In this document: positions 1-34,217 of the stretch, piece by piece | How positions within the stretch are numbered: the stretch's first letter is position 1 | Layout: every line of letters begins with the position of its first letter | DNA from: Candidatus Dadabacteria bacterium | Lineage (GTDB): Bacteria; Desulfobacterota_D; UBA1144; Nemesobacterales; Nemesobacteraceae | Assembly (NCBI GenBank): GCA_026705445.1 | Contig: JAPPAR010000048.1 | Coordinates: forward strand, 1-34,217 | Length of the DNA: 34,217 nt | Direction: 5' to 3' | Notes under the pieces: model-generated | Seen by the model: the letters and a program-made list of their open reading frames with translations, nothing else | Databases searched by the model: none | Told to the model about the DNA's origin: nothing | Made by a program: the position numbers and the translations under genes

Positions 1-172
1 AGTCTCACGTACCTGTCCCCTTCTCCGAAATCCAGCTGTTCCACTTTCCTTCCTCCGGCATTGTTTTGTATCCACACACACAGCCACCCTGTAATTTGAC
101 GGGGGGGGGGGTGAGAGTATATTACTATTGTTTGAAGTTTAACTGGAAGGGTATTTTTAGAAGTGCCTTTAA
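1..172. repeat. Left copy of a ~170-bp imperfect direct repeat
   Basis: This segment matches 3853-4020 in the same orientation. The first ~120 bases are nearly identical, a ~25-base stretch differs, and both copies end on a shared block reading GGGTATTTT(T)AGAAGTGCC. It holds an 11-nt G tract at 101-111, against 9 nt in the other copy. The two copies bracket the autotransporter-like gene at 604-3750. The left copy starts at the window edge and may extend outside. It could be a miniature mobile element, an intergenic repeat family or the trace of a duplication; no transposase is visible in either copy. Confidence 0.85.
96..123 (+). promoter_or_regulatory. Putative promoter with a poly-G spacer (left copy)
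   Basis: TTGACG at 96-101 and TATATT at 118-123 are separated by 16 bases, ten of them G. The hexamers and spacing suit a sigma-70-type promoter. The spacer length depends on the G-tract length, as in known slipped-strand promoters such as Neisseria porA. It points rightward into the region antisense to the autotransporter-like gene, so its target is unclear. It is a sequence match only. Confidence 0.35.
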
Positions 173-603
173 GAAATTCTTTTATCAAATGCTTCCTGCA
201 ATGCTTCCTCCAAGACCGCGTTCGCTCTGAGCTTCTCGAGCATGTTCTTTGTAGTGAAAGTGACTCCGTCTTGTCGACCGGCAGCTTACTTGCTTTTGAT
301 TTTCTTCTTTCGTCGGTGGAGGCTAATTGTAAAGCCAGTAGAGTTGCTTTCTCACAAACAGCGCTCAAACCTTCCGCATCGTCCCTTTTACAAGTGTCAA
401 TGCCAACAGCATCTTTGGCTTGCGCACAAGCATTTTGGCCACTCACGGACTTCCTGTCTCACCACACTGTCTCTTGTGCCGGGCCATGGCTCCCGTTATC
501 AGGTCTCGCTTCCACATCTCCTATAATTATGCCCAGCATAGTCTTTCTGCCGGTGGTGCCGAGGAAGATTGTCCCACCCCTTTACCCTGCTCTTGGGGCC
601 GTA
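173..603. other. Gene-free stretch beside the autotransporter gene
   Basis: I found no convincing gene here. On the minus strand one frame stays open from about 450 to the window start but lacks a clear start and ribosome site. It is preceded in frame by a further 26-codon piece ending in TGA near 457. These could be remnants of a decayed gene, but I recognise no family. The plus-strand frame from GTG 163 runs into the antisense of the neighbouring gene and reads like a chance frame. Confidence 0.4.
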
Positions 604-3600
604 CTACCTCTCTGGGATTCGTTGCGGCTTTTGCACAGGCCTCACTACACTCAAACCGAAGCCGGGTCTACCGTATGAGCCTACGTAGCTACTGTATAGG
701 TCAAGCCTTAGGTCGCAAGGCAGATGAAGACCGTAGTTGGCACGGGCATCAAGGGTCCAGCGGTCCGGATTCCTCTCACTGCTTCGTAGACCCCCGTCAA
801 GAGGATCCCACAGGCCTGAGCCTGTGGCGTTGGCCGGGTCGCCCCAACGCGGCGAGACCAGAAGCGAGAATCCTTCCTCACCTTCCTCCTTCCCTACTGC
901 AAGGGCCACTGCCGCACCACGCTCTTCGTAACCTTCTGCCGAGTGGTGAACCAGCATTCGCCCCTGGGCGTCGAGACGCACGATGCCTATTATAAACCTT
1001 AACCCACCTGCTAACTCAATACCCTCTCCAGTCTGACCCGCACCGCCGTCACGGCGTGCGTACACCGTTCCAAATGGCGTCAGTTCCAAGCCGCCGAGAG
1101 TCGTGTACATTGACAGGTCTGCACCAATACGCATCTGGTTAACTGCAATGTCATGGCCGTCTATGGTCTCCTCCCCATCTCCCGTGCTAAGACTGGCCCA
1201 AGCGGCATCGCCCACAATGGCGAAGTCAAGCCCTCCAGGCGTTCCAAAACGCCGTTTGAGTTCAACAATGCCGAGCCAGAGACTCGTCTGACTCTTACCC
1301 CTTATTCCATACGTACGCAGGTTTCTGGCATCTCCCCTGCCCGCACCGACCGAGGCCCAGACCGAAGTGGCCCCTCCGTCCCACCGCAGGTACGGATAGA
1401 CTGCAGTCATGTACTGCGTCAGCCTTCCCTCCGAGGTACCCACTTGCCAGTCGCCCACACCCTTACTACGTGAGAGTGCCATACCGGCAAGCCAGCTCGC
1501 TCCAAGCCTTATATCGAGGCCCAGATACCCAGTAGAGAGGTCTCCGTCATAGCCTGAGTTATACCCATACACGGAGGGTCTACCCTCAAAGGTTTGAATA
1601 TCCCCCTGTCCCCAGAGAGACCAGCGTCTTTGTACTGAACACCGCTCGCCGTCATCACCACTCCAAGCCACCAGGAAGTCCGCAATACCTGCACCGGATA
1701 CACCTGCCCGGACAGGTACAGAGCGTAGCGCAGAATCGACTTGATACGCTGTATCCGGGACCATACCAGTCTCAAACACAGTTGATGGTTCGCCAACTCC
1801 TTCACTAAAGCCCAGTGGGGATACCGCAGAACGTGCGTCGGTCTCTATCTGTCTAAGCAGGGTTTTAGCCTCCGTACGCCCAAGCGGCACGGAGAGACCA
1901 TTAATCGCAAGCCGGGATGCCTCGCACGGATCGGCCTCCATCCTGCGGCCCAGCGCTGTGCGTACACTAGCCAGATGGCCCCGGGCAGTGGCTGCCAGCA
2001 AGTTCTCCAGCACCGCACGCTGTGGACGATCGCTTACGCCAACCTTTACACTGTGCGTCGCGCTGAGACCATCGGGATACCACGCAGTGACCGTGACAGC
2101 CACCGAACCGTATATAACCGGAGTCAACACGAGAACCGACCCCGCCACAGAAGCCTGTACAACCCTGGTGTCACTTGACCTTGCACTATATAAGGTAGGC
2201 TTGTCCCCGTCCACATCTATGAAGTATGAAGACACGTCTACCTGCACAGAACCACCTCCCTCGTCCAGAGTCTGGTCGGGAATCTTCCCTACCGCCTCGG
2301 GAGGTTCGTTTACGTTAGTAATTATCACTGTTACATCCGCTCGTGCTTCTGCCCCGGATCCGTCAAGTACGCGCACAGTAAGTTTAAACTGCTTAGGTTC
2401 CGTCTCGTAGTCCTCGCCCGGTCCGATGTACCTGACCACTCCGTCCCTAAGCCCCACCGCAAAAAGTTCCAAGTCACCAGACACTATCCCGTATGTCAGA
2501 GAGTCACCGTCGGGGTCTGTTGCCGACACCGTGCCGAGATCAAACGGACGTTCCCGGCCGTCTAGGTTCTCGGGCAACAGGAAACGGTAGGACGATAACG
2601 TCAACCTGGGTGGCCGATTGGGGGGCGGCGTCCCGTCACGAATCGTGACCAGGAAGGATCGAACTAGGTAGTTGCCGATCCAGAAGTTGACCTTCTCCTG
2701 AACGGCATCGGCCTTAACGCCGGTCACGGTGAATGGAATCTCTTGGTAGTTGGCCTGAGTGACCTGGACGCTGGCCGGGTCGATCGCCACTGCACTGCCC
2801 ACGCTTTCCGAACGAATGGTGTACGCGCCGGGGTATTTGTCCCATCCGAATGTGTGAACGAAAGAGTTTCCTTCGTTTACCGTCTTGGGAGAGATGTCGT
2901 TGTTGAACACGTTGACCGTAAAGCTAATGCCGGGCCAGCCATTGTAGTCCGAGCCCGTTCCGCTGAATGTGCTACTGACTTGCACCTGCACCCGGTCTTC
3001 ACCGAGCACATCGTTGTCGGCCACGCTGAACGACACCGGTTGTGCGACGTTCCAGTTCGTCGTCGTGAACATCAGCAACATCGGGCTCACGGTCACCCGG
3101 CTGATGTCCTGACTGGCAAGCGTTACCGTAGTGGCCGCCGCGGGCTCAGAATTCAGTGACACGTAGTAGCTGTGGGTCGAACCTTCATAGGTGCCAAAGG
3201 CGGAGTCCCCTCGCAGATTGTCCGGGCTTCCAACCCAGTAGACGATGCCCCTCTCGTCGTTGTCCGTTACCGTGACAAGGACTTCCGGGACCGCAACGGT
3301 GGCGTAGCCACCTCCGCTTGCCTGGTGCGTGACCTTCGCATGCTTGAAGTAGCCGGCCATGTCCTCATCGGTCGCCGTCACGGTCACCGTCTGCGCCGAG
3401 TTCCAGTTCATCGTCGTGAACGTCAGGCTCGACTTGTCGACCGTAGCCACGCCGGATTTCCGGGTACATGAGGCACCACTGTGTTCATGGCACTTGAAAG
3501 GGTCGTCACTCGCTGTCACCGAGATCGTCACGGTGTCGGTCGGCTGCGTGTCCAGCACGACGGCGTAGGAGGCTGTCGAGCTTTCATTTATGGTTAATTC

Positions 3601-3750
3601 CCTTGGGGACACGGTCACGCCCGGACTCTGCGCCACGGCCCGGGGCGCGGGCAGGAGGAGAAGCACCGCGAGAAGGGCAAGTCCGATCCGCGTCACGTTC
3701 CCTTCGCACCGAACGGATTCGCGCCATAAACCAGATCCGGGACTTAGCAT
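604..3750 (-). CDS. Calx-beta/cadherin-repeat autotransporter-like surface protein
   Basis: The product is probably exported and anchored in the outer membrane by a C-terminal beta-barrel. A signal peptide is clear from about residue 19 (hydrophobic LALLAVLLLLPAP, then AVAQ). Two Calx-beta-like repeats follow (about 44-165 and 166-285), each with the signature TTxNWNxAQ and ending in an acidic DND/NND. A cadherin-like unit spans about 380-485 (ATDPDGDSLTY, NVNEPP) and a second Ig/cadherin-like unit about 488-572. The last ~360 residues alternate Gly/aromatic strands as in autotransporter barrels. The ATG at 3750 has no Shine-Dalgarno site and abuts a C10 tract. A GTG at 3696 would start exactly at the signal peptide (VTRIGLALL), so either start is possible. 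Family knowledge suggests adhesion or surface interaction; no ligand can be inferred. Confidence 0.8.
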   Translation of the reverse strand: MLSPGSGLWRESVRCEGNVTRIGLALLAVLLLLPAPRAVAQSPGVTVSPRELTINESSTASYAVVLDTQPTDTVTISVTASDDPFKCHEHSGASCTRKSGVATVDKSSLTFTTMNWNSAQTVTVTATDEDMAGYFKHAKVTHQASGGGYATVAVPEVLVTVTDNDERGIVYWVGSPDNLRGDSAFGTYEGSTHSYYVSLNSEPAAATTVTLASQDISRVTVSPMLLMFTTTNWNVAQPVSFSVADNDVLGEDRVQVQVSSTFSGTGSDYNGWPGISFTVNVFNNDISPKTVNEGNSFVHTFGWDKYPGAYTIRSESVGSAVAIDPASVQVTQANYQEIPFTVTGVKADAVQEKVNFWIGNYLVRSFLVTIRDGTPPPNRPPRLTLSSYRFLLPENLDGRERPFDLGTVSATDPDGDSLTYGIVSGDLELFAVGLRDGVVRYIGPGEDYETEPKQFKLTVRVLDGSGAEARADVTVIITNVNEPPEAVGKIPDQTLDEGGGSVQVDVSSYFIDVDGDKPTLYSARSSDTRVVQASVAGSVLVLTPVIYGSVAVTVTAWYPDGLSATHSVKVGVSDRPQRAVLENLLAATARGHLASVRTALGRRMEADPCEASRLAINGLSVPLGRTEAKTLLRQIETDARSAVSPLGFSEGVGEPSTVFETGMVPDTAYQVDSALRSVPVRAGVSGAGIADFLVAWSGDDGERCSVQRRWSLWGQGDIQTFEGRPSVYGYNSGYDGDLSTGYLGLDIRLGASWLAGMALSRSKGVGDWQVGTSEGRLTQYMTAVYPYLRWDGGATSVWASVGAGRGDARNLRTYGIRGKSQTSLWLGIVELKRRFGTPGGLDFAIVGDAAWASLSTGDGEETIDGHDIAVNQMRIGADLSMYTTLGGLELTPFGTVYARRDGGAGQTGEGIELAGGLRFIIGIVRLDAQGRMLVHHSAEGYEERGAAVALAVGKEEGEEGFSLLVSPRWGDPANATGSGLWDPLDGGLRSSERNPDRWTLDARANYGLHLPCDLRLDLYSSYVGSYGRPGFGLSVVRPVQKPQRIPER

Positions 3751-3760
3751 GGGGGGGGGG
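3751..3760. repeat. G10/C10 homopolymer directly upstream of the surface-gene start codon
   Basis: Ten Gs on the plus strand (ten Cs on the coding strand) touch the annotated ATG of the autotransporter-like gene. An open frame starting at ATG 3850, behind an AGGTGA ribosome site, runs through the tract one base out of phase with the surface gene. A one-base contraction would fuse the two frames. Tracts of this length are known slippage sites, but variation is not shown by a single sequence. Confidence 0.7.
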
Positions 3761-3852
3761 TGAGGATGAGGAGAAAGTATCCGGGACCGAAGCGTGACGT
3801 TGAATTTTTCCTTCTGCTCCCGCCTTAAGTTTTAGAAGAAAACTTGTCATCC

Positions 3853-4020
3853 AGTCTCACCTACCTGTCCCCTTCTCCGAAATTCAGCTGTTCCACTTTC
3901 CTTCCTCCGGCATTGTCTTGTATCCACACCCACAGCCACCCTGTAATTGACGGGGGGGGGTGAGAGTATATGTTTACACGGATCGCCCCTTGAATACAAG
4001 GGTATTTTAGAAGTGCCTTA
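3853..4020. repeat. Right copy of the ~170-bp direct repeat
   Basis: This copy matches 1-172 and carries G9 at 3952-3960. Its right end coincides with the stop codon of tatD. Its left end lies about 100 bases upstream of the autotransporter-like gene, and its first bases supply the AGGTGA ribosome-site-like motif read on the minus strand. Its reverse complement begins with GGGGACAGGTA near the left boundary. I recall similar short motifs beside REP-associated transposases, but that link is weak. Confidence 0.85.
3947..3972 (+). promoter_or_regulatory. Putative promoter with a poly-G spacer (right copy)
   Basis: TTGACG at 3947-3952 and TATATG at 3967-3972 are 14 bases apart because the tract here is G9. 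The left copy, with G11, has 16. If this is a promoter, the present length is shorter than the usual 16-18 bases and it would be weak. It points into the antisense strand of tatD. On the minus strand the same segment gives a TATACT -10 candidate that could serve the surface gene. Confidence 0.3.
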
Positions 4021-4800
4021 AATAAGACCGTCTTTGTCTTTCGATACTTTTGGGAAAAGCTCCGTCACGTTCTCAAAAACAATTTGAGTGAACTCCTCAA
4101 GAGACAGCCCCCTGAGCTCCGAAATAAGCCTGGCCACATGAACTACATTGCACGGCTCATTCGGTTTCCCCCTCTGGGGCACCGGCGCTAGGTAAGGAGA
4201 ATCCGTCTCGTAAAGAAGCCTCTCGATGGGAATTCTGGTCGCCGCGTCCCTTACCTCCTCGGCCCTCTTGAAAGTCACTATGCCGGAGAAGGAAATAAAA
4301 AAACCGAGATCAAGATACTTTTTCGCCGTTTCGTAATCCCCTGAAAAACAATGAATAACTCCCGGCCTTGGACCGAGATCAGCCTCCCGGAGCATTGAAA
4401 GCAGCTCCTCCTCAGCGTCCCTTACGTGAACCACGAATGGTAGATTGCGTCTCTTTGCGAGCTCCATATGCGCCTCAAACGACCTTATCTGATCTTCCCT
4501 AGGGGAATTCATGTAGTGATAATCAAGCCCGGTTTCTCCAATCGCCACTACCTTGGGGTCTTCGGCCATCCCCTCAAACTCCCGCATCACCTCTTCATTG
4601 AAACTGGAAGCGGAGTGCGGGTGGATTCCAACCGACACGTAAACTCCCCTGTATTTCCTCGAAAGCTCTATGGTGGCAAGCGAGGACTCAATCCCCGTCC
4701 CGATGGATATAATCTTCCCGACTCCCTCGGCCGCGGCTTTTGACACAGCGTCCACGGGGTCTTCAATGCTGAGCAGATGGGCGTGGGAATCAACCAGCAT
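4018..4800 (-). CDS. tatD: TatD-family metal-dependent deoxyribonuclease
   Basis: A 260-residue cytoplasmic TIM-barrel hydrolase of the TatD/YcfH family, of normal length. Visible metal-site motifs in order are DSHAHL near the N-terminus, GETGLDYH in the middle, HVRDA, HCFSG and the C-terminal ETDSPYLAP followed by KPNEP. Family members are 3'-5' DNA exonucleases linked to DNA turnover and repair; the exact substrate cannot be read here. The ATG at 4800 follows nrdR by five bases, with an AAGGAG ribosome site inside the nrdR end, so it is probably co-transcribed as the last gene of glyA-nrdR-tatD. Its stop codon lies at the boundary of the downstream 170-bp repeat. Confidence 0.93.
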   Translation of the reverse strand: MLVDSHAHLLSIEDPVDAVSKAAAEGVGKIISIGTGIESSLATIELSRKYRGVYVSVGIHPHSASSFNEEVMREFEGMAEDPKVVAIGETGLDYHYMNSPREDQIRSFEAHMELAKRRNLPFVVHVRDAEEELLSMLREADLGPRPGVIHCFSGDYETAKKYLDLGFFISFSGIVTFKRAEEVRDAATRIPIERLLYETDSPYLAPVPQRGKPNEPCNVVHVARLISELRGLSLEEFTQIVFENVTELFPKVSKDKDGLI

Positions 4801-4805
4801 GCGGT

Positions 4806-5264
4806 CTATTTCTTCTCCTTAAGGAGACCCGTTACCTCGTCGAGAAACTCGTTTACGTCCTTAAACGACCTGTAGACCGAAGCGAACCTTACGTACGCGA
4901 CCTGATCGATATCATAAAGCTTGTCTATCAGCTTTTTCCCTATTTCCTCGCTTGATATCTCCCGCTCTCCCCTCTCGAGAAGCTCCTTTTCGAGACCGGA
5001 GACAAAATCCTCTATGACCTCAGTGCTTACCGGCCTTTTCTCGCACGCCTTGCGCATCCCGGCTATTATCTTGTTGCGGTCAAACTCTTCCCTGCGACCG
5101 TCCTTTTTCACCACCATCACCTCGGCGTGGTGGATTCTTTCGTATGTGGTGAATCTCTCCTGGCAGTCGTTGCACTCCCTGCGTCTTCTGACGGAAAAAC
5201 CGTCTTTTCCTTCTCTTGAATCAACTACTCTGGTGTCATCAGATTTGCAGAAAGGGCACTTCAT
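4806..5264 (-). CDS. nrdR: Transcriptional repressor NrdR
   Basis: A 152-residue protein, the normal size for NrdR, the nucleotide-sensing repressor of ribonucleotide reductase genes. A zinc ribbon is formed by Cys3/Cys6 and Cys31/Cys34, with the basic segment VRRRREC between. The ATP-cone domain follows (VVKKDGRREEFDRNKI through the YVRFASVYRSF segment). It binds DNA as an oligomer controlled by ATP/dATP occupancy of the cone. It sits four bases downstream of glyA and five upstream of tatD. glyA-nrdR linkage is a common bacterial arrangement. No reductase gene lies in the window. Confidence 0.96.
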   Translation of the reverse strand: MKCPFCKSDDTRVVDSREGKDGFSVRRRRECNDCQERFTTYERIHHAEVMVVKKDGRREEFDRNKIIAGMRKACEKRPVSTEVIEDFVSGLEKELLERGEREISSEEIGKKLIDKLYDIDQVAYVRFASVYRSFKDVNEFLDEVTGLLKEKK

Positions 5265-5268
5265 TCTT

Positions 5269-6519
5269 TTATCCGCCGAGTCTGTGACCGTAAACGGGAA
5301 AACGCAGGCACAGTTCCTTCACGTCTTCCTTTATTCTGCCGAGAACCTTTTCATTCTCATGATTGTTAAAAGCTTCCATTATGAAGCCCGATATCGCGTC
5401 GATTTCCGGTTCCTTCATCCCTCTTGTGGTAATCGCGGGAGTTCCGATCCTTACGCCGCTTGTGACCATGGGAGGACGGGGATCGAAGGGAATAGTGTTT
5501 TTATTGACCGTTATGCCCGCCTTCTCAAGCGTCTGTTCAACAACCTGCCCGGTAAACTCCGTCTCAGTGAGATCAACCAGCACCAGGTGGTTATCGGTTC
5601 CGCCCGAGACGAGCTTAAGACCCGCGTTTAGGAGATTTTCCCCGAGACGTTGTGCGTTTTTCACTATCTGGCGCTGGTACTCTAAGAACTCGGGCGTAAG
5701 AGCCTCCTTGAACGCAACGGCCTTGGCCGCTATGACGTGCATAAGCGGACCGCCCTGGGTTCCGGGAAAAACCCTGCTGTTCACGGTCTTTGCGTGTTTT
5801 TCCTTCATCATTACCATGCCGCCTCGCGGTCCCCGAAGGGTTTTATGGGTGGTAGTCGTCACGAAATCGCAGTGGGGCACGGGATCCGAGTGAAGTCCGG
5901 CGACCACAAGTCCCGCCGGATGCGCTATGTCCGCCAGCAAAAGCGCCCCGCACTCATCCGCTATGCTTCTGAATTTCGCGTAGTCCACATCCCTCGGGTA
6001 AGCGCTCCAGCCGGCGATTATGAGTCCCGGGGAGTGTTCCAGGGCAAGCTTCCTCACCTCATTGTAATCGATTGTCCCCGTTTCCTTTGAAACCCCGTAG
6101 GCAACAACGTTGTAGAGCCGTCCCGAAAAATTAACGGGGTGTCCGTGGGTAAGATGTCCTCCGTGGTCAAGCCTCATGCCCAAGACAGTCTCTCCAGGCT
6201 TAAGCGCGGCGAAGAACACGGCCATGTTCGCCTGGGCTCCCGAGTGCGGTTGCACATTAACGGCGTCAGCATCGAAAAGCTCAAGGGCCCTCTCTCGCGC
6301 CAGGTCCTCGGCCATGTCAACGAATTCACAACCTCCGTAATAACGCCTTCCTGGGAGACCTTCGGCATATTTGTTAGTAAGAACAGAGCCCATGGCCTCC
6401 ATGACGGCGTCGCTAACGTAGTTCTCAGACGCTATCATCTCGAGTTTCCATTCCTGGCGCTGTGTTTCCATGCGGATAACTTCCGCTATCCGCTCATCAA
6501 CCGTCTTTAGATGACTCAT
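5269..6519 (-). CDS. glyA: Serine hydroxymethyltransferase
   Basis: A 416-residue PLP enzyme converting serine and tetrahydrofolate to glycine and 5,10-methylene-tetrahydrofolate in the cytoplasm. Recognised motifs are the N-terminal [13 protein letters not shown], the [15 protein letters not shown] loop, [14 protein letters not shown], and the PLP-lysine segment [11 protein letters not shown]. The length is typical for bacterial GlyA. The ATG at 6519 is preceded by a GAGGTGA ribosome site. It is the first gene of the minus-strand cluster with nrdR and tatD, divergent from uvrA. Linkage with NrdR is sensible, since one-carbon units feed dTMP synthesis. Confidence 0.97.
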
Positions 6520-6783
6520 CTACTCACCTCGAAACGAAAAAGTATTGTGAAAACGGCTCTCCAGCACCAAGCGCTGTCCTGCGCAACGCCCACGCAATAA
6601 TGCCGCATCTCGGAAAAAAGCTGCACGATAATTGTGTAAAGTTAAAGTGAGAAACCACGGGATATTCATCTTTCCCAAGGAAAAGAATACCGAATGCCCC
6701 GGCAAACCTCAATTTCGTTACAAATGCCGCTCGGGGGAAGGGGAAATCCCTTGGGGGCGGATAAGCCGGGGCGGGGAAACCGC
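6520..6783. other. Divergent intergenic region between glyA and uvrA
   Basis: These 264 bases must hold the promoters of both divergent genes. Longer uvrA frames extend into it, but the uvrA coding start is best placed at 6784. I see no consensus promoter pair, no convincing LexA-type palindrome and no terminator. Confidence 0.4.
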
Positions 6784-9531
6784 ATGTCGAAGACCGCTAA
6801 ACGAAACGGATACATAGAGATAAAAGGCGCCAGGGAAAACAACCTGAAAAACATAGATGTCCTGATCCCTCAAAACAGGTTCACGGTGGTGACCGGTCTT
6901 AGCGGTTCGGGCAAGTCATCCCTCGTGCTTGACACCGTTTACAAGGAAGGGCTCAGGAGGTATATCGACTGCCTTTCAACCTACGCAAGACAGTTTATAG
7001 AGAAAGTCGAGCGCCCCGCGATGGACGACATAGAAGGTCTTCCAACCCCGATAGCCATCGAAAGCCGAAACAACGTCATAAATTCCCGTTCCACAGTAGG
7101 CACCACAACCGAAATATACGACTACACGAGACTTCTGTTCGCGAAAATCGGAAAAACCCGCTGCCCAGAATGCGGAGAGGAAGTGATTGAACACTCTCCA
7201 CAGTCCCTCACCCGGCTGCTGCTCGAAAAATTCCCAGGGGAAAGAGCCGTCATCTGCTTTGAGACCGAAGAGGGAGCGGACCTTTCACAATATATGAAAA
7301 AAGGCTACTCACGCACCTACCGGAACGGAAAGACCCGGGATATCGAAAAAAGCTTGGAGGATTCGGACGCAAAGACCCAGGTAGTCACCGCGAGAACCGT
7401 TATAGGAGAGCGGTCGAAATCTAGGATTACAGAAGCGCTCGAGGCCGCTTTTTCCGAGAGCAGCCGGGCACTTGTACACATCGTTTCAGGGCAGAGCCTG
7501 CGTTTCTCAAGAGAACTTCGCTGTGATCTCTGCGATATTGGGTTTGAAAAACCTACCCCGAACACGTTTTCCTTCAACAGTCCCTACGGGGCTTGCGAAC
7601 GATGCAGCGGATTCGGAAGAAACCTTGAAATCGATCCCGAACTCCTTGTTCCGGACCCCGCTCTCAGTCTCGCCGAAGGGGCAATAGATCCCTTCACGAA
7701 AACTTCCTACAGAAAACAGATGAGAAAGCTGCTCGCCTTCGCCGAGGACGCGGGAATAGATACGGAAAGGCCCTTCTCGGAACTTTCGGCAAGGGAAAAA
7801 GATCTCGTGTTAAACGGAGACGAGTACTACTACGGCGTGAAAGGGTATTTCAAAAGGCTTGAGCGGAAAAATTACAAAACCCACATAAGGGTTTTTCTCT
7901 CGAGATACCGCTCCGCGTTTACCTGCGAGGACTGCGGGGGAAGCAGGCTCAAGGAAAAAGCCCTCAACGTGCGAATAGAAGGGGAAAGCATATTCCATCT
8001 CTCCGAGATGTCCGTAAAGGATCTGAGGTCCTGGTTTGACCGCTTGACCCTGTCTGTTTATGAACTGGAGATCGCCTCCGACATAATAAAGGAAATAAAT
8101 TCACGGCTGGATTTTCTTATCCACGTGGGGCTTGATTACCTGACCCTCTCAAGGCTCACCCGTACCCTCTCGGGCGGAGAAGCGCAGAGGATAAACCTTG
8201 CCTGCCAGATGAGTTCGCGGCTTACCGAGACCCTGTATATTCTGGACGAGCCCTCGATCGGTCTGCACGCAAGAGACATGAACCGGCTCAATTCGCTGAT
8301 AAGAGAACTCCGGGGAAGAAACAACACCATCATACTCATAGAACACGATCTTGACACCGTAAAGTCCGCAGACTACATAGTGGAACTCGGTCCCCGGGCG
8401 GGAGACGGCGGGGGAGAGGTCGTGTATCAGGGGACCCTGAAGAGTTTCCTGCGTTCGGCGAAGAACTCGACCACGAAAAAATACCTCGCAAACGAAAAGA
8501 AAATAGAAGTTCCCGGTTCCCGCAGAAAAACCACCAGCAATTCAATAAACGTAATCGGCGCGAGCGAAAATAACCTCAAGAACATAAACGTCCGTTTTCC
8601 CCTTGGAACCCTCTCGTGCGTAACCGGGGTCTCGGGTTCGGGGAAAAGCTCGCTTGTAAACGACATCCTGCATAACGCTCTCCTAAGAAAATTCAGGAGG
8701 AAAGCCGAAAGGGTCGGAAAACACGAACGTATAGAAGGCACAGAGCATATAGACGACGTGATAATTCTTGATCAGGCGAGCATAGGAAGAACCTCGAGAT
8801 CAAATCCCGTCACTTACATAAAGGTTTACGACGACATACGCAAAATCCTCGCCGGGCACTACCAGGCGAAACTTCGCAAACTTACCCCGTCGCATTTTTC
8901 CTTCAACGTGAGGGGAGGCCGCTGCGAGAAATGTATGGGTGAGGGAAGTCACAGGGTCGAGATGCACTTTCTCGCCGACGTCATGGTGACGTGCGAGGAA
9001 TGCGGAGGAAAAAGGTTTGGAAAAGATGTACTGGCCTACAGGTACAAGGGGAAAAACATAGACGACATCCTTAACCTCACTGTCGATCAGGCCATGGGGT
9101 TTTTCTCGGGAAACCCGGCCGTTACCAGAAAGCTCAAGGTTCTAAAGGATGTCGGATGCGGTTATCTGAGGCTCGGACAGCCCGCAACAACACTGTCGGG
9201 AGGAGAAGCCCAGAGGATAAAGATAGCCCGGGAACTCTCGAAAAAAGAAAAAAACAACATTCTCTACATCCTTGACGAACCCACGGTCGGACTTCACATC
9301 GACGACATAGGAAAACTCCTCGACGTTCTTAACAGGCTTGTCGACGCCGGCAACAGCGTAATAGTCATAGAGCACAACCTTGAGATGATAAAATGCGCGG
9401 ATTATGTAGTTGACCTCGGACCTGAGGGAGGAGATAACGGGGGACGCATAGTGGCCTCCGGTACTCCGGAACAGGTTGCTTCGGTAGAAAACTCTTATAC
9501 CGGAGAGCACCTGAGACCGCTTCTCGGTTAG
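6784..9531 (+). CDS. uvrA: Excinuclease ABC subunit A (UvrA)
   Basis: Damage-recognition ATPase of nucleotide excision repair, acting with UvrB and UvrC. Two ABC modules are present. Each has a Walker A (GLSGSGKSSL; GVSGSGKSSL), an LSGGEAQRI signature (RTLSGGEAQR; TTLSGGEAQR) and a Walker B (YILDEPSIGLH; YILDEPTVGLH). Zinc-binding CxxC pairs are seen in CPECGEE, CERCSGFG, CEDCGGS and the late CEKCMGEG...CEECGGK module. I place the start at ATG 6784 (MSKTAKRNG), giving 915 residues, because the family's conserved start (IEIKGARENNLKNI) follows at once and a GGGGA site precedes it. Upstream in-frame codons to 6694 look untranslated. Confidence 0.96.
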   Translation: MSKTAKRNGYIEIKGARENNLKNIDVLIPQNRFTVVTGLSGSGKSSLVLDTVYKEGLRRYIDCLSTYARQFIEKVERPAMDDIEGLPTPIAIESRNNVINSRSTVGTTTEIYDYTRLLFAKIGKTRCPECGEEVIEHSPQSLTRLLLEKFPGERAVICFETEEGADLSQYMKKGYSRTYRNGKTRDIEKSLEDSDAKTQVVTARTVIGERSKSRITEALEAAFSESSRALVHIVSGQSLRFSRELRCDLCDIGFEKPTPNTFSFNSPYGACERCSGFGRNLEIDPELLVPDPALSLAEGAIDPFTKTSYRKQMRKLLAFAEDAGIDTERPFSELSAREKDLVLNGDEYYYGVKGYFKRLERKNYKTHIRVFLSRYRSAFTCEDCGGSRLKEKALNVRIEGESIFHLSEMSVKDLRSWFDRLTLSVYELEIASDIIKEINSRLDFLIHVGLDYLTLSRLTRTLSGGEAQRINLACQMSSRLTETLYILDEPSIGLHARDMNRLNSLIRELRGRNNTIILIEHDLDTVKSADYIVELGPRAGDGGGEVVYQGTLKSFLRSAKNSTTKKYLANEKKIEVPGSRRKTTSNSINVIGASENNLKNINVRFPLGTLSCVTGVSGSGKSSLVNDILHNALLRKFRRKAERVGKHERIEGTEHIDDVIILDQASIGRTSRSNPVTYIKVYDDIRKILAGHYQAKLRKLTPSHFSFNVRGGRCEKCMGEGSHRVEMHFLADVMVTCEECGGKRFGKDVLAYRYKGKNIDDILNLTVDQAMGFFSGNPAVTRKLKVLKDVGCGYLRLGQPATTLSGGEAQRIKIARELSKKEKNNILYILDEPTVGLHIDDIGKLLDVLNRLVDAGNSVIVIEHNLEMIKCADYVVDLGPEGGDNGGRIVASGTPEQVASVENSYTGEHLRPLLG

Positions 9532-9599
9532 CCGGATTATATATTTTTTCGACATGGGGTAGAATAGAACCTTAAAAATAATCTTGTCGGAGAGAAAAA

Positions 9600-9947
9600 A
9601 TGCTTGCAGACAGAAAAATACCTTTCAGCGAATCCAAGGAAGAAGAGTGGGAAATTCTTAAACAGAAGACCGAAGGCGGCATAGAGCTCATGCTCGAGGA
9701 CTCCCAGCGATGGTTCCTGGCCACGACGGAAGGTGACGGAATCAGGATAACTTCCGCCGAGAAGAACGTGCGTCCGCTTGCCGTTCGCGAACCGCCGCTC
9801 ATCAAGTTCGATGAGTTCAAAAGAGTGGCGGAAGTCTATAATGACTCATTCTTCGGCGGGATAGGGGATCTCTCGGCAAGGCTCGAGACTCACAAGTCAA
9901 GCCCGAACATGCGGTACCTCTTCATGTTGATTTACTATCTGATCTAA
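9600..9947 (+). CDS. Small hypothetical protein, 115 aa
   Basis: I do not recognise this protein. It is acidic and probably cytoplasmic for most of its length, with a WEILKQKTEGGIELMLEDS stretch that looks helical. It ends in a short hydrophobic segment (YLFMLIYYLI) that could be buried or membrane-associated. The start is supported by a GGAGAG ribosome site seven bases before ATG 9600. It follows uvrA by 68 bases on the same strand and could be co-transcribed with it. An 18-bp perfect inverted repeat begins 16 bases after its stop. Codon use looks like that of its neighbours, so I consider it a real gene of unknown role. Confidence 0.6.
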   Translation: MLADRKIPFSESKEEEWEILKQKTEGGIELMLEDSQRWFLATTEGDGIRITSAEKNVRPLAVREPPLIKFDEFKRVAEVYNDSFFGGIGDLSARLETHKSSPNMRYLFMLIYYLI

Positions 9948-9963
9948 AGAACTCCTGAAGCAG

Positions 9964-10006
9964 AACCTAGGCTATTTCAAAAAAAGAATTTGAAATAGCC
10001 TAGGTT
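9964..10006. repeat. Perfect 18-bp inverted repeat with 7-nt A-rich loop
   Basis: The left arm AACCTAGGCTATTTCAAA (9964-9981) is exactly complementary to the right arm at 9989-10006, with a seven-base loop. It ends 22 bases before the ATPase start codon. There is no T run after either arm, so it is not a textbook rho-independent terminator. It could be a bidirectional terminator, a protein-binding palindrome, a cruciform or the trace of a mobile sequence. Confidence 0.9.
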
Positions 10007-10028
10007 ATCAGTTAGACTGCGACTGGTT

Positions 10029-11198
10029 ATGATCAATCGCAACCTAGCACCAAAGCTTATCGAAGCAGCGCGGAAGTTTCCCTCCATCACGCTTACGGGA
10101 CCCCGGCAAAGCGGTAAGACAACATTATGCAGGGCCTTGTTCGCTCACCATCCGTACGCAAGCCTTGAGGCTCCGGACATACGGGCTTTCGCAACTGAGG
10201 ACCCCAGAGGGTTTCTGGCTCAATTTCCAAAAGGCTGCGTAATCGACGAGGTGCAGCGTGCGCCTGACCTTCTCTCCTACCTGCAGGGCATAATCGACGA
10301 AGATCCTTCGCCAGGACGCTGGATACTTACGGGGTCACAGAACTTTTCCCTACTCAAATCGGTCAGCCAGTCTTTAGCCGGGAGGACAGCAGTATATAAC
10401 CTGTTTCCTCTCGCGCGCAACGAGATTACGCGATTCGACATACATCCCCCGAGTCTTGAGGAGACTCTTTTTGCCGGCGGATACCCACGCATATTCGATC
10501 TTGGTCTTGATCCCTCCGACTGGTTTCGCTCCTATGTCACCACTTACGTAGAACGCGATGTGCGAACAGTAAGCAACGTAGCTGACATAGCTACATTCCA
10601 ACGGTTTGTCCAACTGTGTGCCGGGCGTACGGCGCAGTTGCTCAACTATTCGTCATTGGCTGATGACTGCGGCATATCGCAGCCGAGTGCGAAAGCCTGG
10701 ATTAACATACTTGAGACGAGCTTTATCGTTTTCCGCCTTCCGACTTTTCACTCGAACCTGCGCAAGAGACTCGTAAAGATGCCGAAGCTGCATTTCTACG
10801 ACACGGGGCTAGTCTGTTGGCTGCTGGGTATCCGGACACCCGAACAGTTAAACTCTCATCCGCTTCGCGGCCCGATCTTCGAAACCTGGGTAGTCTCGGA
10901 GATAACAAAACACCGAAGCAACAGTGGCAAGACGGGAGGTCTCTCATTTTACCGCGACCGCAATGGAGCCGAGGTAGATATTATCATCGAGGACCCGTCC
11001 CGCATTACGCTTGTCGACGCCAAGTCCACGGCAACAGGATCTTCGGGTCTGTTCAGCGGGGTGCGACGCGTCCGCCAGCACCTGACCGAATTATCCCGTC
11101 CTTGCAGTATAGTCATAGCCTACGGAGGAAATCAGTTCCAGCAACGTGCGGACGGGGATATAGTGCCTTGGCGTAAACTGCATCAAGCAGATTTTTAG
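10029..11198 (+). CDS. AAA_14/DUF4143 family ATPase
   Basis: A 389-residue protein of the widespread AAA_14-plus-DUF4143 family, of unknown physiological role and patchy distribution. The N-terminal ATPase has Walker A GPRQSGKTTL (about residues 24-33), Walker B KGCVIDEVQRAP, and the sensor segment WILTGSQNF followed by SLAGRT. The C-terminal DUF4143 part includes YVTTYVERDVR, a winged-helix-like stretch (NYSSLADDCGISQPSAKAWI) and a nuclease-like end (YRDRNGAEVDIIIED, then LVDAKS) resembling the E/D-x-K core of PD-(D/E)xK folds. The length is normal and no frame break is seen. The ribosome site is weak. It lies between a perfect inverted repeat and the 3' end of a tRNA gene, a common acquisition site. 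Confidence 0.88.
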   Translation: MINRNLAPKLIEAARKFPSITLTGPRQSGKTTLCRALFAHHPYASLEAPDIRAFATEDPRGFLAQFPKGCVIDEVQRAPDLLSYLQGIIDEDPSPGRWILTGSQNFSLLKSVSQSLAGRTAVYNLFPLARNEITRFDIHPPSLEETLFAGGYPRIFDLGLDPSDWFRSYVTTYVERDVRTVSNVADIATFQRFVQLCAGRTAQLLNYSSLADDCGISQPSAKAWINILETSFIVFRLPTFHSNLRKRLVKMPKLHFYDTGLVCWLLGIRTPEQLNSHPLRGPIFETWVVSEITKHRSNSGKTGGLSFYRDRNGAEVDIIIEDPSRITLVDAKSTATGSSGLFSGVRRVRQHLTELSRPCSIVIAYGGNQFQQRADGDIVPWRKLHQADF

Positions 11199-11208
11199 AG
11201 ACGGAATT

Positions 11209-11284
11209 TGGCTCCGGCGGCAGGGCTCGAACCTGCGACCCGATGATTAACAGTCATCTGCTCTGCCAACTGAGCTACGCCGGA
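11209..11284 (-). tRNA. tRNA-Asn (anticodon GTT)
   Basis: On the minus strand the cloverleaf reads 5' TCCGGCG acceptor, D-arm GCTCAGTTGGCAGAGC, anticodon loop CTGTTAA with anticodon GTT, T-arm around GGTTCGAGCCC, 3' acceptor CGCCGGA, discriminator G and an encoded CCA. All seven acceptor pairs match. The gene is 76 bases including CCA. Its 3' end faces the ATPase gene eleven bases away. A promoter match lies upstream at 11319-11346. Confidence 0.97.
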
Positions 11285-11318
11285 ACTGTAAAAATAGAAA
11301 AAAGCCAAAGAGTAGTTA

Positions 11319-11346
11319 ATTTTATATAGATACAGAAAACAGTCAA
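11319..11346 (-). promoter_or_regulatory. Putative sigma-70 promoter of tRNA-Asn
   Basis: Read on the minus strand, TTGACT (11346-11341) and TAAAAT (11324-11319) are separated by 16 bases. Transcription would start near 11312, giving a leader of roughly 28 bases before the tRNA 5' end. It occupies the spacer shared with the divergent rpoH gene, for which I see no equally good promoter. Confidence 0.6.
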
Positions 11347-11365
11347 CAAATCTAATACCGAGAAA

Positions 11366-12259
11366 ATGGCCGGAAAAAAAGAAGACAAAAAGAAGCTGGA
11401 AGAAGTGAGTTCATCTCTTCCCGCGCTTTCAAACTCCCTGCAAAGCTATCTGGCGCAGATCAGGGACTACCCTGTTTTGAGCAGGGAAGAAGAATACGAA
11501 CTCGCGATGAGGCACAGGGAAACGGGCGATCTTGAGGCCGCCAGGAAACTGATCGTATCAAATCTGAAGTTCGTCGTGCGTATCGCGAACGAGTACAAAA
11601 ACTACAACGTAAACACCCTGGATCTTATACAGGAAGGCAACATAGGGCTCATGAAGGCCGTAAGAGGCTTTGACCCCACAAAGGGATACAGGCTCATCTC
11701 ATACGCGGTCTGGTGGATAAGGGCGTATATACAGAATCACATAATGAAAACCTGGAGCCTGGTAAAAGTCGGGACGAATCAATCGCAAAGAAAGCTCTTC
11801 TACAAACTCAGGTCGACGAAAAATAAGATCGAAGCCACGGGAGCCGAGATGGAGGAAGATATTTACTCCGAGATAGCCAAGGAACTTGACGTGCCGGACA
11901 GCCAGGTAATCGAGATGGACCGGATAATGTCCGGAAAAGATCTGTCTCTTGACGCAAATATAGAAGGCAGCACGGAACGCACCTACGTTGACATGCTGGG
12001 GGACACGTTTGACCAGGAGCAGTTCCTTGAAGATTCCCAGACCCGCCCGCTTGTTGCCAAGAAGATAAAAGAAGCCATGGCGAACCTGAAAGAAAGGGAA
12101 AAATACATTATCGAAAGACGGATTCTCACCGATTCTCCCGAAACTCTTGAAAAGCTTTCCCATAAATTCGGCATCTCAAGAGAACGTGTAAGACAGATAG
12201 AAAAAAACGCTCTTAACAAGATCAGGAAGGAATTCCAGAAAGAGCATTTTCACGTGTAG
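11366..12259 (+). CDS. rpoH: Heat-shock type RNA polymerase sigma factor (RpoH)
   Basis: A 297-residue sigma-70 family protein. Region 1.2 (LQSYLAQIRDYPVLSREEE) is followed by region 2 with LDLIQEGNIGLMKAVRGFDPTKG and YAVWWIRAYIQNHI. The diagnostic RpoH box appears as QRKLFYKLR just after region 2.4. Region 4 carries the helix-turn-helix LSHKFGISRERVRQIEKNALNKIR. Length and box place it in the sigma-32 group rather than RpoD, which is much longer. It would direct core polymerase to heat-shock or stress promoters. The start ATG 11366 (MAGKKEDKK) has only a weak ribosome site. It is monocistronic, divergent from tRNA-Asn and convergent with the omp gene. Confidence 0.92.
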   Translation: MAGKKEDKKKLEEVSSSLPALSNSLQSYLAQIRDYPVLSREEEYELAMRHRETGDLEAARKLIVSNLKFVVRIANEYKNYNVNTLDLIQEGNIGLMKAVRGFDPTKGYRLISYAVWWIRAYIQNHIMKTWSLVKVGTNQSQRKLFYKLRSTKNKIEATGAEMEEDIYSEIAKELDVPDSQVIEMDRIMSGKDLSLDANIEGSTERTYVDMLGDTFDQEQFLEDSQTRPLVAKKIKEAMANLKEREKYIIERRILTDSPETLEKLSHKFGISRERVRQIEKNALNKIRKEFQKEHFHV

Positions 12260-12685
12260 AATTTCTGGGAAAAGCATAAATCCGAGGAGGTTCTTGCCTA
12301 TAACCTCCTGAAATTTCTAACTATTATTGAATTAGGGCTCGAATTATAATATGGTCTTTAATAGGGTGTGTGGTTTTTAAAAAGCAAAGCGGAAAAGGGT
12401 CTAGCGGGTCGAGGTCCCTTATGGTTTGTGGGACATAGCGGTGCCTTCGCGTTCAAGTGAAGGCATAGGGCCAGTCACCGTGAATTCATAGCGGGCCCTC
12501 GATTCCGCTTCAGAAAATCTGGGATCCACTTTTGCAATCACCTTTAATACACACCTCATTCGCCCACTTCCATGAATTTTTCCGGCAGAAATGGACTTTC
12601 TCTGCCCGGGCAACCTGAACATCGCAAAGATCAACCAGTGAAAGGTTGTCTGGAATTCACAGGGCAGTCTGATGGATTTGCTAAC
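12260..12685. other. Intergenic region between convergent rpoH and omp genes
   Basis: Two hairpins are visible. GGAGGTT at 12286-12292 pairs with AACCTCC at 12302-12308 and is the best terminator candidate for rpoH, although it lacks a T run. TGCCTTC at 12442-12448 pairs with GAAGGCA at 12459-12465. A TATAAT lies at 12345-12350 without a matching -35 box. A minus-strand frame at 12419-12634 has no recognisable domain and no good ribosome site, so I do not call it a gene. Confidence 0.4.
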
Positions 12686-13546
12686 TCAGAACCGGCGAAT
12701 TATTGCCAGGCGGGCGACAGAAAGTCTGTTTTCAACTTCGTAGGATACTGCCCTTCTGGGAGTTTCTAGCCCACAGCAGGGGTTATCTGCGGAGCGATTA
12801 ACAAGGTGAGCACTCTCTCCGAAATCCATATACAATCCCTCAAGCCTCAAAACCCAGGCGTCGGATAACGCTGCTTCCACCCCGACTCCAACCACCCAGC
12901 CCGCCTCCGCTGAATCCTTACTGAAGGAATCGTCGGGGTCCACCATGGAGCCCGAATCACCGAAATCAATATCGGTTACCGAGTTCCTGATGCCGGCAAA
13001 AGCCAGCCCTCCGGTGACAAAAACCGTCATACGGCCAATTCCTTGCTCAACTCCCCCGCGCGCAGAAACGATCCACGAAAATTCCGATTCGGCAGTTTCA
13101 TCCAAACCTTCAGGATCAAGCTTATTGGTTGATGCCGACACGTTGGTCAACGTGCCGTCAAGTTCCATTCTCAGGGTCAAGCCACCAACATCGAATTTTC
13201 TCCCTAAGATAACGCCGCCGACAAAGCCCGTATCGTCATATTTGGAAATCGAACCGGGATTGCCCCAGTCAGCAAAGCCATCAATATCTATTATCCGGTT
13301 TCTCATAAAACCGGGGCCAGCAAAGACCCCCGCGTAACTGTCGAAGCGCGCAGGTCCGGTCTCGCTCTGTGCGGGATCACCATCGGTTTCGCTCTGCGTG
13401 AGATCATCCGGCATAACACCCGAGAAACCGGCATTTGGACTTACCAAGAAAACGAACAGAAGAACTGCCAAGCTGCCTGCCATGAACTTTGTTCTATTGT
13501 TTTTTCTTGGCACAGCACTTAAAAAGAAATCGATACTCTTTTTCAT
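12686..13546 (-). CDS. Outer-membrane beta-barrel protein (Omp31/OmpA-barrel-like)
   Basis: A 286-residue exported protein. The N-terminus has a long positive region and a hydrophobic segment (FMAGSLAVLLFVFLVSP) with likely cleavage near AGFSG. From about residue 70 it alternates polar and aromatic/Gly strands (SYAGVFAGPGF, GFVGGVILGRKF, LTLRMELDGTL, WIVSARGGVEQGIG, VFVTGGLAFAG, AGWVVGVGVEAAL, WVLRLEGLYMDFG) typical of small eight-stranded barrels. It ends in Phe after LAIIRR, the usual BAM recognition signature. The ATG at 13546 overlaps the alaS stop by four bases (ATGA) and has an AGGAG site eight bases upstream, inside alaS. The specific function is unknown. Confidence 0.75.
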   Translation of the reverse strand: MKKSIDFFLSAVPRKNNRTKFMAGSLAVLLFVFLVSPNAGFSGVMPDDLTQSETDGDPAQSETGPARFDSYAGVFAGPGFMRNRIIDIDGFADWGNPGSISKYDDTGFVGGVILGRKFDVGGLTLRMELDGTLTNVSASTNKLDPEGLDETAESEFSWIVSARGGVEQGIGRMTVFVTGGLAFAGIRNSVTDIDFGDSGSMVDPDDSFSKDSAEAGWVVGVGVEAALSDAWVLRLEGLYMDFGESAHLVNRSADNPCCGLETPRRAVSYEVENRLSVARLAIIRRF

Positions 13547-16161
13547 ATGAGTTCTCCTAGGTGATTCAGCATCTTCGGTATATTTCCAGGCATATTTCCG
13601 CCCGCCTGCGCCATCTCGGCGCCCCCGCCCCCTTTTCCGCCTACAATCCCGGCAAGCTCCTTTACGATTTTTCCAGCATGATAACTGCCGATAAGATCCT
13701 TGGTAATACCCACAAGAATAAAAACCCGGCCTCCATTCTCAGCGACAAGCACAGCGATGCCGTTATTCATTTTCCCCTTCAGATAATCCCAAAGAGAACG
13801 CAGTTCTGCAGGTTTCGAAACAGAAACTTTGACCCGAAGGAGGTTGACTCCTCCCACATCCTCAACTTTGTCAATCAGCTCGGCGGCCGTTTTTACAAGA
13901 GTCCTCGCCCTGGAAGATTCGATTTCCGCCTGGAGCCGGGCACTTTCTTCAATAATTCCGGCAAGTCTGGAAAGAAGTTCGGAGCGGGGGGCGTTAAGGG
14001 TGGTGGAGAATTCGTTCAGGATATCTTCCTGCCCTTTCATGTAATTCCATGCCGCCTGACCGCTTACGGCCTCGATCCTCCTCACTCCCGCGGAAGACGC
14101 GCTCTCAGACACTATCTTCAACATGCCTATCTCACCCGAAGCCCTGACATGGGTACCGCCGCAAAGCTCTTTGCTGTAGTCCCCTATCATTACCACCCTT
14201 ACCCTGTCGCCGTATTTCTCTTCGAATATAGCGGTGGCCCCGTCCTTTATGGCTTCGTCGTACGAAACGTCTTCTTTTGTTAGAACCTCGTCGTCACGCC
14301 TTATTCTCTCGTTGATGATCTGTTCTATGGAATCAAGCTGCTGTTTCTCGATCGAGGAATAGTGGCTGAAATCAAACCTGAGCCTGTCGGGCCCGACGAA
14401 CGATCCTGCCTGATTGACGTGATTGCCGAGGACTTCCTTTAAAACGGCGTGAAGCACATGTGTTGAGGTATGGTGAGCCATAACCCCCTGTCTCCTCGCG
14501 GGGTCGACCTCCATGTGCACATGGTCGCCGACCTGCGCATTTCCCTTCTCGATAACAACATTGTGAATGAAAAACGTGGGGGTGAGCTTTTTCGTATCGA
14601 GGACTTTCGCATGGAATCCCGGCCCGGCAATTTCACCCCTGTCCCCGGTCTGTCCGCCCGATTCCCCGTAAAAAGGAGTGATATCGGTAATTATCTGGGC
14701 TTCCTGACCCTCCCAAGCTGTGTCGGAAATCTCTCCTTGGTTTATTATTCCAGTAACCGCGCCTTCGGAAGAGAGGGTCTTGTAGCCAACAAATTCTGTT
14801 GTCATCTCTCCGGCGAGCTCAAGCAGAACAGATGTAAGGTCGGTTTCTCCGCCGCCGCGGGCGTTTCTTGACTTGGTTCTCTGTCTCTCCATTTCCTTCT
14901 CAAAGCCCTGAAGGTCAATATCTATACCCTCGGTTCTGGTTATGTCTTCGGTTAGGTCGACCGGGAACCCGTATGTATCGTAGAGACTGAAAACCACCTT
15001 GCCAGGGAGCTTCTTCTTTTTCCCAAGCTTTGCGATTTCCTGGTTAAGAAGTTCAAGTCCTCTGTCCACCGTCTCTAGGAACCTCTCCTCCTCGCTTTTT
15101 ACAACCTGGGATACAAAATCCCCCTTTTCCCTAATCTCGGGATAGGCATCCGCCATGATCCCCTCAACTGCGGGCAGGACCCTGTAGATAAAGGGTTCGT
15201 CTATTCCCAGAAACTTGGAGTGGCGGACGGCTCTCCTGAGTATTCTCCTAAGAACGTATCCCCTACCTTCATTTGACGGGAATACTCCGTCCGAGATGAG
15301 AAAGGCAAGTGCTCTTGAATGGTCCGCTATAACCCTCATCGCAACCTCGGTCGAGCGGTCGGTGGAATAATCTCTTCCGGAAAGCTCCTCTATCCTGCTT
15401 ATTATCCCTCTTAGAAGGTCAGTCTCATAGTTGTTCCCCACTCCCTGAAGAACCGCTGTAAGTCTTTCAAGCCCAAGCCCCGTGTCAATGCTGGGACGAG
15501 GAAGAGATGTCATCTCTCCCTTTTGATTTCTCTCAAACTGCATGAACACAAGATTCCAGAGCTCAAGGTAACGATCGCACTCGCATCCGACGGCGCACCC
15601 CGCTTTCCCGCAGCCAAGCGATTCCCCCTGGTCTATCAGTATCTCGGAACACGGACCGCACGGACCCGTATCCCCCATTGACCAGAAATTGTCTTTCTCC
15701 CCCATCCTCACGATCCTTTTCTTGGCAACACCGATACCTTTGTTCCAGATCTCAAAAGCCTCGTCGTCGTCTTTATAGACGGTGACCCAGAGTTTTTCCT
15801 TGGGAAGCCCGTAAACATTGGTAATAAGATCCCATCCATAATTGATGGCTCCTTCCTTGAAGTAGTCCCCAAAGGAGAAATTCCCAAGCATTTCAAAAAA
15901 AGTGTGATGTCTCGCCGTATACCCGACGTTGTCAAGATCGTTGTGCTTTCCCCCGGCTCTGAGACACTTCTGGGAAGAAACCGCTCTTTTGAAATCCCTG
16001 GTCTCATTTCCAGTGAAAACATTCTTGAACTGAACCATCCCGGCGTTGGTAAAAAGGAGGGTAGGATCGTTCTCCGGTATAAGAATGGAACTGCGCACCG
16101 GTTCGTGTCCCCTTTCGGAGAAATACTCGATAAATTCTCTTCTAACCTCGTATCCTTTCAT
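13543..16161 (-). CDS. alaS: Alanyl-tRNA synthetase
   Basis: Charges tRNA-Ala and edits mischarged Ser/Gly. Class II catalytic motifs occur in the N-terminal part (FTNAGMVQFKNVFTG; RHHTFFEMLGNFSFGDYFK; GLGLERL). The editing domain has the zinc site HHTSTHVLHAVLK with CGGTHV later. The C-terminal C-Ala domain ends with GGKGGGGAEMAQAGG. I choose ATG 16161 (MKGYEVRREFIEYFSERGH), giving 872 residues, because AlaS proteins normally begin there and AGGGA lies upstream; an in-frame GTG at 16188 would add nine residues. It lies downstream of the cyclase-like membrane protein gene and its stop overlaps the start of the omp gene. Confidence 0.96.
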   Translation of the reverse strand: MKGYEVRREFIEYFSERGHEPVRSSILIPENDPTLLFTNAGMVQFKNVFTGNETRDFKRAVSSQKCLRAGGKHNDLDNVGYTARHHTFFEMLGNFSFGDYFKEGAINYGWDLITNVYGLPKEKLWVTVYKDDDEAFEIWNKGIGVAKKRIVRMGEKDNFWSMGDTGPCGPCSEILIDQGESLGCGKAGCAVGCECDRYLELWNLVFMQFERNQKGEMTSLPRPSIDTGLGLERLTAVLQGVGNNYETDLLRGIISRIEELSGRDYSTDRSTEVAMRVIADHSRALAFLISDGVFPSNEGRGYVLRRILRRAVRHSKFLGIDEPFIYRVLPAVEGIMADAYPEIREKGDFVSQVVKSEEERFLETVDRGLELLNQEIAKLGKKKKLPGKVVFSLYDTYGFPVDLTEDITRTEGIDIDLQGFEKEMERQRTKSRNARGGGETDLTSVLLELAGEMTTEFVGYKTLSSEGAVTGIINQGEISDTAWEGQEAQIITDITPFYGESGGQTGDRGEIAGPGFHAKVLDTKKLTPTFFIHNVVIEKGNAQVGDHVHMEVDPARRQGVMAHHTSTHVLHAVLKEVLGNHVNQAGSFVGPDRLRFDFSHYSSIEKQQLDSIEQIINERIRRDDEVLTKEDVSYDEAIKDGATAIFEEKYGDRVRVVMIGDYSKELCGGTHVRASGEIGMLKIVSESASSAGVRRIEAVSGQAAWNYMKGQEDILNEFSTTLNAPRSELLSRLAGIIEESARLQAEIESSRARTLVKTAAELIDKVEDVGGVNLLRVKVSVSKPAELRSLWDYLKGKMNNGIAVLVAENGGRVFILVGITKDLIGSYHAGKIVKELAGIVGGKGGGGAEMAQAGGNMPGNIPKMLNHLGELI

Positions 16162-16296
16162 CTGACAAAAATCCCTGGCATACAGCACGGTGAACCGTTA
16201 TTGGCTGAGGAGCAGGTCGTTCAGCCTGGATGGAAAAATATAACAGGAATGGTAGAAAACTGAATTAAAAGAGCGGAGCAAAGTAAGGAGAGAGCT

Positions 16297-17715
16297 CTAT
16301 CTTCCGGCCCGCTGCAATGCTTCTTCCTCAACCCCGGTAACGGCGTAACAGAGGTTCCCATCGACCTTTTCACGCCTCACTTCGAGATAATCGCTTGCGC
16401 CCTCGCGGAAACCGGTCGTAACAAACACGCTCCATGCCCTCGCTCCATCGCAAAGAGCCTTGGCCTCGTCCACAAAGGGTTTTGCAAGCGCGAAAACGTC
16501 CGATTCATCTGACACCGGCAAATCAGCCGAGGAAATGCCCATCTTAAGCTTTATATCCGACCGGGTAGAGATTTTCTGACCATCGACCACCCCGGCGAAA
16601 AGCTGCATCATCTCAACCGCGCAGCACACGCAATTGAGCTTTGCAACGGGTCCGGGATCGGGGCTGGTGAAAAAAGCCACCACCTCATCGCGAAGTATGG
16701 CCTCCACGGTTCCTCCGAAGGAGCCTACAGTGGTTGAAACGGTCTTTCTGTAATCGGCCGTAAGAGAGTTGACGCTGGATGGCGAAACATCTTCAATCAG
16801 GGTTTCAAAATCCGCGATCTTTACGACGAGTATGCTGATATCTACCTTCTTCCCCTCGGAATCCGCAACCTCGGTAACGGCGGAGGGAGCCTCTTGTTGA
16901 GGTTCGGCATCCTCTTCTTCAACATGCACGATTTCCACCAGCCCCTCATCAAACGAATCTTGGGGAGCCTCAAATGCAGAAACATCAGAAGATTGCTCCT
17001 CTCTTAAGACTATCTTCGGCCGGAAATCCGTCGGCAGTTCATCCGAACGGTCAAAGTCCGCATCTTCCAAATCCTCCGTGTCGTCCCGGTCGGCCGATCC
17101 GCCTTCAAGCGAAGAAACCATTTCGTTGAATTCACGGCAAAGCCACTGAACCCCCGCCCCCGCAATGAGCGAAGACCGCCCATCCAGGCGGACCGAGTAA
17201 TCTCCGCTGGCAACAGAACCTACAGCTTCAGAGAATTCCCCCATGAACCGGAATGCCCGATCACTTATAAAACGTATCAGGGAAGTAAAAACAACTGCCA
17301 TCAGGGAAGCGAAAATGAGGCTCCAGAGCAAAGCGTCAAGGTGGAAGTTTTTCCCAACAGAACTTCTCAGACCCAAAAGGACAGTCTTTCCCTCAGGTCC
17401 CTTGAGGGTGAGTTTCTCAAAACCCTTGTCATCCTGAAAACCGAAACTCTTCTCAAGCACCCCGTTATGATCAAGCAGCCTTACGTACCCGACATTGTTT
17501 CTCGTATCAAGAATGCTTCTCGCGCGGTCGGCGAAAAAAACCTCCTCGCTGAACACTTCTTCCATCCCCTCAACTATGAGGTCGGCGTACTTCTCCGGGA
17601 AATAGAAATACTGGAACGCGAAAACCGCCAGAAACGAGAGCAGGAAACAGAAAATAAATACGGGAAAGAATGGAGCTAGATTGAAAGATTTTTTCCGGTT
17701 TTTCAAAGCACTCAA
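16297..17715 (-). CDS. Membrane protein with HAMP region and degenerate class III cyclase-like domain
   Basis: A 472-residue inner-membrane protein. TM1 is at about residues 13-36, an extracytoplasmic segment at 37-125, TM2 at 128-150, a HAMP-like region at 150-203, a very acidic linker at 205-290, and a C-terminal domain at 291-460 with the layout of class III adenylate/guanylate cyclases. The first metal-binding Asp of the usual FADI segment aligns with Lys299 in ILVVKIADF, while the second survives in AILRDEVVAFF (Asp343). This suggests the domain no longer makes cyclic nucleotide and may sense or bind a partner. The start is a TTG at 17715. It lies between rpmA and alaS. The domain assignment rests on pattern reading only. 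Confidence 0.65.
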   Translation of the reverse strand: MSALKNRKKSFNLAPFFPVFIFCFLLSFLAVFAFQYFYFPEKYADLIVEGMEEVFSEEVFFADRARSILDTRNNVGYVRLLDHNGVLEKSFGFQDDKGFEKLTLKGPEGKTVLLGLRSSVGKNFHLDALLWSLIFASLMAVVFTSLIRFISDRAFRFMGEFSEAVGSVASGDYSVRLDGRSSLIAGAGVQWLCREFNEMVSSLEGGSADRDDTEDLEDADFDRSDELPTDFRPKIVLREEQSSDVSAFEAPQDSFDEGLVEIVHVEEEDAEPQQEAPSAVTEVADSEGKKVDISILVVKIADFETLIEDVSPSSVNSLTADYRKTVSTTVGSFGGTVEAILRDEVVAFFTSPDPGPVAKLNCVCCAVEMMQLFAGVVDGQKISTRSDIKLKMGISSADLPVSDESDVFALAKPFVDEAKALCDGARAWSVFVTTGFREGASDYLEVRREKVDGNLCYAVTGVEEEALQRAGR

Positions 17716-17817
17716 GGTAAATTTCCGTCTAACTTATCCAGAAGGACAACATGCCGGTAAAAGTATTCAGTAATTATAATAGGAGAAAAACAAAAAACTA
17801 GTTTTACGGGGAACCGC

Positions 17818-18072
17818 TCAGGCAGGAACTACGGAAACCTTTGTTCTGCCCTTTCCGGATTTCTGAAATTTCACAACCCCGTCAGACATTGCGAATATCG
17901 TGTAATCCTTTCCAAGCCCCACGTTCAGACCAGGCTTAATGCTGGTACCACGCTGCCTTACTATTATGTTCCCCTTGACAACCGGCTGGCCTCCGAATTT
18001 CTTTACGCCAAGCCTTCTGCCTATGGAATCCCTTCCGTTTTTGGAACTTCCGCCACCTTTTTTGGTTGACAT
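17818..18072 (-). CDS. rpmA: 50S ribosomal protein L27
   Basis: An 84-residue protein with the full L27 pattern: the flexible basic N-terminus ([15 protein letters not shown]), [25 protein letters not shown], then [14 protein letters not shown] and [16 protein letters not shown]27 reaches the peptidyl-transferase centre through its N-terminal tail. Length is normal, and there is no Firmicutes-type N-terminal propeptide. It lies 19 bases downstream of rplU, the standard rplU-rpmA pair. The obgE gene often found next is absent; a cyclase-like membrane protein gene follows instead. Confidence 0.97.
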
Positions 18073-18091
18073 GCTTACTCGCCTCCGCGAA

Positions 18092-18406
18092 TCAGGCGCT
18101 TATGCTCGTAATCTCGACGCTGGTCAGGTTCTGGCGATGGCCCGCCTTTTTCCTGTACCCTTTCCTTCTTTTGAACTTGAAGACTACTATCTTCTCGCCC
18201 CTTTTCTGCTTTACTATTCTACCCTCAACCCTGGCATTTTCAACAACAGGGCTACCTACCTTAACGTCCTCTCCCTCAGCGGACACAAGCAGGACTTCCT
18301 CAAAGTTCACTTCTTCGCCGGGTTCGCCGGAGATTTTTTCTATATCAATAACGTCGCCCGGTTTGACTATATACTGTTTTCCACCGGTTTTTATAACAGC
18401 GTGCAT
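18092..18406 (-). CDS. rplU: 50S ribosomal protein L21
   Basis: A 104-residue protein matching L21 along its length: [20 protein letters not shown] at the N-terminus, the [20 protein letters not shown] middle, and the basic C-terminal [20 protein letters not shown] signature that contacts 23S rRNA. It precedes rpmA on the same strand and lies 54 bases downstream of thpR, so the ribosomal pair may be transcribed from the tolB-thpR cluster or from a promoter inside that short gap. Nothing about the sequence is unusual. Confidence 0.97.
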
Positions 18407-18460
18407 AACATCCTCCGCACTTTATGGAAGCACTATTTTGCCTGTTAGAAAATTCTTTTG

Positions 18461-19006
18461 TCAAATGCCGCTCTGAAGATTCCATGTCCTGAGGATGGTG
18501 TAGCGGGATCCCCGGGGTCCAAGCTCACTTTGAACAAGCCCGACTCTTGTAATGGAGAACTCCGTTTTGTCCGGTCGAGGAATCCTCCTGATTCCCTCGA
18601 AATCCCCTCTGATCCTGCCCAGAGTCACGTGCGGGATGAATTTTCTTTTCTCCATCTCAAACCCGTTCTGCAGGACCGCACTCTGCACTTTGTCAAAAAG
18701 AGACTGGAACTGCTCATTTTTCACAAGACCCAAGGCTAACACTCTAGGATTTCTCGAGCCTGGAAACAGGCAAAAATCGTCAAATCCAGACTCAACACTC
18801 CCCGAACCGCAAACCGCGGAACCTACATCGGCTGATATGTCCTCAAGACACGATTCATCAACATCTCCAAGAAACCTGAGCGTGACGTGAAGTTTCTCCT
18901 TCGGTTCCCACCTTACCCCTCGAAGAAAACCCCTAAGCGACTGGACGTAGCGAAAAAGCACATCTTTTGTTTCCTCGAGAAGAAAGGCCGCGATAAAAAG
19001 TCTCAA
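18461..19006 (-). CDS. thpR: RNA 2',3'-cyclic phosphodiesterase (ThpR, 2H family)
   Basis: A 2H-phosphoesterase of the LigT/ThpR group, able to open 2',3'-cyclic phosphates on RNA ends; the natural substrate is uncertain. The two catalytic HxT motifs are HVTLRFLG in the first half and HVTLGRI in the second. I place the start at TTG 19006 (LRLFIAAFLLEETKD), about 181 residues, because the family begins with MRLFIA and GGGGAG lies nine bases upstream. An earlier TTG at 19042 would overlap the end of tolB by 16 bases. It follows tolB with about 20 bases between and precedes rplU. Confidence 0.88.
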   Translation of the reverse strand: MRLFIAAFLLEETKDVLFRYVQSLRGFLRGVRWEPKEKLHVTLRFLGDVDESCLEDISADVGSAVCGSGSVESGFDDFCLFPGSRNPRVLALGLVKNEQFQSLFDKVQSAVLQNGFEMEKRKFIPHVTLGRIRGDFEGIRRIPRPDKTEFSITRVGLVQSELGPRGSRYTILRTWNLQSGI

Positions 19007-19026
19007 GAGCAAAGTCTCCCCATCCG

Positions 19027-20292
19027 CTACTTCACGCACCAAGTGGAGAACGAATCATTTTTGCCCCGGGAAAGCGGAAGCTTGTTCTCACCGTTTAAGT
19101 ACATGATGTATACCTGCCTTTTCCCCAGCCTCTTTGAAGAGAAAGTGATGTAGTGACCATCGGGAGACCACGAGGGATCCTCGTTTCTTCCCGAAGAGGT
19201 AAGCCTCTGCTGGCCCCGGCCGTCAGGTCCTACGGAGTAGATGTCGGCCTCGGATTTTTTCACTTTCACAAACGCTATACGGTTAACTAAGTGGCTTGGA
19301 GACCAGACCGGGTCGGTATTGTAACCCTCCGAGGTAATTCTTACCGCTCGACCCCCCTCGGAGCTTACCACGTATATGTTCGGCGCTCCCGCCCGATCCG
19401 ACACAAAAGCAATTTTTCTGCTGTCGGGAGACCAAGTTGGGGAGATATCTATGGCGGGAGACTTGGTAAGCCGCTTAAGTATTTCCCCTGAGGACGAGGC
19501 TATGTATATGTCCCCGTTACGGCTAAACGCCACACGGCTGCCGTCTGGAGACCAGCTCGGAGAATTGTCGAGGTGAATGCCCCGGGTTATCCTGTTGCCC
19601 TCAGCGGGGAGGCGGGTGGCCTTGAAATTCAGCAAGTAGACGTCATGGTCCCAGCTTCTGTCGGAAGTGAAGACCACTTGGCTTCCGTCAGGCGAACAGT
19701 CAGGAGAGAGAACCGAAGATCCGTGATTGGTAAGCCTTTTTGCGTTGTGCCCGTCGTAATCCATGATAAAGAGATCACTTCCATGACCGTCCCTTCTGAC
19801 AAACACTATCTCTGAGTCAAAAAAGCCGTCGAGGCCGGTAAGCTCTCTCATAAGCTCACCCGCAAACTTGTGCACCACATTCCTTATGTGGCGCGGAGAT
19901 GTCACGTATCTCCTTCTCATGCGCTCCTGCCTGCTGGCCACATCATAAACTATGAGATCGTAAGAGACCTCCCGAGGCGAAACATCAAAATTTCCGCTCA
20001 CCAGATACCTGGTTTTCTGAGCATCTAAATATTCGAAATCTATATCCTCAAAAGAGGATGAAAACAGTATGTTCACCTGGCGGACATCAAAAAGGGCCGC
20101 GTTGGTAAGATCGTTCTTCAGGACATCAGTGAAATTCTTCCCGTATACGCTTAAATCCCCCTTGGCCTTAAGCACCGCGACGGCGATCGGTATTTTTTTT
20201 ATCGGAGAAGCAACCGGGGGAAGCTGTATCTGCGCGGTCGCCAAGCAGGGAATAAACAAGAGCGTAAAGAAAACCGCAAGCGCTGATCTCAT
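19027..20292 (-). CDS. tolB: Tol-Pal system protein TolB
   Basis: A 421-residue periplasmic protein. Residues 1-20 form a signal peptide (ALAVFFTLLFIPCLATA, cleavage before QIQLPP). The TolB amino-terminal domain spans about 30-150 (IPIAVAVLKAKGDL, FSSSFEDIDFEYLDAQKTRYLVSGNF). The remainder is a six-bladed propeller of PD40/WD-like repeats, each centred on a variant of PSWSPDGSRVAFS. TolB binds Pal and helps Tol-Pal keep the outer membrane constricted and attached during division. Other tol genes and pal are not in the window. It lies 74 bases downstream of the HNH gene and close to thpR, suggesting one transcript. Confidence 0.93.
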   Translation of the reverse strand: MRSALAVFFTLLFIPCLATAQIQLPPVASPIKKIPIAVAVLKAKGDLSVYGKNFTDVLKNDLTNAALFDVRQVNILFSSSFEDIDFEYLDAQKTRYLVSGNFDVSPREVSYDLIVYDVASRQERMRRRYVTSPRHIRNVVHKFAGELMRELTGLDGFFDSEIVFVRRDGHGSDLFIMDYDGHNAKRLTNHGSSVLSPDCSPDGSQVVFTSDRSWDHDVYLLNFKATRLPAEGNRITRGIHLDNSPSWSPDGSRVAFSRNGDIYIASSSGEILKRLTKSPAIDISPTWSPDSRKIAFVSDRAGAPNIYVVSSEGGRAVRITSEGYNTDPVWSPSHLVNRIAFVKVKKSEADIYSVGPDGRGQQRLTSSGRNEDPSWSPDGHYITFSSKRLGKRQVYIMYLNGENKLPLSRGKNDSFSTWCVK

Positions 20293-20366
20293 CTTTTTTC
20301 TTTCCAGATCCCGAGGCCGCGAACGGACAATGATCTCGCGGCAAAGACATTTTCTGAGACAAAACT

Positions 20367-20963
20367 TCAGTCAGTCAGTTCAACGTTCCAGTAAGACATA
20401 TCCACAAAGTTCAGAAAAGGCTCCCACTCCTCATATCTCACGGTTTTAAAATGGAGGTTGGAAAAAATACTGGCAGCGGGCTTCACAGGTTTGGTGAGCA
20501 GTCTCATGTTCGCCTGCTCGGGAGTTTTTCCTCCCTTTTTCCTGTTGCACTTAACACAACAGCACACTATGTTGTCCCAGGTACTTCTTCCGCCCATGGA
20601 CCGCGGAATCACATGGTCAAGGGTAAGATCTCTTTTCCGAAAAGCCTTCGCGCAGTACTGGCATGTGTCCGCGTCCCTTCTGAAAATGTTTATCCTGTTG
20701 AACTTAGGCTGCTTTCTGTGATACCCCTCATACCTAACGAGAATTATCACCCGGGGAGCTTTTATAACGCTGGTAACGGTCCTTACGCAGTCGTCGGCGT
20801 CGACCGAACGGATATCCTTCCACGAATCGAAGTCAAAGGTCTCATACTCCCTGTTTACAGCCTTTGCAGCACCACCGTAAAGAAGGATAAAGGCCCTTTT
20901 CAAGCTCGTTACCGAGACAGGGACGAAAAACCTGTTCAAAACCAGTACCGGTGACTGAAGCAT
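20367..20963 (-). CDS. HNH endonuclease domain protein
   Basis: A 198-residue protein belonging to a common, conserved HNH group found in many bacterial chromosomes. The N-terminal half (LVLNRFFVPVSVTSLKRA, AVNREYETFDFDSW, VIILVRYEGYHRK) is characteristic of the group. The HNH core has two zinc pairs (CQYC and CVKC) around LTLDHVIPRSMGG and WDNIV, ending in CNRKKGG. The catalytic His, Asn and zinc ligands are intact, so nuclease activity is plausible. Its biological role is not known. It heads the minus-strand run leading to tolB, and is divergent from the small membrane peptide and lgt. Confidence 0.85.
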   Translation of the reverse strand: MLQSPVLVLNRFFVPVSVTSLKRAFILLYGGAAKAVNREYETFDFDSWKDIRSVDADDCVRTVTSVIKAPRVIILVRYEGYHRKQPKFNRINIFRRDADTCQYCAKAFRKRDLTLDHVIPRSMGGRSTWDNIVCCCVKCNRKKGGKTPEQANMRLLTKPVKPAASIFSNLHFKTVRYEEWEPFLNFVDMSYWNVELTD

Positions 20964-21078
20964 ATTAGCCGACTAATTTACCGGCTTGCGGGGGTTATTC
21001 AAGCACGCAACGACACTTTTATTTTCCTTAACTGTTCGTTAAAATTGTCATCGCCCAGCTAGGAGGAAGTCCCTTAAC

Positions 21079-21207
21079 ATGGAAATGAAAACCAACTTGC
21101 TGATTCAGATAACCCTCTGCATAGCACTTTTTCTGTCCATATTTCTTCTCGTAAGGTCAAACTCCGAAGCGGAAAAAGAACTTGAATCCGGAGAAGAGAA
21201 GAAATAA
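21079..21207 (+). CDS. 42-aa single-pass membrane peptide upstream of lgt
   Basis: An open frame from ATG 21079 to TAA 21207 encodes 42 residues: a short N-terminus (MEMKTN), one hydrophobic segment (LLIQITLCIALFLSIFLLV) and a charged, acidic tail (SNSEAEKELESGEEKK). Evidence that it is real is the strong AGGAGGAAGT ribosome site ending nine bases before the ATG, the sensible membrane topology, and the lgt ATG beginning on the next base after its stop. The GGAGAAGAG site for lgt is embedded in its last codons, so lgt translation is probably coupled to it. I recognise no family. Confidence 0.72.
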   Translation: MEMKTNLLIQITLCIALFLSIFLLVRSNSEAEKELESGEEKK

Positions 21208-21966
21208 ATGTTCCCTGAACTTCTCAGAATAGGCGATTTTCATATTACATCCTTCGGGGCGATGGTCGCCGTCTCTTTTCTTGTCGCTTTCTGGGTTTCC
21301 GGGGTGGAATTTGAAAGAAAAGGAATGTCCAGGCAACTTCATGAACAGGGTTTTCTTGCCTGCCTTGTTGGAGGCATACTCGGGGCCAAGCTCCTTTTCC
21401 TGATCGAGAACGTTCCCCTAAGCGACCTTATCTCCTACCCCATGCACTATCTTCTTCTAAGGGGAGGACTTACCTTCTACGGAGGATTTTTTCTGGCTCT
21501 CTTCGCCTTTTTCGTACTAACAAAAAAGCATAAAGAAAGTTTCTGGAGAGTTCTTGACGCCACCGCCCCGGCTCTCGCAATAGCTTACGCGACTGGGAGG
21601 GTCGGCTGTCTTCTAGTTGGAGACGATTACGGAATCGCCTCCACACTCCCCTGGGCGATGCCGTTTCCAAAGGGTTCCCCCCCGACACTTGAGGCGGTTC
21701 ATCCGACTCAGATCTATGAAACGATCATAATGTCGCTTGTGTTCTTAGTGCTGTGGAAGATAAGGAAGAAGGACAGGCCTGTCGGCTGGCTCGCCAGCAT
21801 ATATCTGGGACTCGCGGGTCTTGAAAGGTTCTTTATCGAATTCATAAGAAGCACCACTGAAAGCCCGATATCCGGCCTTTCGGTAGCGCAGGTAATGGCA
21901 CTTGCACTGATCCTTGTCGGAGCGCTCAAATACATATCTTTACGCAGACACAAGGAAGCGTCTTGA
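21208..21966 (+). CDS. lgt: Prolipoprotein diacylglyceryl transferase
   Basis: A 252-residue inner-membrane enzyme that transfers diacylglyceryl from phosphatidylglycerol to the lipobox cysteine of prolipoproteins, the first step of lipoprotein maturation. Multiple membrane segments are evident. Family motifs are LRGGLTFYGGF, the signature ATGRVGCLLVGDDYG, HPTQIYE, and the late GWLASIYLGLAGLERFFIEF. The start ATG 21208 directly abuts the stop of the 42-aa peptide gene. The next gene downstream is lnt, so the first and last steps of the pathway are encoded together. Lgt substrates include the two lipoproteins encoded at 26312-28799. Confidence 0.95.
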   Translation: MFPELLRIGDFHITSFGAMVAVSFLVAFWVSGVEFERKGMSRQLHEQGFLACLVGGILGAKLLFLIENVPLSDLISYPMHYLLLRGGLTFYGGFFLALFAFFVLTKKHKESFWRVLDATAPALAIAYATGRVGCLLVGDDYGIASTLPWAMPFPKGSPPTLEAVHPTQIYETIIMSLVFLVLWKIRKKDRPVGWLASIYLGLAGLERFFIEFIRSTTESPISGLSVAQVMALALILVGALKYISLRRHKEAS

Positions 21967-21988
21967 ACCCGCAGTTTCTCCGCTACGC

Positions 21989-23572
21989 ATGAAAACAATC
22001 CGGATAACCAGACCGACCGGAAACGAAATCCTGGCCGCAGGATCCGGGGTGCTTTTTTCCGCATCCCTTTTTTCAAGCACTCTCGGCATACTGGGCTGGG
22101 TATGCTTTGTCCCAATGCTTCTGGCGCTTCAGGGGAAAAGCGCTTCGCAGTCACTTCGACTGGGCATGATATCCGGGACATCCATGAACCTCGTCTCGCT
22201 TTACTGGCTCGTCGAGACTCTTAACAGGTTCGGTGAAATCCCCTTGCTCCCAAGCATGGCGGCCGTGTTTCTGTTCTGCGTGTACTCATCGCTTCAGTTC
22301 GGAATTTTCACCTGGTATATATCGAGATTCGGACTCTGCCGGAGAAAAAGTGTCGCAAACGCGCTCATGATCTCTTTTGCCTGGGTGGTCGCAGAGTTTT
22401 TCTTCCCGGTTCTCTTTCCCTACGGAATAGGAGTCTCCCAAGGCTACTACCCGAAGGTAATACAGGTGGTTGACACCCTCGGGGTGAACTTTCTGGGATT
22501 CCTGATGTTTTTTGCAAACGTATCGGTTTTCTACCTCGTCGACGACCTGCGACGTGGAAGAAAACCTGCGCTTGCCGCACCCGCGATCTCGATTGCCATA
22601 ATCGCAACCGTGCTCGGCTACGGATCTTTCAGGATAAACGAAATCGAGAATTTCCTTAAGACAGAGCCCCGGGTGAAAATCGGGATGGTTCAGGCGAATT
22701 TTGATTACGCGGAAAAAAACCTCGACAATGAACCGGCCATAACGGAAAAACACAGGGAAATGTCGCGAAGACTTTCGGGGGCAGACCTCGTGATCTGGCC
22801 GGAGACATCGGTTCAGTACTGGTTTCCCAAAGACAAATCGTTATACAGAATTGAAGATCAAACAGACATAGTGCCTGCGGGGCACCCGGCGCACTTCCTC
22901 ATCGGGGGGCTCTCCTTTACCCAGGATCCCATCCTGCTTGAGGACGGCTGGGACGAAGAGGACCACAAAAAATACAACACGGCCTTCCTAGTCGATCCTC
23001 AGAGTGATATCCTCGGTCACTACAGCAAGACCCGGCTTTTTCTTCTGGGCGAATATTTCCCTTTGATAAACGAGGAGCTTAAGTTCCTCAAAAGAGTCCT
23101 CCCCATGATGGGAGATCTCACCCCGGGAGAAGGCCTCAGAGTGCTTGAGGTTCCGGAAAAGAACATGAGAATAGGACCCCTTATATGCTATGAGGACATA
23201 GTGGCGAAGATTTCGAGTGACTACGTGAAAATGGGAGCCAACCTGCTCGTTAACCTCACAAACGACGCTTGGTTCGGAAGGAGTATCGCTCCCTACCAGC
23301 ACCTGCTCCTCTCAATTCCAAGGGCAGTTGAAACGCGCCGTTACCTAGTAAGATCAACAAACAGCGGCGTAAGCGCGATCGTATCTCCTACAGGAAAGAT
23401 AGAGGCCCGCACGGGGATATTCACTACGGAAAATCTGGAGGGAGAGGTGGTTCTGATCGATTCGCTTGAAACTCTCTACTCGAGGGTAGGAGACATCTTC
23501 GCATGGATAGCCCTTGCGGCGACAATTCTTTTCGTAGTGAAAAGCTACTTAGGAAGAAAATATGCTGACTAG
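21989..23572 (+). CDS. lnt: Apolipoprotein N-acyltransferase
   Basis: Adds the third acyl chain to the N-terminal cysteine of lipoproteins in the inner membrane. About six N-terminal membrane segments are followed by a periplasmic nitrilase-like domain from about residue 215. The expected catalytic triad is visible: Glu in LVIWPETSVQYW, Lys in HYSKTRLFLLGEYFP and Cys in GPLICYEDIV. LVNLTNDAWFG is also conserved. I place the start at ATG 21989 (MKTIRITRPTGN), 527 residues, because a longer frame from 21914 would overlap lgt and add a hydrophilic leader. Its last 24 bases overlap the end of the convergent hisC gene. Confidence 0.94.
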   Translation: MKTIRITRPTGNEILAAGSGVLFSASLFSSTLGILGWVCFVPMLLALQGKSASQSLRLGMISGTSMNLVSLYWLVETLNRFGEIPLLPSMAAVFLFCVYSSLQFGIFTWYISRFGLCRRKSVANALMISFAWVVAEFFFPVLFPYGIGVSQGYYPKVIQVVDTLGVNFLGFLMFFANVSVFYLVDDLRRGRKPALAAPAISIAIIATVLGYGSFRINEIENFLKTEPRVKIGMVQANFDYAEKNLDNEPAITEKHREMSRRLSGADLVIWPETSVQYWFPKDKSLYRIEDQTDIVPAGHPAHFLIGGLSFTQDPILLEDGWDEEDHKKYNTAFLVDPQSDILGHYSKTRLFLLGEYFPLINEELKFLKRVLPMMGDLTPGEGLRVLEVPEKNMRIGPLICYEDIVAKISSDYVKMGANLLVNLTNDAWFGRSIAPYQHLLLSIPRAVETRRYLVRSTNSGVSAIVSPTGKIEARTGIFTTENLEGEVVLIDSLETLYSRVGDIFAWIALAATILFVVKSYLGRKYAD

Positions 23573-24622
23573 GGCTTGGATGAGCTGATCGTTTTCCTCT
23601 CTAGTTCCAACCGTGATCCTCAGGCAGTCTGCAAGGCGTCCCTCTCCCTTGAAGCGACGGACCAGAATATCGTTTTTGACCAGCTCTTCGAAAAGAAAAT
23701 CCGCGTCCGAAACCCGTACCAGGAAAAAATTCGCGTCCGTTGGATAAACATGAATCCCCTCAATTCGCTCAAGCGACGCGCGAACTCTTTCTCTCTCGCT
23801 CAATATAAGGCTTATCTTCCGTTCAATAACCTCGGGGTTTTCAAGAGCAAAAGACATTACATCCTGACTAAAAGCATTTATGTTATAGGGAAGACGCGCC
23901 TTGTTCACTTCGTCTGCGATCTGCGGTCGTGCAAAGAATATTCCAAGTCTCGCCCCCGCAAACCCTATCTTGGACATTGTTCTCAGTACCAGCAGGTTTT
24001 CATATTTATCTATATGGGGAACATAGCTTTTTTTCGAAAAATCGCAGTAGGCCTCGTCAACAACCACCGCGCCCCCGCTTGCCTCCAGGATCTCGAGCAC
24101 TTTTTCTTCCGAAAAAGAATTCCCGGTTGGATTGTTCGGAGTCGCGAGAAAAACGATGTCAGGGTCCTGCGCGCGAATCGCCTCCAGGGTCTGTTCGAGA
24201 TCTATGTCAAAAGCCTCATCAAGCTCAACCTCCGTCACCTGTTTTCCCAGAATAAGCGACGTGATCCTGTACATTGAGAAGGTCGGGGACGGCACGAGCA
24301 CGCGGCCGCTTTTCCCCCCAAGCACCTCGACGATCATCTGTATGATCTCGTCTGAGCCGTTGCCAAGCAATATTCCATCCACAGGGAAGCCTACGGCTCG
24401 GGAAAGAGAAGTTCTTACCTCCAGAGCCTCGGGGTCCGGATAACGATTTACCGGAAGCTTCGCCAGCCGTTCGGAAAGCGCAATCTGCTCTTCTTGCTCA
24501 AGATCGTAAGGACTTTCGTTTCCATCAAGCTTCACCGAGCAGTCAATCCTCGGCACCGAGTAAGCAGATATTGGCCTTACGTTCTTAGAAATCCTGCTTT
24601 TAATTGAACCTATGTCAGACAC
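23549..24622 (-). CDS. hisC: Histidinol-phosphate aminotransferase
   Basis: A 357-residue fold-type I PLP enzyme converting imidazole-acetol phosphate and glutamate to histidinol phosphate. Motifs in order: LDGNESPYD near the N-terminus, LGNGSDEIIQMI, FLATPNNPTGN, VVDEAYCDF, and LVLRTMSKIGFAGARLG containing the PLP lysine. The length is typical. It is the last gene of the TPR-lipoprotein-HPr-hisD-hisC run, 37 bases after hisD. The 3' end overlaps the convergent lnt gene by 24 bases. The other his genes are not in the window. Confidence 0.94.
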   Translation of the reverse strand: MSDIGSIKSRISKNVRPISAYSVPRIDCSVKLDGNESPYDLEQEEQIALSERLAKLPVNRYPDPEALEVRTSLSRAVGFPVDGILLGNGSDEIIQMIVEVLGGKSGRVLVPSPTFSMYRITSLILGKQVTEVELDEAFDIDLEQTLEAIRAQDPDIVFLATPNNPTGNSFSEEKVLEILEASGGAVVVDEAYCDFSKKSYVPHIDKYENLLVLRTMSKIGFAGARLGIFFARPQIADEVNKARLPYNINAFSQDVMSFALENPEVIERKISLILSERERVRASLERIEGIHVYPTDANFFLVRVSDADFLFEELVKNDILVRRFKGEGRLADCLRITVGTREENDQLIQALVSIFSS

Positions 24623-24659
24623 CGGAGTCTCCCGTTCTAAACAGTAGCGTGAACATTAC

Positions 24660-25952
24660 TCAGGAATCCTCAATCCGTCTTTTTACCGAAAACGCATGAC
24701 CCGAAAGCCCCTCGGCGTGGGCAAGATTCATAACGGTTGTGCCGAGAGACGAAAAGCCTTTTTTCGACATCGATATGGTGCTCGGCATCCTCAGGAAATC
24801 ATAAACGCTAAGAGGAGAAGAAAACCTCGCCGCTCCTCCCGTCGGAAGAACGTGACTCGGACCCGAGACGTAATCGCCGAAAGGCTCGGTCGAGAGAGAT
24901 CCCAGAAATATTGCTCCCGCGTGTTTTATGCCTTTTAGAAGAGACTTGGGGGAACGCACGCAGAGCTCAAGGTGCTCGGGAGCAACCGCGTTTGAAAGCG
25001 CCACTGCCTGCTCCATTTTCTCGGTTACGTAGATTCTTCCGTTGCTTGAGACCGCGGCGCCCGCGATTTCCTCTCTGTCAAGCCCCCTTAGCTGTGAGAG
25101 CACTTCCTTTTTCACCTCTTTGGCGTAATCGTAGCTGGTGGTCGCGAGAATCGGGATTGACATTTCGTCATGCTCGGCCTGAGCAAGCAGGTCTGCAGCT
25201 ACCCATCCCGGCGGACACGAACCGTCGGCTATAATCAGAACCTCGGTCGGCCCTGCCAGCATGTCAATGTCGCAGAAACCATAAACCAGCTTCTTGGCTA
25301 TCGTAACATAGATGTTCCCCGGACCTACTACCTTGTCCACTTTCGTTATGCTCCTGGTTCCAAAGGCCATTGCCGCTATGGCGTGGGCCCCGCCTATTTT
25401 GTAGACGTTGCTCACCCCGGCAATTTCGCACGCCAGAAGAATCTCGGGATTCACACGTTTCCCGGAACATGGTGTGACAACGCTTATCTCGATTGCCCCG
25501 GCAACCCGCGCCGGTATGGCGGTCATGAGCACGGTTGAAGGGTACGAAGCCTTGCCTCCCGGAACATACACTCCCACCTTCTCAATTGGTCTTATCAGCC
25601 AGCCAAGTTCGTTTCCGAGCGCATCCTTGTAGGCTCCGGCCTTCGGAAGCTTCTTCTTCTGATAGGAGCGAATCCGTGAAGCGGCCTTCCTAAGGTCCCT
25701 TGCAATACCCGGTGCGACGGCTGCTTTAGCCTCTTCAAACTCGCGATCGGTGACCTTTACGTTTTTCGCAGTTACGTAAGGTCCATCAAATTTCTTCGCG
25801 TAGCGAAAAAGCGCCGAGTCTCCCTGCTCTCTGACGTCCTCTACAATCTTTTCTGTCCGCGAAACAAGCTCCGGATCGAAATGTGAGGCCGACTTCTCTA
25901 TTTCTCTTGACCTTCTTTCCAGATTTTTCGAATTTATCCTTATAATCTTCAT
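24660..25952 (-). CDS. hisD: Histidinol dehydrogenase
   Basis: Zinc- and NAD-dependent enzyme for the final two oxidations from histidinol to histidine. Motifs include WLIRPIEKVGVYVPGGKA, YKIGGAHAIAAMAFGT, KVVGPGNIYV, DMLAGPTEVLIIAD, LLAQAEHDE and NAVAPEHLEL, with the C-terminal FGDYVSGPSHVLPTGG. I choose ATG 25952 (MKIIRINSKNLERR), giving 430 residues, the usual size. An upstream in-frame start at 26057 would add 35 basic residues and overlap the HPr gene. No strong ribosome site is visible. It lies 64 bases after HPr and 37 before hisC. Confidence 0.94.
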   Translation of the reverse strand: MKIIRINSKNLERRSREIEKSASHFDPELVSRTEKIVEDVREQGDSALFRYAKKFDGPYVTAKNVKVTDREFEEAKAAVAPGIARDLRKAASRIRSYQKKKLPKAGAYKDALGNELGWLIRPIEKVGVYVPGGKASYPSTVLMTAIPARVAGAIEISVVTPCSGKRVNPEILLACEIAGVSNVYKIGGAHAIAAMAFGTRSITKVDKVVGPGNIYVTIAKKLVYGFCDIDMLAGPTEVLIIADGSCPPGWVAADLLAQAEHDEMSIPILATTSYDYAKEVKKEVLSQLRGLDREEIAGAAVSSNGRIYVTEKMEQAVALSNAVAPEHLELCVRSPKSLLKGIKHAGAIFLGSLSTEPFGDYVSGPSHVLPTGGAARFSSPLSVYDFLRMPSTISMSKKGFSSLGTTVMNLAHAEGLSGHAFSVKRRIEDS

Positions 25953-26016
25953 GGTCGTAACAGTGGTTTCCCTTAAAAACCGATTCAGTTTATCCCGCTT
26001 GCAAAATATCCCAAAC

Positions 26017-26310
26017 TCAGTTTTCCGGATCGATTCCTTCTCCGAAGCCGCTTTCAATCAGATGGGAGACTTCCTCCATCGCAAGCTCCGAGTCTTCCCC
26101 CTCTATTCTAACGGCAACTTCAGTGCCATAAATGGCCGCAAGGGACAAAACACCCAGTATGCTTTTTCCGTCTATCTCGAAACTGTCTTTCCTTATCATT
26201 ATACTGGAACTGAATCTGCTGGTCAGGGCGACCAGAACCGCGGCCGCTCTGGCGTGAAGACCCAAACGGTTCCTTATTACGAAGTTTCTTACAAGCGGTT
26301 TCTGCGACAA
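26017..26310 (-). CDS. ptsH: HPr-family phosphocarrier protein
   Basis: A 97-residue HPr-like protein. The phosphorylation site is His19 in NRLGLHARAAA. The second conserved block is DGKSILGVLSLAA, with Ser50 at the place where HPr kinase acts in other bacteria. Both sites are intact, so it should accept phosphate from an EI-type enzyme. No EI, EII, PtsN or HPr kinase gene is visible nearby, so it may serve a regulatory (nitrogen-type) PTS rather than sugar uptake. It starts one base after the upstream lipoprotein stop, which suggests translational coupling. Confidence 0.9.
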   Translation of the reverse strand: MSQKPLVRNFVIRNRLGLHARAAAVLVALTSRFSSSIMIRKDSFEIDGKSILGVLSLAAIYGTEVAVRIEGEDSELAMEEVSHLIESGFGEGIDPEN

Positions 26311-26311
26311 A

Positions 26312-27064
26312 TCAGGGTTCCTCTGCGGACCGGAAAAAAGAAATATCCGTCTTTGAGTTTACCCGTAAATTCTCGTCATAATTCACGTTGAGACTGTAAT
26401 CGGCGGTCTCAAAAAGCAGGTTTCTCGGGAAATAGGTGTCCGAGTCAATCCGTTTGAGCAACGAGAACTCAATCTTAGCCTTCTCTCCGTCAGAAAGCGT
26501 ACCCTCTACTCTGGTTATGAAGTTTCTCGGGGAATCGACCGTAACCTGAAGAGGCGTGCTTCCCGAAAACACGAAAACTATCTCCCCCTCATTCTCCCCA
26601 GTCCGCACAGAGTAACTTTTCTGGGGAATGGTAAATGGGGATCCCCCCAGCAGAAAGTTTACTATGTCCTCAACTCCGAGCTGGGGCGGGAGTCCCGGAT
26701 AAAGGTAGGAAAGTCTGAAATCCTCCGGATTCTCAAAGATCAACTCTTCCCAGTTGGTCTTCATTCTCACGCTTTCTCCATCGGAAACCACCCTCGCGAG
26801 CATCTCGCCGAAAGGAGCGAAAACCGAAACTCTCAGAAACTCCGGGCGGACGACGGTGGCTACCTGATCGAAAACAATTTTCCCCTGTAGGGACTTTATT
26901 GACACCCTAGCCCTAGCTTTTATGGAAGTGAAACCCATCTGAGTGCGTTTCGCCTTTGCCAATATGGCGGAAAGATCCGGGTGTTCGGCGGTAAAGGGCG
27001 GGAGTTTGCCGGCGCAGGAAAAAAAGAGAAAAACAAACGGAATAAAAACCCAGCTATGCCTCAT
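26312..27064 (-). CDS. LolA/LolB-like (DUF4292-type) lipoprotein
   Basis: A 250-residue predicted lipoprotein. The N-terminus is a lipoprotein signal (VFIPFVFLFFSCAG) with the likely lipidated Cys17. The body has a repeating beta pattern (TSIKARARVSIKSLQGKIVFDQVATVVRPEFLRVSVF, LARVVSDGESVRM, GEIVFVFSGSTPLQVTVD) resembling the LolA/LolB half-barrel and DUF4292 proteins that handle lipids or lipoproteins. The assignment is by fold pattern and is tentative. It overlaps the end of the TPR gene by 11 bases and precedes HPr by one base, so the three are tightly coupled. A role in envelope assembly with the TPR lipoprotein is plausible. Confidence 0.7.
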   Translation of the reverse strand: MRHSWVFIPFVFLFFSCAGKLPPFTAEHPDLSAILAKAKRTQMGFTSIKARARVSIKSLQGKIVFDQVATVVRPEFLRVSVFAPFGEMLARVVSDGESVRMKTNWEELIFENPEDFRLSYLYPGLPPQLGVEDIVNFLLGGSPFTIPQKSYSVRTGENEGEIVFVFSGSTPLQVTVDSPRNFITRVEGTLSDGEKAKIEFSLLKRIDSDTYFPRNLLFETADYSLNVNYDENLRVNSKTDISFFRSAEEP

Positions 27065-28799
27065 CGCGCCTGAATTCCTTTAGCTTTTCTTGAAGCCTCG
27101 CGCGGATTTTCCTGTCTTCAACCGTAACCAGTTTCTTGGAATCCAAGAGTTCAAGGGCTTTTGCGTAATTCTCCACCGCGAGTTCTCTTTTGCCGAGCTT
27201 CTCATACACATCGCCCACGTGCTCCAAAATGGCCGCATCGGGAGGAGGGATTTCCGAGGCGCGAAGCAGATACTCGAGGGCTCTGGTGAAATCGCCCTTC
27301 TGATAGTAAACCCACCCCAGGCTGTCGATTATGTAAGCCCGCCCGGGAGCAAGCTCAAGAGCCTTGCCAATGAGTTCCTCGGCGTAATCAAGTTTTTCTC
27401 CCCGCTCGGCATACGTGTACCCGATGAAATTCATCGCATCGAAACTCCGCGGATTCCTGCTGATTATGTCCTCCATTACCGAAAGCGCTTCCGGTATGCG
27501 ATCGCTGTAGTAATACGAAACGCCAAGCGAATACAGAACGGATTCGTCATCGGGGTGCTTCTCAAGATACCTGCCGTACAAAGAGATCGAATCCTCCTGT
27601 CTCCCCTGCCTTCCGTAGATTTCACCCAGAGAATTCACGGCCTTGGGATTGTACGGGTTCTTCTCATGAAGCTCTTTCAGTATATTGATCGCTTTCTGTT
27701 CTGAGCCCTCAAGTTCATCTATGTACGCTCCATGGACGACTGCGTCTACGTGGAAATCGGAGCTTTGGGGTATGGAATCGAGAAGCATCCTTGACTGGGA
27801 ATACTGCCCGAGCTTGGTGTGAGCGACGGCAGAGTAGTATTTTGCCCCAAAATGTGCAGGCAGACGTTCGAAAACCTGTTTTAGTTCTCCGATAGCTTCC
27901 TCGTAACTGCCGCTTTCAAGATACAGAAGACCGATTCTGAAGCTGATCTCGGGATTCTCCGGGTCCGCGGCCTCCGCGTTGTGGTACTGCTTTATGGCCT
28001 CTTCGAACCTGCGGTGTCGGTAAAGCATGTTCCCGTAGGAAATAAAGACGTCGCGATAAGGAGCGAATTTCCTGATCGCCGACTCGTACTGCTCTATCGC
28101 CTCTTCGATTCTTTTGGCTTTCTCAAGGGTTTCAACGAGCCCGGCGAAAGCGGGGTAGTATGTCCGTTGAATTTCAAGAGCCCTTTTGTAGTGCTTTACC
28201 GCAGTGTCCAGATCGTTTCTTCTGGAAGCGATGCTTCCAAGGTAGAAGTGACCCGTAACATCCTTAGGACTTATTGAAAGGCTCTTTTCGGCGTACTTCT
28301 GCGCCTTCTCAAGATTTCCGGAATACAGTTCAGTCGCGCAGAGAAGCAGATAGGTTTCCTTGTCCCCGGGATCGGTCTCGACGGCCTTGAGAAGGAATTT
28401 CTTGCCCCTTTCCTTCATGGCTTCGTCCGGATATGCAAGGTAGATGCGGGCAAGGTCCCTGTAAGCCGGCGAATTTGAGGGATCAAGAACGATGGACTGC
28501 GTGAACTTGGCAACGGCCTTCTCGCGCATATTAAGAACCGTGTAAATTAGGGCGAGACGGTATTTTATTTCAGAAGACCGGGGGTCAATCCGTTCCGCCT
28601 CCTCAAGGCTCTTCAGGGCGCGCGGAAGATCCCCCTGTTCCAGATGAAGAGCCGAGAGCGCAAAATGATAATACGCATCCTCCTGATCTACGCTCTCAAG
28701 ACCCCGGTCGGGGTCAGCAAAGAGTCCCACGCCGCTGCAGGAAAGACAAAGAAAGAGAGAGGACAGAAGAAAGAACTTTTTTTCAGGAAGTTTCTTCAA
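27054..28799 (-). CDS. TPR-repeat lipoprotein
   Basis: About 581 residues from the TTG at 28799. A lipoprotein signal (KKFFLLSSLFLCLSC) is followed by roughly a dozen tetratricopeptide repeats filling the rest (for example FALSALHLEQGDLPRALKSL, FHVDAVVHGAYIDELEG, YYQKGDFTRALEYLLRA). TPR lipoproteins scaffold envelope complexes; no specific partner can be read. I prefer TTG 28799 because the signal peptide starts there and AGGTG lies six bases upstream. Frames extending to 28844 translate a 37-nt repeat and look non-coding. Its leader carries one of the direct repeats that bracket the ParB/HEPN gene, so its original promoter region appears to have been displaced by that insertion. Confidence 0.85.
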   Translation of the reverse strand: MKKLPEKKFFLLSSLFLCLSCSGVGLFADPDRGLESVDQEDAYYHFALSALHLEQGDLPRALKSLEEAERIDPRSSEIKYRLALIYTVLNMREKAVAKFTQSIVLDPSNSPAYRDLARIYLAYPDEAMKERGKKFLLKAVETDPGDKETYLLLCATELYSGNLEKAQKYAEKSLSISPKDVTGHFYLGSIASRRNDLDTAVKHYKRALEIQRTYYPAFAGLVETLEKAKRIEEAIEQYESAIRKFAPYRDVFISYGNMLYRHRRFEEAIKQYHNAEAADPENPEISFRIGLLYLESGSYEEAIGELKQVFERLPAHFGAKYYSAVAHTKLGQYSQSRMLLDSIPQSSDFHVDAVVHGAYIDELEGSEQKAINILKELHEKNPYNPKAVNSLGEIYGRQGRQEDSISLYGRYLEKHPDDESVLYSLGVSYYYSDRIPEALSVMEDIISRNPRSFDAMNFIGYTYAERGEKLDYAEELIGKALELAPGRAYIIDSLGWVYYQKGDFTRALEYLLRASEIPPPDAAILEHVGDVYEKLGKRELAVENYAKALELLDSKKLVTVEDRKIRARLQEKLKEFRRDEA

Positions 28800-28805
28800 G
28801 CCACG

Positions 28806-28842
28806 CACCTGGAAAAAATACCAATCCTCGGTTCCGAAACCC
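28806..28842. repeat. 37-nt direct repeat, copy A (downstream side of the ParB/HEPN gene)
   Basis: It matches 29748-29784 at 36 of 37 positions in the same orientation; the one difference is A here against C there. It lies within the leader of the TPR lipoprotein gene and includes that gene's AGGTG ribosome site. The core contains the palindromic TCGGAACCGA. Together the two copies behave like attachment-site or duplication ends around 28843-29747. Confidence 0.92.
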
Positions 28843-28867
28843 AAGCCATAAAACTCTCCTCATGAGT

Positions 28868-29710
28868 TTACGAAATATCCTCAGGAAAATGCTCGTTCAC
28901 CTTGTTAGAAAGCTCGTTCACGAAGGCGACTTGTTCCGTGGTCAGAACACCGCGCTCAGGATGCGCTGTGATTTTGCGTATTTCGTTGAGATCCTTTATC
29001 CATTTCGTGTTTGCCTTCTTGTTGTCCTTATTACGGACGTCCAGCGAAATAACGTCTTTGAATAAGCCCCAATTATTGTGACAGATATTGATATAGTTGA
29101 TCAGGTAAAGCTGAGATTCTTGCTCACCCTCACGATTTTCGGCTTCCCACCTGACCGCGCATTCCTGGCGGATCGTGAGAGGAACACCCTCCGTCCACCA
29201 CACCTTATTTTCCGTACCGTAATGTTTCTTCAACTCCCCGATGACATAGTCAAAGAGTTTTCGCTGTATCGTTTTCACATTGGTGGTCGCTTCTTCCGTA
29301 CCCTTTTCATCACGGGACTCTAGGTACTTTTGGAGCCCCGCAGGCTTGAAGTCGTGAAACTTTTTGTTGATATGTGCCAATGCTTTAATCTGGGACCAAT
29401 CTCCAAGAGTTCCTTGCTCGAGAAAATCCTTGTATATGGCAAGACGCGAATTCCCGTCAATGCAAATTTTTTTATCTCCTTTCAATACAACTGTAATCGG
29501 TTGCGTTATCCCTTTGTTAGTACGGATTGAATCCATAAGACTCGAAAAAGCCGAGGTTTTTCTCTCTCCATCTGTTGCGGTTCGCAAGGCAAAGTAAATA
29601 CGCTTTGCATTCAATTGGCCACCGTACTTTTCCAAGGCCATTTTTATCCTAGGATTGTCAATGTCAAAGTCTATCTCCTCAACATTGAGAATATCGTAAT
29701 TCTCTCTCAT
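28868..29710 (-). CDS. ParB-like domain protein with C-terminal HEPN-like domain
   Basis: A 280-residue cytoplasmic protein. The N-terminal ~120 residues look like a ParB/sulfiredoxin-type domain: VEEIDFDIDNPRI (10-22), GITQPITVV (67-75) and ICIDGNSRLAIYK (82-94), matching the IxxNPR and DGxxRL signatures. The C-terminal part (about 145-275) is helical and contains LNEIRKITAHPERG with Arg245-x4-His250, the canonical HEPN RNase motif. The overall design resembles stress or defence effectors in which a ParB-like module is joined to a HEPN module, but I cannot name a described family. ATG 29710 follows an AGGAG site. The gene sits alone between 37-nt direct repeats and looks somewhat more AT-rich than its neighbours, suggesting acquisition. 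Confidence 0.7.
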   Translation of the reverse strand: MRENYDILNVEEIDFDIDNPRIKMALEKYGGQLNAKRIYFALRTATDGERKTSAFSSLMDSIRTNKGITQPITVVLKGDKKICIDGNSRLAIYKDFLEQGTLGDWSQIKALAHINKKFHDFKPAGLQKYLESRDEKGTEEATTNVKTIQRKLFDYVIGELKKHYGTENKVWWTEGVPLTIRQECAVRWEAENREGEQESQLYLINYINICHNNWGLFKDVISLDVRNKDNKKANTKWIKDLNEIRKITAHPERGVLTTEQVAFVNELSNKVNEHFPEDIS

Positions 29711-29747
29711 CTAACATCTCCTAACTTACAGATACTATTTAGCTCTT

Positions 29748-29784
29748 CACCTGGAACAAATACCAATCCTCGGTTCCGAAACCC
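29748..29784. repeat. 37-nt direct repeat, copy B (upstream side of the ParB/HEPN gene)
   Basis: This is the second copy of 28806-28842. Read on the minus strand, it ends 37 bases before the ParB/HEPN start codon. Removing one repeat plus the gene (about 942 bases) would reconnect this position with the TPR lipoprotein leader and leave it directly divergent from mqnC. Confidence 0.92.
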
Positions 29785-29930
29785 GGGCGTGTACCAGTCT
29801 CGGAAGGGAGGACCGCCAGATACCACTGGGCAGAACCCTCTCAAACAGAATAACAAAAATGGATTTAAAATACACAGCGGAGTAAACACTACCCGTTTTG
29901 AAGATGACTTCAGTAACACCTCTTGCGGAA

Positions 29931-29961
29931 TTGACTTTGTTCACGCTATTAGCTTTATTAA
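29931..29961 (+). promoter_or_regulatory. Putative mqnC promoter immediately before its start codon
   Basis: TTGACT at 29931-29936 is followed by TTTATTAA at 29954-29961, giving a -10 match at a spacing of 17-19 bases. Transcription would begin about 7 bases later, at 29966-29970, which coincides with the ATG at 29970. No ribosome site precedes that ATG, so a leaderless or nearly leaderless message is suggested. Confidence 0.5.
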
Positions 29962-29969
29962 TTTTCTCT

Positions 29970-31049
29970 ATGTGCTCGCTTGAAAATATTTACGCCAAGG
30001 TTTTTGAAGGCAGCAGAATATCGATCGATGAAGCCACCCTACTTCTCGAAAAGGCTGACCTGCTCCAGCTCGGTTCCCTGGCCGATATCGTGAGGAAGAG
30101 GTTCAATCCAGAGAACATAGTTACCTTCGTCGCGGACACAAACCCCAACTACACGAATGTCTGCGACACCGAGTGCCTTTTCTGCGCATTCTGGAGGCCG
30201 CCGGGCGCATACGACGCCTACACACTGAGCGTCGACAAGGTAATCGAAATAATGCGCGCCTCCTACCACAACGGCGCCACTACGGTCCTTCTTCAGGGCG
30301 GCCACAACCCGAAACTCAAGCTTGACTACTATATCGAGATAGTAAAAAGGGCCACAAGGGAAATAGCGGAGCTTCATCTCCACGCCTTCTCCGCCCCAGA
30401 GATAGCCGCCATTGCCAAGTATGAGAACCTCGACACAAAGCACGTGCTGCAAAGCCTCTGGGACGCGGGACTGAGAACAATACCGGGAGGCGGGGCCGAG
30501 GTGCTGACGAACAGGACAAGAAGAGCGATAAGCCCCCTCAAGATAGATGCCGATACCTGGATGAAAATCACAAGGGAAGCCCATCTCGTGGGCTTCAAGA
30601 CGACCGCGACCATGATGTTCGGCCACCTTGAGCGGGACGAGGACATAATCGAGCACCTGCTGAGAATAAGGGAACTCCAAGACGAAACCGGGAATTTCTT
30701 GGCGTTTATCCCCTGGACGTTCAAGCCGAAAAACACTTTGCTTGAAAAAAGAATGAAGGATGAGGTTGGCGGGGAGAGATACCTGAGAGTTCTGTCTGTA
30801 TGCAGGATATTCCTTGATAACTTCAAGCATGTTCAGGGCTCGTGGTTCACCCAAGGGAAAAAGATGGGTTCGATGTCCCTTCACTACGGCGCAAGCGACC
30901 TCGGCGGAACTCTTTACGACGAGAACGTTCTGGGGTGTGCCGAGAATAAGATACGCTCAACTGTGGATGAACTGGTTCACATGATAAAAAGTGCCGGGTT
31001 CAATCCCGCGCAGAGAAACACTTATTACGAAATTCTGGAAAGATTCTAG
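29970..31049 (+). CDS. mqnC: Cyclic dehypoxanthine futalosine synthase, radical SAM (MqnC)
   Basis: Radical SAM enzyme of the futalosine menaquinone pathway. The cluster motif CDTECLFCAFWRPPG (CxxxCxxC) is preceded by DTNPNYTNV, and YTLSVDKVIE and LLQGGHNPKLKLDYY follow; this combination is typical of MqnC rather than MqnE or the F420 enzyme CofH. Later motifs are IPGGGAEVL, TATMMFGH and FIPWTFKP. I place the start at ATG 29970 (MCSLENIYAKVFEGSR), 359 residues, since family members start near the ERISxxEAxxLL helix. The longer frame from 29898 would add a false hydrophobic leader that is really promoter sequence. No other mqn gene is present. Confidence 0.88.
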   Translation: MCSLENIYAKVFEGSRISIDEATLLLEKADLLQLGSLADIVRKRFNPENIVTFVADTNPNYTNVCDTECLFCAFWRPPGAYDAYTLSVDKVIEIMRASYHNGATTVLLQGGHNPKLKLDYYIEIVKRATREIAELHLHAFSAPEIAAIAKYENLDTKHVLQSLWDAGLRTIPGGGAEVLTNRTRRAISPLKIDADTWMKITREAHLVGFKTTATMMFGHLERDEDIIEHLLRIRELQDETGNFLAFIPWTFKPKNTLLEKRMKDEVGGERYLRVLSVCRIFLDNFKHVQGSWFTQGKKMGSMSLHYGASDLGGTLYDENVLGCAENKIRSTVDELVHMIKSAGFNPAQRNTYYEILERF

Positions 31050-31065
31050 AACGGATACCCAGCCT

Positions 31066-31098
31066 GCTTCAGAAAGAAGCCCTCCCTTTTTTTTCTTT
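31066..31098 (+). terminator. Possible rho-independent terminator of mqnC
   Basis: GCTTC (31066-31070), loop AGAAA and GAAGC (31076-31080) form a short stem, followed a few bases later by a run of eight T with a further CTTT. The stem is only five pairs, so it would be weak. Confidence 0.4.
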
Positions 31099-31244
31099 GA
31101 TCTTTACATCACTCAGCTATCTCAGACCATCGCACTCAGAACAGGGCCGAAGCCTCAAGTGCGGTTAAGTGCTCGGCTGCCAGACATTTGAAAAACCCGC
31201 ATCGCATCCGTTTCGCAACAATCCGAGAGACACCCCCATGCGTT

Positions 31245-33941
31245 CTAATTGCTTGCTTTCCTGCTACCGCGTGACAGCAACAGAAGGCCGAACATAAACA
31301 CTAAACCAATAGCAGCAAGATTTGACGCTAACTTGCCCAGAGTTGAATCTCCATGCGGAGACAGATTGCATCCGCCATCTGAGTCCGAAGCCGTAACCGG
31401 CTGCTGAGTGCCTTCATCACTCATATCATCATCAGGGCCCATCATATCATCATTATCATCATCCATGTCCGTAGGGGGACTAGGAGGACCAGAACCACCG
31501 CCGGAACCAGGACCAGAACCACCGCCGGAACCAGGACCAGTAGTAGTAGAGGTAACACAGCCAGGAGAGGGAGCATAGCCAGGAGAGGGAGGCTCATCGC
31601 TCTGATGATGCTTCACGATGAAATCAGCTTTCGAGAAATCTCGCCCGGAGACATTCAGCCCCTTTTCGTGGAACTGACTATCAGGTTGTTCATCAAGGCT
31701 ATCAGGTTTAGGGGGGTCTTTTCTTTGCAAGTTCCAGTTTGCACCTTCGGGTTTCATACTCACATTCCACACCCCGCTGCGGACCGTGACACCCGGTATG
31801 GCTTTTTGGTTTTCGTCGCCACTTCTGCTGCCGTCGTACAACAAAACGCCGTTGACTGCGATGGTCGTCTCGCCATAATCGTTAATGATCCAGTTGTCCC
31901 CAATAACCTCCTCCACGGTGCATCCGTTGAGATTCATGTCCACCCGGAGGTTGGATGGCATTCGCCCACCACCAGTACCACTGGCAAGAATGCCAATTCT
32001 CGAGTCTGTGACTTTGCTGATCCTCCCTCCGCTCCCGATGACCACCCTACCACCACCTGCGAGAAAAACGCCCGTGTCAGTACTCTTTATGGAGCCAGTC
32101 ACATTCACAGTCTGATCGGCGTAGCCGTCTTCATCCTGATCTTTGGGCTCGGGGTCATTAGAATCTCGTGACGCATTATCGGCCACCCGGATTCCCTGAG
32201 AGCCCGGACCGCTCACGTCAATGGTTCCTGCCGTGATCTTAATTTCACCACCATCATTGTGATGGGCATGTATGCCGTGGGCACCATAGCCTTTCGTTGT
32301 GATAGTGCTGCCCTGAGCGTTAATGTCGATATCAATGTTTGTTGTGTCTTCTTGAGGTTCTGGAACTATATAATGACTTTTGTAGACATTCCAAGGGCCG
32401 TGTGAGGCTGGGCTTAACGCTTCATCCTCTTTTACCAAGATGACTTCTGCGCCGACGCCTTCGTGAATGGCACGTATGCCGTAGGCAATACCTCCCTCCG
32501 TTTCGATAGTGCTGCCGCCCTGAGCGCTAATGTTGATCCCGCCCTGACCTTTATGAGCCGCGTAGATGCCGTCTGCTCCCTCACTCTTAGTTGTGATGGT
32601 AGCGCCTTGGCGAATTCCTATGTGGATATCCCCCTCTCCTTGATGCGCGCCCATAATGCCGCTTGAATCAACTTCCTCCGTCGTGATGGTACCACCTGCA
32701 ACATCGATATCGATGTTGCCCATGGAGTCGTGATAGGCGAATACTCCGTTGGAAAATAAATTTCCGGTTTCGATCGAGGTATCTGAAAGATCAATATCAA
32801 TCATCCCGCCCTGTTTCGATGAGTGACGGAAATATATCGCGTAGATGCCGTTGCCGCGATGCCCTCTAGTTTCGATCTTGCTGCCTGAGGCAGAGACTGT
32901 CATATCGCCTTCAGTAAAGTGGTATAGCTTTAAACCTCTCGAACCTTCCCAGGATCTAGCTGGACGACCACCACCCTCCGTCAGAATGTGGAAGTTGCTG
33001 AGGTGAATATCCATGTTTACTGGCGAAGCCAACGGAGCCGGATCGGTAGCCTCTCTCCAGCCCACCTCGGCGAGTATGCCGCTGGAATCAATGCCCGTCG
33101 TTTTAATGTTGGGATCCATAATATCCAAGGAATTCGCCCTAGCCTTGATTCTGACGTCACCGCTACCTCTGTTAACCGCATGTATGGCCTCACCGTCCTC
33201 CGCCGTCGTCGATATGGAACCATCGCCTGAAATGTCGATCAGTATGTCGCCATCATACTCTCCATCCTGAAAACTGCCTTCGTTCTTACCGCCTTGTCTG
33301 CTGTCGATTTCAGCCCAGACGCCTGGTCCCACGCTCACGATGTTGCCTCCTGTCTTATACACGTTTATATCCCCTGATTCACCAGTCTGGTATACGCTGA
33401 TGCCACGAGCTCTGGTAGTAGCAGGGATAGTGAGGGCCCTAGGGTCTTCTGGGTGCTTGGCGGTTAGATCGGCAGCGGACCGGACGGTGATATCACCATG
33501 GTGACCAGAATCACTGTCGTAATCAAAACCACTGTCAACAGAGAATGCTGCATAGTAAGCAAAAGGTGTTTTTGATCCTCCATGCGAATACGGCTTGGTC
33601 CCACGCCGACTGTGGTCGTCTTCCTCCTCTGTTGCTCCCGGTATTCCCGACCCTTGTGGAAGTACATTGGCGTTCCAAGAACGCGTGCCGACGACATTAA
33701 GACCGCTTTCCAGTCGAAACTCGTAGTTGGTCTTCGTGTCTTTTGATATTGGCAACTGATAGAAGATATTGCCCTCCGTTGCCTGGTCGTAATTCTGGGA
33801 ACTGCACACCACAGTACTCTGAGAAGTGGCGGCGCCGCATTCATCCGCAGCCAGTGCATCGCTGCCTAGGACGGCCAATGTGATGAAAATCACTATCCAA
33901 ACTGCCGGGGCAATCAACCAGAAGGGAAATGGAATTCTCAT
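31245..33941 (-). CDS. Large repetitive surface protein with C-terminal Cys/TM/basic sorting signal
   Basis: An 898-residue exported protein. The signal peptide has core WLIAPAVWIVIFITLAVLG and cleavage near ALAAD. Residues ~150-600 are repeats of the type ITTxGxGxxGIxAxHxGxGDIxI, the parallel beta-helix style of autotransporter and adhesin passengers. DQDEDGYAD looks like a calcium-binding loop. A low-complexity linker follows (tandem GPGSGGGS, then an Asp/Met-rich stretch). Instead of a beta-barrel, the last ~40 residues give GGCNLSP (Cys858), a hydrophobic span (AAIGLVFMFGLLLL) and a basic SRGSRK tail. This resembles MYXO-CTERM or JDVT-CTERM signals processed by CAAX-type proteases. The ATG at 33941 has a GAGGAG site. 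No ligand is known. Confidence 0.8.
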   Translation of the reverse strand: MRIPFPFWLIAPAVWIVIFITLAVLGSDALAADECGAATSQSTVVCSSQNYDQATEGNIFYQLPISKDTKTNYEFRLESGLNVVGTRSWNANVLPQGSGIPGATEEEDDHSRRGTKPYSHGGSKTPFAYYAAFSVDSGFDYDSDSGHHGDITVRSAADLTAKHPEDPRALTIPATTRARGISVYQTGESGDINVYKTGGNIVSVGPGVWAEIDSRQGGKNEGSFQDGEYDGDILIDISGDGSISTTAEDGEAIHAVNRGSGDVRIKARANSLDIMDPNIKTTGIDSSGILAEVGWREATDPAPLASPVNMDIHLSNFHILTEGGGRPARSWEGSRGLKLYHFTEGDMTVSASGSKIETRGHRGNGIYAIYFRHSSKQGGMIDIDLSDTSIETGNLFSNGVFAYHDSMGNIDIDVAGGTITTEEVDSSGIMGAHQGEGDIHIGIRQGATITTKSEGADGIYAAHKGQGGINISAQGGSTIETEGGIAYGIRAIHEGVGAEVILVKEDEALSPASHGPWNVYKSHYIVPEPQEDTTNIDIDINAQGSTITTKGYGAHGIHAHHNDGGEIKITAGTIDVSGPGSQGIRVADNASRDSNDPEPKDQDEDGYADQTVNVTGSIKSTDTGVFLAGGGRVVIGSGGRISKVTDSRIGILASGTGGGRMPSNLRVDMNLNGCTVEEVIGDNWIINDYGETTIAVNGVLLYDGSRSGDENQKAIPGVTVRSGVWNVSMKPEGANWNLQRKDPPKPDSLDEQPDSQFHEKGLNVSGRDFSKADFIVKHHQSDEPPSPGYAPSPGCVTSTTTGPGSGGGSGPGSGGGSGPPSPPTDMDDDNDDMMGPDDDMSDEGTQQPVTASDSDGGCNLSPHGDSTLGKLASNLAAIGLVFMFGLLLLSRGSRKASN

Positions 33942-33960
33942 ATTTTTATTCTCCTCGAGC

Positions 33961-34001
33961 CTCTTGCAAAATTATTGAGTCAATAGGCTCTACGGCAAGA
34001 G
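33961..34001 (-). promoter_or_regulatory. Structured 5' leader of the surface-protein gene
   Basis: CTCTTGC (34001-33995 on the minus strand) is complementary to GCAAGAG (33967-33961). Between them lies the palindrome TATTGACTCAATA (33985-33973). The leader can fold just upstream of the ribosome site, or the inner palindrome could be a dimeric regulator site. It may also form part of the promoter region. Confidence 0.4.
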
Positions 34002-34025
34002 CATATATATGGGGGGGGGAGTCAA
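34002..34025 (-). promoter_or_regulatory. Putative promoter with a poly-C spacer upstream of the surface-protein gene
   Basis: On the minus strand TTGACT (34025-34020) is followed by C9 (34019-34011) and an alternating ATATATAT run. Possible -10 hexamers sit only 10-14 bases from the -35, shorter than the optimum. A longer C tract would bring the spacing to 16-18, so expression may switch with tract length. The architecture repeats that in the two 170-bp repeats, and here it points directly at the downstream surface gene. Confidence 0.45.
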
Positions 34026-34166
34026 GAGTTTGCAGGGATTGCACACGGCTTTTTCACTCTTTGAAGTGGATTTGGGGTAATTCCAGAAAGATAGAAGGCA
34101 GTTTTATGTGGCTGTCTCGTTTTTCACCTCACGACTTCCCGATTCACCTGAAAAACCCTGTTGCGG

Positions 34167-34217
34167 GTTGCGGTAGGAATGCGAGTTTCCTCGCACCCCC
34201 CGCACAGATCCGTACGT
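34167..34217 (-). mobile_element. 3' end of a group II intron (domain VI and the 3' half of domain V), cut by the window edge
   Basis: Read on the minus strand, ACGTACGGATCT (34217-34206) matches the 3' strand of group II domain V. It is followed by a stem-loop matching domain VI: GTGCGGGGGGTGCGAG, a GAAA tetraloop, then CTCGCATTCCTACCGCAAC. The unpaired A at 34174 is in the branch-point position, seven bases before the predicted 3' end at 34167, which ends in AC as expected. The intron body and any reverse transcriptase gene would lie beyond the right edge. Confidence 0.75.

Follow-up and report, generated by a model that had tools for sequence, protein, structure and literature searches.

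A cysteine-containing C-terminal tail points to a probable variant of myxobacterial-type protein sorting in Candidatus Dadabacteria

The closest described system is the MYXO-CTERM/MrtX system of Myxococcus xanthus, in which, according to the available portions of PMC11980579, cleavage by MrtX requires the conserved cysteine of the tail and also takes place in E. coli cells co-expressing MrtX. Lipidation of that cysteine is put forward there as a proposal, with Lgt, or a relative of it, as the leading candidate acyltransferase, and rare ORFs with internal MYXO-CTERM motifs are mentioned, MXAN_5598 being an example. The word Dadabacteria is absent from that paper, and a search of literature titles, with most subscription journals outside its scope, returned none dealing with such a tail in Dadabacteria. 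In the available part of PMC8115339, a type II secretion system (T2SS) is described as distinct for Dadabacteria of hydrothermal settings and for those associated with organic carbon, sponge ones among them, and a pelagic genome of about 1.22 Mb is reported.

The window, by which we mean the whole stretch of 34,217 nucleotides that was analyzed, is contig C48 of a Ca. Dadabacteria MAG (G000; 1.78 Mb, 48 contigs). One ORF on its reverse strand encodes an 898-aa protein (Table 1), the stop codon of which occupies positions 31245 to 31247 and the C-terminal end of which reads ...DSDGGCNLSPHGDSTLGKLASNLAAIGLVFMFGLLLLSRGSRKASN. The initial annotation had read a GGCNLSP motif, a hydrophobic span, and a terminal SRGSRK in this protein, and the ORF sequence confirms all three: the C terminus begins with DSDGGC, in which the cysteine is residue 858, proceeds through NLSPHG to the hydrophobic span, and closes with SRGSRKASN. 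The tail thus has the general makeup of a cysteine sorting tail, namely a short Cys motif, a transmembrane (TM) helix, and a basic C-terminal end.

Table 1. Positions of the features discussed, in window coordinates
Feature	Position	Strand	Basis
Predicted surface protein, 898 aa: signal peptide, beta-helix-like passenger, Pro/Gly/Ser/Asp-rich linker, Cys sorting tail	31245..33941	-	sequence and model
Signal peptide (residues 1-32), expected to be cleaved behind ALAA	33846..33941	-	by eye; model helix 10-28
Better-modelled passenger part, residues about 310-588, with poor stretch 496-534	32178..33014	-	model; homologous to G012:C6 (L244)
Sorting tail at the C terminus (residues 853-898), made up of a DGGC motif, a TM helix, and a basic end	31248..31385	-	sequence, profiles, leave-one-out
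Conserved cysteine codon (C858)	31368..31370	-	sequence
Predicted C-terminal membrane helix, residues 867-894	31260..31343	-	AlphaFold model
Lgt-like protein (prolipoprotein diacylglyceryl transferase)	21208..21966	+	NF000778 151.4 bits (cut-off 334), TIGR00544 110.4 (cut-off 118.9)

Single-sequence AlphaFold modelling of the protein gave recurring beta strands, the confidence being fair to good around residues 311 to 495 and 535 to 590, within a model whose mean pLDDT as a whole was only 46 and most remaining parts of which were poor. Instead of the C-terminal beta-barrel that characterizes type Va autotransporters, the model has a single C-terminal helix, and searches of Pfam and NCBIfam gave zero matches, with no PF03797 and no barrel detected. 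Fold comparison returned no match at E ≤ 0.001, and the ranking, which carries no significance, listed beta-helix proteins such as polygalacturonase, AlgE4, pertactin, and Fap2. The label "beta-helix" for the passenger therefore derives from the repeats, the AlphaFold model, and the homologues together. An Rfam scan of the window at gathering thresholds found one tRNA and nothing else.

The best outside homologue of the passenger (L244, on contig C6 of genome G012) is a 1000-aa protein with a PF03797 barrel (72.5 bits), which bears out the initial description of the passenger as autotransporter-like. Identity between the two is 39% over residues 377 to 803, or 31% over residues 334 to 773 in a second alignment, and the homology ends at about the linker (residue 803 or 773, by alignment). 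A paralogue on contig C19 of the window's own genome is fragmented, with a barrel at its end (95.1 bits), and a beta-repeat protein of G004, weakly related to the window passenger (E 4.5e-5 and 2e-5, in repetitive sequence), has at its C terminus a clear Cys tail that scored 32.2 bits in leave-one-out. No orthologue of the window gene was found, 3 of 40 genomes giving a match with the own genome included. We conclude from these alignments that in the window passenger the predicted tail stands where homologues carry the autotransporter barrel.

To collect similar C termini, as the initial annotation had proposed, the codon pattern Gly-Gly-Cys-x-Leu/Phe was located at 53 places in the own genome, versus 38 for a backward control. 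All 53 were covered (30 loci, 19 places in 18 regions, and 4 in the window), and a simple filter, requiring Cys together with a hydrophobic stretch and a basic terminus, retained three ORFs with GGC in such a tail, which encode the window protein, one Cache protein, and one Spondin_N protein. A three-tail profile gave 11 matches at E ≤ 10 in the own genome, 10 of them at E ≤ 0.034, and a ten-tail profile gave 14 at E ≤ 1, with 12 intact Cys tails among the 13 matches listed. The remaining match, G000:C19:19132, was rejected as a read-through tail and counted as a lost one, since a stop codon precedes it and Phe replaces Cys. Across 13 genomes of the genus, the ten-tail profile found 6 to 23 matches each at E ≤ 1; the best tail of G004 had an E value of 0.006, and of 5.0e-10 with a broader profile. 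Cysteine was present in 106 of the 107 distinct matches at E ≤ 0.02 in the fetched loci, the exception being a 50-aa ORF that looks spurious, and among the 106 Cys tails Gly directly precedes Cys in 99 and I, V, or L stands at +2 in every one. A 42-row profile detected 135 tail domains in forward ORFs, all with Cys, and none in the same ORFs reversed, a count that, like that of the 107 matches, includes training rows and overlapping loci. Of the forward domains, 125 lie no more than 30 aa from the ORF end; the other 10 are internal, nine of them in the two-tail ORFs described below and the tenth in an overlapping copy.

The passengers of these tails are unrelated. Cache models were matched over cut-off by three of eight Cache-like proteins of the own genome (L050, L056, and L058), below cut-off by three (L055, L057, and L059), and not at all by two (L053 and L054), and the Spondin_N protein gave a clear match of 143.1 bits. 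Two further own tail proteins, L157 and L158, had no NCBIfam match at E ≤ 1e-5 in the NCBIfam scan, the only one applied to them. When ten proteins, comprising relatives and the own paralogue, were scanned with Pfam, LRR (L150), fn3 (L149), Calx-beta (L151), Spondin_N (L148), EGF (L122), and Cache (L138) domains scored over cut-off. The tail is therefore a signal common to unrelated secreted proteins in one genome, the signal peptides being judged by eye.

The tail of the window protein itself sits at the edge of this family. Profiles A1, A2, and A3 all include it as a training row, and its E value of 3.4e-22 from the three-tail profile was discounted, as that profile contained this tail and leave-one-out shows a weak member. 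Scored alone against a profile built without it, the window tail reached 15.9 bits (no null2 correction), the weakest of six tails tested, the other five giving 29 to 49 bits; this score was attained by none of 5000 full shuffles (maximum, 14.7) and by none of 5000 shuffles of the motif part (maximum, 14.1). The leave-one-out profile did not return the window protein at E ≤ 10 when run against the window's 445 ORFs, and a 17-row profile from outside the genus gave it an E value of 0.14, behind one unrelated ORF (E 0.051). Moreover, the Asn at +1 after Cys was seen in none of 105 other counted tails, no NCBIfam model matches the window tail, and the MYXO-CTERM model TIGR03901 (cut-off, 20 bits) was unmatched by both protein and tail. 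We conclude that the window tail is, by its sequence, a divergent member of the tail family.

One protein matching PF02517 (CPBP, CAAX-type) at E ≤ 0.001 is encoded in the own genome, and this 227-aa protein, G000:C10, passes the CPBP glutamic intramembrane protease family model with 70.2 bits (cut-off, 22.4). The initial annotation had pointed to either a CAAX-family or a rhombosortase-like protease; the former is present, and rhombosortase was rejected as the processing enzyme because TIGR03902 was unmatched in the own genome at E ≤ 0.001. Both sharing proteins and a candidate protease, the joint lack of which had been named as grounds for giving up the idea, were thus found. The gene adjoins a biotin-ligase-like gene (named by eye), and its product is 98% identical to the protease of "Candidatus Dadabacteria bacterium RHO1_bin_23" and 67 to 90% identical to those of seven other Ca. 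Dadabacteria. Over 13 aligned orthologues (alignment A4), PEE, RG, H, and H...N are invariant, and we take the EE, H, and H...N to be the catalytic residues of the CPBP family.

Assignment of G000:C10 to a myxosortase family was less direct. Its top NCBIfam matches were MrtP (77.8 bits), Mrt_core (72.4), MrtS (63.1), and MrtC (58.2), followed by MrtX (45.7), MrtJ (40.8), ABC_perm_CPBP (40.2), MrtZ (38.7), and others under 20, all below cut-off; the Mrt_core cut-off (NF040914, 100 bits) was exceeded in 0 of 40 genomes. Orthologues scored 55 to 72 bits on Mrt_core, versus 19 to 29 for three other CPBP proteins scanned from the same taxonomic order and 21 to 32 for five further matches to such proteins, and Mrt_core matches below cut-off occurred in 8 of 14 control genomes. 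On MrtJ, the paralogue L246 scored 41.4 bits versus 40.8 for the orthologue, and L246 was best on ABC_perm_CPBP. We conclude that below their cut-offs the Mrt models lack specificity and that the scores of G000:C10 give a ranking without family membership. Fold comparison of the protease model (that of the 98% identical relative; pLDDT, 72) returned no match at E ≤ 0.001, and a PDB sequence search with the protease profile returned none at E ≤ 1.

Tails, protease, and the T2SS secretin GspD were scored over 43 genomes of the order (at E ≤ 0.05, E ≤ 1e-20, and E ≤ 1e-70, respectively) and were present in 39, 32, and 36. Tail and protease occurred together in 31 genomes, tail only in 8, protease only in 1, and neither in 3 (Fisher p 0.045); the same four classes numbered 18, 0, 0, and 2 in the 20 genomes of at most 100 contigs (p 0.005, with the same counts for GspD), 16, 1, 0, and 2 at a completeness of at least 95% (p 0.018), and 26, 3, 1, and 2 at one of at least 90% (p 0.057), and tail against GspD gave 35, 4, 1, and 3 over the 43 genomes (p 0.011). 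All these p values overstate the association, given the relatedness of the genomes and the fact that both clean absences fall in one genus. The tail-only genomes (G010, G032, G036, G037, G039, G040, G041, and G042), in which no orthologous protease reached E ≤ 1e-20, have 110 to 450 contigs; one of them, G032, gave 15 tail matches at a completeness of 96%. G030 has the protease without a tail match, and neither was found in G016 (74% complete), G018, and G022. In the genus of the last two (g7), tail, protease, and GspD were all absent at the thresholds used; both genomes do show a weaker secretin match (about 1e-50), which is probably a pilus secretin. These clean absences possibly reflect one loss, and G018, at 1.2 Mb in one contig, would match the pelagic type as given in the available part of PMC8115339, G022 (1.6 Mb) less plainly. 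In the own genome, GspD is split over two contig ends (332.3 and 116.4 bits; whole-protein cut-off, 351.35) and GspE scored 677.5 bits (cut-off, 630.25), indicating that a T2SS is available for outer membrane passage.

The tail, its spread over unrelated passengers, the protease, the T2SS genes, and their partial co-occurrence form the basis on which we consider it likely that the tail serves as a C-terminal signal for protein sorting of the myxosortase/MYXO-CTERM kind, in a Dadabacterial variant. For the window protein, we infer cleavage, lipidation, route, and surface location by analogy with MrtX. Sec would export the protein, and the C-terminal helix would hold it in the inner membrane. 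C858 would then be modified, probably by lipid, the genome's sole CPBP protease, G000:C10, would cut next to it, and the T2SS would move the cut protein to the outer surface.

Anchoring requires no more than a helix whose cytoplasmic end is basic, and the tail could be a plain, uncut C-terminal membrane anchor that retains the protein on the periplasmic face of the inner membrane. The weak fit of the window tail to the family profile and the 8 of 43 genomes with tails and no found protease are in line with such an anchor. A bare anchor, however, has no need of an extramembrane GC[AST][ILV] motif that is conserved across unrelated passengers, adhesion-type domains occur in several of the passengers, and the Cys-less copy in the own genome lies behind a stop codon (among 13 of its 14 matches listed), and we regard an uncut anchor as unlikely. 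It is very unlikely that the window tail is a chance look-alike, an accidental hydrophobic end left on an autotransporter minus its barrel: the barrel-bearing L244, the broken paralogue, and the want of an orthologue that would confirm the tail agree with that history, but the motif-part shuffles did not reach the score of the tail, the reading frame is open across all 898 aa, and the weakly related beta-repeat protein of G004 has a clear tail.

Processing might also fall to another enzyme, be it a rhombosortase, an exosortase, or a different CPBP protein, since the GG before Cys recalls GlyGly-CTERM and since G032, with its 15 tails and no orthologue, has a CPBP protein nearest the archaeomyxosortase MrtA (101.8 bits; cut-off, 200). 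Against this stand the rhombosortase model TIGR03902, which scored over cut-off in 0 of 43 genomes, and the single PF02517 protease of the own genome, and we hold a different enzyme to be highly improbable. Sorting of the myxosortase kind, with G000:C10 as the candidate protease, is the reading that we prefer.

Unexpectedly, nine ORFs of 835 to 909 aa in six genomes of the genus (one each in G002, G009, G010, and G011, two in G008, and three in G012) carry two tails. Each can be read as a signal peptide, a Cache-like passenger, a Cys tail, a second signal peptide, a Cache-like passenger, and a second tail, and in 9 of 9 the two halves are separated by a Lys/Arg run and then a signal-peptide-like segment ending in AxA before His. 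In L138, the only two-tail ORF run through Pfam, Cache was found in the second half only, and in L141 the second half is not obviously started separately, because no ATG, GTG, or TTG occurs in the 32 codons examined. No two-tail ORF was seen in the own genome. Tentatively, and with slightly less than even confidence, we propose that a lineage-specific myxosortase-like system displays adhesion-type domains, also via natural polyproteins that signal peptidase and the CPBP protease would cut into two surface proteins, discarding a two-helix hairpin; that autotransporter-type passengers can use this route with the tail for a barrel; and that the whole set is absent, together with the T2SS secretin, in one genus.

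Outside the phylum, three of nine CPBP loci (L099 to L101; two Thermodesulfovibrionales and one Nitrospira) have the protease gene convergent with that of a subtilase plus fn3 protein. These subtilases, encoded about 85 to 225 bp from the homologous protease, end in GGGGGGC[AS]IG-TM-RR, and a chorismate-synthase-like gene (by eye) flanks all three, which makes them one conserved locus. A tail profile trained without the three subtilases scored their tails at 2.1e-6, 5.3e-5, and 1.4e-3. At the remaining six loci, the DNA examined encodes no tail of this type. In two of the six, L102 (Deltaproteobacteria) and L105 (Nitrospira sp.), an Lgt-like gene lies directly before the protease gene on the same strand, and the proteases pass Mrt_core with 108.3 and 116.7 bits. 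The two Lgt-like proteins share 51% identity, their best match being NF000778 (121.5 and 128.8 bits; cut-off, 334), and that of L102 is 22% identical to the Lgt-like protein of the window. The arrangement fits the proposal in the available text of PMC11980579 that the Cys is lipidated by Lgt or a relative of it, and it says nothing direct on Dadabacteria; with lgt-like genes before two bona fide myxosortase genes, the question of the Cys-modifying enzyme becomes more testable. The Lgt-like gene of the window lies about 9 kb from the gene of the surface protein, and a functional link between them is speculative. The window also holds an Lnt-like gene.

The suggestion of a new sorting class in the initial annotation goes beyond the evidence. 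Because the protease finds its best curated matches among the myxosortases and some tails score close to the MYXO-CTERM model, the system appears to be a divergent branch of a known kind. If this is correct, surface anchoring of the myxosortase kind would extend to an uncultured phylum in which it is hardly visible to curated models, and the tail would yield a list of likely surface proteins in Dadabacteria. Natural tests would then be offered by related passengers that carry two different anchors and by the two-protein ORFs, in which one tail is internal.

Among known systems, GlyGly-CTERM/rhombosortase differs in that TIGR03902 was not detected in the own genome at E ≤ 0.001. Type Va autotransporters resemble the window protein in their beta-repeat passenger, homologue L244 having the PF03797 barrel, but the window protein is without one. 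JDVT-CTERM/MrtJ likewise joins a Cys tail to a CPBP protease, and its two-gene pairing of protease and substrate, as described in the available portions of PMC11980579, resembles the L099 to L101 pairs; in contrast, its model was matched by only 5 of 42 tails at E ≤ 0.05 (the tail of L059 scoring 20.2 bits, with a cut-off of 27), G000:C10 stays under the MrtJ cut-off of 75 bits, and Dadabacteria have many substrates per genome. From the myxosortases, G000:C10 differs in falling below every Mrt cut-off. The typical Dadabacterial motif is DGGCAIA, unlike the generic GCGC quoted in those portions of PMC11980579; TIGR03901 was matched by 12 of 42 tails at E ≤ 0.05, and its cut-off was passed by 1 of 10 own tails alone and by 0 of 9 whole own proteins (L052 scoring 22.3 bits as a tail and 16.7 as a whole protein). 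What Dadabacteria share with MYXO-CTERM/MrtX, as far as the same text describes it, is a tripartite tail in which an invariant Cys precedes the helix and the end is rich in Arg, many substrates per genome, a CPBP protease, the presence of a T2SS, and internal tails. We conclude that protein sorting known from myxobacteria seems to exist as its own variant in Dadabacteria.

Nine single ORFs of 835 to 909 aa, from other genomes of the order, each encode two Cache-like proteins in tandem, and in every ORF both proteins carry a separate signal peptide and a separate Cys tail (a C-terminal Cys motif, TM helix and basic end). These two-tail ORFs look like natural polyproteins. In the window's own genome, G000, the tail of one Cache-like paralogue is lost, since a TGA precedes the tail region and Phe stands in place of Cys. 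By eye, a scavenger-receptor cysteine-rich (SRCR)-like domain piece immediately precedes the Cache gene at L050.

A broken paralogue of the window passenger bears an autotransporter barrel and adjoins a Spondin_N tail protein. The window that encodes the Cys-tail protein also encodes a barrel-anchored surface protein, with an autotransporter barrel at the C-terminus.

Locations of the features discussed
Feature	Position	Genome:contig	Remarks
Two-tail ORFs	L138-L146	G012:C17, G002:C21, G008:C5, G009:C39, G010:C14, G011:C19, G012:C16, G012:C92, G008:C33	
Cache-like paralogue, tail lost	L159, about 1540-1780	G000:C19:19132-19260	
SRCR-like piece	L004:2-223	G000:C1	read by eye
Broken passenger paralogue	L243:823-3609	G000:C19	
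Barrel-bearing protein, 1048 aa	window 604-3750 (-)		Big_9/cadherin-like matches; PF03797, 37.5 bits
CPBP near MrtA	L250:680-1366	G032:C207	
CPBP protease + subtilase/fn3 protein	L099:5001-8013; L100:4605-7663; L101:1642-4388		convergent
Lgt-like + myxosortase genes	L102:3713-5315; L105:3899-5318		

Genome G032 has 15 tail matches and no orthologous protease at E<=1e-20. Its CPBP protein at L250 is closest to archaeomyxosortase MrtA, at 101.8 bits against a cut-off of 200, and is a possible replacement enzyme.

Outside Dadabacteria, in two Thermodesulfovibrionales and one Nitrospira, the subtilase/fn3 protein encoded convergently to a CPBP protease carries a tail with the motif GGGGGGC. At two further loci, a bona fide myxosortase, scoring 108.3 bits (L102) and 116.7 bits (L105) on Mrt_core against a cut-off of 100, has an Lgt-like gene immediately before its own gene. 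The Lgt-like products are candidate Cys acyltransferases for myxosortase-type systems.
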